The notes under the pieces were generated by a model. It had not been told where the DNA came from. It saw only the letters and a list, made by a program, of their open reading frames with translations, and searched no databases. Of a stretch of 64,000 bases of DNA, positions 1-64,000 are shown one piece after another. The position numbers and the translations under genes were made by a program. How positions within the stretch are numbered: the first letter of the stretch is position 1; each line of letters opens with the position of its first letter. The DNA is from Apostichopus japonicus (taxonomy: Eukaryota; Echinodermata; Holothuroidea; Aspidochirotida; Stichopodidae): the NCBI RefSeq assembly GCF_037975245.1, contig NC_092567.1, forward strand, positions 11,814,376 through 11,878,375. Direction: 5' to 3'.

Positions 1-35
1 CATATATTGAAATGTATTTTTATACTTACCTGTAA

Positions 36-299
36 AATCCTAAAATTAAATGAGACTTCGCAGAAGTTGAAATTTGATTAAGATTATCTCGTCGTAACAT
101 ACAGGGAGAGGGATCACATGAGATCGTCTAATTCACCACTTAGTGTCAGTCTTTTAAAGATGAGGGTTCACTTCGAAACCAAATCCGACCAAAACGGGTT
201 GGGCTAAGGGAGGGCATGTGATCCCTCTCCCTGTATGTTACGACGAGATAATCTTAATCAAATTTCAACTTCTGCGAAGTCTCATTTAATTTTAGGATT
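36..299. repeat. 85-bp perfect inverted repeat (foldback) beside the DIRS element
   Basis: Positions 36-120 and 215-299 are exact reverse complements of each other, with a 94-base loop at 121-214. The inner part of each arm (about 83-120) resembles the DIRS terminal repeat at 297-338, sharing TATCTC and GTAACATACAG, but it is a diverged version. The first 29 loop bases (121-149) match, in reverse complement, the sequence just inside the right DIRS terminus (about 5364-5392). The structure therefore looks like a small element or rearranged end related to the neighbouring DIRS family. No function is assigned. Confidence 0.85.
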
Positions 300-338
300 A
301 TCTCTTACGTAACATACAGAGGTCGGTCTCCCATGAGA
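297..338 (+). repeat. DIRS left inverted terminal repeat
   Basis: These 42 bases, beginning ATTATCTCTTACG and ending CCCATGAGA, are the exact reverse complement of 5391-5432. The first bases (297-299) also belong to the outer end of the adjacent foldback, so the element boundary is uncertain by a few bases. Confidence 0.9.
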
Positions 339-710
339 CTTTAAAGCTTGAAGTGAACACGAAGCAAGGAGAATAATTCGTAGATCAACAAATTTTCTGT
401 GTCTTCTTTGTTTTATTTTGTACTTGACTAGAGTGATTCACTCTGCTCAATGACTGTGTACTTACTTGTAAACACAATAAACCATATGGTTAACAACAAA
501 TAATATGAATTTCTTTAGTTATTTGAGAACGTTATTAACAATATACTTTCTTTCCTTTTGCACCAGTGAAGGGAATAATTTCTGTTCTGTCATTTTGTGA
601 ACAGAAGCTTACGAACAGAAGGATAACATTGCTTTAGTAACTGAATCTTAGCATGTGTTCAATGCACGCAACACAAATGTTCCTCTTCGATAGCAGGCGT
701 AATAATAGTA

Positions 711-1654
711 TTAACTTAACAGAATGTTTGTAAATGTCTCGTTTTGATGGAGAACCTCCTTATTGTAAAACTTCGCAAACGTTTTTTCTGACTTCCATCC
801 AGCAACTTTTAATATTTCTTCGATCGGCACACTCCTAGAGTAGGCGGCTGAAGTTGATGCGGCCCTTGTACTATGAGCGGAAAATGTTTTAGTATCAACT
901 CCGGACAAATCCAAGACCAGCTTGATCCATCTTGCAAGCGTGTCACGAGAAACTGCAGCATGCGGTTTTACATAACTAATAAATAGTTTTGAGCAACTAC
1001 CTCTTAGGTTCTTTGTTTGTTTGAGATAGAACTCTAATACTTTCACAACACTAATCGATTGATCTTCTTGAAAGTCTCTTAGTACAACTTTTATCGGACC
1101 AGATCCAGGTCGTGATTGTTTGATCTGGTCAGGGATCGTAAAGACAAAAGTACTGCCATCCCCATGCCCTGTGGAGATATCTAATAGCTGCAAGGTTTGT
1201 AATCTTTGAGCGGAAACTAGTGCCACTAAAGTAACCAGTTTCAGTGTTAGCATCTTCATAGAAAGTGAACTTAAAGGATGCAGGCCTCTTAAATACCTTA
1301 ACACTATTGAAACATCCCAAATGTTATCGTACCGACATGAAGGCGGTCTTAGATGATAAACTCCCTTTATAAATCTTGATACCAAAGGATGGTTGCCTAT
1401 GGTATTATCAGAATCCCTCATAATTATTGATGAAAGAGCACACCGTGCGGTGTTCAATGAACTATAACCGAGTCCGGAATTGAATAGGTGGGTAAGGAAA
1501 GTTACTAATCCGTCAAAGACGGTCGAAACATATCCACCTCCCTTTGAATACAAAACTGTCCCCACTTTCTGTGGAAACCTGCATATTGTTTTTGTGTTCC
1601 TTTTCGCCATGATGAAATGATAATTTTGCTAGATTCTGGTGAAAACCCTTGCAT
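711..1654 (-). pseudogene. DIRS tyrosine recombinase (frameshifted)
   Basis: Predicted site-specific recombinase that integrates the DIRS DNA copy. The main open part (1610 to 711, 299 aa) holds the tyrosine-recombinase signature: an Arg in SAQRLQ (residue 136), the HSTR box (H246, R249), a Trp in GW (272) and the nucleophile Tyr in FYNKE (282). The true N-terminal part lies in another frame, 1654 to about 1520, and includes SSWRKGTQKQY, which is typical of DIRS recombinase N-termini. The two parts meet near 1520-1526, where one base is apparently missing. The N-terminal part overlaps the 3' end of pol in a different frame, as is usual in DIRS. The catalytic residues are intact but the frame break would truncate the protein. 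Confidence 0.85.
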
Positions 1655-2627
1655 TCGGAGTGCCTCCCCGACAAGCGGCAAGCCAGAAGCCGCAGTTTGG
1701 GGCAAAGCGGATGTCGAATTGTATCTCCCGGAAGTACCAGCATGTCCAACCTCTGTGGAATAATAATTGGATTTGCGGTAAGAAGAGACACCAAAGTTGT
1801 ATACCAAGGTTGGGAAGGCCAATCTGGCACAATAACAATTCCATATGCCTCATCTATTTTTATTTTTTGTATCATTTTGCCAATGAGACTAAAAGGGGGA
1901 AAGGCATAAAAATAAAAGTCTTTCCAATTTACCGAAAAGGCGTCCACAAAACATGCCTTTGAATCTGGCTTCCATGATGCATATGTATCTATTTGTTTGT
2001 TAAATTTTGATGCGAATAAATCTATGCTAGGGTATCCAAACCTAGCTACAATATCGCCAAAAAACTTTGGTTGCAACATCCACTCGGTATGATGTTTCTG
2101 TGGACGTGATAATTTGTCCGCTACTACATTGTCTTTCCCTGGTAAAAAGGCAGCAGAAATCCAAATATTCCGTTCAATTGCCCATAACCAGATAGCCTTA
2201 GCAACCAAATTAGACTGCATGGAATGCGAGCCTCCCATGTTATTAACATATGCTACAGCTGTTGTATTATCTGACTGGATACGAATGTGGATATCCTTGG
2301 AGCCTAAACACAGCTTTTTCAACGCTTGTAGAATAGCTTTTAATTCCAGTACATTTATATGTAAACTCTGCTCTTGTGGGTTCCACACGCCCGACGCTTG
2401 CGCATGCGGCCTAAGTGTAACCGCACCCCACCCTAATAGGGATGCATCAGTTTGAATGATTAGAAGTGGGTCCGGAATCAAAATTTCCCGGTAGTTCCCT
2501 TTCAAATGCTCCTCCCACCAAGATAACTCTTCTAATGCTTGGGATGAGAGTAACATTGGACTGTCAAAGTTACCAAAATTACGTTGGAGAGCCGAAGTTT
2601 TTTCCCTCTCTAAAAACCTATAAAAGA
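1513..2627 (-). pseudogene. DIRS pol, RNase H and C-terminal (Dam-like) domain
   Basis: Downstream part of the DIRS polyprotein. Numbered from the Met at 2556, the RNase H acidic residues are visible: D37 in TDAS, E71 in VLELKA, D96 in SDN and D147 in VVADKLSRP. It degrades the RNA strand during reverse transcription. The following region has IDLFAS and FPPF (219-222), characteristic of the DIRS domain often described as Dam-methyltransferase-like. The role of that domain is not established and I do not infer activity. The frame extends upstream of 2556 to about 2627, where a one-base shift in a run of C separates it from the RT part. Its last 100 codons overlap the recombinase gene. Confidence 0.85.
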
Positions 2628-3595
2628 GGGGCCATGTCGCACCCCTGGGAAGAGAGACACAAGGTAGCCAATAACAGCTGCTACCTCCCTCACCGAAGGT
2701 GTGAATTTCTGTTTTAACCTGGAAATATGACCCAGAACCTCAATTATCTTGTTTGATGTTGGCCGAACTGTCATTTCTGTTGAATTCAACATGAACCCTA
2801 AATAAATTAGTTCTCTGGATGGTTTCAATATTGATTTCTTAGTGTGAACAATGAAACCTAGCTCTTGAAATAAGCTGACTGTTTGCTGAACAGCACTTAA
2901 GCAGTCTTCATAACTATTCGCTAGTAAAATTGAATCGTCAATATACCCCCCATACAATCAACTCCTTGTTTCCGCAAATAGGCAAACAAGGGTTTCAGAA
3001 ATTTCGTAAAAACCCTTGGGGCTGACGTAATGCCCATTGGCAAGCAAGTAAACTGAAACAGCTCATTTTTCCATCGAAAACGAAAAAATTTTCTGAAGCA
3101 ATTATATACTGGAACCGAATAGTATGCATCTTTTAAATCCACAGAAGCCATATAGCAGTTCTTATGCATTAACTTTAAAGCTGATGCCAAGGAATCCATT
3201 TTGAAATGGTGATACCGGATATGCAAATTTAATCTTCTGAGATTAAATATAACTCTATTTGAACCATCTTTTTTGGGAATAACAAAAATGTTTGAAATAT
3301 ATTCCCCCTGGGTATGTGTCACCCGTTCTATTACACATTTGGAGAGTAACTTTTCTATTTCATCTTGAATAATACTCATTTCGGCTATTGTACGTTTTGG
3401 TTGTAACGGTGGTCTCAACTGAAATGGCTCTTGGTCCTTAAATTCGATTTTGTATCCTGTTACCCACTCAAGGATAGTTTTATCAGATGTCAACTCCCGC
3501 CACCTTGGCAAGCAGTTTTTTATTCTACCACCTATGGCTTCTGTTGATATTAACTGAAAATCATTAACAACATATTCCTTACCTCGACAATCTAA
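2610..3595 (-). pseudogene. DIRS pol, reverse transcriptase (frameshifted)
   Basis: Reverse transcriptase of the DIRS element. The N-terminal part (3511 to about 2948) contains VIPKKDGS, the SVDLKDAYYSVP catalytic-Asp motif and LPMGITSAPRVF. The catalytic YIDD box lies in the next frame (2957 to 2610, GGYIDDSILL). The shift falls in a run of six C (six G on the coding strand) at about 2946-2951. The frame stays open upstream of 3511, without ATG, to about 3595, where it overlaps the Gag stop codon in a different frame. Pol is therefore probably translated by frameshifting or from an internal start. A second shift at about 2630 separates RT from RNase H. Confidence 0.88.
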
Positions 3596-4683
3596 TGTCT
3601 TGGTTGTTTCGGGGGTCGGTAGTGGGTCATTTGTCCTCTGGCACGTTTGTTGCCCATCATGCCACGGTCTAAAAAATGACCAGACCCTCTAGAGAATCCT
3701 CTGCCACGAAATGTACCACGTGTGTAAGGTGGCCTTGAACCTCTGACTCTCCCCTGATTTGCCGTACTTATACGTGCGGACACTCGGTTAGCCTCAGCTA
3801 TGTCTCTTAATTTTTGGGATACATCATCACCCATCAACATTGTAGTAACTGGATTTGACCGGTTACACAGATTTCTATACTCTAGTCTCAAATCTGGTCT
3901 GATTAACTCACGCCGAAAATGGTTGAGTTCCATGTTCGCACTGCCCAATAGTGCCAGCGCATCTGTGATCTTAATAAGCGTTGCTTGAGTGCCCATTTTT
4001 TCTCTCGTTGACAAAATGTCATCCATTAAGGTTGTTAATGCTGTAATTGCCTTAATATTACAAACTTGCATTTTTTGGAGCTTCACATCTGACGCTCTTG
4101 TATTGTTACGAAGGCCATTCCAAATGACCTCATTTATCTGAGTTGTCTGCAGCATTTCTAAATTAGCTGGCGTATCATATTTGACCAATAACCCTTTGAG
4201 CTTGGTTTCTGCCAGGCGTTGTTTTAATACATTATCCACTAATGTTTTAACTCTGTCATCGACAGATTTTCCTGGTTTCTTTTCTAGTTCTAAGAACGCC
4301 ACAAGGTTCTGAAACAATGCATCGTTATCTGCAGTAACTGGGTTTGCCCCTTCCGGAGACAAGGGTGAATTGTTGACCTCATATATCGAGTCCTCAGGCA
4401 ACAAATCATACACTGCTTCAAGGTCTAAATTCCTGCAGCTGGAGCTGCTTTCATTTTGTGACTCAAGTAGCTTTGAATTTGTGTCTTTCCCTAACACCTT
4501 GTTACTCAATACTTGAATTTGGTTCTGCATTGCTAAAATTGCATCTTTCATATCAAAACTTTGAGTAGTTTCAGTTGAGGGAATTAATCGGGATGTACCT
4601 GAGCCACCTGGCGCATCCAAAACCCCAGACATCTCATCCTCGTCAATAAGGGACATAATATCATCCTCACAAGTATTAGCCAT
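3592..4683 (-). CDS. DIRS Gag-like protein
   Basis: An intact 363-codon frame, first in the element's minus-strand order. The protein starts with an acidic N-terminus (CEDDIMSLIDEDEM), has a helical middle part with KDAILAMQNQIQVLSNKVL, which could form a coiled coil, and ends in a basic tail rich in RG and GR pairs (RGRGFSRGSG) followed by KRARG and PPKQPRH. It is likely the nucleic-acid-binding structural protein of the element, with the RG-rich tail serving in RNA binding in place of a zinc knuckle. No zinc knuckle is seen. It is the only element gene without a frame break. The stop overlaps the open pol frame. Confidence 0.8.
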   Translation of the reverse strand: MANTCEDDIMSLIDEDEMSGVLDAPGGSGTSRLIPSTETTQSFDMKDAILAMQNQIQVLSNKVLGKDTNSKLLESQNESSSSCRNLDLEAVYDLLPEDSIYEVNNSPLSPEGANPVTADNDALFQNLVAFLELEKKPGKSVDDRVKTLVDNVLKQRLAETKLKGLLVKYDTPANLEMLQTTQINEVIWNGLRNNTRASDVKLQKMQVCNIKAITALTTLMDDILSTREKMGTQATLIKITDALALLGSANMELNHFRRELIRPDLRLEYRNLCNRSNPVTTMLMGDDVSQKLRDIAEANRVSARISTANQGRVRGSRPPYTRGTFRGRGFSRGSGHFLDRGMMGNKRARGQMTHYRPPKQPRH

Positions 4684-5390
4684 GTTTTTTGAATGTTAAA
4701 CCATTCAAGAGGGGTAGATAGTCTAAATATAACTTTTGCTTTAAATTCCCTATTCACCCGGAACAGGAGAACACGTTTGCAATCTCACCCGGAGATTAAA
4801 ATGCACGTTTTATTGTATTAGCTACAGCCTCAGGTAGGCTAAATCTTAACGTTAACTTTCTGCTGCAATCTCACCCGGAAATTGCTTTATAGGCTAAGCG
4901 TAGAGCCTATAGCCTCTAATCTGTAATCGCACCCGGCGATTTAACCAAAGCTTGACTCAAAATAATGGGCAACACAACAAGAACTCACCAAGTTCAACTG
5001 CACGAATTCAAAGTCAGTGTGCCACACACTGACGTTAATAGCCGAGACGATTCCCGAGACGAATTGTAGCGAGGCGTTTACCTTCAGAGGCAGAGGTTAA
5101 AAGAACTATACCAACGTTCCAACAGTATACACTACTAGTACTACATTGCTGTGCAGAGCAAACAACAAATATTTTTCTTATTCTTTCAATACTCAATAGC
5201 GCACCACGAAGTACGCCAGGATTACGTAACAGTATATAAACATATAGACAATCTGCATTCCAGGAAGGAAAGCACCGAATTATCTAACAGTATAACACTA
5301 AGCCTATTCAGGAGCCGGGAGAACCGCTGTAGACGGTCCTTCCACGGCAAGGTGAAGTTAAACACTGACACTAAGTGGTGAATTAGACGA
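4684..5390 (-). other. DIRS leader / 5' non-coding region
   Basis: Non-coding stretch between the Gag start and the right terminal repeat, read on the minus strand as the element's 5' leader. It contains four short hairpins built around CACCCGG (separate entry) and the region next to the terminus that is complementary to sequence at 121-149. It probably holds the promoter, but no TATA-like motif was identified with confidence. Confidence 0.6.
4753..4941. repeat. Four short CACCCGG-loop hairpins
   Basis: Similar imperfect palindromes occur at 4753-4763 (TTC-ACCCG-GAA), 4781-4797 (AATCTC-ACCCG-GAGATT), 4864-4884 (GCAATCTC-ACCCG-GAAATTGC) and 4925-4941 (AATCGC-ACCCG-GCGATT). The stem changes in compensation between copies (CTC/GAG against CGC/GCG) while the ACCCG loop stays constant. 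Confidence 0.75.
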
Positions 5391-5432
5391 TCTCATGGGA
5401 GACCGACCTCTGTATGTTACGTAAGAGATAAT
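5391..5432 (-). repeat. DIRS right inverted terminal repeat
   Basis: Exact reverse complement of 297-338. The sequence immediately inside it (about 5364-5392) recurs in inverted orientation at 121-149, in the loop of the foldback outside the left end. DIRS elements carry an internal region complementary to their termini, so this may be part of that system, displaced. Confidence 0.9.
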
Positions 5433-6319
5433 TGTGCTATGACATTCGCCTGGACTACGATCTCTGTATTGTTTCTTCGGTGACCATTTGAGTCATGTTG
5501 CTTCTATGGTTCCTTAGGTAATAAAACCTTATAGAAAATATTTGTTTTTTATCAAAGATGTGTTCCTTGCTGGTATCATCATGTCAAAGATAACCTAATG
5601 TGTAACGAACGATGTTTATCTTTTTAATGTTTTATCTTCGTCGAGCACTTACTCTCTTTTTTTTAATGAAACGAAATATTTCCTGATTCGACTTACCAAT
5701 GTCTCGATGTTTATGACGTCATGTATGTATTGGTATATCATTGTTTCTCTGCTTTTCGCTACAGCACTGTGTTACTAAACAGGAGAAAACAGTTACAGAG
5801 TATAATACTAAGGTAGGTTGATGGATATTGTAGTATACTTATTTAGAGTTTTGATTTCATTGGGACCTCATATGTAAAGAGATGGCTGTCATAAATGTCT
5901 ATCATATATTAACAAAAAAAGTTTGGAGACAATTATTTCAGTGCGCGTACAGTCACATGATCAGAAGGATCGGTGTAGTTGGAACTTCTATATCATCATT
6001 CGGCATTTGCAAATACTGTTAAATATTTAGGACGAGGTACCAATATATTTTCTATAAAAAGATGCGTAAGAAACCCAACGGTGTTCGACTTTAAAACTTC
6101 TTCGTTTCATATACTTCTTTCATGATAGGAAAGGTTTGCTAAGTCTACGCATGCGTAACACGGACGATTGTAATTGTATTTTATGTAGCAATATGTGATA
6201 AATTGGTCAAAGTCTGCTGATATCAGACCTAAACGTAAGAGAAACGATAAAAGTTAATGATAGAAAATGGTCATCAATTTACTAAAGTAGTAACGTGGGA
6301 ATTAATAACAGAAAATAAA
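5433..6319. other. Intergenic sequence, nothing recognised
   Basis: AT-rich sequence between the DIRS element and the LINE. No ORF with coding character, no RNA gene and no clear repeat was seen. Confidence 0.6.
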
Positions 6320-6613
6320 GAACAAAAAAAAGGATAAGATCACTCGGTGATCTTCGAAACATTTGATCTTTTGGAACTTTCTCGTGAACCATCACTGTAT
6401 AACTTGAATTTATGGACACTCATTTCAAGCGATCAAGTGTAAAGCTGTGCATTTTTGTTTATATGTATTGTTAAAGGATCCAAGCTGCCACTCCAGCTCT
6501 TGCGTTCCGATAATCCTGTGAGAATTTCGTTTTTCATTGTAAGTTATCTTTAAGCCTCTTTACTTTACCTTTATTTTTTTCCTTCCCTTTTTCTTTTTTG
6601 TAAATTTCCATTC

Positions 6614-7500
6614 ATGCCCGGTGAAGAAGAACTTAACTTTCCTGCCTTAAGTGAACCTGATAGTACTTACCATACTAATGAGGTTAAACCTACTCATGAG
6701 AATATTGATCCCGATGCCAACTTTGATGATTCTTTAACTGCCCAAAACACGTGTAGCTATTATGACGTCAATGAAATTAACTCAAAGTCCGGCAACAATT
6801 TCTTTGCGCTACTCCACATTAATTCAAGAAGCTTAGGGAAAAAAAATTGACAATTTGTTTACCTTAGTTAAATCACTCCATAACAATTTCACTTGTATCG
6901 GTGTGTCTGAAACCATGGAGGTTTACCTCCATGCTGAAACGTGGATAAAAGAAGATACCCCTGTTCATCTCCTTCAACTCCCTGGTGATTCATTTGTTAT
7001 CAAGGTCACGTTCAAATGTGAGAAGTGGGTGTGTGGGCTTTTATGTTAATGATTCATGCGTTTATAAAGTCAGGAATGACTTATAACTGTTTTTAAAGAG
7101 GGTTGTTGCGAGTCACTTTTTATTGAAGTTTAAAACCCGTGTGATACTAGTAGAACCTTGATAGGAATTATATACCGTCCTCCCCATGACAGTAATTTTA
7201 TTGATATTATGGATAATTTTGAAAATATTACTATTGATATATGCAATGAGGGTAAACCATGCTACATTCTTGGGGACTTTAATTTAAACTTACTTGAGTC
7301 ACGTAAATATAATGTTGCGCAGTTTGTTAATACTGCTGCAGCTTCATACTTCAGATCTTTAATTAACTGTCCGACAAGATCTTCAAAAAATTCAAACACT
7401 TCATTGCTTGACAATATATTTACCAATGTTACTGATAAGATTTCTGTTAGTGGTGTTTGATTGCATGATATTTCCGATCATTTTCCTGTGTTTTGCTTAA
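6614..7500 (+). pseudogene. LINE endonuclease (EEP fold), broken
   Basis: Pieces of an apurinic-like endonuclease that nicks target DNA to prime reverse transcription. Visible motifs are LLHINSRSLGK near 6805-6840, GVSET near 6900, ETWIKED near 6936, IIYRPPHDSNF near 7165-7197, GDFNLNLL near 7276 and SDHFP near 7475 (catalytic Asp-His). The reading frame breaks after LGK and between about 7050 and 7158, and a TGA at 7458-7460 interrupts it in frame just before the SDHFP box. A 27-bp in-frame insertion at 6914-6940 splits the GVSETW motif. Confidence 0.8.
6907..6940. repeat. 27-bp palindromic micro-insertion with 7-bp flanking duplication
   Basis: CTGAAAC at 6907-6913 is repeated at 6934-6940. 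Between them lies the hairpin CATGGAGGT-TT-ACCTCCATG (6914-6933). Removing 27 bases restores the common LINE motif GVSETWIK, so the insertion post-dates the element. It resembles a transposon footprint or a templated hairpin insertion. Confidence 0.8.
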
Positions 7501-9390
7501 CGTCACACAAAATTACTCAACAAAATGATAGAACCAACAAATTTAAGCGTAATATGTCTCCGATTAATTTAGATAAGTTTGTACACAATCTTTCTATGGA
7601 ACCTTGGAATCGTTTTTTTGATAGTAACGATCCTGATACTGCATATCGTACTTTTATTTCTATTTATTCTAAGTCACATAACAATAGTTTTCCTTTAGTA
7701 AAAGTTAACAAACGCACTCCAAGGAAAGACTGGTGTACTTCTGGAATTGTAAATTCATGTCATACTAAATACAAACTTTATAAAAAAAAGTATATCAAAA
7801 AGCCTAGTCAAGAAAATCGTGAGAATTACATTAGATTTAGGAATAAGTTAACCAGTGTTATTATTTCGATACATTTAGATCATCTAATCACAAAAGAACA
7901 TGGGACTGCATTAATTCTCTCATCAAGAGCAAAACCTCCACTTCTTGAAATTGGATGAAAATTGTGGTTCTAATCCCTGTGATATTTCTAATGCATTTAA
8001 CGATTACTTTACTAATATTGGTCCAAATTTAGCCCGTGATATTCCGGTTGGTATAGAGAACCCCCTAGACTATATGTGCCAAGCTAATCCCATGTATTCT
8101 TTCTTTTTAATGCCTACAGACAAAGTGGAGGTTTTAGATTGTATTTCAATTTAAAAAAATCAAGCTGCGGTTATGACGACATTAGTCCTAAAATTGTTAA
8201 ATTATCTGGTTCTGCTATTTGTAATTACCTCTCGTGCATATCATTAATTGTTCTTTTTTCCAAGATATTGTTCCGTCTGACTTGAAAATAGCTCGTGTAG
8301 TTCCGGTATTCAAAAGTGGCACGCGAGAGAGCGTCAGTAATTATAGGCTTATATCTGTCTTACCTTCGCTTTCAAAGATCTTCGAAAAGCTTGTATTTAA
8401 TCGTTTAAATTATTTTTAAATAAAACATGATCTATTGTATGATCATCAGTTTGGCTTTATGCCTCCACGAAACACGTCTCAGGCTATTTAAGTCTTTTAG
8501 ATTATATTATTGAATCTTTTGAAAGTAAATGTCTAGTTGGGGGGATTTTTTTAGATCTCTCCAAGGCTTTTGATACGCTTGACCCTTCAATTCTGTTAAA
8601 AAAGCTTGATAAATATGGCATAAGGGGGGGGGGTGCATTATATTGGTTTAATAGCTACATTCATAATAGATTCCAAAATGTTACTTTATCTGGCGCTAAT
8701 TCTTCGAAGCAGGCAATTCATTGTGGTGTTCCCTAGGGCTCTGTTCTTGGACCCTTATTGTTCCTCATTTATATAAACGACCTTCCTAATGTCACTCCAA
8801 AAAATTTCACTTTATTTTGTATGCAGATGATACGAATTCACTGTATAAAGGTCGTGATATAAATACTCTTGTTAACGATATCAATACTGAAATTCCCCAA
8901 ATTACTGCCTGGTTCAGATCCAATAAACTTCACTTAAAAGCTAAAAAAACTACCACCAGTATTTTTCGTCCCAACCAAAGAAAAATAGTTTCTTCCAACC
9001 TTGCGATTATAATCGATAGAACGCCAGTACCTTTCTCCATTCCACAAATTTTCTTGGCATTACACTATATGAAAATCTCAGTTGGATCACACATATTCAG
9101 ACCTTCAAAAGAAAAGTGTCCAAAGCCCTTGGTATTATCAATCGTTTAAAAATAAATTGTCCCCTTTAAAACTCTGTTAACTTTATACAATATTCTAATC
9201 TTGCTTTTTTTATCGTATTATTGTATTGTGTGGGGTTATACTTACCCTAGTCATATTAATAAGCTTTATAATCTACAAAAGAAAGTGTTGCGTGCAATTT
9301 ATGATGTTCCTTACAATAGTCACTCGTACAGCCTCTTCTGTGACAGCAAACTCTTAACCATATTTGAATTAGTCAAGTAGGCTACTACAC
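7461..9390 (+). pseudogene. LINE reverse transcriptase, broken
   Basis: Remnants of the LINE RT that copies its RNA at the nicked target. Motifs in order are ARVVPVFKSGT and YRLISVLPSLSKIFEKL (about 8290-8390), FLDLSKAFDTLD (about 8548-8583, with the first catalytic Asp), a GSVLGPLLFLIYINDLP block (about 8737-8790), and YADDT (about 8820-8834, with the catalytic Asp pair). A TAG at 8734-8736 replaces the usual Gln just before GSVLGP, and several frame changes occur around 7950, 8155, 8420 and 8810. The C-terminal domain (WGYTYPSHINKLYNLQKKVLR-like, about 9230-9290) is recognisable in pieces. Confidence 0.85.
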
Positions 9391-9940
9391 CTTAATCTTT
9401 GTATTTAACTTTTTCACGACAATCTACCAAGTAGCTTTTCCTATTTTTTTTTTTTTTGTATCAAATTATTGTTTTCATACTTACAATACCCGCAATGCAA
9501 ATTTACTTTCCGTTCCCCATTATTCTCTTTCAAGTAGTCAACATTTTGTCAAATACTCTGCTATTTCTTATTGGAATTCCGTACCAACTGCATTACATTC
9601 AATTAATAATCTATCCTCATTCAAACTTATTTAAGAGCGTTACCTTCTTTCGAATAGAATTTTATGGTTTAGTCTAAAATTCGGGCCACGTCTTTGTTAA
9701 AGTTTTGTTTTTCTTCTCCCTCCCCCCGCTTTTTCTTTTTATTATTATTATTATTCATTTTTCTTGTACCATTTTTTGGGTCATACTTTGTACCTTTGTT
9801 TTGCTTTGTAAGTTTGTATTTTGAGGATACCTCACTTACAAGTTCTTATGAACTTTCTGGGATCCCCACAACCATAGATTTTGTATGTATATACTTGAAT
9901 TATGTAAAATGTTGATAACGTTGATGGTTGAAATATAGTT

Positions 9941-9967
9941 GAACAAACAAACAAACAAACAACAAAC
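9941..9967 (+). repeat. CAAA tandem repeats at the LINE 3' end
   Basis: ACAAACAAACAAACAAAC-type repeats directly follow the LINE 3' region. Short tandem tails are common at CR1/L2-like 3' ends and fit the proposed 3' terminus. Confidence 0.6.
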
Positions 9968-10019
9968 ACATAATCTAAAACAAATGAACAAACAACTATA
10001 CTTTGCAAAGAGACAATAA

Positions 10020-11639
10020 ATCATTCATTCAATCATTTCCGGAAGACAAATTATTTTGATGGGAACTTGTTTACAACTAGCTATGTTCGTTTATTAGTCT
10101 CGTAGATACATTGATGCATGGCTTGAAAATTTGAATCAATATATCATGAAGATCTGTGCAATGAATACACAATTGAAACTGACATTGACACACTGTGTGA
10201 ATATACGTTGTTGATAAACTAATAATATGATATTGTCAATAATATCGAAATTGATCATCGTAGCTATTTGTGTCATTGCTTTGTCACATATTTTTAAGGG
10301 CGCTTTTGAATAGTGGTCAATAACATATATTAAGCATTATAACATCCCGTTTGTCTGAGTTCCTATCCGAGTGTGTGTGTGTGTGTGAAGGTGTAAGTTG
10401 AATTAAGCTCTGACTTGGAACAGAGGACGGGACGTGAGGATACTGATGCTGTGTTGGTTCAGCGCGATATACATGATATGCGAAGATTGCAAGTGTTTTG
10501 TGAGATGTCAAATACCAATGTTTTATAATAATACACTATACTGAAATTGCTACTGCTGGGGAAGTTTTAGAACTCTGACTACGAGGGTCAACCACACCCT
10601 CACCCCCATGGGCTTTTCATTTCTACAAAATATTTAGTAGCACAACATTTTGTATGTAATTACTTATAATGACCATATTTATAGTGCACATATGCCTCGG
10701 AATGCACCATTTGACTTTTAATTTCGAAAACGACCCACCAGATGGAACTCGGCTGTAATAAACCCATGACACATCTCATACTTTCATGAGACCCTTCAAT
10801 TTCCCTCCGGTTCATCTCTAATAGATTCAGGTGCTACCTAAGTCAGTCCGAGAATTTATAACGTCACAATCTTGAATTTAGAGATACTTATATAGAAACA
10901 ACATATAGTGTAAATATGGTTCGAAATGCATCACCCGACGTAATGTTTACTTGTTCCGGAGGAGGGGTCCTGGCCTAAGCACCCAACATGAGGCCTACAC
11001 CTGAACGGTCGCGCCTTTTTAAAACAAAATCCATAATTCGTCACTGGTTCTGCTATAAAGTTTCATTTCCAATCTATATCAGTTGGAATTTTGGTTTGAT
11101 TTATCATTTTCTTTAAACACTGTCATGTGTTTAAGGATGCTTATATAAACTTAGCGTAATGCATAAATATACATTAGATACACCATTTCACTTCTAAATA
11201 TAATTTGTGATTTCGGACAAAGGGCCACGGGCGTTGGCTTCATTACCATGGCAGCACCCACCCCCTTTTTCAATTTATACAATCATTTTTTCGCCGCTAT
11301 TCCCATGGTTAAGGCCTGGCCCCTACCTAATTTCGAAGCATACAGCTTTTACAACCTTCAGTTGATGCTATCAAATTATTCAATCCATTCATAAGATTTA
11401 AAGGGTAAGAAAACTCGCCCAAACCGCCCTCTAAACCAGAATGCAAGATGCATTGAGGTTTCGATGACTTCAGTGCACTAGACTTCTGCTTGTTAGTATA
11501 ACCAGAACTAGCTGTTACAATAACACTATGGCATGCTAACACAGGCCAGTCTACTCTACGTGGTTAAACACACCTCCATCAAAAGCAATAGGGTTCTTGT
11601 ACTCAATGTTATGAATCCACGCACCAAGTATTACAAAAC
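10020..11639. other. Non-coding region with degraded repeat sequence
   Basis: No gene was recognised. A short GT microsatellite lies at 10372-10387. Loosely similar blocks around 10660-10720, 10890-10930 and 11130-11190 (TATAGTG, AATGCACCATTTGAC or ACACCATTTCAC wording, followed by stretches rich in CCACCCCC) suggest an old repeat with a period near 250 bases. The similarity is weak by eye. Confidence 0.4.
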
Positions 11640-13050
11640 AAAACCAAATCTCTAATAACTTCGCACATTAGGGTTGCAGAGAAGTCCACTTATGGACAAG
11701 TTAGATTGGAATATGCCCAAGAAACTTCAAAGAATCAACTTGAAAGAAGCTAATACAGGTCACTGGAGGTCAACCTGAGGTCAAAGGTCACCCAAAATGC
11801 AGTTCGACTATTGTATTACAATAGCGTAACTCTCAACCCTGTCAGTGGTAGTTTCACAAGTTATCAGGAAAAAACACATTTTGACCCATAAATGACCTTT
11901 GGTGACCTTGGATCGCATCACGGTTATTTTTGAAAATGTGTCCCTACTCCATTCACAACTCGTCCTAATATACCAGCCATGTCAGACTTCGTGACTAGAA
12001 GTTGTTGCAAAAATTAGCATAAGCGGGCAGTTTTTTGCACATAATCAACCTTGAATGACCTTGGATGACCTGATGGTTTTTATCAAAAATGTTCCTCTTG
12101 ATGAGGTGCACTCTATCCTAAAATTTGTTTGGCCTACAATGTACACACATAATGTTATGGCTAGAAATGTGTCAAAACCAACCTTTGGCCCCTCATAACT
12201 TGAGAACTGGGTGTCCGATTGAAGCGGGAGTTAGTTTCCTATATTCAGCACATAAAGCTCTATCATATGTCACCAAATTTTTAAACTTATCTTTGTTCTG
12301 TTTTGTTTTGCCCCGTATCTCCTAAAATGAGCATATTTTTTAAGATTTGACCTTTGACCTTTTGACCTCGCGGTCAGATGTAGTTTGACACGCTGATTCC
12401 AAAAAGCAACATGACAAGTCTGTGCGACCATCCTAACTGTACTTATTAAAAAACAAAAACATTGACCTCTGATAACTTCGCACACGAAGGTCGCACAGGG
12501 GTCAACTATGGACCATTTTGATCGGAAGGTACCTTTGAGATCCGATTATGGCCACGAAAATTCAAATAACCCAAAAAACTGCTAAAGGTCACCGGAGGTC
12601 AACCTGAGGTCAAAGGTCACCTAGATGCGGGTCGACTCCCTGATTACAATAGCGTTACTCCCAACCTTCACGGACATTTGGTTCTCAAGTTATTGCAAAA
12701 ATACTAGTTTTTGACCCCTGATTGACCTTTGTTGACCTTGGATCACATGACCGTTATGTTTTGAAATGATCCCTTACCCCATTCACAACTGGTCCCAAAA
12801 TATCAACCATGTCGGATCCTGTCAATGGGAGTTATTGCTTGTTTTAATATTTTGGTTTTTGGCCTCTAACTGACCTTTGGTGACCTTCACAGGCACCACA
12901 AAAAATAGGGCACATCTACTCAATGTGGTACTCATATCCACCAAATATTAGATTGGTCCAAGCTTCCCTACTTGAGATACCGTGTTTACAAGCCAGGCGT
13001 CACACACACACACACACACATACATACATACATACACACATACACACACT
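11640..13050 (-). repeat. GGTCA-rich dispersed repeat, minus-strand copy
   Basis: This block is the reverse-complement relative of 29.0-33.25 kb. Shared wording includes GACCTTTGGTGACCTT, CTCAAGTTATTGCAAAAATA, CATGACCGTTATG and the stretch around 12170-12340 that mirrors 32820-32960. It is dense in TGACCT/AGGTCA hexamers. Its right end runs into a CA/CATA microsatellite, matching the GT/GTAT microsatellite near the left end of the plus-strand copy at 29.6 kb. No transposase or long ORF was seen, so it is a non-autonomous or unclassified repeat. Confidence 0.8.
12998..13050. repeat. CA/CATA microsatellite
   Basis: A CA dinucleotide run is followed by four CATA-like units and more CA. It belongs to the repeat family, since the same microsatellite (GT, then GTAT) sits at the corresponding place at 29.6 kb. 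Confidence 0.9.
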
Positions 13051-13171
13051 CTCCGCCTGCATGAATGCATAGGTTACGATTTCATCGAAACCAAAAACGT
13101 AACTTCCCATTGCCTGCAAGTGAACATTTGTTTTGGTCACTACACAAGTATGCAGACAGTAATGAAACGTG

Positions 13172-13574
13172 ACACCTTGTTGTCATAAGCTGGACCTGAT
13201 ATGTCCATCAAAGTTATGTACTCTGTGTCGTGTGTATTGACAGTAACCGTGTGTATTGACTGTACACTAGTGCCTAGTTAACTAGCAAGCTATGTGTGTA
13301 ATTACGCTGTAAGCTTGTACTACCCAAGTATGAATTCGCTCGGTGTATAAATAGAACGTCAGGATAGGTACGGTAGAAATTATCTGACGTGCAATTGCAG
13401 AAACATTCTACAATTTTGTTCAACAAAACTGTGATTTGCGATATAACAAGCCCAGGTGGCTGCTAGTTGCAATATAGTATTTTAGTTCTGTTATGCGTTC
13501 TGCAACTAGCACTGCTGTATACACTGTTGTATTAACGGAGATCGATGGTGGTATCTAACAGTGCTGTTACACCT
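13172..13574 (+). mobile_element. Possible solo LTR
   Basis: The interval 13178-13568 begins TGTTGTCATAAG and ends GTGCTGTT. It is flanked by ACACCT at 13172-13177 and again at 13569-13574, and contains TATAAATA near 13346. Six-base flanks and an internal TATA box fit a solo LTR, but the end does not follow the TG...CA rule and the flank match could be chance. No internal retrotransposon genes are nearby. Confidence 0.3.
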
Positions 13575-14419
13575 CGTTCGATTTAGGTCAGAATACCGGC
13601 CACAGACGTTTCTTTGTGCACGAGCATTAAATCCCTTTAAAGCTTCTTGAAGCTTTAAATACAATTCATAGTCAACATCAATTATTGAAGGGTCTCCTGT
13701 AATTAACATTTACACGATTTCCTTTTTGGTGAATATTGTCTATATAAAGCACCGAACATTTCAAATATTAAAAAAAAAATAGGTATTGGAACGTAACAAA
13801 ACGTTCTTACCTCATGAAATTAGACACCTTTCTCCATTCATTAATATTGATCAGTATAACATCAATACTTATGTAATTACTAAATTACTTTTGTTACTTT
13901 TGTTGTTGCTCTTGATATTTGAGTAATATTTTAACTGTATCACTAGGAGCGTCAATATGGGGATGGGATAGCATCACTGATAGTTGTCGGGGAAATCTTA
14001 CATTTTAAAGATGTGGGGGCTTGTCATCCGTTAACGACATTCTAAATCAGAAACAAAACTTTATCATTATCATCGTCGTAGTCATCATTAATATTAAATA
14101 CCATTAGTTAAAAAACCTACCACAGATTAAAAGGACCGGATAGTGAATAAGCCAACTTATACAAATGTTTTGTTCTCTTTTTACGACAAATTCGGCCCAT
14201 TAAGCATTGCACTATACCAGACATATTAAATAGTGACAATAATAGCGGGTGTACGGTACGGTAATATGTGAAATGCAAGTATAATAAAATTTAAAATTCC
14301 TGTAAGTTTTTAAGAATTATTTATCAGTGTCATGTTATTAAGTTTTCACTATAAAAAAATCAAAGTAACATAAAAATGATCAGCAATTTAATGCGTCATG
14401 TGTTTTTTTCATTATACAG

Positions 14420-14448
14420 GTGAGAAAAGTTTTGGGAAAAAAATGGAG
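14420..14448 (+). other. Candidate 29-bp micro-exon
   Basis: A pyrimidine-rich tract and TTATACAG precede it, and GAG/GTAAGTGC follows, so both splice sites look strong. The 29 bases encode a short basic peptide in two of three frames. A plausible acceptor (CTCTATAG) occurs at 14635 but no convincing partner exon could be chosen. It may belong to an unrecognised gene or be coincidental. Confidence 0.25.
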
Positions 14449-15116
14449 GTAAGTGCATATTTAGACCCTTAATGGTATCATGTGTCGTTTACTAATACTT
14501 TAAATGTGTTAACATTATATTTAAAATATTAATTTTACATATTGTTATTTGGTCACACAAGAAGTAAGAACGTGACTTGAGGGTTGGGATTATAAAATAT
14601 TCGATCGCGGAACATTTATGGCGCTACCTCTATAGTCAGATCTATGTTCAAAAACAAAGCTGAAAATAACAACATGTATGACACTATTGAGGATTTTTCT
14701 GACGCCATTAGTAACCATAGATTACCCTGCGTGTTACGAAGAATATTCCGTGGTATATTGTGTCACTCGAAACACTATTGTCGATTGTATTTTTGGGGGT
14801 GTAGTTCGGTGGGTTTTGCTGCGAATATTTGTTTTTGTTGTGTATTTGTTTCTGGTGATGAGAATAACGAGGGCAAGAGGGAAGGGGACTGAAAGGGATG
14901 TGAGTGTCTTAGTTGCTTTTGTCTTTATTCTGTGACGACAACACAAAATATGTACAAATCATATTTGATTTCAAAACATCTGGGAAAAACAAGTGTGCAA
15001 TTAATTTGTTTTAAATGAAGTCTCTCGTTTAAGCGATTTTATAATATCATATCTGAAATGTACCTTGTGTTTTTTTTTAAATGTTTGATTCGTTTGAAAT
15101 GATATTATTGTTATTT

Positions 15117-15338
15117 CTATGCAGACATTACAGAAAGGCAGATGGCGAGACTAGTTTCTGAAGAAAGTGAATAAACCAAGTGAGATGTAATAGCAAAATC
15201 ATAATTACGTTCGTAAAACTTCCGGGTACCGATACTGGATGTAAAATTATCTCCGACGATGTAATCAAGAGTATGTCCAAAATTGCAACTGTAGCGATCG
15301 TTAAACTCTATCGTAAAACTCTTGCTACTTGAGTACAT
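15117..15338 (-). other. Candidate terminal exon, unknown protein
   Basis: On the minus strand a good acceptor (TTCATTCTTCCATCAG) directly precedes an open frame of 73 codons ending in TAG at 15117. The peptide contains FNDRYSCNFGHTLDYI and NYDFAITSH and is not low-complexity. I do not recognise the family and found no neighbouring exon. Confidence 0.25.
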
Positions 15339-16074
15339 TGCTGATGGAAGAATGAACCAGAAATATTGCTTAGCAACATCACAAAGGAAATAGTAGTTTT
15401 CATAATGATCATGGAAATCAATTCTGTCTAAACAAGTTCAATTCTACGATATATGTCTGGATTCAGCAGATTAAACGACCTATCTACCCTCTCAGCAATG
15501 GGTCCGGATACAATTCACAAGAGACATAGAAACGTTCATGGTCTAGAGAATAATTCTCTCGTTTACACTGACTACACAACTTTCTTTCTTTTTTTATTTT
15601 TCTCTAATTTATTTTCACTTTTGTTATTTTCATATTGTCGCGAGCTCGATTATATTTCCTTTTTTAGTCTAGTGTCCTGTTTATACTGTTCTACATTTTA
15701 TTGTAAGCATATAGACGAAATAAATGAAATGATTAGACTATCACTTGGTATAAACCATACTTTGAAGTGATGGGCTTAGTCAACAAAATTTCTTATTATC
15801 TTGTCTTTAAGATTAAAACTACTAAATCGTAAAGTATACAGTCTGATACATCCAGATTAGTTAAGTAAAGATTCTTGGGTTGATAATTTGTATGTGGTAT
15901 GAAAGAGCTTTTACATGTTTACTTACAAGTGAACATTTTTGTCTGAAGATTACAGGTAGCAACTCTCATAGTTCTTGTTGCTTTTCATTTTTATTTTTGA
16001 AAGATAAATTGTATATTTTATTCACGCCGATCTTTTCATTTCATGAGCCTTTACTGAAATCATGATGACATACA

Positions 16075-16598
16075 TAGTCGTAACGGATAGATATCGATAC
16101 CATGTAAATAATTCCACGGTTTGATTTTGAGGCAAGATGACCAAAATGCCATCATACAAAAGTATGCACTCAATCGATATGCTACGTCATGTTTAGTTTA
16201 GTTTTTTTTCAATTGTACTTTTATGATTTGCGTTTGGATTTTCATTACGTTTTGAGGAATATCCCTAAATTATTTATGATGTACTTTAATCAAATTAATC
16301 AACGTTACCATCGATAGTAAATTGTTTATCGTGTACAATGAATAGGTGTAAAGCATTTTACAACATTGCTTAATAATATCGATATAGTCCGCATTTTAAA
16401 GATGCAATCATTCGTAATCAATTGCTAAATATTGACAAGATTGACTAAGCAATTCTGCATTATTTGCCTAGATCAATAGTCGTAACAGGTAGATATCGAT
16501 GCCATGTAAATAATTCCACGGTTTGATTTTGAGGCGAGGTGACCTAAATGCCATCATACAAAAGTATTAACTCAATTGTTATGCTATATCATGTTTAG
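16075..16598 (+). repeat. Direct repeat of about 122 bp, two copies 402 bp apart
   Basis: Positions 16075-16197 and 16477-16598 share TAGTCGTAAC, AGATATCGAT, CCATGTAAATAATTCCACGG, TTTGATTTTGAGGC and GCCATCATACAAAAGTAT, with scattered substitutions. Either a local duplication or two copies of a short dispersed element. Confidence 0.85.
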
Positions 16599-19500
16599 CT
16601 TTCTTTTTTTCTACTTGTAATTGTAAGGTTTGTCGAATGCATTTTCACGAAAGAGAACTAGAAAAGTCAAACAATAGGAAAGAAAAGCTGATAGGAATAC
16701 CAACCAATGACTTTAATTCAATTCAGGGAGGAAGGAAGGTTTACTATGGTGAACATAATGTGCTAACAAACAACCAATAATTATGTAAATTTAGCGACGA
16801 TGTAAAATAACATAACGAAATATTTGAAGTTTCCCATGAAAATGTGATATTATCTACCACCTTCATAGAAAAGATATAAAACGTGAATCATCGGTCTGTA
16901 CTTGATGGTTTATATAAACTACGTTAAAACAATTACGACAAGAAGAATTTGCTGCACTAAGCTGTCAAATATATCAATTTATTTGGTATTATGACCGCCG
17001 AACTTAAAATGTATCTATAACACGTACATATATGTAAAACACACTGGCCTCAGTAAACAGGTAATTCACTGCAATAACCGCTCTGTTATCTGATAATCAA
17101 ACTAGTTTTACTATACTTAAAAACGAATGCTCTTTTGTTTACTTACAAGGACTTATTATTTTTAGTTTAAAGTGAATATGTCTAATGGTCATAAAATATC
17201 AGCTGATGTAAATGTTGCTGGAATTCTATGACGTCATATCGTGTATGACATTTTCTTTGTCGACAATCTTTAGCTCGAATATTTTATCGATGAAATAAAG
17301 TTAATACGAATATTGATCAAAAAATCAATACATTTAATCAAACTTTAATTCAAACCGATTATTGCATAATCTGGTGTATCTAATGAGATCAATGCTTATA
17401 TTATATACTTCAGGAAGTAATATTGAATAAGCAAAATGGTTCGTTAATCAAAACTCACCAGCAATTTGCTTTCCTGGTATTGATAATATACATTCATTTA
17501 ATATATACTGTAGCCTAGTTGTTAATTTAATATTGATTTCATTATCATTTATATCTAATGTTTTTTATATAGTCTGATTTTTCATACTTATTCTCTTTCA
17601 AATATACGGTACAAACACAAAAAAACGTTTTTCCTTCCTTCATAAAATACTTTTATGGTGTAATATTGAATAAATAAAATGGTAAACTAATCAAAACAAA
17701 AATGACCTATTATTGTAGTTTCTGCTTTCTTGTTATCAACAGTCTGCACTCGCTTAAGATATATAAATAGTGTAATTGTAAGGTGTTGTCTACTTCTGTG
17801 CCGACCGGCCGTGTGTGTTGTTTGTAGGATCTGCTGGGTGAATGTTCCGGTCGTCCTGATGTTTGATATAGTTTTGTTCTCTGAAGGGATCGTTTTCAAT
17901 CCGTAGTGCGGCTTTGGCAGTGATTTAGCTTCCATTCACTATATCACGTAAATGATAAAAAAAAAACACAAATGTTGTACACAATATCATTGCTTTTTTG
18001 GTAATGATGATGAATGACGTGATTGAAATAATTAGGGGTAAAAATAAAGTTGCAATTAACATCTCAAGATAGGGAATTAGAAGCATTGTCCGAAATGGGA
18101 ACAACGAACGTTTTTTTTTTTAAGCTGTTTGCCATACGGTTTTGGGGCAGAATACTGGAGCAATTTCGCAGACGTGCAGTGTTAACGAGGTATAGTCCAT
18201 CTGCACTTTATATATGACACATTGATATGGCAAGCCTCTCATCTCGGAGCAGCTGTTTGTAATCTAGTAGTCTATGTTGCTACCCTGTCAGAATATCAGT
18301 AGCATTACTTTCGATGGCCTACTGCTACCATTGTGTATTTAATATTACTTTTCTGTAATAAGTAAATATTTCTTTGTTAACGAACATTGGGATGAAACAT
18401 TCGCATTTTTGAATAATTGTAATTCGTGTATTTCTGCAAAGTTTCGTACGAGTAAAAGGTACTGAACAGTTTAACCCTTAGTGAAAGACATTGCTGTTGT
18501 CTATTAATAAATTTAATTCTTTTAACTTAAATAAGCCACAACCTTTTCGACTTACTTTTAATCTATATTATACAGACACGATTTTTCCTATCTGCGTTAA
18601 CTTATCGTTTTCGATTTAAAAATAAGAAAGGTGAGAGATTAAGCTCCACGACAACGTTTGGATATAGATGATGAATGCTAATATTCATGATTTATTGAAT
18701 ATTCAGATGTCAGGTTTGACGAAGAATTAACATTGAATTTCGTTGTCTGTTCTACACAAAGTACGTAACAGAACAATCTCACGTAGAAAAACTGACAAGC
18801 ACTTTATGAATGAGTGGGTATGAAGAGTATGTTTGTGACAGCAAGGTAACTGCTTACGGAATGAACGGAAAATGTTTTACGAGATGCAGAAAATTTACTA
18901 AACGAAGTTGAAAAATGTTATCGTGCCCAAGCCCCCGCCCCCACCCTGAGCCACTTCCATCCTTGATCATTGTTACATTAACGTCCCAACTTGCATGCTC
19001 AATAAACTAATTCCATAAGCAGGATGTTGTTGAGTCACTTTATAAAGCCCTTTAAGTTCCAGATTTCTCGATACCAAACCAAATATCATCCTCTGTTTCA
19101 GTGGTATAACGTCATTGATCTTTACCATGGAATTGAACTTGTGACTATAATTTTCATTCGAGATACCATAAATTAGACCTATTTATGATGCTTTAATGTA
19201 TGATACTCGCTAATTATTTTTCATCGGGAATAGTTTTATTTTAACAAACTGGAGAATTGTCAGAAAGCATGTATCGAACTGAACTTGAGATAACCAACGG
19301 TTGGCTACATCTTTATTATTTCCCGAAATGATTCAAAACAATATAACTGTAAGGATGTGGTGGACAATGCAAAGAAGCAATATTTTATATTTTTACTACA
19401 TTCTTTTCGGTGGCGTCATCTATTTAAACCTGCAACTACAAACGGACATCGAGATCAAGTCAAAAATAACATCAAGAGGACAGTGGCTATGAATAGTCAT

Positions 19501-20619
19501 TGGACTTTATGTCTGCCTGTAAAGAAAAGAATATAAACAATAATAAAATAACTATACAATATCTACAATTCCTAGGAACAATATTATCATCACCTAACAC
19601 CAATTTCAATAGCAATCATGCAATGGACTTCATTATGTCATAATAATTCAATGAGCAGTGATAATAATCCAATGCAGAATATTTAAAGTACAAGAAGTTG
19701 AGACCATTACATCATCAGCATGTCTACCTATAACAACAACTTAATCCTAAACAAAATAACATTGACTATCTGCTACTTTAACTATACATATACTGCTTAA
19801 AGGTGTGATGTACTATATTGCTTTAAATTGTTACCTCTAAAAGCGTAATACACGGCTGATACAATGCATTGTGCAAGTACTGCAGATAAATGAAGTTGGT
19901 TCAAAGAGAATGTTAATATTTTCAACTATAAACATACTATCCCTTTAAGACTAAATCAGCAATCATGAAGGTAACATGTGTCTATTAACAGCATATGTAA
20001 CAAGACTGCTGATAAAATACATCCCTTGTTAAGAAGCAAGAGAATATTAACTCAAAGAAGACATGCGTGTGATTGCAACACAGTGAAGTATAGCAACAGT
20101 AGGCCTACACTTCAATTATACGAATAGTTCACAGTCTACTACTAATAGAATCCCTAAATAGATACACTGGAATGAGGCTCACTAACGATACGAGGGAGCC
20201 GCCATTTAAACTAAATAAGAGGGTGGTCTCCCATAATGTTATTTCCTTCACGTGGATTCACTTTCCACTGTGAATCTACCATTCAAAATGATCTGTAAAG
20301 TATTATACCCCTTAAGTTATGGTATTCAACTGTACCTAAGGAAACCATATAAATTACTATGAAGATTAAATACCAAGAAAATAAAGTTAAATGTGAGCAC
20401 TGTGACCAGTAGTTCTTGTGCTGCATGTTACGCTAGCCTAAGGCAACTCCCACACAACCCAAGAATGGTAGAATATATAGTAGAACCTGAAATTACCCCA
20501 CGGGCCTGGAAACAGTTCGCAATTACCATGATATTATGCAGTTACGGAGTTAATATATATGCTGTATTTGCGAAAAACATACATGGTTTACTTCAAAAAT
20601 AAAATTTAGACAAATTTAT
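16599..20619. other. AT-rich non-coding region
   Basis: No gene was recognised. Short related segments at about 17421-17459 and 17662-17706 (GTAATATTGAATAA...AAAATGGT...CTAATCAAAAC) suggest a small repeat. A GC-richer patch at 17760-17935 gives an 82-codon minus-strand ORF without recognisable similarity. A minus-strand ATGGCGGC at 20198-20205 is discussed in the findings. Confidence 0.5.
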
Positions 20620-21075
20620 ATATATGTATATACATATATATTCCCTGAAAATTATATATATTCCCTTAAAGTATATATTTATATATTCTCCAGGCGTACA
20701 GAAAGTATTTTCTTAATAACAAATAAGTATTCTCTTACACTAAAGAGTCTGTCAAAAATATATATTCTCTAACACAAAAAAATATCTTTTCTCTGTCAAG
20801 AATGTATTTATTCTCTGAGAGAAAAATAATATTTTTTAAAGAAATTTAATATCCTATTCAAAAAGTATGTCAATTCTGTTCACGATTTTTTTTCTCTAAC
20901 AAAATATATAAATTCTGTGACAGAAAAGATATATATTCTATAGAAAAAATATTGTGTGTGCAAAAATAAATGTGTAATCTTTGTAAGAAAAAATATACAT
21001 TCTCTAACAACAAAGTTCTATTCTGTGCAAACAATATATTCTGTAAGAAAAATATATATGTTAAATAAAGTACGG
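20620..21075. repeat. Degenerate AT-rich tandem repeat
   Basis: Repeated wording of the type TATATATTCTCT-AACA-AAAAATAT recurs roughly every 30-45 bases with many changes. It is non-coding low-complexity DNA. Confidence 0.7.
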
Positions 21076-21145
21076 TGCTCTGTAAGCGCCAACTGAGATG
21101 TTTTGTTGTTCAGTAACTTCAGTGACCAGCTTACTCATTATATTG

Positions 21146-21247
21146 GTCACTTGCACAGCTCAAATTTCCTGCGATCTATCACGAGGGCCTATTCAAATTT
21201 CTAAGGCAGGTAAACTGTTACGGCAGTGGTGCAGGGCGCATTTTCAC
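21146..21247 (+). repeat. Dispersed repeat, copy 1 (second copy at 52682)
   Basis: This segment shares CACTTGCACAGCTCAAATTTCC, in two blocks, plus GGCAGGTAAACTGT and GGGCGCATTTTCA with 52682-52785 in the same orientation and spacing. About 100 bases, moderately diverged. Family unknown. Confidence 0.8.
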
Positions 21248-21269
21248 TGAAAGGTATATTTTTTTTAGA

Positions 21270-21271
<2 letters not shown>

Positions 21272-21303
<32 letters not shown>
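21272..21303. repeat. TA microsatellite
   Basis: Uninterrupted AT dinucleotides. Confidence 0.95.
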
Positions 21304-21305
<2 letters not shown>

Positions 21306-23512
21306 CTCTTAGAGAATAAAACTATTCTTGGCATAGACAAATATAATTTTTGTGTTAGTATATATATTTTTACAAAATATTTATTTTGGTCTCATTTCTC
21401 AGCAATTAGACATCCTACTACCTTTCTATTACAGATGCCTATAGAGTCTATCTCAAAGAACAGGAAAAAAAAAAAAAAAATAGGCTACAAAAATATTGTC
21501 TTGTAGAGTTAGGTCAACTTAAAAATGTCAAAATATTCGATTGTTGTACTTTTCACTAAAAAATGTACTATTTTTAGTGATGAATTGCTCCTAAACCATC
21601 GCATCAGGGTACTTGATTCTTTCAGAGGTTATTAATGTCTAGTACAAACATTACAAAATAATGATTACAATGCTTTCCTATAATATGTTTGCAAGTTGTG
21701 CAACTCTAAAGTTGCTATTTCATGCTGCGATTCAGCATGAGGTAGGGGTTTTGATGCCATTTTTTTACCAAAGTAACCATGTTAGAGCTGTCAGGGTTTT
21801 ATACTTTATTTTTAAGTATAAAGTTCTTACCCCGCCAAATTTCAGGGTTCTAGCTGTTCTCAATATTATTTTATGAAGTTGTTATAAGCTGTTCCGATGT
21901 ACAAAAGAGGTCGTCTTTGACGGCCAATAACTCAAAACGCGTCATGTTGAAAAAATCTGATAATTTTTTTTCTAGAAGAGATATAGTACAACACTGTTTG
22001 TACAAAAAATCAGGAGGGTGTTTTGCCTTTTTTTGAAATGAAAAATCCTCAAAGTTTGGGATTTTTTACAAAAAAACGTTTTTGCCTGTGTTGATTTTCC
22101 ATGTGTTTTGAGCCTGGGTATCGTACTGTACTGTGCATTCAATACTGTGCAGTTTTTAATTTCATATATAAGAAAAAAACTATTTGCAATGTACTTGTCT
22201 GCCCCTGGTTGAATTCATTTAATTAGAAGACTTATAAAATGAATTTCAACCAGTACATACATATGTATGTACAGTGTGTACAGTACATACACTGTACTGG
22301 GTGTATATGTAAGGAGTGCCATGAGTGCCAGAAGACTATGTTTAAACCTAACACATGTATACGCAGAGCCAATACAAAGTCCTAACATCTGTATTTCATA
22401 ACACTGTGTTTTGCCGTAAATTAATTAGATGACAGTTGAAAAAAAAACTAGTGCTAATTTGGTATTGCTGAAAAAGCATCATCTAGACTATAGCCAATTT
22501 TACCTAAAAATGTGCATTTTTCTCCTGTAACTAGCCATGAAAAAAGGGGCAAAATTCATTGGAGATTTATCACAAAAATAGAACTTGTTACTGCTTTATT
22601 ACGGAGATAAATGTTGTAAGATTAACCTTACCGCATCATGGTGGCTGGTGCCGCCTTCTTTTGCATTTTTCAAACATTTAAACCAGAGGGGTAGCTAGGT
22701 CGCAAGCAGTTTCGCAAAATTTCTTATGTCTGGCCTTTTTATAGGGGGGGGGGGCTACAAGAAAACTGCTCATTCGTTGGGGTCTGAGGTAGTCTATGTC
22801 TACTTTGACCAAAACATGGGCTCGGCCTTTTTATCATTACAAAGATTTGAGATACAACTGAGAGCAATTCTGGCAAATACCTCAGAATTATTCCAACCTA
22901 TAGGCTATAGCGTAACTGCTTCCTAAGCTACTAGTGGGAGTATAAGCCTCAAAGTCTTAGCTTGTCTACTACTGGATGTCACCTACAATAAATGATATGC
23001 AATGCTAGCAAACATGAATACCTTAATCGTCATCCGTCACATAACGAACACATATTCGATCCAGAAGTAGTATCCAGTGATAGTAGTACTATATAGCAGT
23101 ACTATCCAGTGATAGTAGGCTAATCACACTCTAGAGCCTAAACTATTTGAAACGTGGTAACGAACTAATTAGCCGATTATAACTACCGTATCTTTGTACA
23201 GCCTTTAGTACTGTATTGCAATTTTACCATTTCTCTGCAAACCCTAACTTCACATAAAGCTGCCAAAAATGCATCAAATCAGTCAAAATCTCTGAAAAGT
23301 TTGAAATGAAAAACATATTGTTACCTTAAAAAGCCTAGATGTTAAACTTCATGTGGTTCATATCCTCTGCAAAATTCTGCACCTTGTTAAAATCATTACC
23401 TCAAAAACAGCAATTTCTGGAGATATCTTCAGATCGAATTTAGCATCAAATGTGGCAGCATTTTGCATCCAGCCCATCCTCCGTATGCGTAAATTTTCCA
23501 AAGGGGAGGGGG
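21304..23512. other. Non-coding region
   Basis: No gene was recognised. Small structures include an inverted repeat around 22207-22255 (CTGGTTGAATTCATTT against AAATGAATTTCAACCAG), a 20-bp palindrome (GTACATACAT/ATGTATGTAC) at about 22252-22271 and a poly-G run at about 22743-22753. Confidence 0.5.
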
Positions 23513-24303
23513 CAGTGGCGGCGGAACCGGGGGGCTTGGGGGGCTCAGCCCTCCCCCTCAATGAAAAAGTTGATGGGGCAAATGTATGATAGGCCCCCTC
23601 AATGTTTACCAAGTTACCGAAACGTGCATCTGCCCATTTTTCAATGCATACTTGTCGATCTGTCCGATGCACACGTATACTATATAGGTGTAATAATTTT
23701 AGTAAATGCTGGGGGCACGTCCCCTGGCTATAGACCACATTGTCAACCCAACCGCGTCTTCACGCCTTGTGAAAAGTGGAAGCAGTGAGTGTGAGTACCG
23801 GTAAGCGCAACACAACTTCGTCTTAGGCCAATGGCTTGCTTCATTTCAGCCAGTTCTCCAACATCCCCTTACTACACTCAAAAACGTCTTTGCGAGTACA
23901 CTACGAGTAATAGCTACTCTCTTAAAACACCATCGAATATAAAAATTACAATGATTTTACAGACTTTTACGTGCAATCTGAGAAATTGCAGGCTTGAGAC
24001 CCATATTTCAGGGCAAGGTATTCGCAGCATAAAACACTCGGGAAGTGCCGTTTCCGGCCATCTAGAGGTTTGAAAACCCCAACATTTTCTTGTACGCTCC
24101 GCGCCAACCGATGGTGGCGCTCCGCTTAGATAGTCTCTACACATTAGCCCCCCCCAATAATTTTCCCGTTCCGCCGCGCCTGGAAGGGAACCCCCTCACC
24201 TTAGACCCCCCCCAGGACGGCGATCGGTATCCACCTAAGTGCCCCCCATCAAATGCTGGTGCCCCCCTGTGCCCCCCAGACTTAAAGTCTGGTGACGCCA
24301 CTG
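23513..24303. mobile_element. hAT-like MITE composite with CAGTGGCG ends
   Basis: The left end CAGTGGCG (23513-23520) is the inverse of the right end CGCCACTG (24296-24303), the usual form of hAT-type termini. No 8-bp target duplication was found. Inside are G/C runs and a roughly 105-bp block (about 24030-24134, minus) shared with 55981-56083 and 57299-57400, so several related elements may be nested here. No transposase is present. Confidence 0.55.
24030..24134 (-). repeat. Shared internal block of a G/C-run MITE family, copy 1
   Basis: Read on the minus strand it has CTATCTAAGCGGAGCGCCAC, GGTTGGCGCGGAGCGTACAA, GAAAAT and GGAAACGGCACTTCCCG, in the same order as the plus-strand copies at 55981 and 57299. 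Confidence 0.8.
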
Positions 24304-24513
24304 ATTCTTAGTTAGATTTCGTTCACGAACCATTTTGTGAATGGTCCTGGCCACAAACTTTTTCGGGTTTCTTACCCTCAACTTCTTGGAGTTTGGAAAG
24401 CCGAAATTGCAAATAAATCAGATCATATCCCTACACTAGTTTGAAGTGCCCTAATTGCAAATAAACAAGTGCATATCCCGTCTTACACTAGTATATTTTG
24501 AGGGAAAAAAGGT

Positions 24514-24781
24514 TGGCCGTGGCTATTCTTACGCCTAGTTGTAACAATTATTTATTAACTATTTTTACGACATCGGCGAATTCATGCGCAGTAAAGTAAA
24601 TAAAGCAACTTCGCATGTAGTAGGGTTAATCCTAACCCTAATCCTAACCCTAACCCTTACCCTAATCGGAAAATAATGGTTACTCCTAGTTGTAAAAATA
24701 GTATACTCTTGGTTGTAAAAATAGCAATTGCGCATGCGTAATCGGAAATTATTGTTACGACTAGTCGTAAGAATAGCCACT
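24514..24781. mobile_element. Foldback MITE containing telomere-like repeats
   Basis: The left arm (about 24516-24550, GTGGCTATTCTTACG then CTAGT and GTAACAAT) is inverted at about 24745-24780 with few mismatches. Between the arms are two copies of a TAATCGGAAA...AGTTGTAAAAATAG unit and an interstitial CCCTAA-type array at 24625-24665. No transposase is present. Confidence 0.7.
24625..24665 (-). repeat. Interstitial telomere-like CCCTAA array
   Basis: About six units of CCCTAA with small variants (AATCCTAACCCTAATCC and similar). It equals TTAGGG on the minus strand, the usual metazoan telomere repeat. Confidence 0.85.
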
Positions 24782-25039
24782 TTGAAAAGAAAAAATGTAT
24801 TTAAAGTAGGCCTACCTTTGTTAAAGGTACTTGTGGTTGCGAGTCATGCAATTGACCAATTTTGCATAATTCTACTAGGTAGGCCTAAAGTCAACTGATA
24901 TTCTTATAATCCTTGTTTAGTGCTCTGATCTCGCTGGTGATGTCACTAATCATCCATTGCGAGATGTACACCAGTCTATTGCAGAGTACCGATGAAGATG
25001 TAGCCTACATCTTACAGCCTACATCCTTACAGCCTACAG

Positions 25040-25235
25040 CCTACATCTAAGGTCCCCAGTTCGAGTCACTCCGAGATTAATGTATGTCGACCAGTTACAG
25101 AGTTGTTGAAAATTAACAATTCATAATCGTGGACGTTACATATGAATGTGAGAGACTGACTTCGGTCAGCTTGCGGCTTTGATAAGCCAATTAGGCTTCT
25201 TCGCGAGTTCCTGCTTGCAGGAGGATCTAATATAC
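25040..25235 (+). mobile_element. tRNA-derived SINE, 5'-shortened copy
   Basis: It contains a pol III B-box-like AGTTCGAGTCACT at about 25058-25070 and a body with ACTGACTTCGGTCAGCTTGC, GGCTTTGATAAGCCAATTAG and CTTCTTCGCGAGTTCCTGC that is inverted at 60824-61050. The A-box half is missing; instead there are short TACAGCCTACATC repeats just upstream (24993-25047). Confidence 0.75.
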
Positions 25236-27689
25236 ATACATACATGTAGCTATTATGGTTTGTCCCGAACATATTTAGTCATATAGAGGCATAGGAACTG
25301 AGAGGGGGGGGGGGCGTCTTCGTATCGTTATGATAAAGTATCATGGATACTTTATAGGCTTACGTGGGCTTGTTATTCGCGTTCTACTTGCCAGATATAT
25401 TATACTTTATTGTGAAATTGATTGATAGAAGTGGGACAGGGCCCACCTTCACGGGTCACTTCTCGCATAACCGAAAGAACTTGGACAACGGAATGAAATT
25501 GAAGAACGGAATGTAATTAGACAACGGGAGTTTTCGCGACGGCAACATATTCTGCAACTGTAACATAATCATAAATGGGGTACAAACGGCGTGCATTACG
25601 ATTTACCTTAACCTTTGACGTTGAATTTATGAAACGCCTAACCTTGTTTCACATGAAGTTTACCTTCCGCTCGCTCACACATATTCATTGTTTGCATGTT
25701 CAAGTCTCAAGGTACAGTACGGTAAGTGCTTGCAAACTAGTCTACAGTATGGTTCGTTAGTATGCAGCCATTATTTTACGCGCTGGTATCAACAGGATCT
25801 TTCCGCGTTCGGTTTCTGTACTTATATGCTTCAAACCACTGGTACTTACATCTTGATAATTCGAGTTGGTAACTATAAGTTGAACACATGTAAGTGTTTA
25901 TCAATTTGACTATTATTATTATCATAAATGTCTTCTACAACTAATACTATAGTAATATTATTACTAGGCCTATAGCACTAATAATACAAGTACTAGTGAA
26001 GCCTGTAGGTCTAGCCTAAGTACGTTACTAGTAATACAAAACGGAAGCAATGTGTGTCGAGCATATTCTTCAGAACGATGTTAATATAATAATATGGTTG
26101 CCCTACAAAATTTCATGATAGCGTTGAAATATTGTAAACCACCATATTGAATTAATTCAACTATCAGAACCGTAACTGTGTATAGCAAAGACTTCACAGT
26201 TAACGCACCTTCAAATATTACTAGCAACATACAGCAGGCAACCTAAACTGTTTGCAGCAAAGAAGAGTTACATATTTGATGAGTTTTATTCCATTCCAGT
26301 TATATGCTGATCAAATTGTGGTTTTCTAAGCATTTAACATCCTCCCCCTAGTTTGCACATGTTTTTTGGCATTTAGAAATCTTGCTCCCTAAAAAAAGCC
26401 AAAATTACCTCAGTACCACATACAATTATGATACCATTACCACATAGGCCTACTGTACATACTGTACAGTGCTCGTACTCTCAGGGCCCTGACCTGTCTG
26501 AGCTTAGAGGCTCAGAGCATACTGTAGTAAACAGCGTCCAAAGTCAATGGATGTACTGTATGTACTTAGGTCTACACTTCAGTTAGCTTATCAACGAATG
26601 TGTTAATTTTGGGGTATGAAAGAACTTGACACGACAGACATTTTGTAGTCAAATTCTGCTCAATTGGTCTTGCAGTTTGGCACAGAAATTTTGAGATCAT
26701 TAGCATTCCTATCTTAAAGGGGAGTGGGGTAGTTGCAGGAACCAAGGTGAGTGCAGATTTTGCATATAAAATCTACAAAATCAATTATTTTCTCTTTTTT
26801 TGGCCACCTTAGTACTGCCCAGTAGTTTAGCTACTGTATTACTCTGCAGTGAATTTGGCAGTCAATGTTCTGTAAAATTCTGAACACCAAGTGCTTTTGA
26901 GAAGCAGAGAAAACATGTAAGCCTACTGTATCACATGTAGGTTAACTTGAGCAATATAATGGTAGTTCAAGTAAACTATGTGCAGGTCTAAACATTACAG
27001 ATGCTCTATGATTATGTGTCTAACACAATCAGTGGTCAAAATGCTAGGCCTGGGCAACACTATCTAGGCATCTGTTTATAGCATTAGCAAACTGGCAACT
27101 ATATAAGGCTAATCATACCAGCATGAGTATTCAAGAATCAAGTGTAATATTATTGTTGCTACTGAGCATATCATTGCTACTATTTAGGTCCTGAGGCAGG
27201 AATAAATTACAGTTTCCAGGCTGGGACAACCACATTTCATGTATTTTGAATAAACTTATTCCAAATTTACTGAGCTATTCTTACAACAAAATGTCATGTA
27301 CATTGATTACTGTTGCTTAGCAAGCTTCGTGAAACTAGTGTCAAACACTCATATAGGACCTACAGTAGCTTTAAGTCGTAACTTTAATATGAATAAATAG
27401 CTCACTTTGTGACATTAATAGGACCCCAACAGGGTCCATCTCAGCAATCTCAGGTCTAAAAGTCTAAATTTTGACCCAAATACTCATTTTAGACAACAGA
27501 AATCACTGAAGCGTGATATCACGGAACATCATTCCTGAAATATCAGCTGCTACACTATGCTAAGCATTTAAGCCATTAACATACTGGATTTCAGCCAAAT
27601 TGCGAAAAATCACAATTTTGCATAAAGGTTTGGTCAATTAATTGCTCCCATTGACTTGCACTATGTAGGCTAATTGAGCTGCGATACCT
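25236..27689. other. Non-coding region
   Basis: No gene, RNA gene or strong repeat was recognised. A poly-G run occurs at about 25302-25313. Confidence 0.5.
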
Positions 27690-29010
27690 GTAAGTAATTG
27701 TAATATGTTAGCATATCTGTTAGCAGTGCTGTCTCCTATATATTGGCATGAATGTTAGCATGTATGTTAGCATTTACAGTATGATAGCATACATGTTAGC
27801 TTGTAGGCTATGTAAGCAGTATGATACCATACATGTATGTTAGCATGTATATATGTTAGCATGAATGTTAGCATGTATGTTAACATGTACAGTATGATAG
27901 CATGTATTGGCATGAATGTTAGCACATGTATGTTAGCATACTGTACATGTTAGCTTGTAGGCTATGTAAGCAGTATGATACCAAGCATGTATGTTAGCAT
28001 GTATATATGTTAGCATGAATGTTAGCATGTATGTTAACATGTACAGTATGATAGCATGTATTGGCATGAATGTTAGCACATGTATGTTAGCATACTGTAC
28101 ATGTTAGCTTGTAGGCTATGTAAGCAGTATGATACCATACATGTATTTTAACAGGTATGTTAGCATGAATGTTAGCATGTATGTTAGCATGTATGTTAGC
28201 ATGAATGTTAGCATGTATGTAAGCATGTATGATAGCATACATGTACAGTATGTTAGTATGTATGATTGCAAGTATGTTAGCCTGTATGTAAGCCTGCTTG
28301 TTTGCGTGTATGTTTGTATGTTTGTTAGTGTGTATGCTACCGTGTATGTTACAGTAGCATGTATGTTAGCATGTTATATAACCAGTATGATAGCATGTAT
28401 GTCAGGCTGTATGTTAGCTTTTTTTTTAGCATACATGTAAGTTAGCATGTATGTGAGCATGTATACATATATGTTACTGTAGCTTGAAGGCTATGTTAGC
28501 ATGTATGATAGCAAGTACTGTATGTTAGCATACATGTGTGTTAGCATGTATGATAGCATGTATGTCAGCATGCTTGTTAGCCTGTATGTTAGCCTGTTTG
28601 TTAGTGTGTATACATGCTAGCGTGTATGTTAGCATGTTATAAGCAGTATGATAGCGTGTATGTCAGGCTGTATGTTAGCCTGTTTTTAGCATACATGTAA
28701 GTTAGCATACATGTTAGCATACATGTATACATATATGTTAGCTTGAAGGCTATGTTAGCCTGTAAGATAGCAAGTATGTTAGCAAACATACTGTACATGT
28801 TAGCATAGCATACATGTATGTTAGTGTGTATGATAGCAAGTATGTTAGCCTGTATGTTAGCATGTTAAAAGCTGGTAACGTCTACGTCATGCTGTCAGTC
28901 TGTTTGCTAGCATACTGTACATGTTGTATGTTAGCACATGTATGTTAGCATGTATGTTAGCATGAGCATACAGCCAAATTAGCATGTATGTTAGCATGTT
29001 ATAAGCAACA
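27690..29010. repeat. Minisatellite with 12-bp unit and 154-bp higher-order repeat
   Basis: The unit is about TGTTAGCATGTA. Larger blocks containing GTTAGCTTGTAGGCTATG and AAGCAGTATGATACCA recur at about 27795, 27949 and 28103, exactly 154 bases apart. Because 12 is a multiple of three, the array makes long spurious ORFs rich in YVSM. Confidence 0.92.
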
Positions 29011-29617
29011 TGAAGGACTTAAACACTTTTTAATTCCTTGCTTTAGCAAAAGGAACCTATGTTGTCAACTAGATCCGCCATAGTGAAAAGGTGTGCCCAA
29101 TTGTTCTCGGTGCCTGTTAAGGTCATCAAAGGTCAGTTAGGGGCCAAAAACCAAAACAATAAACAAGCAATAACTCCCATTGACAGGGTCCGACATGATT
29201 GTTATTTTGGAGCTTGTAATATACTGTATACTTGTAAATAACGTAGGGGATCATTTTTCAACTTAACAGTGGTGTGATCCAAGGTCAACAAAGGTCAATT
29301 AGGGGTCAAAAATAGGTGTTTTTGTGATAACTTGAGAACAAAATGTCCGTCAAGGTTGGGAGTTACGCTAAATGTAATCTAATAGTGGACCCGCATCTTT
29401 GTGACCGTTGACCTTAGGTTGACCTCTGGTGACCTGTATAAGCTTCTTTAGTTATTTGAATTTCTTGTGGCCATCCAGATCATAAATGGTCTTTCGATCA
29501 AAATTGTCCATGGGTTGACCCCTGTGCGACCTTCAGGTGCAAAGTTAACAGATACAATTAAGTCTTTTTTGGTTCCTTGCTTTAGCAAAAGGAACCTATG
29601 CAGTCAGGTTGGCGTGT

Positions 29618-29632
29618 GTGTGTGTGTATGTA

Positions 29633-29662
<30 letters not shown>
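29618..29662. repeat. GT/GTAT microsatellite
   Basis: GT run, three GTAT-like units, then GT again, located just after the repeat's start hairpin. Confidence 0.95.
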
Positions 29663-29663
<1 letters not shown>

Positions 29664-29915
29664 CTGTGACACTTGCTTGGGTACGCTCTATCTCAATAAG
29701 GGAATGTTGGATTGCGGCCAAACTTGGACTATAGATCCGCCATATGGAGAAGGTGTGCCCTATTGTTTCTGGTGCCCACAAAGGTCACCAAAGGTCAGTT
29801 ATGGTCCAAAAACCGAAAATATTAAAACTGCAATAACTCCCAGTGCCAATGTGTGACAAGATTGATATTTTGGGACAAGTTGTGAACTGGTTAGGGGAGC
29901 ATTTTTAAACTTAAC

Positions 29916-31819
29916 GGTCATGTGATCCGAGGTCACCAAAGGTCAATTAATGATAAAAAACTAGTATTTTTGCGATAACTTGAGAACGAAATGTCCGTTA
30001 GGGTTGGGAGTTGCTTCAATGCTATCCAATTGTCGACCTGCATCTGGGTGACCCTTGACCTCAATTTGACCTCTGGTGACCTTTTCGTGTTTTTGGGGAT
30101 TTTTACAGTTTTGATGCTATTTTTAGATGTCAAAGGTCTTCTGATCATAAATGTCAATAGGTTGACCCCATGTGACCTTTATGTGCGAAGTTATATGGGG
30201 TCAAAGTTTTTCGGTCGGAGTTAGGATGGTTGTACAGACTTGTCGTTTTGTTTTTTGGAATCAGGAGATTAAACTACATCTGAAACCAAGGTCAAAAGGT
30301 CAAAGGTCACATTAGAAAAAATGTGCTTATTTTGGGAGGAAACGAGCAAAAAAGGAAATGTTTGGTTTTGATGCTAGATTTGGATATCAAAGGTACCTTC
30401 CGATCAAAAATGCCAATTGGTTGACACCCGTGTGACCTTCGAGTGCGAAGTTATACGAGGTCAAAGTTAATTTTCAGACATTTAATGCAACAACTCCCAG
30501 TTCCAAGGTGTGACATGGTTGATATTTTTGGACAAGTTGCAAATGGTATAGGGGAATATTTTCAAACTTAACGGTCATGTGATCCGAGGTCACCAAAGGT
30601 CAATTAATGTTAAAAAACTAGTATTTTGGGGGCAGAAAATGGGCAAAGAAAAAATGTTTGAATTTGTATAGTTTGATGCTCTAATTTAGGTCTCATCAAT
30701 CAAAAATGTCAATAAGTTGACCCAAGGTGACCTTTGTATGTTAAGTTATATGAGGTCAAAGTTAATTTTCAGACATTTAGTGTAATAACTCCCAGTGCCA
30801 AGGTGTTACACAGTTGATATTTTGAGACAAGTTGCAAATGGTATAGGGGAATATTTTCAAACTTAAGGGTCATGTGATCCGAGGTCACCAAAGGTCAATT
30901 AATGATAAAAAACTAGTATTTTTGCGATAACTTGAGAACGAAATGTCCGTTAGGGTTGGGAGTTGCTTCAATGCTATCCAATTGTCGACCTGCATCTGGG
31001 TGACCCTTGACCTCAATTTGACCTCTGGTGACCTTTTCGTGTTTTTGGGGATTTTTACAGTTTTGATGCTATTTTTAGATGTCAAAGGTCTTCTGATCAT
31101 AAATGTCAATAGGTTGACCCCATGTGACCTTTATGTGCGAAGTTATATGGGGTCAAAGTTTTTCGGTCGGAGTTAGGATGGTTGTACAGACTTGTCGTTT
31201 TGTTTTTTGGAATCAGGAGATTAAACTACATCTGAAACCAAGGTCAAAAGGTCAAAGGTCACATTAGAAAAAATGTGCTTATTTTGGGAGGAAACGAGCA
31301 AAAAAGGAAATGTTTGGTTTTGATGCTAGATTTGGATATCAAAGGTACCTTCCGATCAAAAATGCCAATTGGTTGACACCCGTGTGACCTTCGAGTGCGA
31401 AGTTATACGAGGTCAAAGTTAATTTTCAGACATTTAATGCAACAACTCCCAGTTCCAAGGTGTGACATGGTTGATATTTTTGGACAAGTTGCAAATGGTA
31501 TAGGGGAATATTTTCAAACTTAACGGTCATGTGATCCGAGGTCACCAAAGGTCAATTAATGTTAAAAAACTAGTATTTTGGGGGCAGAAAATGGGCAAAG
31601 AAAAAATGTTTGAATTTGTATAGTTTGATGCTCTAATTTAGGTCTCATCAATCAAAAATGTCCATAAGTTGACCCAAGGTGACCTTTGTATGTTAAGTTA
31701 TATGAGGTCAAAGTTAATTTTCAGACATTTAGTGTAATAACTCCCAGTGCCAAGGTGTTACACAGTTGATATTTTGAGACAAGTTGCAAATGGTATAGGG
31801 GAATATTTTCAAACATAAG
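29916..31819 (+). repeat. 952-bp tandem duplication inside the GGTCA repeat
   Basis: Copy 1 (29916-30867) and copy 2 (30868-31819) are nearly identical by eye; single-base differences are seen near 31671 and 31820. A third, more diverged and shorter copy follows from 31820 to about 32520. Confidence 0.92.
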
Positions 31820-33289
31820 GGTCATGTGATCCGAGGTCACCAAAGGTCAATTAATGATAAAAAACTAGTATTTTTGCGATAACTTGAGAACAAATTGTCC
31901 GTTAGGGTTGGGAGTTGCTTCAATGTAATCCAATTGTCGACCCGCATCTGGGTGACCCTTGACCTCAATTTGACCTCTGCTGACCTTTTCGTGTTTTGTG
32001 GATTTTTACAGTTTCGATGCTATTTTCAGATGTTAAAGGTACCTTCTGATCATAAATGTCAATGGGTTGACCCCCATGTGACCTTCGTGTGCGAAGTTAT
32101 ATGAGGTCAAAGTTAATTTTCAGACATTTAATGCAATAACTCCCAGTGCCAAGGTGTGACAAGGTTTATTTTTTTGGACAAGTTGCAAATGGTATAGGGG
32201 AATATTTTCAAACTTAACGGTCATGTGGTCCAATGTCACCAAAGGTCAGCTACTGTTAAAAAACTAGTATTTTTGGGGGAGAAAATGGGCAAAGCAAAAA
32301 TGTTTGAATTTTTACATGCTCTATTTAGGTCTCACCGATCAAAAATGTCAATTGGTTGACCTTCGGGTGACCTTTGTGTGTGAAGTTATGTATAAAAGTT
32401 CAAAGTTAATTTTTTTTAATTTAATGCAATTAAATCTCAATGCCAAGGTGTGACATGGTTGATATTTTGGGACAAGTTGTGAACGGGGTGATGGAACATT
32501 TTGAAACTTAAAGGTAATGTCATCTGAGGTCACCAATGTTATCATATCTGTTGACACGCTTGTAGGTCTCTTATATTTCTTACATTTTCGACGCCATATT
32601 TAGATCTCAAAAGTGCCTTTTGATCCAAAATCCGATCACATTTTGTGATCACAAAAGTGTTGGCTATAGTGTTGGTTACTTTATGGGAACATGTAGGACC
32701 ACAATTACTTGGACTATTTGAGCCCAATCTTGCTTGATAATATTATGTGTATTGTCATATACCCCAAGCAAGGAACCACAGTGCCCTTGGGCTCTTGTTT
32801 TATTTTTATTTAATAAATAGCTCATTTTAGGAGATATATCCAGGACAAAAAAAACAAAACAAGTTTGACAATGTTTAACTATATGATAGAGCTATACATG
32901 CTCTAAAGAAGAAACTAACCCCCGCTTCGATCGGACACCCGGTTCGTAAGTTATGAGGTGCCAAAGGTTGGATTTGGTACCTTTTTAGCAATAACATTGT
33001 GTGTGTACATTGGAGTTCACAACAATTTTAGGATGAAGTGCACATCAAAGGGAACATTTTCATAAAAACTGTCATGCTATCCAAGATCATTCAAGGTCTC
33101 TTATGGACAAAAAACTGCCCACTGATGGGGTGCAATACGGTAAAAAAAAGGTCAATGATGGGTCAAAAACTCAATCTCCAAACTGATACAAATTGTCCAT
33201 GGTTGATCCCTGTGCCACCTTCATACGCAAAGTTATCAGAGGTCAAGGTTTTGTTTAGTTTTGAGAGGTGGATCTCACAGTAAAAGTAA

Positions 33290-34570
33290 TACTTATGGGT
33301 GTCTACAGGTGCAGTGCTGTACCCATTGACTACTGGAAATGTACATGTATATATGTACAGTATACTCCAGTAGTCTATGAGTACGGCAATGCCCCCTTAC
33401 ACACCAAGAGCCTGTACAGTATTACCTTAAGTATAACTGTAGACACTACAGTCTTAGTCATTGAGTATTGCACTGCTCAGGACTTACACACAGAAGTATG
33501 ACTTTACTGTATAACAGTAGACACTAAAGTAGTCATTGGCTACTGCACTACCCCCTAACAAACCCACAGGTACATGTATTTCTTTCTATAACTTTACATA
33601 CTGTACTACAGTAGTCATTGAGAACTGCACTGCTCTTTGCACACCCAGAGGTGTTACTTTACCTATAACTGTAGACACTACAGTAGTCATTCAGTACTGC
33701 ACTGCCCCCTTACACACCCAGAGGTATTTACTTACTTGTACAGTACATTAGTCATTGAGTACTGCACTGCCCCATAACACACCCAGAGGTATTTACTGTA
33801 TAACTGTACTTACTATCCAGTACTGCACTGTTCCATTGCGCACCCAGAGGAATTACTGTACCTTACTGTATAACTGTAGACACTACAGTAAGTTAGTCAT
33901 TGATTACTGCACTACCCCCTAACACACCCACAGGTATTTCTTTCAGGAACTTTACATACTACAGTAGTCATTGAGTACTGCACTGCTCTTTGCACACCGC
34001 CCAGAGGTATTACAGTACTTTACTGTTTACAGTAAATGTAGACACTATGTAGTCATTGAGTACTGCACTGCCCCCTAACAAACTCACAGGTATTTCTTTC
34101 CTGTATAACTTTACATACTGTACTACAGTAGTCATTGAGAACTGCACTGCTCCTTGCACACCCAGAGGTATTACTTTACTGTATAACTATATAGACGCTA
34201 CAGTAGTCATTGAGTACTGCACTACTTCTTACACACCCAGAGGTACTGTATTACTTTACTGTATACTGTATATAAATGTTGATACTACAGTATTCATCAA
34301 GTACTGTACTGCTTCCCTACACACCCAGAGGTACAGTAATACTTTACTGTATAACTGTAGACACTACAGTAGTCATTGAGTACTGAACTGCTCCAGTTGC
34401 ACACCCAGAGGTATTACATAACTTTATAATTTTCCTACTATTCTTTGAGTGCTGCACTACTCCTTGCACACCAAGATGTTTTACTTAACTGTATAACTGT
34501 AGACATTACAGTAGTCATTGAGTAAGTGCACTGCTCCCTTTCACACCCAGAGGTATTACTTTATATGAAT
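33290..34570 (+). repeat. Minisatellite with unit of about 100 bp
   Basis: About a dozen degenerate units with the wording CACTACAGTAGTCATTGAG, TACTGCACTGCCCC, TTACACACCCAGAGGTATT and ACTTTACTGTATAACTGTAG. It ends about 190 bp upstream of the Ig-like exon. Confidence 0.9.
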
Positions 34571-34756
34571 GGACTGTAATGCAACATTTGTGGACAATGG
34601 AACGTATACGTTTATATGATCTGTCTAATATATGTTTTCTTTAATGTATGGACTTCTTTACATGTTAAGTTCGTATTGACTAATGTACAACGTATTTAAG
34701 TTATTTACCAGTCATTGCGGGAAAGAAACCCACAATTTCTCCTTTTTCTTGAATAG

Positions 34757-35106
34757 CCTATCCAAGCCCACCATACATAATTGTAGAAGGATGTGACCAT
34801 ACACAGTATTGTGTACTTGACGTCGCAAGAGCAGGAAACGTGGCGTGTTCAGTTCGTGGAATACGACCAGAAGTCAAACTCCAATGGAGAACTTAGGAAA
34901 ACTATCCTGCTCTATCTCTAACAGAGCTGGAAAGGACATCAACAGAAAAGTGAGGAATCTTTGACATTTCTCTTACAACAAACTTCAAAATGTTATCAGC
35001 GCCTGAAAGAGGGATCACATTAGAGTGTTTGATATTGTACGACAGAATTCAGATGTGTTCAATTCCTCTATAAAAGTAGCAAGAATAGACCTTAAAACGA
35101 CATATG
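34757..35106 (+). pseudogene. Exon: Ig-like ectodomain, with stops and a frame change
   Basis: Preceded by a pyrimidine tract and TTGAATAG, and followed by donor GTAGGTG. In the frame from 34759 the peptide has QYCVLDVARAGNVACSVRG and IRPEVKLQW, the first Cys and Trp pattern of an Ig fold; after the breaks comes GIFDISLTT and ITLECLILYD, holding the second Cys. TAG at 34894-34896 and TGA at 34951-34953 interrupt this frame. Near 35075 the frame changes; the last part, SIKVARIDLKTTY, ends in phase 1, which fits the transmembrane exon. The domain is clear but cannot be translated as written. A skipped exon, sequence errors or true decay are all possible. Confidence 0.7.
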
Positions 35107-38100
35107 GTAGGTGTTTGTTTGCTATGGATGCTTTGTTATGGGGTTTAAACTAAACTATGTGCGATATGTTTATATTTTAAAAGGATGTTGGGATTCAGAG
35201 AAATCAAATAGCCAGGGTTTATTGACCTGAAATTACATTAGAATTGATCTAAATATTCTCTTTTATCTAGTTCTAAGAGGTGAATGATTTTGCAATTGTG
35301 AGATCCAGTAGCCTGCTCGTGTACAGTAGTTAGACTACAGCCTGTATGTTCAGTGAATTTTATGTCTGATAGAATTATGCTTCTAAATGAATGGCTAGTT
35401 TGCATCTCGAACGACTTCTTCTTCGATTCGACTTACGGTTTCTAAATCTGACTTTAAGCTCCATCAGAACAACTTTATTGTTATCTGCTTCTTTATATCG
35501 CCAAAAGGCTAGTCTTTTCTCACACACTGATGAATACTGATATGTATAGTCTTAATCTATCTGAAATTGGTGCCTAATCTTCATTACCACTTGGAAAGTG
35601 CAGTTGATTTTATTGAATAATTGTTCTGTCTTTGTGATAATGTTAACCCTTTCAGATCCTCACTTAATATTTTCAAATGCTTAATTTCAAATTGCCATTT
35701 AACATGTGTTTTTCCTATTTACAGACAACAAGGGGACTTCGGGTTCATCGACAGTTGCTGTGGTTACAACCATAATTGTAGTACTTCTAATTCTGGTGGT
35801 TTTGGTCTCTGTATGAAAGGTACCATGGTGCATAACACAATTACTTTGCAATATATAGCAAAGTTTGTTAGCTATTTTCTTGTATTCTATTGTATTCATT
35901 GCATCTACATTATCCTTATTGACTAACAGAAAAGTATAGTAACTATTTTTTTTGTTTTTTATTTTGATGATAATAGTAACCGTTGCATTGATGATGGCAT
36001 TTGTGTGTATGTGCGCCTTTGTGATGCCCAGCTTGTAAACATGATATCTCAAGAAGGGTGGTTCGGACTAATATCATATGTAATGTGTAGACTTACCACA
36101 TTGAGTACAAGAAGCTTATTGTTTTTGGTGAAGGTCAAGGATCATTTGGGGTCATGAGGAGTCAAATTGTAAAAACCTGGTAAACACAATATTTCAAGAA
36201 AGGAAGGTCGGACCAACTTCATATTTGGTGAGGTTAAATTCACATTGAGTACAAGAATCCTATTGTTTTTGGTGGGGGTCAAAAGCCATTTGAGGTCGCC
36301 AAGGATCAAATTGTGAAAACCTTGTAAACACGATATCTCAAGATGGGAAGCATGGGCATACCTCATATTTGATTTGTTGAAGTACCGAATTAAGTCAAAG
36401 AAGCCTATTGTTTTTGGTGGAGGTCAAAGGTCATTTGGGGTCACTAGGGGTCAAATTGTGAAAACCTTTGAAACACGATATGTCAAGAAGGAAAGCATGA
36501 ATAGACCTCATATTTAATGTGTAGAAGTGCCTTATTGATTAAAAGAAGCTCATTTTTTTCGGGGAAGTGGAAGGTCATTTGGGGTCATCAGAGGTCAAAT
36601 TATGAAAACCTTGTAAACATGATATCTCAATATTAGAAGCTTTGGCAGATCTCATACTTGGTATGAAGGTGTATAGCATTGAGTCAAAGAAGCCCATTGA
36701 TATGGTGGAGTTCAAGGTTCACTTGGGACAACAGGTCAAATCGTGAAAGCTTTGTAAACATGATCTTGCAAGAAGGGAACCTTGGACAAGTTAAGGAGCC
36801 TATTATTGTTTTTAGTGGAGCCCTAAGGTCATATGAAGACAACAAATGCTTAACATTTACTCCACTCCCCTCTTACCTGTCTCTCTACACTAACACACCT
36901 TCCTAACATAATATCATGAGGGAAGCTTGGACAGATCGCATATTTGGTATGTAATCGTACAACATTGGGCGGAGGTCAGTGGTCGTTTGAGTTCACCAGG
37001 TGTCAAACTGTGAGACCCATGTTTTACACAATATTTCAACAAGGACAGATGTTGTATTTAGTATCTTGATGTATCTGTCACATTTAGTATAAGATGCCTG
37101 TTGTTGAGTTGAATGGTAATGTCAGGACAGCCTCTGTCATTGTGACTTTTTTTTCCACATCACACTGCTTTTCACTGTATTACTACTGTAAGTTCAAGTG
37201 TGTTGTACACCCTCACTGTACATGATGTCAGATTCATGAAGAAAACTGCTGATGTTACATCATCAAAACCACGGTGCATCTTTGCATTCTGGTTAATTTA
37301 CCTTACATAAATTATTCCTGCAGTGTTAAACTTCCGAAAGAGGCGGAGGAAACTTGTGGAAGAAGAAGAGGTAAGACCGTTATATCTGAAAATATAAATA
37401 ATATCAAGGGAAACAAATATATAAAGCTGTTAAACATACTGTAAAGCTAATTCAGGCTAAGATTCCGGGGGCACTTAAATATTCCCTACTGAGGACTGGT
37501 GGTGGTATAGAAACAAATGCAGCTGGATGGTTGTATGTTAGTAACGACGAGCCTTTAATCTTGTTATTACATGCAAAGAATATAACCCATAGATAAACTT
37601 AGGTGAAGAAACACTCGCTGAGATTTCGTAATCTATTACTATATAATCAGCCACAGTACATACAATAGAAAATGGTTACAAACGTGTCACTTGTCTGATG
37701 ATCAACAAACACGTGGGAAACTCAGAGATTACACATGATTAAACAAAATATACTATATATTAACTTGCACTACCTCTATTTATGGAGCATTTTTGATGCC
37801 GGAAGTGAAGAACTGAATTAATCGATACACATAATATGTTACAACAACAAGTTAACATTATACTCATTTGAGATAGCATTCCTACCAATGGATAGTTTCA
37901 TGTTGTAATAGATATAAGTAATACACGCAACTTTCAGGAAATCCTCTCCCTACTAGTTTTGTGTTGAGGATAACATGTACATTATGATCTTCCCTGCAGC
38001 AAATACCACCCCATTCCCCCTGTTCTTAGCCAAAAAACAGGGAAGATTAAATATCTACCTGAGTTGGTAATGCTAGCCATACTGAACTCTCTTCTGCACA

Positions 38101-41100
38101 AATTCATGATTAAAGAAAAAAAGTGTATTTTTTCAGTGGTCAAGCCAAACTTGTCTTCACACACAGGAAAGTAGTACTGGCCATTAGAGCACTTGTGTTT
38201 ACAATCATACAGGTGACTGGTCAACTCAAGGATGAATCCTAATGACGGTATTTGGGGTAGTTTATGCTATCAAGTAACACATTATTAATGCTTGAGTGAA
38301 TTTGGAGAGGACAGTTTTTCGATAGGCTAGCTTGACTGCCATGTAGACTCTGAGTACATTTATATAACAATACGGTACAACCTACGGTTACTTAGCAACA
38401 TCAAACATATTATGTTAACTTGTATCCTATTTAATAGAAAATGTTAATTACATAGTCAAATTCTTTGCAAATAGTGACTTCAAATTTTTTTTTTTATTGA
38501 TAATATGTTTGAAAGTATCATTACCTCTCTCTTGTTTAGATGTTGCCCAAGACTAAGACTCACTGCACACCTGGTAAGTCTGATGTACAAGTTATTGCAA
38601 GCTGAGTGCAGTGAATGCTGAAACAGTACCTTCAATTGCTTTAAGATACTGTTAAATACCACGCATAAATTAAAATAAATTTCAACATACATATCCTCTA
38701 CAAATGATAATGTATGATAATGTTACTGATTCCAGTGACTTTATCGCTGTCATATCAAATTCATGTTGAGGTTAACTTTACCAAATGGTGATTAATTAAT
38801 GACACAATAATTTCACGGTTCCTTTGTATTTCAGTATTTATGGTTTATGAAAGTAAGATATGAACATTCTGATTACATCAGAATTCATCCCACTTCAGAT
38901 AACAATTATGACCCAATGATGACTCCGGAATGGTCTAGTCCAAGAATTTTTTTTTTTACACATCTTTGCCAAATGTTTGAATCGATTGTCTCTTTGCAAT
39001 TAAAGCAGCTGTTCAAATAACCATTCAGTTTGAGAACCAATCTAAAGTTAAGCAATTAAATTAACATATCAAGACATTATTTTCTACAGCAAAATTTGGT
39101 TGAGCAGCTACCAATAATGACATTCCAATTAAAAATAAAACAACTTTCTTCTGACCATTTTCATTATCGAATTTGTTCCTGATATAAAATAAGATTGTTA
39201 CTAATCACACTTTTCTGGTTTCCTACAGAGGAGGAACAATTCATCAAGGAATTAAAGGCAAAGTATAAGTTACTTTATCACTCCGTACAACCATTGCCTT
39301 ACATCAGAGACAGAATGTATTGTGTTGATAAGGGATATGTTTATAGCGGCATTGAACGGTTAGTTCAACAAGCACATGGAAACAAAATGTGGAAACTTTT
39401 AGAGTCACATCATGAACTACTAAAGAAACCTGAGAATTGTGGTAGGCAAATTATAGAGGGCGAACCTGGATACGGAAAATCAACACTGACACTACAGCTT
39501 GCATACGATTGGTGCCAAAGAGTTCCAAAATCCCCTTTAAGTAACGTACCGGTACTTATTTACCTGCGACTAAGACAACTGAGAGGGGTGAAGTCAATAT
39601 ACCAAGCAATACAGCGTTTTATATTACCCAGAGACTCAGATCTGAGTGAGGTTATAGTGGAATCAATCATAAAGAATTGTTCAGGGGTGTTGGTTATTTT
39701 GGATAGATTTGATGAATACCCTGATAAAGACGATCAAGAGACTGATATTTCTCTTATCCTTCGGAGAGAAATGTTGCAGGATATAGACGTCATTCTGACT
39801 ACCAGGCCTTTCTACTTACCGAAAGAATTTGCACCGCATACTGATCGAATACGTTTAACAGGTTTCAACGAGGACATCCGAGATCAATATATTCGGAAAG
39901 CAGTTGTACACGGTGACGAACAAGCTGCCAGGGAAATAATACTTAAACTCCAACGAAACCCTCTACTTGGTGACTTGTGTCAAGTTCGTTTGTTGTTTGT
40001 TTTGTTTGCTCACATGAGCCACGAGAACAAAGACTTGAAGACATTCAAATCCGTTACTAGCTTCTTTCGTAATGTGATAGCTTGCTTACATAGTCATTTG
40101 ATGAACAAACCAATTGAAAAGGTATGTTTTGACTTAAAACATGATGAGTTGAACAAGGTTGCTTTTGAGGCATTGAGCGGTAGAAACCAACTGATTGTGT
40201 GGGATAGTACATCCCTGAGAAAACGACTTGGGGATGACTTTTATGAGCAGTATCTTAGAACTGGAATATTTTTTGAGGAAGAAATACTGACTGGTGATCA
40301 ATTTCTCTACAAAAAGGAAGTCAGATTCTTCCACAAATTGTTCTGTGAGTGGTATGCTGCCCACTACATTGCTGATTATCTATCTCAAGAATCTTCAACC
40401 TCTGCCACAACAGAGAGCCAGAGTGTAGCTGAACTGCTCCGTTATTTGGATCCCTTTGAACTTCACTATGTTTACAGATTTGCCTGTGGTCTTAATAAGA
40501 CTGCTTCGGGTAAAATTGTAAATTATCTGCAAAACAACCTTAAACATAAAAAGTTTGCTATGATGTGTATGCTGGAACAAGACTATAAAAGTGAGAATAT
40601 TGTGGATGCAATCACAAAGTTGGCCTCTAAAGTGGTCCAGGTACATGGCGATGACAGTCAACTACATCAGAGATCTACTTTACAAGTTTTGGAATTTGCG
40701 AGTGCAACACAGGTGAAGTAATTTTCTTTCACTGCAATCAAGACATATTTCCTCAGGTTTGTGGTCATGTGGTCACGGTCTTGTACTGTTATTGTACAAT
40801 ATAATTATAATCAGTGTGTCCTTATACCTACAAAAAACAGTGCAAAACTTCCAGCCTCCACCGGGATTCGAACCTTTGCCCTCTCATGTACTTAAGTGCT
40901 TGGTTTATTTTTCTGCCAAGTCCTGTTTTGATTTTTCAAGTTTGCGCTGCATTTCTTGAAAGTTATATAATAGCAATCGATTCATGAGATCAGATTGCCA
41001 ACTGTATACATATCTTCAGAGGTTGAATCCCAAAATAATGACTTAATGACCATACAGTAGGAACGTAAACAATTTCAAATGATAACAACACTTAGTGTCG

Positions 41101-44100
41101 ATGTCATTACCAATAATGTCACTTGATTTATTGCTTTCATGTGGCCATACTGCCAACTAATAAATGAACACACTATGACATAGACAATCCAAACCATATT
41201 AGAATAATTTGAGTTTTAGTTGTGAGGTCCCCTTTACTGCCTTTACGGCATGGTAAGCTACTGTTGAAATGTCATTTTGACCTCACAATGTAATTGTCTA
41301 AGGAAAGTAAAGTAAAGTAAAATTAATTGATATTCATCATAAAATGACAATATAATAAAATGGATTACAGCATCTCAAAAATAGGTTAAAAAAAGTTATC
41401 TATGTATCATACAATTCAAAGTCTTAATACTTCTACTGTAGGTAAAAATGATCGCCTAAACCGTTCTGTCCACATACCCTGTACGTGGGATTGTGTAAAA
41501 TCTAGGTGGTTTCATGAAAAAATCAAAGAGAGGGTGATCGGAATCCTCGACTATAGAAGAAGCACACTGACATATTATACGATCAATGAAATCATCCGTG
41601 ATGGTAGAATACAACTTGATGGATTTATTCAAGTAGTCAAATTGTCCTTTAGAAACAGGATGATAACCAAATTGGGCCACAGTACACAAGGATGGACAAC
41701 ACCATTGTCTGAAAAAGACAAAGCTGCTTATCAAAATCTAAGCCAAAGCCGGCGAGCCTACGAATACAATATGATCTCTGTTTAGCTTTTGATGCCACAT
41801 TGTTCATGTGGGTATTCCAATTAAGTAAGCGTGATACAACCTCAATCACATTATTGTCAATGTACAATGGGGCATGGCTTTGCACTGCACGAAAATCAAC
41901 AATCATTTCCTTGGTTTTCTTACCATATATAATTATCCTTGCACCAATTCACAGCATACTCTATGGCTGGGAAATAATTTGATAGACACTGTGGGTTTTT
42001 ATCTGTGCACATCCCAATTATGGCAGTATCGTCTGCATACTTCAAGATATAAACATTGTCATAATATGAGACTAATGAATCAGTGTAAATTTCAAAAAGT
42101 ATATAATGGGGACAAGCAACAACCCTGTGGAACACCAGTGTTATTAACGAGACTATCACTGTTGACACTGTTACAGTGAACAAACTGTGTGCGATCAAAC
42201 AGGAAATTATAATGTAGTATAATTACATTGTCACTGACGTGCGCCTTCATAATGTCCAGTAATTTAGAACAGCAAATGGTATTAAATGCATCCCCCATCG
42301 ATCTGCCACTGCGATATGCGAATTGGTATTTTCTCCAGTGATGGAATACAGTTCAATATTTCGCTACGAAGAAGTTTCTCGAAACACTTCATTAAAACAC
42401 TGGTCTAACTCAATTACATAAAACCCTCCATCCGTTCATAATGTAGCATGATTCTTTAACTATAGGATAACTACAATACATTAACCTTGTTCATTTCTCT
42501 AACAGATTACCATAGCTTGCCTACACCTGACCATGGCCTTCAAGGAGTGTGATGGATACACCATTTTACTCCAATCTGGCCTCTCTCTCTGTCCTTTAGT
42601 GACAGTAGAAAAGATACACATAGAGACTGAGAAGGAGGGAAATGAACCGTATGCAATATCAGAGATACAGTTAACAAACATCTTCTGTTTTGCGCTTCGT
42701 TGTCAGTCTGTTAAGGAGCTGTCGTAAGTTGAATCTGTTGTTTTTGTTATCATACTATGTACTGTACCTACTGTAAAAATATTCCCTCTTGTTACATTTA
42801 AAATAACTGATTTACCAAAGTAATAGAGATAAACACAGAGCTCTGACAAAACTGGTAAATGATGTATCATAAAGAAATACACTGTTATCAGAAATTTTAG
42901 TGTTACAATCATGAAAAAAGATGAGTTGTTTATGTTGGTATGACTAGCCATCACAGCATTAATTATAACAAAAAAAAACAATGACAGTTGTGAATTTGGA
43001 AGGTAAGAATAATTTTCATTACCATTGGGAAAATGTCTTACATGATATGATAAGTATCATCAAAGAGGCCAAGGTGTAATTGAACCCAACGAATTTCTTC
43101 ATGAATTTTGGAGGATTGAATCAGTAATGTGGTAGTATGAGATAATCCCCACTCTTAAAAACGGAGGACAACATACTGTGCGTGGAATTGTATTACAAAC
43201 AAGTTTATTTTACAATCTATCTGATTGTCTGCTCACCAATTCCTTTCATGGACTCCTAGCACGACCTAAGGATGAGCCTAAACATACTGTACATTACACT
43301 ATTACCTTCCTGCAGTTATGGGCTCATTTGTTCATATTAAACAGCAAAATGATGTCCGCAGTAAGGTGTTTCGATTCCAATCATTTTGAAGCACTTCCTA
43401 ATCATTTCCTATATGGAATTGGCTTCATAGCAAGACTGTTTTGCTATCTTTCTCTCATGTTGGTTTGTTTCTTCCTTTCTACTTCAAAGGTTCAGTGAAT
43501 GTCTGCTGCCTCTTTCGCCCTCTCAAGAGTCTATCAATACAGAGATGATATCTAGGAAAATAAAAAGTAACTATAGATTCTGTCAGTATTGGTTGATAAT
43601 TTGATTAAATCTAGTCATCAAGGAGTTGATATGAGAAATAATATATTGTAACATTTTCATTAGAAGTGCAAAAAGCAGATTGTAAGCCTTTGGTAAAAGC
43701 AAGAATGATGCAAAAGTAGAAAATATGACAAAATAAATTGCTTTGTCAGGAGGATTACATTGATTTCAGGAGCAGTAAGTGTTAACCGCCTGAATGATTT
43801 GTCCTGCTCGACACATTCTTTTGGTACAAGCTACTGTAATGGCAATGTTATTAACCTATCTATACTTAGGATATTTGTTTAAGAACATTACTTAAGTCTA
43901 AACACTGAAATCGTGTCGTTTTAAGTCAAGCCATATTTATTGGATGAAAAACACCAAAATCAAAGTTAGGTCTTAAGTGTTCCATTTTTAGTGTAGAGGT
44001 ATACGTTTCATTTATGTGAAAAAGTTAGTTCCTCTCCTTCATAAATCCTAAAATGTCTTTAAATTTAACATATTTCTACATACTTGTCATCATAGTATAC

Positions 44101-47100
44101 TGGCGAGACTACGGTTACAGCCTGAATCTCCATTCTGGTGATTGGGAGGTATGATTCTTTTGCTTTTAGTTGCCAGGGCTTTTTGTTATTGTGTGTGTCC
44201 ATTAGTGCAGAACAAGTTGGAAGTACAGTAGTGTAAATGCCGACAACCACTAGACAACGACAGAGATCGTGACATAGCTTAGGGAATATAATGTGTAGTT
44301 CTAGATTGTGGAAACAATATTTTAAAATATGAGTTGGTCATTGGACATTTTTGTTTACTAATTAATTCAGATCATTAATCAACTGAAGATACTCAAGGAA
44401 ACCTTGTATGACGTTTCTTTTCTATTGAGAGTATTTTGAACTTTTCTGTACTGTACATAGTGATAAGTCTTGTAGTATGAAAAGGACGTTTTGCTGGATG
44501 TGTTTTTGACTTATTTTCATAACAATGGATTTTCTTTAAGCTATAGTAATACCAATGATACTACAATTAGAATAGTAAAAAAAGTAAAAACAGAAAGATA
44601 AGTTTACACTGCTTCATTTTGTGTTTATTTTCAGGTTGATAATATCAATATTATTGAGTCACTGTGTTCAGAGAGGTTACAGATCTGGACTAAAGATAGT
44701 AAATTACAACAGAATTGTACTTTGCAGCTACTGAAGAACGCATCTAACAATGATGTAAGTCAGTGGTCAAATATCAAAATCCCTATGATGGACTAGATAT
44801 GTCAAAATACATCATCCCCATTATGTACTAGATATGTCATCCCCATTATTAAGTGTTTTATGAAGATACGATAGTATTATTTTGCATAATAGCAGTCAAA
44901 TTATTTTAAAAATTTGATTCATTGTCTTTCACAGTGTTACGAATGCAGGATTTTGCATCCGGAACGCAAAATTCCAGAGATGGACGCAAACACTTCACAT
45001 TGCGTCCCGAGGATGGAAACCCTAAGTACACACACTCAGAACTAGGCCTATATGCAAAACATAACAAAACAAATTTTTGAATGAATATCTTTTGAATGAA
45101 CATTATTTTCCAAACCTCAGGATAACCAAAATTTCTTCCAATCATTCTGATGATTGAATTTGTCTTAAAGCAAATAAATCATAGCAATCAACCACAAGGT
45201 ACGGAGTATAACTCGTTCTAACAACATTTACATTACAGAGATTTACATGCAAACAGTAGTCATGGTTCTTTTCCAAACTTCCCATGATCTGATTGGCTAA
45301 TAGTTCCTTACCTATTGTCTGGAAACATTCTTATGTCTGTAGTGCTCAATGAACACATTATGTAAATTAACAACATGTACATTACTTTCCCGTGTAGAGA
45401 TGACAATGTTTGTGCTATAAGCTATCATATGTGTGCATTCAAATATCATAACATTAGGCCCTGTTGACAGTCATGGTATGAAATTTTGGTTGAATTTTCT
45501 CTATGATATCACGTAATATTTGAGTCATTGTTTTGATCAAAACAATTTGTGAGTTGAGACTAGTTAGGAATTTTGTAGGAACCTAACATCTCTGATACTT
45601 AAAACTTATTTTGACCTCACAGTACGTTTGTTCTCTCCACATTGAGAGTTGCTCAAGTAATATGTACATTGATACCGCAGTACTTTCTTTGTTGCAAAGT
45701 TTTTCGCACTGTCTTTGACCGTGTGCCCCACTGATTTATTTTTCTTGTGCAACATTCATACATCGTCAAAAGTAGCTATTGAAGCTTGAGTTTTTATTGG
45801 ACTTCGTGTGAAGAGTTATTTACATACTGTAAGGGGCAATGGGTCGGAACTGGCCGGGGTTGTGCCAAAGTGTCAATGGTGGTTGAGGAAAGGGAAAACT
45901 TTGTTCAATTTAAATAAAACTTATGAATAACATTGCATTGGTTAACTGTTAATGGTAACTTACGACAGGGCTTCATAAAAGTTGTGAGCAAGTAGTTCTA
46001 GGCCTTTAGGGATGTGTTTTGTGTCGTCGAGATCTATTTATATTTTCTACAAAATTTAAGGGGCTCAATCAAATGAGTTAATCATGCAGTGTTTTTACTT
46101 TTACATGTTCTCTCTAAGCACTCCTATTACTTAACATGAATTTCCAACATTCACAGCATATGCATAGCCTATAACATTTCACACACACTTTGTAAGGAAG
46201 TTGTTTACCATGCAGTAGTATGGATTGTGTGATCCATACTACTGCATGGTAGTATGGATTGTGTGATCTAGGAAAGCATATATGGTAACTAGTCTGCGGT
46301 AAAATTTTTTGCTTCGGAACTTTGAAAATCATTGTGTTGGTGTATAATAGTTACAGGTTTATCATTTGATGATTTTTTGTGCATGGCATAGACCTATCAC
46401 TATCGGCTTCTTGTCGTGCACAAGCCAATGTGCTTTCAGGGGTCATAGCTCAGTATTATGTGTTCCTGTAGAGGTATTTTACATTGCATTTTTCATGGAG
46501 GACTACAGGGACGCAAGTTTTTCTGAGCGAACTCAAACGCTGTTAAACTTTTAATCCTAGTAACTATACTGGTCTTCACAGTGTACTAACTTTCACGCTA
46601 AATGTACACATAAGATAATCATATCATAATGAATTATTTTTCCAAGGAGTACTCCAGCTAGTGGCACACATAACACAAGATGATTTAAAGATTACATATC
46701 ACTTTGTAGTGACAATATATCTATAATTCATAAGGTGTGTGGTTTGACACAATAACAACAGGACGTTTAACATAACTAATTCATATGAAGAAATTTTCTC
46801 ACTACATTCCTAGTCTAACAGTCCATATTTCATCCAGGTTATCATTCATATATCAGGCATATTCCCCATTTTATGTTTCATGCATTTATTCACTTGAGTG
46901 TTACTGTCTTTTTATACATTGTGTACTATGTTAGATAAAGAAGTTGGATCAACCCATTTTAATAATGGTGAAGAAAAATGTTGTTTCTGTTAATATTAAT
47001 GTTAGATTTCAATAAACAAACTTAAGCCTAATCGTAATAATGCGAGGAGTGGATTTATGCTAGTATTAAGATGGATAAGTGATACCTTCAGGAAAGTTAC

Positions 47101-50100
47101 TGGCCACAGTAGGTTATAATCGTATAAATAATCGATATAGCTCTAAATCATTTCAGTGTTGATTGAATCGTATGTTACCTTCCTTCAGATCCCCATCTTC
47201 CATCTGGAGCTTCTACAATCCTTCTCCAAGGCTGATGCTGGTAACATCATCCTCTGTTCAGGGCTACAATTGTCCTGTCCTGTGTCATTAAAGAAGCTAT
47301 CGATAGATACATATGAGGAGGGAAGAGAACTGACAGAGACAGAGGTTGCTGGCATATTGATGTTTGCACAACATTCACAGCGATTGGAAAAGCTAATGTG
47401 AGTATTTCAATGAATATCGTATCTTAGTAATGCGTACCTAGATACCACTTTCACACTTTAAATAGGCATAAATACCTACAAAGTTTTATCACTATTTGTC
47501 AAGTGAAAAGATACTCTCACAGGACAGAACTTTATTGTTTCTGAATTGAGTATTTACAGACCCATTTTATACCTTCGCCTTGTTGTTAAACTCTACATTT
47601 GGATCGTGAGGAGTGGTGCTTTGTTCGGGTTAATTGTCATTTTAGGGACTTGGCAGAAAATAAGATATATTTCAAATATTTCGCAAAACAAATACTATAT
47701 CATTGAATGACTTTCCTTCTAATGAATAGCTTTACTCATTGTTTATATATGATATACAGGTTAGCTTTATCGTCTGTGTTATTGTCAATGCTTTACTCGT
47801 TCAGGTCATTGACAGTGATCGTCTGAAAAATTTACCAAAAATAAAATCGGATAACTTTTTGTGAATTGTGATCAGGCAATTGACCGACTCATGGTTCTGC
47901 TTTATTTCACAGGTTCTTATTTTGTCTGTTGCCCCAGTCTATTGCTGCTGAGGATATTCCTTCAATATTGAAGTCAAGGAAAGTGAAAGGTACTTTATGC
48001 GAATGCTCAGGTTTACTTCTGTTGATTGATCAATATCGACAGTTTGTACATTAATGTTATGATCTGATACTGATTACTATTATTACAGCAGCCAATCATT
48101 GTAGTCAATAATGTAAATTGTATTACTTATCATTGGTTGCCTGATGTTATCATTAAAATAATAAATTAAATGTGTGAAACATCAAGCAAAGGATGTATAT
48201 TTATAGACGATTCTGATATGATGGAGACATCAAGCCTTCTAACTTGTTTTATATTCAAAATGAAATAAAACTGTTAGCATGCTGCTTATCCACTAAGGAG
48301 CCTGTGTAAGAGAATGTGTAAAAATAAGTTGGCCTGACATTTCAATCCTACAGTAGCAGGAACTTCTTCAGAGGCTAAATGAAAAGTATCAGTTACAGAA
48401 GGGACAAAAACACACACAGAATACAAACAGGTTAATGAGCAGGGTGAACACAAAGAGATAGATGTAAGAGGATTAATAGACAAGGGATGGAGAGAAGAAA
48501 GAAACCAACAGGGGAAGAGGAGCGGTAGGAGATACAGAGAGAGGATTAAGGGATCAGGGTAGGGAGTAAACTGGAGGACACAGACAGAAATGTGTGGAGA
48601 AAAAGAAGGGGGTGGAAGAGAGCTATACGGGAAGAGGAGTGACAGGGGGGACAAGGGGAGAAGGGGGGGAACAGAAGAAAAGTTAGTCATGCATGTCCTT
48701 CCTGAATGTTGAGCTCATGAGGTTGAATGGTGTGAGGGCTTTGCATCCACAGTCTCCCTCTGCTGTTTCGTACCAGGTCAGGGCGGCTACCTAAGGAAAC
48801 AATCCCCTGTTGGGACATGTTATTCATGGTATGGTTGGGAAGGTTAAAGTGTGTAGTCTTATATTCTAATACATGCTTCATGCAGTAATAAGCTTGATAC
48901 AAGACTCAAGAGAGGTGGTACAGCTGGCTGAGATGTTGTTTTGACTTGTGTATTCAGAGTGTCTGTCACTGCTAGACAATTATACATACACTAGGTGTCT
49001 AAATATAAACATACCACCACAGAGATATGGTGAGGAATTAAGAACCAGACTGAATTAATATTAGATACCCTCAGGAAGTTCTACAGTTACAATAATAATA
49101 TGCAGTGAGGGTAATTTAAGACTGGGAATATCTCCAGATCAGGGTTTACATGTAATACATCCAGTATGTTACATATGCTGTGCATCAAACATTTGCCTTT
49201 GCATGATACATGCCAGTGAAGGGGATCTAACTATTATCTAATGTTATGCTTTTCTAAAGAATTTCAGGTTAAATGTTTTAAAGAAACAATGATACACAAA
49301 CTGGTTTATCCCGTTTCAAAGCTTTCCGCATAAATGAAAGTTACATTTTTCACTCGATAACAGAACAGAGAATGATGGCAAAACTTGCCCTTCTGCCTTG
49401 TTTTGCGCATGTTCTACATGTTAATGTAATTATGTAAAATAGCTGGGCGTAGCAGATTCTTGTACAGTCTCTTCACAATAAATTGCTCAAGGCTTATGTT
49501 ACTGTAGTGTAGGTCATTGGGGTGTCTGGGAGTGAAATAATCATGTTTTATTTTTATTTTGTTAATCATGGCATTGTAACCTCTTTCATTTTAGTCACTT
49601 GGTTACCGTACGATAGTGGCAAAATTTATGACCTCAACCTTGAATCTGGTAGATGGATGGTGAGTATTAACAACTTATTAAAACATGTTTCACTAACCTA
49701 TTGCTTGACAACTGGTTATATAATTATCTGGAAAGAAGTATTAATGTATTCGAAGAGTCGGAACTCCCCAACAACTGTTAAGTGATTTTCAAAATGAATC
49801 AATAAAAGAAAGGAACAGTTTGACAGGTAAGATGCATCAATATATTTTGCTCAGATTGTTGAGGTGGACTCACATATTGAATCAAGTAACATGAAAAATT
49901 ACACAGAATAACATAATGTCTGTGTAACCTTACTTTGACCAGTGTTCGTATCGAATGATTGTTTTTCAATTAACAGTTCAGGGGGAATATGGAAAAATGT
50001 TTAACCGGTTAGTTAAAAATGTTTAACCGGTTAGTTTTCAGAGTTTTTTTTTTGTGGTCACTCAAGTACATTAAATTAACATTGATTGCAGTACCGTCGT

Positions 50101-51829
50101 GCATCTTGCCTGAAAGTAATAGATGAAAACCTAATGCAATTATCTTCTGTATAACAACAGTTGAGTTTTCGAATCCAGAATCAATTGCTTCGCACTGTCA
50201 GTTACAACTGCTGCGTGTGTGTCCAGTATCGTATAGTCTTTGCATTAACTTTTGATCAGCGTCAGTCTCCGATACCATTACATAAATATCAAAAAGGTTG
50301 ATAGGCAACAAAGAACAGTTGATAGATCATTCATTCTTGTCACCTTTGCTCCTGTAATTACCAGATACTGTACGTGCTCCTTATTGCAGTTTGAATATTA
50401 ACGTCATCAGAGTGTCGTCAAAGTGTCACATGACATATATTATTGATATAACTTTAATCCCAAGCATCGCTGATATTCATCCCAAAGTAACATTTTACTT
50501 TGTAGCATACTTCCTTCTTTGTTTGAATTGAAAAGAAAAATTAATTCTTGATTCACCTCATAACTGTCGGGGTGATTTTGTGACGTCATATTGGTAAAGC
50601 TCATAAACCTTCCTATTGTATCTAACTTATAGTATGATGATCGTACGCTCGATGTGACAGATGCAGTTTACAGCAAGGAGGTAGGTAATGTATTACAATA
50701 CACACAGATTTAGTGGTTTATCTGGATGAAAATTGTAATGGAGGAGATTGATCATTAACCTACAAAATAATCTGAACATTTTTTGGCATGTATAGAAATA
50801 TAATAATGTTTGAAAGGGACGATTAAAAAAAAATGGTCGCTGTGTGCACGTTGAGCACAAAAGAATAGATTACATATCGCAAATAGGAAATGTTGAGTTT
50901 TGCTATCTTTATATAAGTTACATAAGGCTTGCTACTAGATCTTAGAAAACATTAGTGATTCACGGATTCATAAGACATAACAAGCAATTAGCTTCTTAAT
51001 TTTACTCTATTAACTCATATTACTATGAAAAAAGTAATAATAAGGGAAACATTAAGTTGATTGCTCCATATTTTCTAATCTCATTTGATTGACAATGTGA
51101 TTTCACAAATCCCTAACAGCCATATACTTTTGCAATTTGAATTATTTTGTCATACAATAAAATTACAGCTGTCATTTATGATTGACTTCTTTTATACAGG
51201 TTAGCGAATTCCGGGAAGTATGGCAGTAAGTTATTTTTATGTGTATTTTTTCGTACGATTGGTGATTTATTGAGTTAACATACACAAATCCCCATCATTA
51301 CGATAATCCCTGCCTATAGCAAATACCACCCAAATCCCCTGTTTTTGGCCAAAAACGGGAGATTGAATATCTACCGGAGTTGGTAATGCTAGCCATACTG
51401 AACGCTCTTCGGAACAATTTCACGATTAAACACACAGTGTATCATTTCAGTGTCAAGCCAAACTTGTCATCGCACACCAGAAAGTAGTACTGGCCATGAG
51501 AGCACTTGTGTTTACAATCATACAGGTGACTGGTCAATTAAATAGGTGCACTCAAGGATGAATCCTTATGGCAGTATTTGGGGTAGTTTATGATATCAAG
51601 TAACAAATTATTAATGCTTGAGTGAATTTGAGGAGGACTGTTTTTCTATAGACAGGCTTGACCAATAAGGGAGTAGTATACATCATGCTACTTCAAACCC
51701 CACCCCCCACCCTCCCCCCGTGAAGCAGCATGATATATACTACTTATGGGTTTAAGATATACAAAGGATACACACTTGTATGTAGGATGTGTATATCAAA
51801 TAGGATGCAGTGACGGCCATACTTAATTG

Positions 51830-51867
<38 letters not shown>

Positions 51868-52165
51868 ATATATATATTATATAACAATATCTATTTAAGA
51901 ATGAATTATAGATGACGTCGCTGCAGCCTGTTCAAACCAGCAAAGTCAAAACTATATTTTTTGAATAGAACTGGGTAAAACAATGTTAAACTTTATTTGC
52001 ATTATAACGTAGATGATCTACGGTAGATCTATGTTCACATTTTGTTTCAACTGTTGCAATGTATCTTACTGCAGGGGTACAGACTGTCAAAAGGCTAGAG
52101 AAAGGAAACTGAAGGTACCCGAAGATGATACACAGACGCCACTGCTAACTGCCAGATCAGTATAA
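34757..52165 (+). CDS. Ig-TM-NACHT receptor-like gene (15 exons; outer part degraded)
   Basis: The only convincing host gene. Exons: 34757-35106 (Ig-like), 35725-about 35819 (transmembrane), 37324-37370, 38540-38573, 39229-40712 (NACHT), 42506-42723, 43490-43566, 44096-44148, 44635-44754, 47189-47397, 47913-47989, 49595-49659, 50633-50680, 51200-51225, 52075-52165. Every intron is GT-AG, and the last 13 exons join in one frame of 848 codons plus stop, strong evidence that they form a coding gene. NACHT NTPases of the STAND class switch by nucleotide-driven oligomerisation, usually in innate immunity; an Ig ectodomain joined by one membrane helix would make this a surface sensor. The Ig exon has two stops and a frame change, and the membrane exon is one base out of phase. 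Translation from an internal ATG (for example 38540, giving 833 aa) would yield a cytosolic NACHT protein. The first exons and promoter were not found. Confidence 0.8.
35725..35819 (+). CDS. Exon: single transmembrane segment
   Basis: Acceptor TTTCCTATTTACAG. Entered in phase 1, as the Ig exon requires, it encodes a Ser/Thr-rich stalk and a strongly hydrophobic segment (VVTTIIVVLLILVVLVSV) of about 20 residues. Two donors are possible, GTATGA at 35811 or GTACCA at 35820. In this frame a TGA lies at 35814-35816 and both donors leave phase 0, whereas the next exon needs phase 1, so one base seems to be missing near 35815. Another frame stays open to the second donor and does match phase 1, but gives a polar Cys/Asn/Ser-rich peptide. 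I prefer the membrane frame because the next exon is a typical basic stop-transfer sequence. Confidence 0.6.
36040..37020 (+). repeat. Tandem repeat of about 144 bp, six to seven units
   Basis: Intronic array with the wording ACACGATATCTCAAGAAGGG, AAGCCTATTGTTTTTGGTGG, AGGTCAAAGGTCATTTGGGG and TCAAATTGTGAAAACC. Each unit carries AGGTCA hexamers, some as AGGTCA-A-AGGTCA. It is a different family from the one at 29-33 kb. Confidence 0.88.
37324..37370 (+). CDS. Exon: basic juxtamembrane segment
   Basis: Acceptor ATTATTCCTGCAG, donor GTAAGACC, 47 bp. Entered in phase 1 it encodes LNFRKRRRKLVEEEE, a cluster of Arg/Lys followed by Glu as expected just inside the membrane (stop-transfer). It leaves in phase 0. 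Confidence 0.8.
37985..38336 (+). repeat. Intronic dispersed repeat, copy 1 (copy 2 at 51305)
   Basis: About 350 bp shared with 51305-51660 in the same orientation, including GTTGGTAATGCTAGCCATAC, TGTGTTTACAATCATACAGG and GGGGTAGTTTATG. Both copies sit in introns of the same gene. Family unknown. Confidence 0.88.
38540..38573 (+). CDS. Exon: linker, possible internal start
   Basis: Acceptor CTCTCTCTTGTTTAG, donor GTAAGTC, 34 bp, phase 0 in and phase 1 out. The exon begins with ATG (MLPKTKTHCTP), so a transcript starting at or upstream of this exon could make an 833-aa cytosolic NACHT protein without the Ig and membrane parts. Confidence 0.75.
39229..40712 (+). CDS. Exon: NACHT NTPase core (NLR/STAND family)
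   Basis: A 1,484-bp exon between acceptor GGTTTCCTACAG and donor CAG/GTGAAGT, phase 1 in and 0 out, entirely open. Domain order: a short helical lead (EEEQFIKELKAKYKLLY), Walker A GEPGYGKST (39459-39485), Walker B VLVILDRFDEYPD (about 39687-39725, acidic DE pair present), sensor-type VILTTRPF (about 39790), LTGFNED, NPLLGDLCQVRLLFVLF as the NACHT-associated helical motif, a winged-helix-like part and FFHKLFCEWYAAHYIA, matching the conserved FxHxxFxEfxAA motif. All nucleotide-binding motifs are intact, so ATP or GTP binding is likely. This is the NLR type of NACHT. No CARD, death or pyrin domain was seen upstream in the recognised exons. Confidence 0.93.
40845..40930 (-). mobile_element. tRNA-like SINE fragment
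   Basis: On the minus strand GGTTCGAATCCC is a perfect pol III B box / T-arm motif, followed by GGTGGAGGCTGG. No full tRNA cloverleaf could be folded by eye, so a SINE or tRNA pseudogene is more likely than a tRNA. Confidence 0.5.
41400..42420 (-). mobile_element. LINE fragment (CR1/Rex1-like) in an intron
   Basis: Minus-strand coding remnants of a non-LTR reverse transcriptase: AFNTICCSKLLD and NTGVPQGCCLSPL (about 42290-42100), LKYADDTAI (about 42045-42020), NNVASKAKQRSYCIRRLAGF and YCGPIWLSSC (about 41810-41655), and a C-terminal VEDSDHPLFDFF (about 41550). Several frames are needed, so it is dead. Unrelated in sequence to the LINE at 6.3-10 kb. Confidence 0.85.
42506..42723 (+). CDS. Exon: LRR-like module 1, part a
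   Basis: Acceptor CATTTCTCTAACAG, donor GTAAGTTG, 218 bp, phase 0 in and 2 out. Encodes about 72 residues with VEKIHIETEKEG and CFALRCQSVKELS, spaced like the strand-helix-strand pattern of ribonuclease-inhibitor-type LRRs. It is homologous to the exon at 47189 (same phases, similar length). Confidence 0.85.
43490..43566 (+). CDS. Exon: LRR-like module 1, part b
   Basis: 77 bp, acceptor TCTACTTCAAAG, donor GTAACTA, phase 2 in and 1 out. Encodes FSECLLPLSPSQESINTEM and ISRKIK, aligning residue for residue with the 77-bp exon at 47913. This match, plus the exact phase fit, supports an exon that would otherwise be overlooked. Confidence 0.8.
44096..44148 (+). CDS. Exon: LRR-like module 1, part c
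   Basis: 53 bp, acceptor TGTCATCATAG, donor GTATGATT, phase 1 in and 0 out. Encodes YWRDYGYSLNLHSGDWE, matching the module-2 exon at 49595 (IYDLNLESGRWM). It restores the phase needed by the next exon. Confidence 0.8.
44635..44754 (+). CDS. Exon: module 2 leading segment
   Basis: 120 bp, acceptor TTATTTTCAG, donor GTAAGTC, phase 0 in and out. Its 40 residues (VDNINIIESLCSERLQIW, then CTLQLLKNAS) resemble the last 40 residues of the NACHT exon, so the duplicated module includes this helical segment. Confidence 0.85.
46207..46250. repeat. 19-bp perfect hairpin with a third partial copy
   Basis: ACCATGCAGTAGTATGGAT and its exact inverse are separated by TGTGTG. The loop and half-arm are then repeated directly (AGTATGGATTGTGTGATC at about 46251-46268). 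Intronic. Confidence 0.9.
47189..47397 (+). CDS. Exon: LRR-like module 2, part a
   Basis: 209 bp, acceptor TACCTTCCTTCAG, donor GTGAGTAT, phase 0 in and 2 out. Encodes about 69 residues, with SLKKLSIDTYEEGREL and AQHSQRLEKLM giving two LRR-type strand motifs flanking a helix. Paralogous to the exon at 42506. Confidence 0.87.
47913..47989 (+). CDS. Exon: LRR-like module 2, part b
   Basis: 77 bp, acceptor CTTTATTTCACAG, donor GTACTTTA, phase 2 in and 1 out. Encodes FLFCLLPQSIAAEDIPSIL and KSRKVK, the counterpart of 43490-43566 with identical length and phase. Confidence 0.85.
48300..48700. repeat. Purine-rich intronic tract
   Basis: Long GA/GGA-rich stretch (especially 48480-48675) producing a spurious Pro/Ser/Leu-rich minus-strand ORF. 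The leading part (CTGACATTTCAATCCTACAG, then CTTCTTCAGAGGCTAAA) looks like a dispersed repeat end. It could form triplex or H-DNA. Confidence 0.7.
49595..49659 (+). CDS. Exon: LRR-like module 2, part c
   Basis: 65 bp, acceptor TCTTTCATTTTAG, donor GTGAGTAT, phase 1 in and 0 out. Encodes TWLPYDSGKIYDLNLESG and RWM. It is four residues longer than the module-1 counterpart at 44096. Confidence 0.83.
50633..50680 (+). CDS. Exon: C-terminal segment 1
   Basis: 48 bp, acceptor TATCTAACTTATAG, donor GTAGGTAA, phase 0 in and out. Encodes YDDRTLDVTDAVYSKE. No domain assigned. Confidence 0.75.
51200..51225 (+). CDS. Exon: C-terminal segment 2 (26-bp micro-exon)
   Basis: Acceptor CTTCTTTTATACAG, donor GTAAGTT, phase 0 in and 2 out. 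Encodes VSEFREVW. The following exon supplies the one base needed to complete the next codon. Confidence 0.72.
51305..51660 (+). repeat. Intronic dispersed repeat, copy 2
   Basis: Same family as 37985-38336, same orientation. This copy carries a small extra segment (near 51535-51550) and scattered substitutions. Confidence 0.88.
51830..51880. repeat. TA microsatellite
   Basis: TA dinucleotides with two interruptions, in the last intron. Confidence 0.95.
52075..52165 (+). CDS. Terminal exon of the NACHT gene
   Basis: Acceptor GTATCTTACTGCAG, phase 2 in. Encodes GTDCQKARERKLKVPEDDTQ and a short tail, ending in TAA at 52163-52165. It is Lys/Arg-rich and then acidic. The last codons and the stop lie inside a 30-bp tandem repeat. 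No poly(A) signal was assigned with confidence. Confidence 0.75.
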
Positions 52166-52231
52166 ATCAGCCACGTAACTGCCACATCAGTATAAATCAG
52201 CCACCTAACTGCCAGATCAGAATAAATCAGT
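52146..52231 (+). repeat. 30-bp tandem repeat across the stop codon
   Basis: Units starting TAACTGCCAGATCAG at 52146, 52176 and 52206 have a period of exactly 30. The first unit contains the terminal codons and TAA stop of the NACHT gene. The third reads AGAATAAAT where the first two have AGTATAAAT. Confidence 0.92.
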
Positions 52232-52404
52232 ACAGGTATCAACGACGATCTTATAACATTGGTACTGAATGAACAACTGAAGTTTATGAAAAAAATAAGT
52301 GCAACATTCTTGGATTGGATTAAGTAGGTATAATGTTCAAGTACATTGAGTAACAAAACTATAACACATGCTCATTTGGATGGAAAAGACCAAATAACAA
52401 TTTC

Positions 52405-52480
52405 TATGGAACGGATTTGAACCAGTCACCTCAGCATCACAACTCCTGCGATATAGAAACTGAGGTACCCTGCCTTAATT
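52405..52480 (-). mobile_element. tRNA-like SINE fragment
   Basis: Minus-strand GGTTCAAATCCGTTCC is a B-box/T-arm motif preceded by TGAGGTGACT. No complete tRNA fold was found. Confidence 0.45.
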
Positions 52481-52681
52481 TGTCAATGATTCCTATATTG
52501 ACATTTCTTCTGGGGTCGCTAGTCAGAAGCTATTTATTGAAAAACCGCCCTTTAGTAAGAAAGCAGTTCATTTTTCGTCACTGCCCACTTCTTCACCTTT
52601 CAAGGTTATTAGTCTGGACAGTTAGCCTGTGTTTTACGTAATCTATTCGCCAAGCCTAGCAAAGGAAACGAGTGTGGAAAA

Positions 52682-52785
52682 GTCACTTGCACAGCTCAAA
52701 TTTCCTGTGATCTACTGTGAGAGCCTATTAAAATGCTCGAGGCAGGTAAACTGTAATGGCAGTCGTATTAAAGGGCGCATTTTCA
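52682..52785 (+). repeat. Dispersed repeat, copy 2 (copy 1 at 21146)
   Basis: See the 21146-21247 entry. Same order of conserved blocks, with differences around GATCTACTGTGAGAG and the centre. Confidence 0.8.
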
Positions 52786-53776
52786 AATGGATACCTTGCA
52801 TATCGTGTGGCCATGCAGGAATCACGCCCATTTTCATTCAATATAACCATTGCTTACAATTTTGCAGTTCAAAATTTTGTTTTAAATTATTTATCAATGC
52901 ACTGAATGACATTACATTGAAATCTTCAGTTCCACTCTTTATATACGTAACTTACACTCTTTACATTCGTAACTTAAGTAAAGAAGGGTATAAAGAATAA
53001 CATTAAACGTTTGCCATGTGGTACATAAAATAACACTATTACGTCATTACCAACAACTATATTGATGTGGTGGAGACTTGATTACAACATAGCTTATTCG
53101 AGGTGTTATTGTAAGGAAAAATTATCAAGAAGAGAAGAATCCATTATCAACTACTTAGAAATGGTAAAGAGATCAAACAATTTAAATTTAACAAGTCTCA
53201 AGCAGAGAATTAAGCAGCCGAGCATGTTTATGACTGATACAATTCGACTTGTGATATTATTCTTATGAATCTCATGAAAGTTGGAAGGTAGAACTTTGTT
53301 ATACTGTTTAAGCATAAATGTACCAAACTCACTTTATATTCGCATTGTCGAATTTCAAAAAATCCCCCAAGAAACTACAATATTACATCTGGAATAACAC
53401 TCACACACACAAAACACAAAATGTTACCTCAATTTGTTAACATGTTTACAATTATGTTTGTTTTTGTTAGTAGTAGGCCATATGAAGCTTTTCAACATTT
53501 AGCATATTCTTTTGGTCCATGAACTGATAGATATTCTCTATTAACCATGGCAGGCCTTTTGTGCCAACTTATTGTGCCGTGAAAAGTCATCATTTTGATT
53601 CACAATGACTTTCTGGTTCTGATATCAAATCCCTACCCTTTAGAAAAAATGCATTGGTTTACGTTCATTTTGTCTTTACTTGTAATCAATTTTGATATTT
53701 GAGGCAATTTACTATAATTGCCAATGCAGTTATATATTGTATATTAACACTTCATGAGATCTCTCTTGCATCTACT
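52786..53776. other. Non-coding region
   Basis: No gene or strong repeat was recognised between the dispersed repeat and the hAT-like MITE. Confidence 0.5.
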
Positions 53777-53784
53777 ATTATTAT

Positions 53785-54167
53785 CAGTGGCGTAGGAAGG
53801 TACTTTTGAGTGGGGGGGCTGAAGACTGATGGCCGACCTGGGGAGGGGTCTAAGGGGAGGGGTGTCCCCCTCCCCTTTGGAATTTTTTGCATTTCCAGGT
53901 AGCCTCAGATGCGATTTGGTGCAATATAGCACACTTCAACACCCACTCCATTTTGTAAACTTAATTTTGTATTTTCACCTGGCCTTAGATGCAATTTGGT
54001 GCTCCAAATGAGGTTTTTTTTCTCATTTGGAAATGAAAAAGGGGTTTTCTGACTTGCGAAGCGGGGGGGGCGGAATGATACTTCCGCCCCTCCACATTTT
54101 TCACTGGGGGGCTGGCGCCCCCCCCCCCCCCCAGCCCCCCCCCCCCCCCCCGGTTCCTACGCCCTTG
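53785..54167. mobile_element. hAT-like MITE with perfect 8-bp target duplication
   Basis: Ends CAGTGGCGTAGGAA and TTCCTACGCCCTTG are inverted with few mismatches. ATTATTAT flanks both sides (53777-53784 and 54168-54175), the 8-bp duplication expected of hAT transposition. Internally it has GGGGAGGGGTGTCCCCCTCC and long G and C runs (C tract about 54117-54151). No transposase. Confidence 0.88.
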
Positions 54168-54175
54168 ATTATTAT

Positions 54176-55664
54176 ATACACTTTTTTACATTCCTTTTAA
54201 GAGAATATCATATTGTGGCATGCAATACATTAAAGTCCGTAAAAGCTAACTTCGTTTGCTGCATCCTTGGAATGTATTAACTCCAGTTTTTAACTTTGGA
54301 TCTAAAGAACAGGCTGGGAATTTGTATTTTGTAACACCTACATTTAAGTCGTTCAGAACAATGGTACTCCAGGCAAATACTTTTAATGTCAGGAAACATG
54401 CGTGTACTTTAGACTGAGCTTACTGGAAACATCTTGACTTCACTTGTGATTGGTTCTTTGAAGTATTTAATTAATTACAGCAATAGTAATATTTTTAAAG
54501 TGTTGATGTTTTCCAGTATGTTTTATAATAATATTTTTTTACATGACCAATTTGTAAGTTACCTGAGAGAACTCATTTTTTTTCTTCAAATCACTTATTC
54601 AGGAATATGGGAGAATAAATAAAGATAATTATCTTGAGCTTTTTAATCATTTATTTGAGTTATTGAAACTGATTTGAAGGCTTCCTAGCCTAACCATTAC
54701 TAAATCTCAATGCAAGATCAGTATTCCCTATCTGCTTACCCACGCTACTCTATGCTATCGGGAGTACCATCTCTTAATCTGACAAAGAAGGGCTTAAAAG
54801 CAAGGCCTTTAGCATGAGTGCAAATGATTTAGTGAGGAAATAAGGAGGATGTGAAAGTTCACCAGTCATGTACTGGTAGACATGATGGACTGGTCTCATT
54901 GATCCAAATTTAGATAAATTGGAAGAGATCAATTCAAGGATTAACCTGATCAATACTATATCAGAGATTCCCAAGTCATAGACACTCATGTTAATTTGTC
55001 CTGACTCCCAAACTTAAAGCTCGAATTCTAGCTGAACAAAATACTTGGTCGAGTTACAACTCTTATAACCATTTCAGTACTTCTTTTTGTGGAATTGTTA
55101 TAATAATACGTAAGAAAATACACACAACAGCCTTCTAGACTAACCAAAGTAGAAGTCCTGATATATTTCAATTTGGGCACTTTATACAGATAACCAGTGA
55201 CAGGTCAAATTGAGTAATGGATACTTAGTTATAATGTCACCTATAATTGGATGGTCTAGGGATAGATTATGTAAACCTACTGGCAACTTATTTCAGTTAG
55301 CAAATGGACACCTGTTTTGGTGGTTTATTGAATATTAGGATATAAAATTTTTACTTTGATCAAAGTACTCACCGACGAGAGAAAGTACTTCTTTTTGAAA
55401 GGACCAGATGGTTAGAAATATCTGATGGTGACATCCATAGGGGAAGGGGAGGGGAGGGAGGAAGAGATATAGTACGAAAAGAGAAGACAAAAACTCATTT
55501 CTCCTCTTGTATTGTGTTCCCGAAAGCGAGCTCTCGCAGAGCTTTTGACAGGGGCGGCGATTTGTTTCAAATATTGGGAAGGGGGGGGGGGACATTTGCT
55601 TGGGTGCAGGCGCTTAGCAACTTTCATCCCCAAAATTGTTAGCATAAATCGTGATATTTTATAT

Positions 55665-55713
<49 letters not shown>

Positions 55714-55935
55714 CCTATATGTAGATGTGTAAATGTATATACAGTAACTGGTTGCTACAGCCCTGATTTCCTTTTTTATCGGCAAACCAAATTGCATTAC
55801 GGATGCAGTCCGTCTAGCTAATTCATTTTGAAAAAGTAAAAACTACTTTCGGTGAAAGTCTCTGACGTTTCTTTGGTGATATTTAGTAACAAATTGTGGA
55901 ATTTTCCAAGGAAGGGGCAAATTGTGAAGGCATAC
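54176..55935. other. Non-coding region with TA microsatellite
   Basis: No gene was recognised. A long TA microsatellite lies at 55658-55711 and poly-G runs occur near 55578-55592. Confidence 0.55.
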
Positions 55936-56083
55936 CAGGCGCGTATCCAGGATTTTCTAACCCGGGGGGGGGGGCGCGAATTACTATCTAAGCGGAGCGC
56001 CACCATCGGTTGGTGTGGAGCGTACAAGAAAATTTCTGGTTTTGATACCCCCCAGATCACCGGAAATGGCACTTCTCGGGCTT
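55936..56083 (+). mobile_element. G-run MITE, partial, with shared internal block
   Basis: Starts CAGGCGCGTATCCAGG, then a poly-G run, then the shared block at 55981-56083 (CTATCTAAGCGGAGCGCCAC onward). The right end was not found. Confidence 0.6.
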
Positions 56084-56616
56084 GAAAATGAGCAACCAGA
56101 TGTACACTTTTGCCTGAGAACCAAGTATTTCCCAAAAGTTTTTTCCATCCATAACCTTTTTGAAGATTGTCACCAGTCACACATTATGTTCGACCTCATT
56201 GCATGTCCTATGGATCATTGCTTTTGTAGGTTATTCTACGTCACGGCCCACAATATCCGAAAGCCCCACTTTTCAAGGTTTTAAGCCCATTACTTGTTGA
56301 GAATTTGAAAATTCACTTTTCTCGTGAATAAAATCACTTGAAAACATACCCATAATGTTGGAAAAAATTCAATCTATAGACAACCAATATAGAAAAACCT
56401 CCTTGAACCCCTAACAGACAGGTCAAAATTGAACTAGTAGAGGAAAGTATGATGAAGAATGTTGGTGAGGAAATTTTCGAAAAATCCGAAACAGTTAATT
56501 TATTTGGTGTACAAATATTAAAACCTCTTATAATGGCTTTTACAAAACTTGGTTGAAGGAACAGAAAAATAGCAGATATTTCCGAGATCAGGTATATCGA
56601 AACCGAACACTTCACT

Positions 56617-57037
56617 CATAGGCGTAGGTCCCGTAGGAGGCGGGGGCTGCAGCCCCCCCCCAATTGTTTTCCCATTTTTTTTCGGGCACCTACTGAAAGA
56701 AAAATGAATAGCTTAAAATTATCTCCTTGGTAATTTAAATAAAGTTGTAAGCTTGGCCGACATTACTACTGTAAAAGAGAGTTTCGACATAAATGGATCT
56801 GTATGCTTTTTCTCCATCTACATAAGACATTTGGTTGTTTATATTAGCATCCGGCGGTATACTGTGCAACTTTCACGGACCGTGCGGTACACGATGCCAT
56901 ACAATGTAATGACCGATCTTGCCTATATGATATTGGCATCGACATGTTGAATGCGCGCTCGGCGCGCGAAAAATTTTGGCTTTTTTTTCGGGCAAATCAT
57001 AACAGCGCCCAAATCCAATCTGGCTCCTACGCCTTTG
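56617..57037. mobile_element. hAT-like MITE
   Basis: CATAGGCGTAGGTCC at the left and GGCTCCTACGCCTTTG at the right are inverted versions of each other. The left end continues into GGGGGCTGCAGCCCCC. Flanking 8-mers (ACTTCACT and ACTATACA) agree only in part, so the target duplication is decayed or the boundary is off. Confidence 0.65.
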
Positions 57038-57136
57038 ACTATACACATTGACAGTTTTTGAGGCTGTTCATCGTGGAACATGCATTTCAATGCTCATTGA
57101 TATGTTTATTCTGCTCTTTGCTTTACAAATTCGAAC

Positions 57137-57297
57137 AGGCGTGTAGCGAGTAATTGCCAGGGAAGGGCGAAGCCTGTAGGTAAACTTCCTTTTCTTTTTT
57201 CCCCTCCTTTTCCCTTTTTTCTTCTCTTTTTTTTTCTCTCCTCTTTTCCTTACCCGGGGGGCGCGCGCCCCCAACGCCCCCCTGGATACGCACCTGC
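57137..57297. mobile_element. Small MITE with CAGGCGTGTA ends
   Basis: CAGGCGTGTAGC at the left and GGATACGCACCTG at the right form an inverted pair. Directly followed by another copy of the shared block (57299-57400), so it is nested or fused with that family. Pyrimidine-rich interior. Confidence 0.5.
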
Positions 57298-57298
57298 A

Positions 57299-57400
57299 TA
57301 CTATCTAAGCGTAGCGCCACTATGGGTTGGCGCGAAGCGTAAAAGAAAATGTGTGCCCAAATGCCTAACAGATCGCTGGAAATGGCACTTCCCAGGCCTT
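57299..57400 (+). repeat. Shared internal block of the G/C-run MITE family, copy 3
   Basis: CTATCTAAGCGTAGCGCCAC, GGTTGGCGCGAAGCGTAAAA and GGAAATGGCACTTCCC in the same order as at 55981 and, inverted, 24030. Confidence 0.85.
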
Positions 57401-58840
57401 GTAATTTGCATCTTTGCATTTTCTACTTTGAAATTACTAGCGATATCATAAAATATGCGCCCCGTTTTCCCCCTCCCCCCCCCCCTTGGTAACGCGTCTG
57501 CGGTTAGAAATCTTGCAGGAAACGTACAGGCCAAATGGAAACCCAGTGAATCGATGTGGATGATATATATGTGTGTACGTACTTACACTCATACACAAGA
57601 GATGTAGAGATATGATAATCATGAGTGACAACTTGCTATACGTTCACAGAAACGACCACGAAGTGTCATTTACCTAATGCAGCATGTGTTGGATAAAGGT
57701 TTTAGCCGCCGCCTAGTATGATTTGGATAAATAATCTCACGCATTAGTTTCTATTTATACTGTAGCCCCCAAAAAACTATGCCACCAAATATTGGGGGGA
57801 TATTAGATACTATATCCCCACCTAAAATATTGGGGGACATGTGTCCCCCCCCCCCCCCGTCACCCCCATGATCGCCGCCCATGGCTTTCGATGAATAACT
57901 TTTGCTGTTTCACATAAAGGCAGAAAAAAACAATGATGACAACTGAAAATATGCCAAAACAAGCATTACCTTAGCCTCCTTAGGTCATTGTAGCTCTTTT
58001 CTTCTGACTATGGTTTACATTTTCGAGCGGATAAACACTATATTAATACGCTAATTGTGGTGTAGTACCTTTATGGAAAGCTATCGCTTCCAACAAGTAC
58101 AGTATGCTAACTTCAAATCGAAACATGGCCGTCAACTTAGATAACGCAAGAATGGGTGTGGTTATTCGTGAACTGTGACTGACCGTCCCAAGACGTCATT
58201 CCTTCTGAAATTGACAAAAGAGGTATTCCAGTCAAGTAGGTAATAAACTAATCAGGGAATCTTTGTTTGGTGTGATTTCAGAATTGATTTTAGTCTCATA
58301 CTCGCAAGCATAGAGGAACTGCGATAAAATTGTTTAGAGCCTTTACTTTCATCCGCAGGATGTACCAATTTTGCACGCTAAACTAAGAATTGCCATTCAA
58401 AGTTGTCTTCTGTAAATCGGTCTTTCATTTTTAATTTGTCAGATAAAGATCGTTTCTATCCGGAAATGGTAATCTGAAGACCACTGTGTAAGGCCAAACT
58501 TAGCCGCCAAAAATACAATGTAATATGTCACGCGATGTAGCCCAAGCCAGGAATCCCGTAATAGTAGTACTAATACTATTAGTAGGCTACAGTAGTACTA
58601 GTAGTATCGTCAATGCATACATTTCGCGCACACAACTACTATGTTACAATGTAACTTCCAAATTTAAGTGACACTGAAACAGTGATAGCAATGCAGTGAT
58701 GATATTCCCCAGTACCATAAAATAAGACATAATTAGTGAAGTTGTAGTAGCAGTGGGCTGAATTCAATAGTTATTCTGCAGATAATGACCCCATCACTGA
58801 TGGCACTAGCCCTTCCATTAATTTCCTAACTTGTTTCTGT
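57401..58840. other. Non-coding region with poly-C tracts
   Basis: Poly-C tracts near 57470-57485 and 57846-57861. No gene recognised. Confidence 0.5.
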
Positions 58841-59180
58841 GTCAGTTTCCTCCCCTAAAAAACATTACTTTCCGCCCCTAAATCTTAAGTTTTAGGGGAG
58901 GAAACTAACGTTTTTCAGGGGAGGAAACAAACATTTCTCAGGAGCGGAATGAGGGAAGGCATATTGGCTAGACTAAGTGGAAAGAGTTAAATTAGGTAGT
59001 GAAATAACTGAAGTAAATATTTGTGTGATTTAGGAGATTTTAGTGAAAGAAGATAACATATTTTCAAGGGACTTGGGGGCAATGTGTCAAGAATTTTCTT
59101 TTGGTAATGAAAGAATATCTAGTAACTGATTAAGGGAGGAAAGTATTGTTTTTAGGGGAGGAACCGAGGAAGGCATATCT
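58841..59180. repeat. Recurring AGGGGAGGAA motif and duplicated segment
   Basis: Variants of TTAGGGGAGGAAA occur near 58848 (minus), 58892, 58917, 59128 and 59153. The last two sit with GAGGAAGGCATAT, which also follows the earlier group (near 58950), so part of this is a duplicated segment. Confidence 0.6.
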
Positions 59181-59765
59181 AGGCTGTGGTAAGAGTAAAA
59201 GCTGGTAGGTATGGAATGCATTGTTGAAAGTATTAAATGTGGGTCTGTTCACGTTAAAGCGCCCAATTTGGTTGCCTGAGGTACCAAATTTTCAAATTAC
59301 AGTAAAGAACTTCTATTCTAAGTAAATAACATAACTAATATCTGCAATTTATGAATCAGAATTGACCAGAGCTTAAACTATTCTGGAAATTATATTCAAG
59401 ATGGTTGAAAGTGTGACAATCTATAAATTTTCCAAAATTTGTTCTTTTTGTAATGGTGGTGTGTCATTCCATTGCTGCTACATTTGGGAATTCTGTTTTT
59501 ATTTTCTTTATTAACACAAAATTTGCTATTGTAAGACCAGTTTTCAATGATATCGATGATGTTTTTTAAAAAATATTCGAGTATCGTTAGAAAATATTCA
59601 ATTTTTCCTGAAATAAAGTTAAAAAAGTTTTTCTTTAAAGAACAAAATTGAAATTAATAGTAACAATTATACCATAAAATTAAACCACAACATAAGCACA
59701 TATATTAACCAAAAGCTGAAAATTCTGGGTCATGTCCTCTCAGAATTTTTTTTTTCTTGACTCTT

Positions 59766-60381
59766 GTTTCGGACATCACCCCTCCAAAATGATCTTGTTT
59801 CGGACATCACCCACCAATGGTTTACCTAATATATTAAACCTAATATTTAGTAATAAACCAAATGATGTTCATTTCATGGCAATAATGAATAGAAAAGCAT
59901 TTTAGTAAGTTGTTACCTGTACCAAAAGAGATCTATGGACCCTTCCTAGGTTCCAAGTTCAAAACAAAGAAAAGGGATACAAGTGATCCAAGTGATCAAC
60001 AAGACAATTATTAAACGAAGGCCATGCTTGTTAATACTTAGCAATATATATCAGTACATCACGATATGTGATGATAACAAACAGCATCAAATTCATTTGA
60101 TATAATGAAAATTGCCAACACTTGTTTTATAGATTTGCATAAGACTGTCTTGGACTATGTTTCGGACATCACCACAACTGTATTAGGACATCACTGTAAT
60201 GTTTTCTACACAACGCATATCATATCAAAAGTTAAATTTGTAACAAAGGGGTCTTTGTTGTTGACAAGCTACCTACAAGGTATTATGACAGTTTTGAACT
60301 TATTATAGTTCAAATCCTCAGTGTTTATTACAAGTTACTTTATGAGCGTTTCGGACATCACTGAATGTTTCGGACATCACC
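59766..60381 (+). repeat. Cluster A of the GTTTCGGACATCAC motif
   Basis: Full plus-strand copies start at 59766, 59797, 60159, 60348 and 60367, with a partial copy (AGGACATCAC) at 60185. Flanking sequences differ, so this is not a simple tandem array. Function unknown. Confidence 0.9.
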
Positions 60382-60823
60382 TTGGAAAAATGTTCACAAA
60401 GCTGCATAACAATAATACATATTTCAGCAGGTAACAACAATATGAAGTAATATTTTTGCTATTCAAACCTGTTCAAGCAACAAAAGTCTGCTTCAATATA
60501 GACACAACAGTCAGACAGTACAGTACTTAGCAGATTTACACTAGATATTATGAATTTTTGAGGGAATGCAGTTTATTAAAACACCATAGACTGGGAAATC
60601 AACCAGGTGTACTGAAAAATAATGGCACTGTAAATTCTTGGGAAAACAAATGCCCTGAGGCACATAATTCAAATTGAACATCTGGACAGAGCCGATAGGT
60701 GAAAAGATAGGTGATAAGTGAAAATCTGAAGGCTTGGTGTAAATGATAACCCCATTTAATGTTAATGAATTATCACTGTTTACTGCATACTCAATTCATA
60801 CATATCCAGAATACACACATTTA

Positions 60824-61055
60824 GTTTAGATCTTCCTGCAAGCAGGACCTCGCGAAGAAGCCATCATTGGCTTATCAAAGCCGCAAGCTGACCGAAGTCA
60901 GTCTCTTAGATTCATTTTTAGCGACCATGATTATGAATTGTCAATTGTCAACAACTCTGTAACTGGACGACATACATTAATCTTGGAGTGACACAAACTC
61001 GGGACCTTATGATTGAAAGGCACCGGCGTTAACCGCTGCGCAAACACTCCATAAC
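60824..61055 (-). mobile_element. tRNA-derived SINE, near full length
   Basis: Read on the minus strand: a tRNA-like head with GCGCAGCGGTTAACGCCGG (A-box region, about 61041-61023), a degenerate B box (GGTCCCGAGTTTGTGTCACT), then the body shared with 25040-25235, including the hairpin CTGACTTCGGTCAG and the end TGCTTGCAGGAAGATC. Non-coding, probably transcribed by pol III when active. Confidence 0.78.
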
Positions 61056-62494
61056 ACTCCACATAGTGACCATTCATTGATCACCACTGGCATAAAGTTA
61101 ATCTCTGCTTCACCACATTCGTTACTGTACCTGTCCAGCATACCATTTGCATTGGCAAGCGTTCACCAACACTTCCCAGACATCAACTTATACATTATTT
61201 TGCAGAAAATGGTATTATTATTGACTGCAAAGAATTTTTTCCCCAAAAGGGTTATAGAATTCTTTTTATCTTTTACGGTTTCCACATTTCCATCACTACC
61301 TAGATGAAGTCTGCAATAATTGAAACAAACAGCAAATATTTACCATTTAATAAATATACAGATGTACACAGGAGACATCCCTACATAGCTAATTTGGCAC
61401 CCACCTGTTGTAGCTAGTATCATTGAGTCTACTATTTAAACAATTTTCAGAAGGGAGGTATCATAACCTAAACTCCACTAGAATGCTTGGTCCTATTTTG
61501 TAATGTCAGCAATAACAACTATTTTGCACCCCTTCAAATGGTACCCACCCGCTCCCACCCCCTCCCCATGCACCTTTGAGCTGGATCTGCCAATGTTGAA
61601 GATTGCTTCCACTGGCCCAGCTAAGCAACAGTACTTTGCCAATACGAGTAACTACTATAAGTACTAGTTTAAATATCCTTCTTTATTGAGATTCATCATT
61701 ATGCCTTGGCAATTATGATGTGAAAAACAAGTATTCATGGTTTGTACAAATACTCCTTGTCACATATGAATTAAATGATTTACTTTGTAAGATTGTTATT
61801 ATTTAAGCTTATGGCCTAAACTTACATTTAAGTATAGGGCTTAGATGTTATGGTATACAGCAGCTCAGCAAATTGTTCAGCTTTATCCTTAAGTTTCATC
61901 ATGATAAATATCTGTATACTGTACATATCACTAAAGATCTGAAGTCTCAGTGAAGCAACTCGGAATGAAAACATGGTCATGCATGCATGATGCACCACTC
62001 TGTGTATATTACTACTGTTGACACCATCGAGTAAACCTGGAGGTTTCATCACACAGTAAATCCGTGTACCAGTCAAAGAGGGTCATGTGCTGTAATGTGT
62101 TCCACGGTGGTACTACGGTAATAATCTGATATATATACTGCATTAATCTTCACATTGCCCATTGTGATTTACTAACTAATACAGTAAATGTATATTTGGG
62201 CTTAGAGCAGCAGACAACACACAGTTACCTAGCAATGTCTGTACCTTAACATTATAGTTATAGTCGTTGACCAACATTTATAGGTTAGATCACCAGACAC
62301 GTTCCACAGTCCTACTACTTAGCTAACATCTTCCCAAAATACTGGTAGCTTTTCTTGACAACCATCAAGTTCCCATCAACAGTTAAACTGCTCTGACATA
62401 GGGTGTTATAGATGCACACTGAGTCCATATCATATAGAGCGACAGACGACACTGAACGGTGTTCAGTTTTTCAAAGTGACGTTGACATATTATG
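61056..62494. other. Non-coding region
   Basis: No gene or clear repeat was recognised. Confidence 0.5.
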
Positions 62495-62502
62495 CTGTAG
62501 AC

Positions 62503-62865
62503 CAGGGTTAGCCCGCCGCAGGGTTGCGTCCGGCCCGCCAGAGAGGCTCTACGGTGTGAAATTTAGTGAGCAGATTTATTGATAACAATTTAAAGCTATA
62601 TAATCAATCATTCGAACCTTCTGGGTCCAAAAAAAAACTTCATACAGGTCAGTTTGTATGACACTCTCTCAGCGGAGGGGAGGGGAGGGGGGCCGGCTGG
62701 ACTGTTTTATCAGGAAGGAAAATAAGTTAGTGCGCTCCACGCGCAGTGCTCACATTTTGTTGCCTTAGGCTTCGCGCAAAAAGTCGAGCGAAGGGTTCAT
62801 ACGGCCCCCTACTTCATCATAATCATTCCATGTGGCCCTCCTCTGCAAAAGGTTGGACAACCCTG
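62503..62865. mobile_element. hAT-like MITE with perfect 8-bp target duplication
   Basis: Starts CAGGGTTAGCC and ends GGTTGGACAACCCTG, giving inverted ends CAGGGTT/AACCCTG. CTGTAGAC at 62495-62502 is repeated at 62866-62873. The GTCCGGCCCGCC wording near the left end is common in hAT-derived elements. No transposase. Confidence 0.9.
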
Positions 62866-63497
62866 CTGTAGACCGATGTGATAGAAACATGAGCTACTGT
62901 ACTGTGCTACAAAACTCATCTAGGCCTATTCCAATTGTGTGTAATTAACTTTACAATTATCAATATGATATTGGGAAATATCAAATTGGTACCGCCATGG
63001 AAGCTAAAACACATCACATGACAGTCCATGCATGGTACCCACGTGCCCTTTGATGTAGTTCTTCTAGCCTATAAAAAGGCTTTCTATGGTTGTGACAAAT
63101 AGCTTGATTTAAGCTATAGCAGACAATTACAGCATTACTTTTTAATGTACTGTATACTGTGATGGTATCCTGATACATGTTATGTCAGAAAAAATTTCAC
63201 TAAACGTTTTTTTTACTTCTTCAGTTCTAAATGATGGAAAATTGTAGTGTTAATGATGTCAGTTCTAGAAAAATCCAAGTAACTTGATGTTCCCAGTAAC
63301 ATTCATACCCAAATATGTAGAATATCATTTTAGACTTGTCACAAGTCATCAAAAGATGAATACATGTTGGTCAAATGACACCAAAAGTTAAGAAGCATTC
63401 TGTTGTAGGATCTTAGTGTATTCTAGCACACTGAAATCAACCAATTGAATCATTCAGTTGAAACTAGTGCTGTTTACAATATGTTGGATTCACAAAA

Positions 63498-63897
63498 GTG
63501 ATGTCCGAAACACATGGTGATGTCCGAAACATACTTTTAAGGTTATTTTGCTATAATATTTGGTAAAGATGGATGAAGTTTTGAGTAGTGCAGTATGTAT
63601 GTTTGTAACAATAGAACTTGTCATAATATATGAAGTGCTCATCTATTGTGTCTTTTTTTCAAGCAACATAAAGCAATATTAATTAAAACTTGTTTCGGAC
63701 ATCACTGGTGTTTCGGACATCACACACATGGACGGAAAATTTGAAATGGTTATAAAATCAAAACGGATGAGTGGAAATGTGTCATGTACATACTGTAGTT
63801 GAGGGAGTACTTATGCTTTAATAAGAGTAACAAAACAGTCTTGTGGGTTTTAGCATACTTCATATATTAGTTGCTTCATGACGTTTCGGACATCACC
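63498..63897. repeat. Cluster B of the GTTTCGGACATCAC motif
   Basis: Minus-strand copies end at 63511 and 63530, and plus-strand copies start at 63692, 63710 and 63883. Pairs are 18-19 bp apart. The series may continue past the window end. Confidence 0.9.
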
Positions 63898-64000
63898 AAA
63901 ATGTGGACGGAAACATTTTGCATGTTGTTTAACTTCATTGTGTAGTAAAATGTGGCTGAATGGACATGCATCTGATATATATTTTATTTGATACAACTAT

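Follow-up and report, generated by a model that had tools for sequence, protein, structure and literature searches.

A headless clade of NACHT genes in Apostichopus japonicus, probably cut down from an Ig-bearing surface receptor

A 64,000-nucleotide stretch of the Apostichopus japonicus genome (the window) contains a NACHT gene with a broken outer half and an open inner half. The question raised by this locus is whether a surface immune receptor has lost its ectodomain in this copy, or whether a former receptor has been reused as a cytosolic protein. The two alternatives of the original prediction merge into one, in which a single lineage lost the outer half, kept the inner half intact, and was amplified. 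On balance, it is probable that a surface receptor was cut down once, amplified, and retained inside the cell as a NACHT protein translated from an internal start.

Exon structure of the window gene

All features described here lie on the plus strand, and the exon models were inferred from sequence using splice sites and paralog homology. The Ig exon nearest the membrane, which is the last of the Ig exons, is represented by a relic at 34757..35106, identified by homology to an intact paralog on C16. It contains a TAG at 34894–34896, a TGA at 34951–34953, and a frame-changing 2-bp insertion near position 35037, which are the three lesions originally predicted. The first 95 codons of the relic are 87% identical to the intact Ig exon of the C16 paralog (E 5e-52), which confirms the predicted Ig homology and rules out a chance ORF. 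The Ig label is based both on this homology and on the neighboring double-Ig exon of the same paralog, which passes the Pfam cut-offs (V-set, 31.5 bits vs. 26; ig, 26.1 bits vs. 21.8). The last Ig exon of that paralog is itself under the cut-offs (best 17.3 vs. 21).

A satellite array with units of 65–75 bp (33368..34563) is located directly 5’ of the relic. Comparable arrays are found 2–7 kb 5’ of the double-Ig exon in several intact C16 receptors. Homology to an intact C16 receptor begins near position 34622, and the interval between the array and this point (34563..34622) is referred to here as the founder junction. Its approximately 60 bp are absent from both C16 stretches, as judged by exact short words.

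The membrane-helix exon (35725..35819) is present, as predicted from its hydrophobic sequence. The window copy is also out of frame in this exon, a point missing from the original prediction. One base is missing, which leads to a TGA after the helix, and the same defect occurs in the copy at 7.40 Mb, which is 99% identical.

Thirteen exons between 37324 and 52165 were rebuilt from splice sites. They total 2,549 bp in a single open frame with a stop codon ending at 52165, matching the original prediction. All 13 have an AG acceptor, and the first 12 have a GT donor. The first is a basic juxtamembrane (linker) exon (37324..37370; LNFRKRRRKLVEEEE). The second is a short exon (38540..38573) with an ATG at its start, a candidate start for a shortened protein. 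The third is the NACHT exon (39229..40712), which is open, retains the predicted Walker A motif (GEPGYGKST), and matches the Pfam NACHT model with E 1.3e-17.

The C-terminal exons are exon 4 (42506..42723), exon 5 (43490..43566), exon 6 (44096..44148), exon 7 (44635..44754), exon 8 (47189..47397), exon 9 (47913..47989), exon 10 (49595..49659), exon 11 (50633..50680), exon 12 (51200..51225), and the final exon with the stop codon (52075..52165). The last two are known from the window alone. Exon 5, 77 bp in length, was picked among candidates for having the length that remains of the 2,549-bp total and for its resemblance to the 77-bp exon at 47913 (exon 9). By eye, exon 8 is similar to exon 4 and exon 9 to exon 5. 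On the 851-aa protein model, the only Pfam models matched up to E 1 were NACHT and weak NTPase models. This leaves no N-terminal effector domain and no LRR at that threshold, which a diverged LRR could escape. Retroposed copies are ruled out by the presence of introns.

Intact relatives and the C7 clade

The copy at 32.29 Mb on C16 has eight exons in one frame, free of stops, that encode a signal peptide, four Ig domains, a transmembrane (TM) helix, a basic linker, and a NACHT domain. The TM helix spans residues 471–492 of the product, and Walker A is at residue 598. The copy at 33.02 Mb is 94% alike to it in the signal peptide and 83% in the first Ig domain. The 9 kb upstream of the copy at 31.87 Mb match the other C16 copy in the last 159 bp only, and neither a satellite nor a signal peptide or first Ig was found there. 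The order of the intact gene from satellite to NACHT is therefore documented completely in one C16 copy and, for its upstream part, in a second.

When the 86 scored NACHT exons were searched up to 20 kb upstream, 34 had an intact same-strand match to the last Ig exon, 33 of them at no more than 15 kb; the double-Ig exon is also present in 31 of the 34. A. japonicus thus contains the predicted family with the Ig-TM-NACHT exon order. The double-Ig exon is intact in at least eight close matches (seven on C16 and one on C9, query included). The last Ig exon is intact in all seven close C16 matches and contains stops in all 16 close C7 matches. The window NACHT is 90–92% identical to those of six C16 copies with upstream Ig exons. 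Close paralogs lacking any upstream Ig exon, which would have spoken against the predicted order, are not the rule; an intact exon is present in all six C16 copies and a relic in 16 of 17 C7 copies. A second Ig-less NACHT clade, apart from that on C7, was also observed in the genome.

The C7 clade has at least 17 copies on one large contig, including the window gene, and these are 93–100% alike. The same two stops occur in all 16 relics and in none of the six aligned C16 exons. Ten of the 16 copies have also lost the 3’ end of the relic and its donor. The founder junction beside the satellite is common to all five C7 copies compared. The 16 full C7 NACHT exons are monophyletic (support 0.993), and in a protein tree with four C7 copies they are nested among Ig-bearing copies. 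The predicted loss of the ectodomain therefore stands, but not as a loss private to the window copy; 16 relics with both stops in common rule out a single-copy accident.

The parent type, which is intact on C16, codes for four Ig domains behind a signal peptide, followed by a membrane helix, a basic linker, and a NACHT ATPase with a C-terminal tail. In the C7 founder, all parts 5’ of the last Ig exon would have been lost once, with the break beside the satellite array. This event may have been a deletion or a truncated duplication. The last Ig exon, without a signal peptide and outer Ig domains, would have decayed, and the headless version would then have been amplified to at least 17 copies. 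The C7 copies may exchange sequence among themselves.

Constraint on the inner half and the putative product

The NACHT exon is open in 16 of the 17 C7 copies and disrupted in the copy at 8.28 Mb, which is excluded from the stop and indel counts. The 16 full exons differ by 193 substitutions, of which 121 are nonsynonymous, 72 are synonymous, and none create or remove a stop. About 8.6 stops were expected under neutral shares of about 0.70, 0.257, and 0.044 (nonsynonymous, synonymous, and stop), interpolated at a kappa of about 2.7. The synonymous excess has a p value of 2.5e-4 (9.7e-4 with stops excluded), and the missing stops have a p value of 1.5e-4. Pairwise dN/dS of the NACHT exon is 0.46 for C7 and 0.36 for C16. 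Eight frameshifting indel events are found in the 16 relics, each about one fifth the length of the NACHT exon, vs. no indel of any kind in the 16 full NACHT exons. Exons 4–9 are open with splice sites in three of three C7 paralogs, and exons 10–11 in the two covered.

Divergence among C7 copies is 2.8% in the relic, 2.4% in the NACHT exon, and 4.5% in the introns. Because the relic and the NACHT exon hardly differ, plain divergence was dropped as proof of constraint, and the case rests on the stops, the indels, and the excess of silent changes. The almost intact retention of the inner half in the headless form suggests that function remains.

These counts also bear on a pseudogene reading, in which segmental duplication spread the C7 copies too recently for decay to have set in. 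Such an origin would account for the similar divergence of relic and NACHT exon, the high identity among copies, and the breaks in the relic, the window TM frame, the linker acceptor of the copy at 8.87 Mb, and the NACHT exon at 8.28 Mb. It does not account for the lack of stops and the synonymous excess, the absence of indels in an exon far longer than the relic, or the intact exons 4–11 and splice sites wherever covered, and we consider it unlikely. Counting against the main reading, the linker exon has 22 nonsynonymous substitutions to 1 synonymous. As read from the sequence, the shared stops, the junction common to five compared copies, the monophyly, and inner exons that are open and moderately constrained are established.

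The membrane-helix exon was found in 16 C7 copies (in the stretches read). It ends in ATGAAAG (ATG at 35813 in the window) in all 16, and the five C16 helix exons found have CTG in place of this ATG. The ATG of the short exon (38540 in the window) is present in 17 of 17 C7 copies and is a possible translation start. It is fairly likely that the genes are still expressed and that they yield a NACHT protein inside the cell, devoid of an ectodomain and starting at the ATG at 38540 or at 35813. A soluble product is favored because the plus strand of the window has no match to the C16 signal-peptide region at E 1e-10, the final open run of the relic (the run in frame with the helix) has no ATG, the TM frame is broken in two of 16 copies, and the short-exon ATG is universal in the clade.

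The helix could be kept if the TM exon were spliced to a first exon, so far unseen, that supplies a start codon; the product would be an anchored NACHT protein without an ectodomain. In favor, 14 of the 16 C7 copies have an open TM exon, and the AG acceptor is present in every one. Such splicing is improbable given that the window and 7.40 Mb copies run into the TGA after the helix and that no first exon related to the C16 signal-peptide region was matched on the plus strand of the window. TM exon substitutions among C7 copies (21 nonsynonymous to 7 synonymous) were dropped as a sign of helix loss, as four intact C16 receptors are similar (23:9, summed over pairs, with the 31.87 Mb copy omitted because its exon start is out of line). 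Skipping of the broken Ig exon would preserve the frame, because the Ig exons of the intact gene begin and end in the same phase, but an Ig receptor made in this way from exons further upstream is very improbable, as no concealed first-Ig or double-Ig exon was matched in the window and no double-Ig exon lies near the headless copies among the 150 scored candidates listed.

Comparison with known systems

The C7 clade bears on how cytosolic NLRs and surface receptors interconvert. A recent conversion can be read here within one genome, where the intact parents, the shared junction, and 17 descendants are found together, which makes the splicing, topology, and function of the headless copies directly testable.

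The nearest solved structures to the window NACHT are the vertebrate NLRP3 (E 5e-9) and NLRC4 (E 3e-8), which have the NACHT core in common with it; unlike these, the window gene has no CARD, PYD, or LRR by Pfam. Within echinoderms, the accessible text of the 2017 A. japonicus genome paper describes an expanded and clustered NLR family and mentions no Ig exons or headless copies (PMC5638244). In Chiridota heheva, Ig V-set NLRs are among six NLRs “with other domains”; these share Ig and NACHT domains, and the part of the report available mentions no TM exon or ectodomain loss (PMC8913654).

The original prediction called the fusion of Ig, TM, and NACHT unusual. This was too strong, as the accessible sections of PMC8699970 describe the arrangement in A. 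japonicus by 2021 in the receptor AjNLRC4 (see also PMC11932488). AjNLRC4 and the intact C16 relatives are from the same species and have the same order of parts, with no LRR or CARD by Pfam. Its TM helix (residues 483–503) and NACHT domain (600–757; PMC8699970) are within about 12 residues of those in the 32.29 Mb product. The match to AjNLRC4 (MN607598) was judged from layout rather than sequence. AjNLR-new (2026) also combines Ig, TM, and NACHT in one A. japonicus protein, and according to the accessible text its topology is reversed, with Ig inside and NACHT outside (PMC13133943).

The Ig domains of AjNLRC4 bind microbes, dimerize, and recruit caspase-1, and its NACHT domain binds beta-actin, according to the available portions of PMC8699970 and PMC11932488. 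The window clade, unlike AjNLRC4, has no signal peptide or readable Ig domains, and the window copy has no readable helix; the functions reported for the Ig domains are on the missing part. Because of this division, the headless proteins might work inside the cell as partners of intact receptors or in competition with them, and not as receptors themselves, through shared actin binding or NACHT-NACHT contact, although this role is doubtful. A slightly less doubtful but still tentative proposal is that a single loss converted a surface pattern-recognition receptor to an intracellular NACHT form, which came to outnumber its closest Ig-bearing kin (17 vs. 6 on C16) and which selection retains as a partner, decoy, or brake of the surface receptors.

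The headless copies can be compared with a receptor type in which functions have already been assigned to the Ig and NACHT domains. Antibodies, siRNAs, and qPCR primers against the NACHT part of the receptor may also target its headless relatives. No headless clade appears in the accessible parts of the literature searched, a set that lies mostly outside subscription journals. Ig-TM-NACHT receptors were already known in A. japonicus, and what is new is the headless clade on C7.

The window gene and its decayed Ig exon

The window gene, which lies on contig C7, was originally predicted to combine a broken Ig-type exon with an intact NACHT exon, and both parts hold. The last, membrane-proximal Ig exon (34757-35106, here called the relic) is interrupted by stop codons at 34894 (TAG) and 34951 (TGA) and has a 2-bp insertion close to 35037. 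The reading frame of the NACHT exon (39229-40712) is unbroken and its Walker A motif is preserved. The predicted join of 13 exons, 2,549 bp in a single frame with a stop ending at 52165, could be rebuilt via splice sites, with one exon chosen by leftover length. This exon (43490-43566) was selected among several candidates because its 77 bp equal the remainder of the predicted total; it resembles the 77-bp exon at 47913. The hydrophobic TM exon (35725-35819) is itself out of frame in the window copy, a defect that the original prediction did not mention. The C-terminal part of the predicted protein has no Pfam match up to an E value of 1.

Two other sets of open frames were noted by eye. Those on the minus strand at 41649-42222, in the intron 3' of the NACHT exon, resemble a LINE-type reverse transcriptase. 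Those at 28087-28440 occur on both strands with a short repeated peptide motif, and are probably a simple-repeat artefact.

Probable single loss of the outer half within the NACHT family

A genome search with the NACHT exon scored at least 86 matches. Seventeen are on C7 at 93-100% identity (one partial), and those listed on C16 comprise six at 90-92% and one broken piece at 92%. The remaining 62 matches listed have 46-57% identity. Among the 86 listed, at least 34 are preceded in the same orientation, at a distance of no more than 20 kb, by an intact match to the last Ig exon, at least 16 by a broken one, every one on C7, and 36 have no such match. A double-Ig exon is additionally present in at least 31. 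Family searches scored the best candidates only, which makes the counts minimum values and a missing match weak evidence.

The relic is kept in 16 of the 17 C7 copies; none was found in the stretch read for the copy at 8.87 Mb. All 16 relics have both the TAG and the TGA of the window copy, versus none of six aligned C16 exons. The 3' end including the splice donor is also gone in 10 of the 16, and eight further frameshifting indel events are scattered over them (nine were counted, one of which sits before the exon). The window and four other C7 copies share one junction near 34622, beside a satellite, from which homology to the intact gene begins. Searches of the window gave no hit to a first-Ig or double-Ig exon, and among the matches listed there was no double-Ig match around the C7 clade. 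The 16 full C7 NACHT exons form one clade (support 0.993), nested among Ig-bearing copies in a quick tree with four C7 rows and several weak or open branches. Taken together, these observations are most likely explained by a single loss of the outer half that preceded amplification.

Several features of the wider family were also observed. Between about 2 and 12.5 Mb on C7, all 36 NACHT exons of two C7 clades, among the matches listed, are oriented outward from a point near 5.5 Mb, those below it on the minus strand and those above it on the plus strand. The window lies in this region, at 11.81-11.88 Mb. Also among the matches listed, a 47%-type NACHT gene lies 22-37 kb downstream of 6 of the 17 headless copies. 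In another NACHT clade (11 rows, support 100 in the quick tree), spread over C16 (2-3 Mb and 37-39 Mb), C22, and C7, no Ig exons were detected. Contig C9 has none of the NACHT matches listed, despite an intact double-Ig exon (C9:13401948-13402598) that is 90% like those of the C16 receptors, with the satellite about 3 kb upstream.

Apparent constraint on the inner half

By parsimony, the 16 full C7 NACHT exons have 121 nonsynonymous, 72 synonymous, and no stop changes (stem 18:8), and no indels. The disrupted seventeenth exon (8.28 Mb) was left out. Relative to neutral shares of 0.70, 0.257, and 0.044 (kappa about 2.7, interpolated), the synonymous excess has a p of 2.5e-4, or 9.7e-4 with stops left out, and the absence of stop changes a p of 1.5e-4. 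C16 and deeper branches show a similar ratio (119:80), and pairwise dN/dS is 0.46 for C7 and 0.36 for C16.

Between pairs of C7 copies, introns differ by 4.5%, the basic juxtamembrane (linker) exon (37324-37370; 15 copies) by 7.3%, and the short ATG exon by 0.75%. The NACHT exon (2.4%) and the relic (2.8%, 16 copies) are too similar in this respect to be told apart by divergence alone. The linker exon has 22 nonsynonymous to 1 synonymous change in the C7 clade, with silent changes below neutral (p 0.009). TM-exon substitution ratios in C7 are not separable from those of intact receptors. In three C7 paralogs, exons 4-9 have open frames and splice sites, as do exons 10-11 in the two covered; exons 4-7, covered in one C16 copy, are open. 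Possible exchange of sequence between near-identical C7 copies, the TM-exon ratios, the low divergence of the relic, and the nonsynonymous excess in the linker exon all count against the reading of the C7 genes as intracellular NACHT proteins kept after the loss.

Predicted product and the intact receptor type

There are two candidate starts. The ATG opening the exon at 38540 is present in 17 of 17 C7 copies and 5 of 6 on C16. The ATG at the TM exon end (35813) is present in all 16 C7 copies having that exon; the five C16 exons found have CTG there. Since the predicted C7 product lacks a signal peptide, it should stay inside the cell. In two reports on AjNLRC4, the published A. japonicus receptor of similar layout, the Ig domains are assigned microbe binding, dimerisation, and caspase-1 recruitment, and the NACHT domain beta-actin binding (PMC8699970; PMC11932488). 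By analogy, a headless copy would retain beta-actin binding alone. The best guess is that the headless protein would act as an intracellular partner or competitor; alternatively, it could be a free-standing cytosolic sensor.

The intact parent at C16:32.29 Mb has, in order, a satellite and signal-peptide, first Ig, double-Ig, last Ig, TM, basic, short ATG, and NACHT exons, and these eight exons join stop-free. Its first Ig was named through homology to another copy's exon (V-set, E 3e-5, slightly below cut-off). The satellite, signal peptide, and first Ig are present again at C16:33.02 Mb. A search of the 9 kb preceding the copy at C16:31.87 Mb gave none of the three.

The Ig-TM-NACHT arrangement was published for A. 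japonicus by 2021 (PMC8699970). In the literature listings and abstract openings searched, within a library of limited coverage, no account of an amplified clade of headless copies was found. TM and NACHT positions in the C16 parent fall within about 12 residues of those given for AjNLRC4 (PMC8699970), and the parent is therefore placed in that receptor type, by layout and not by sequence.
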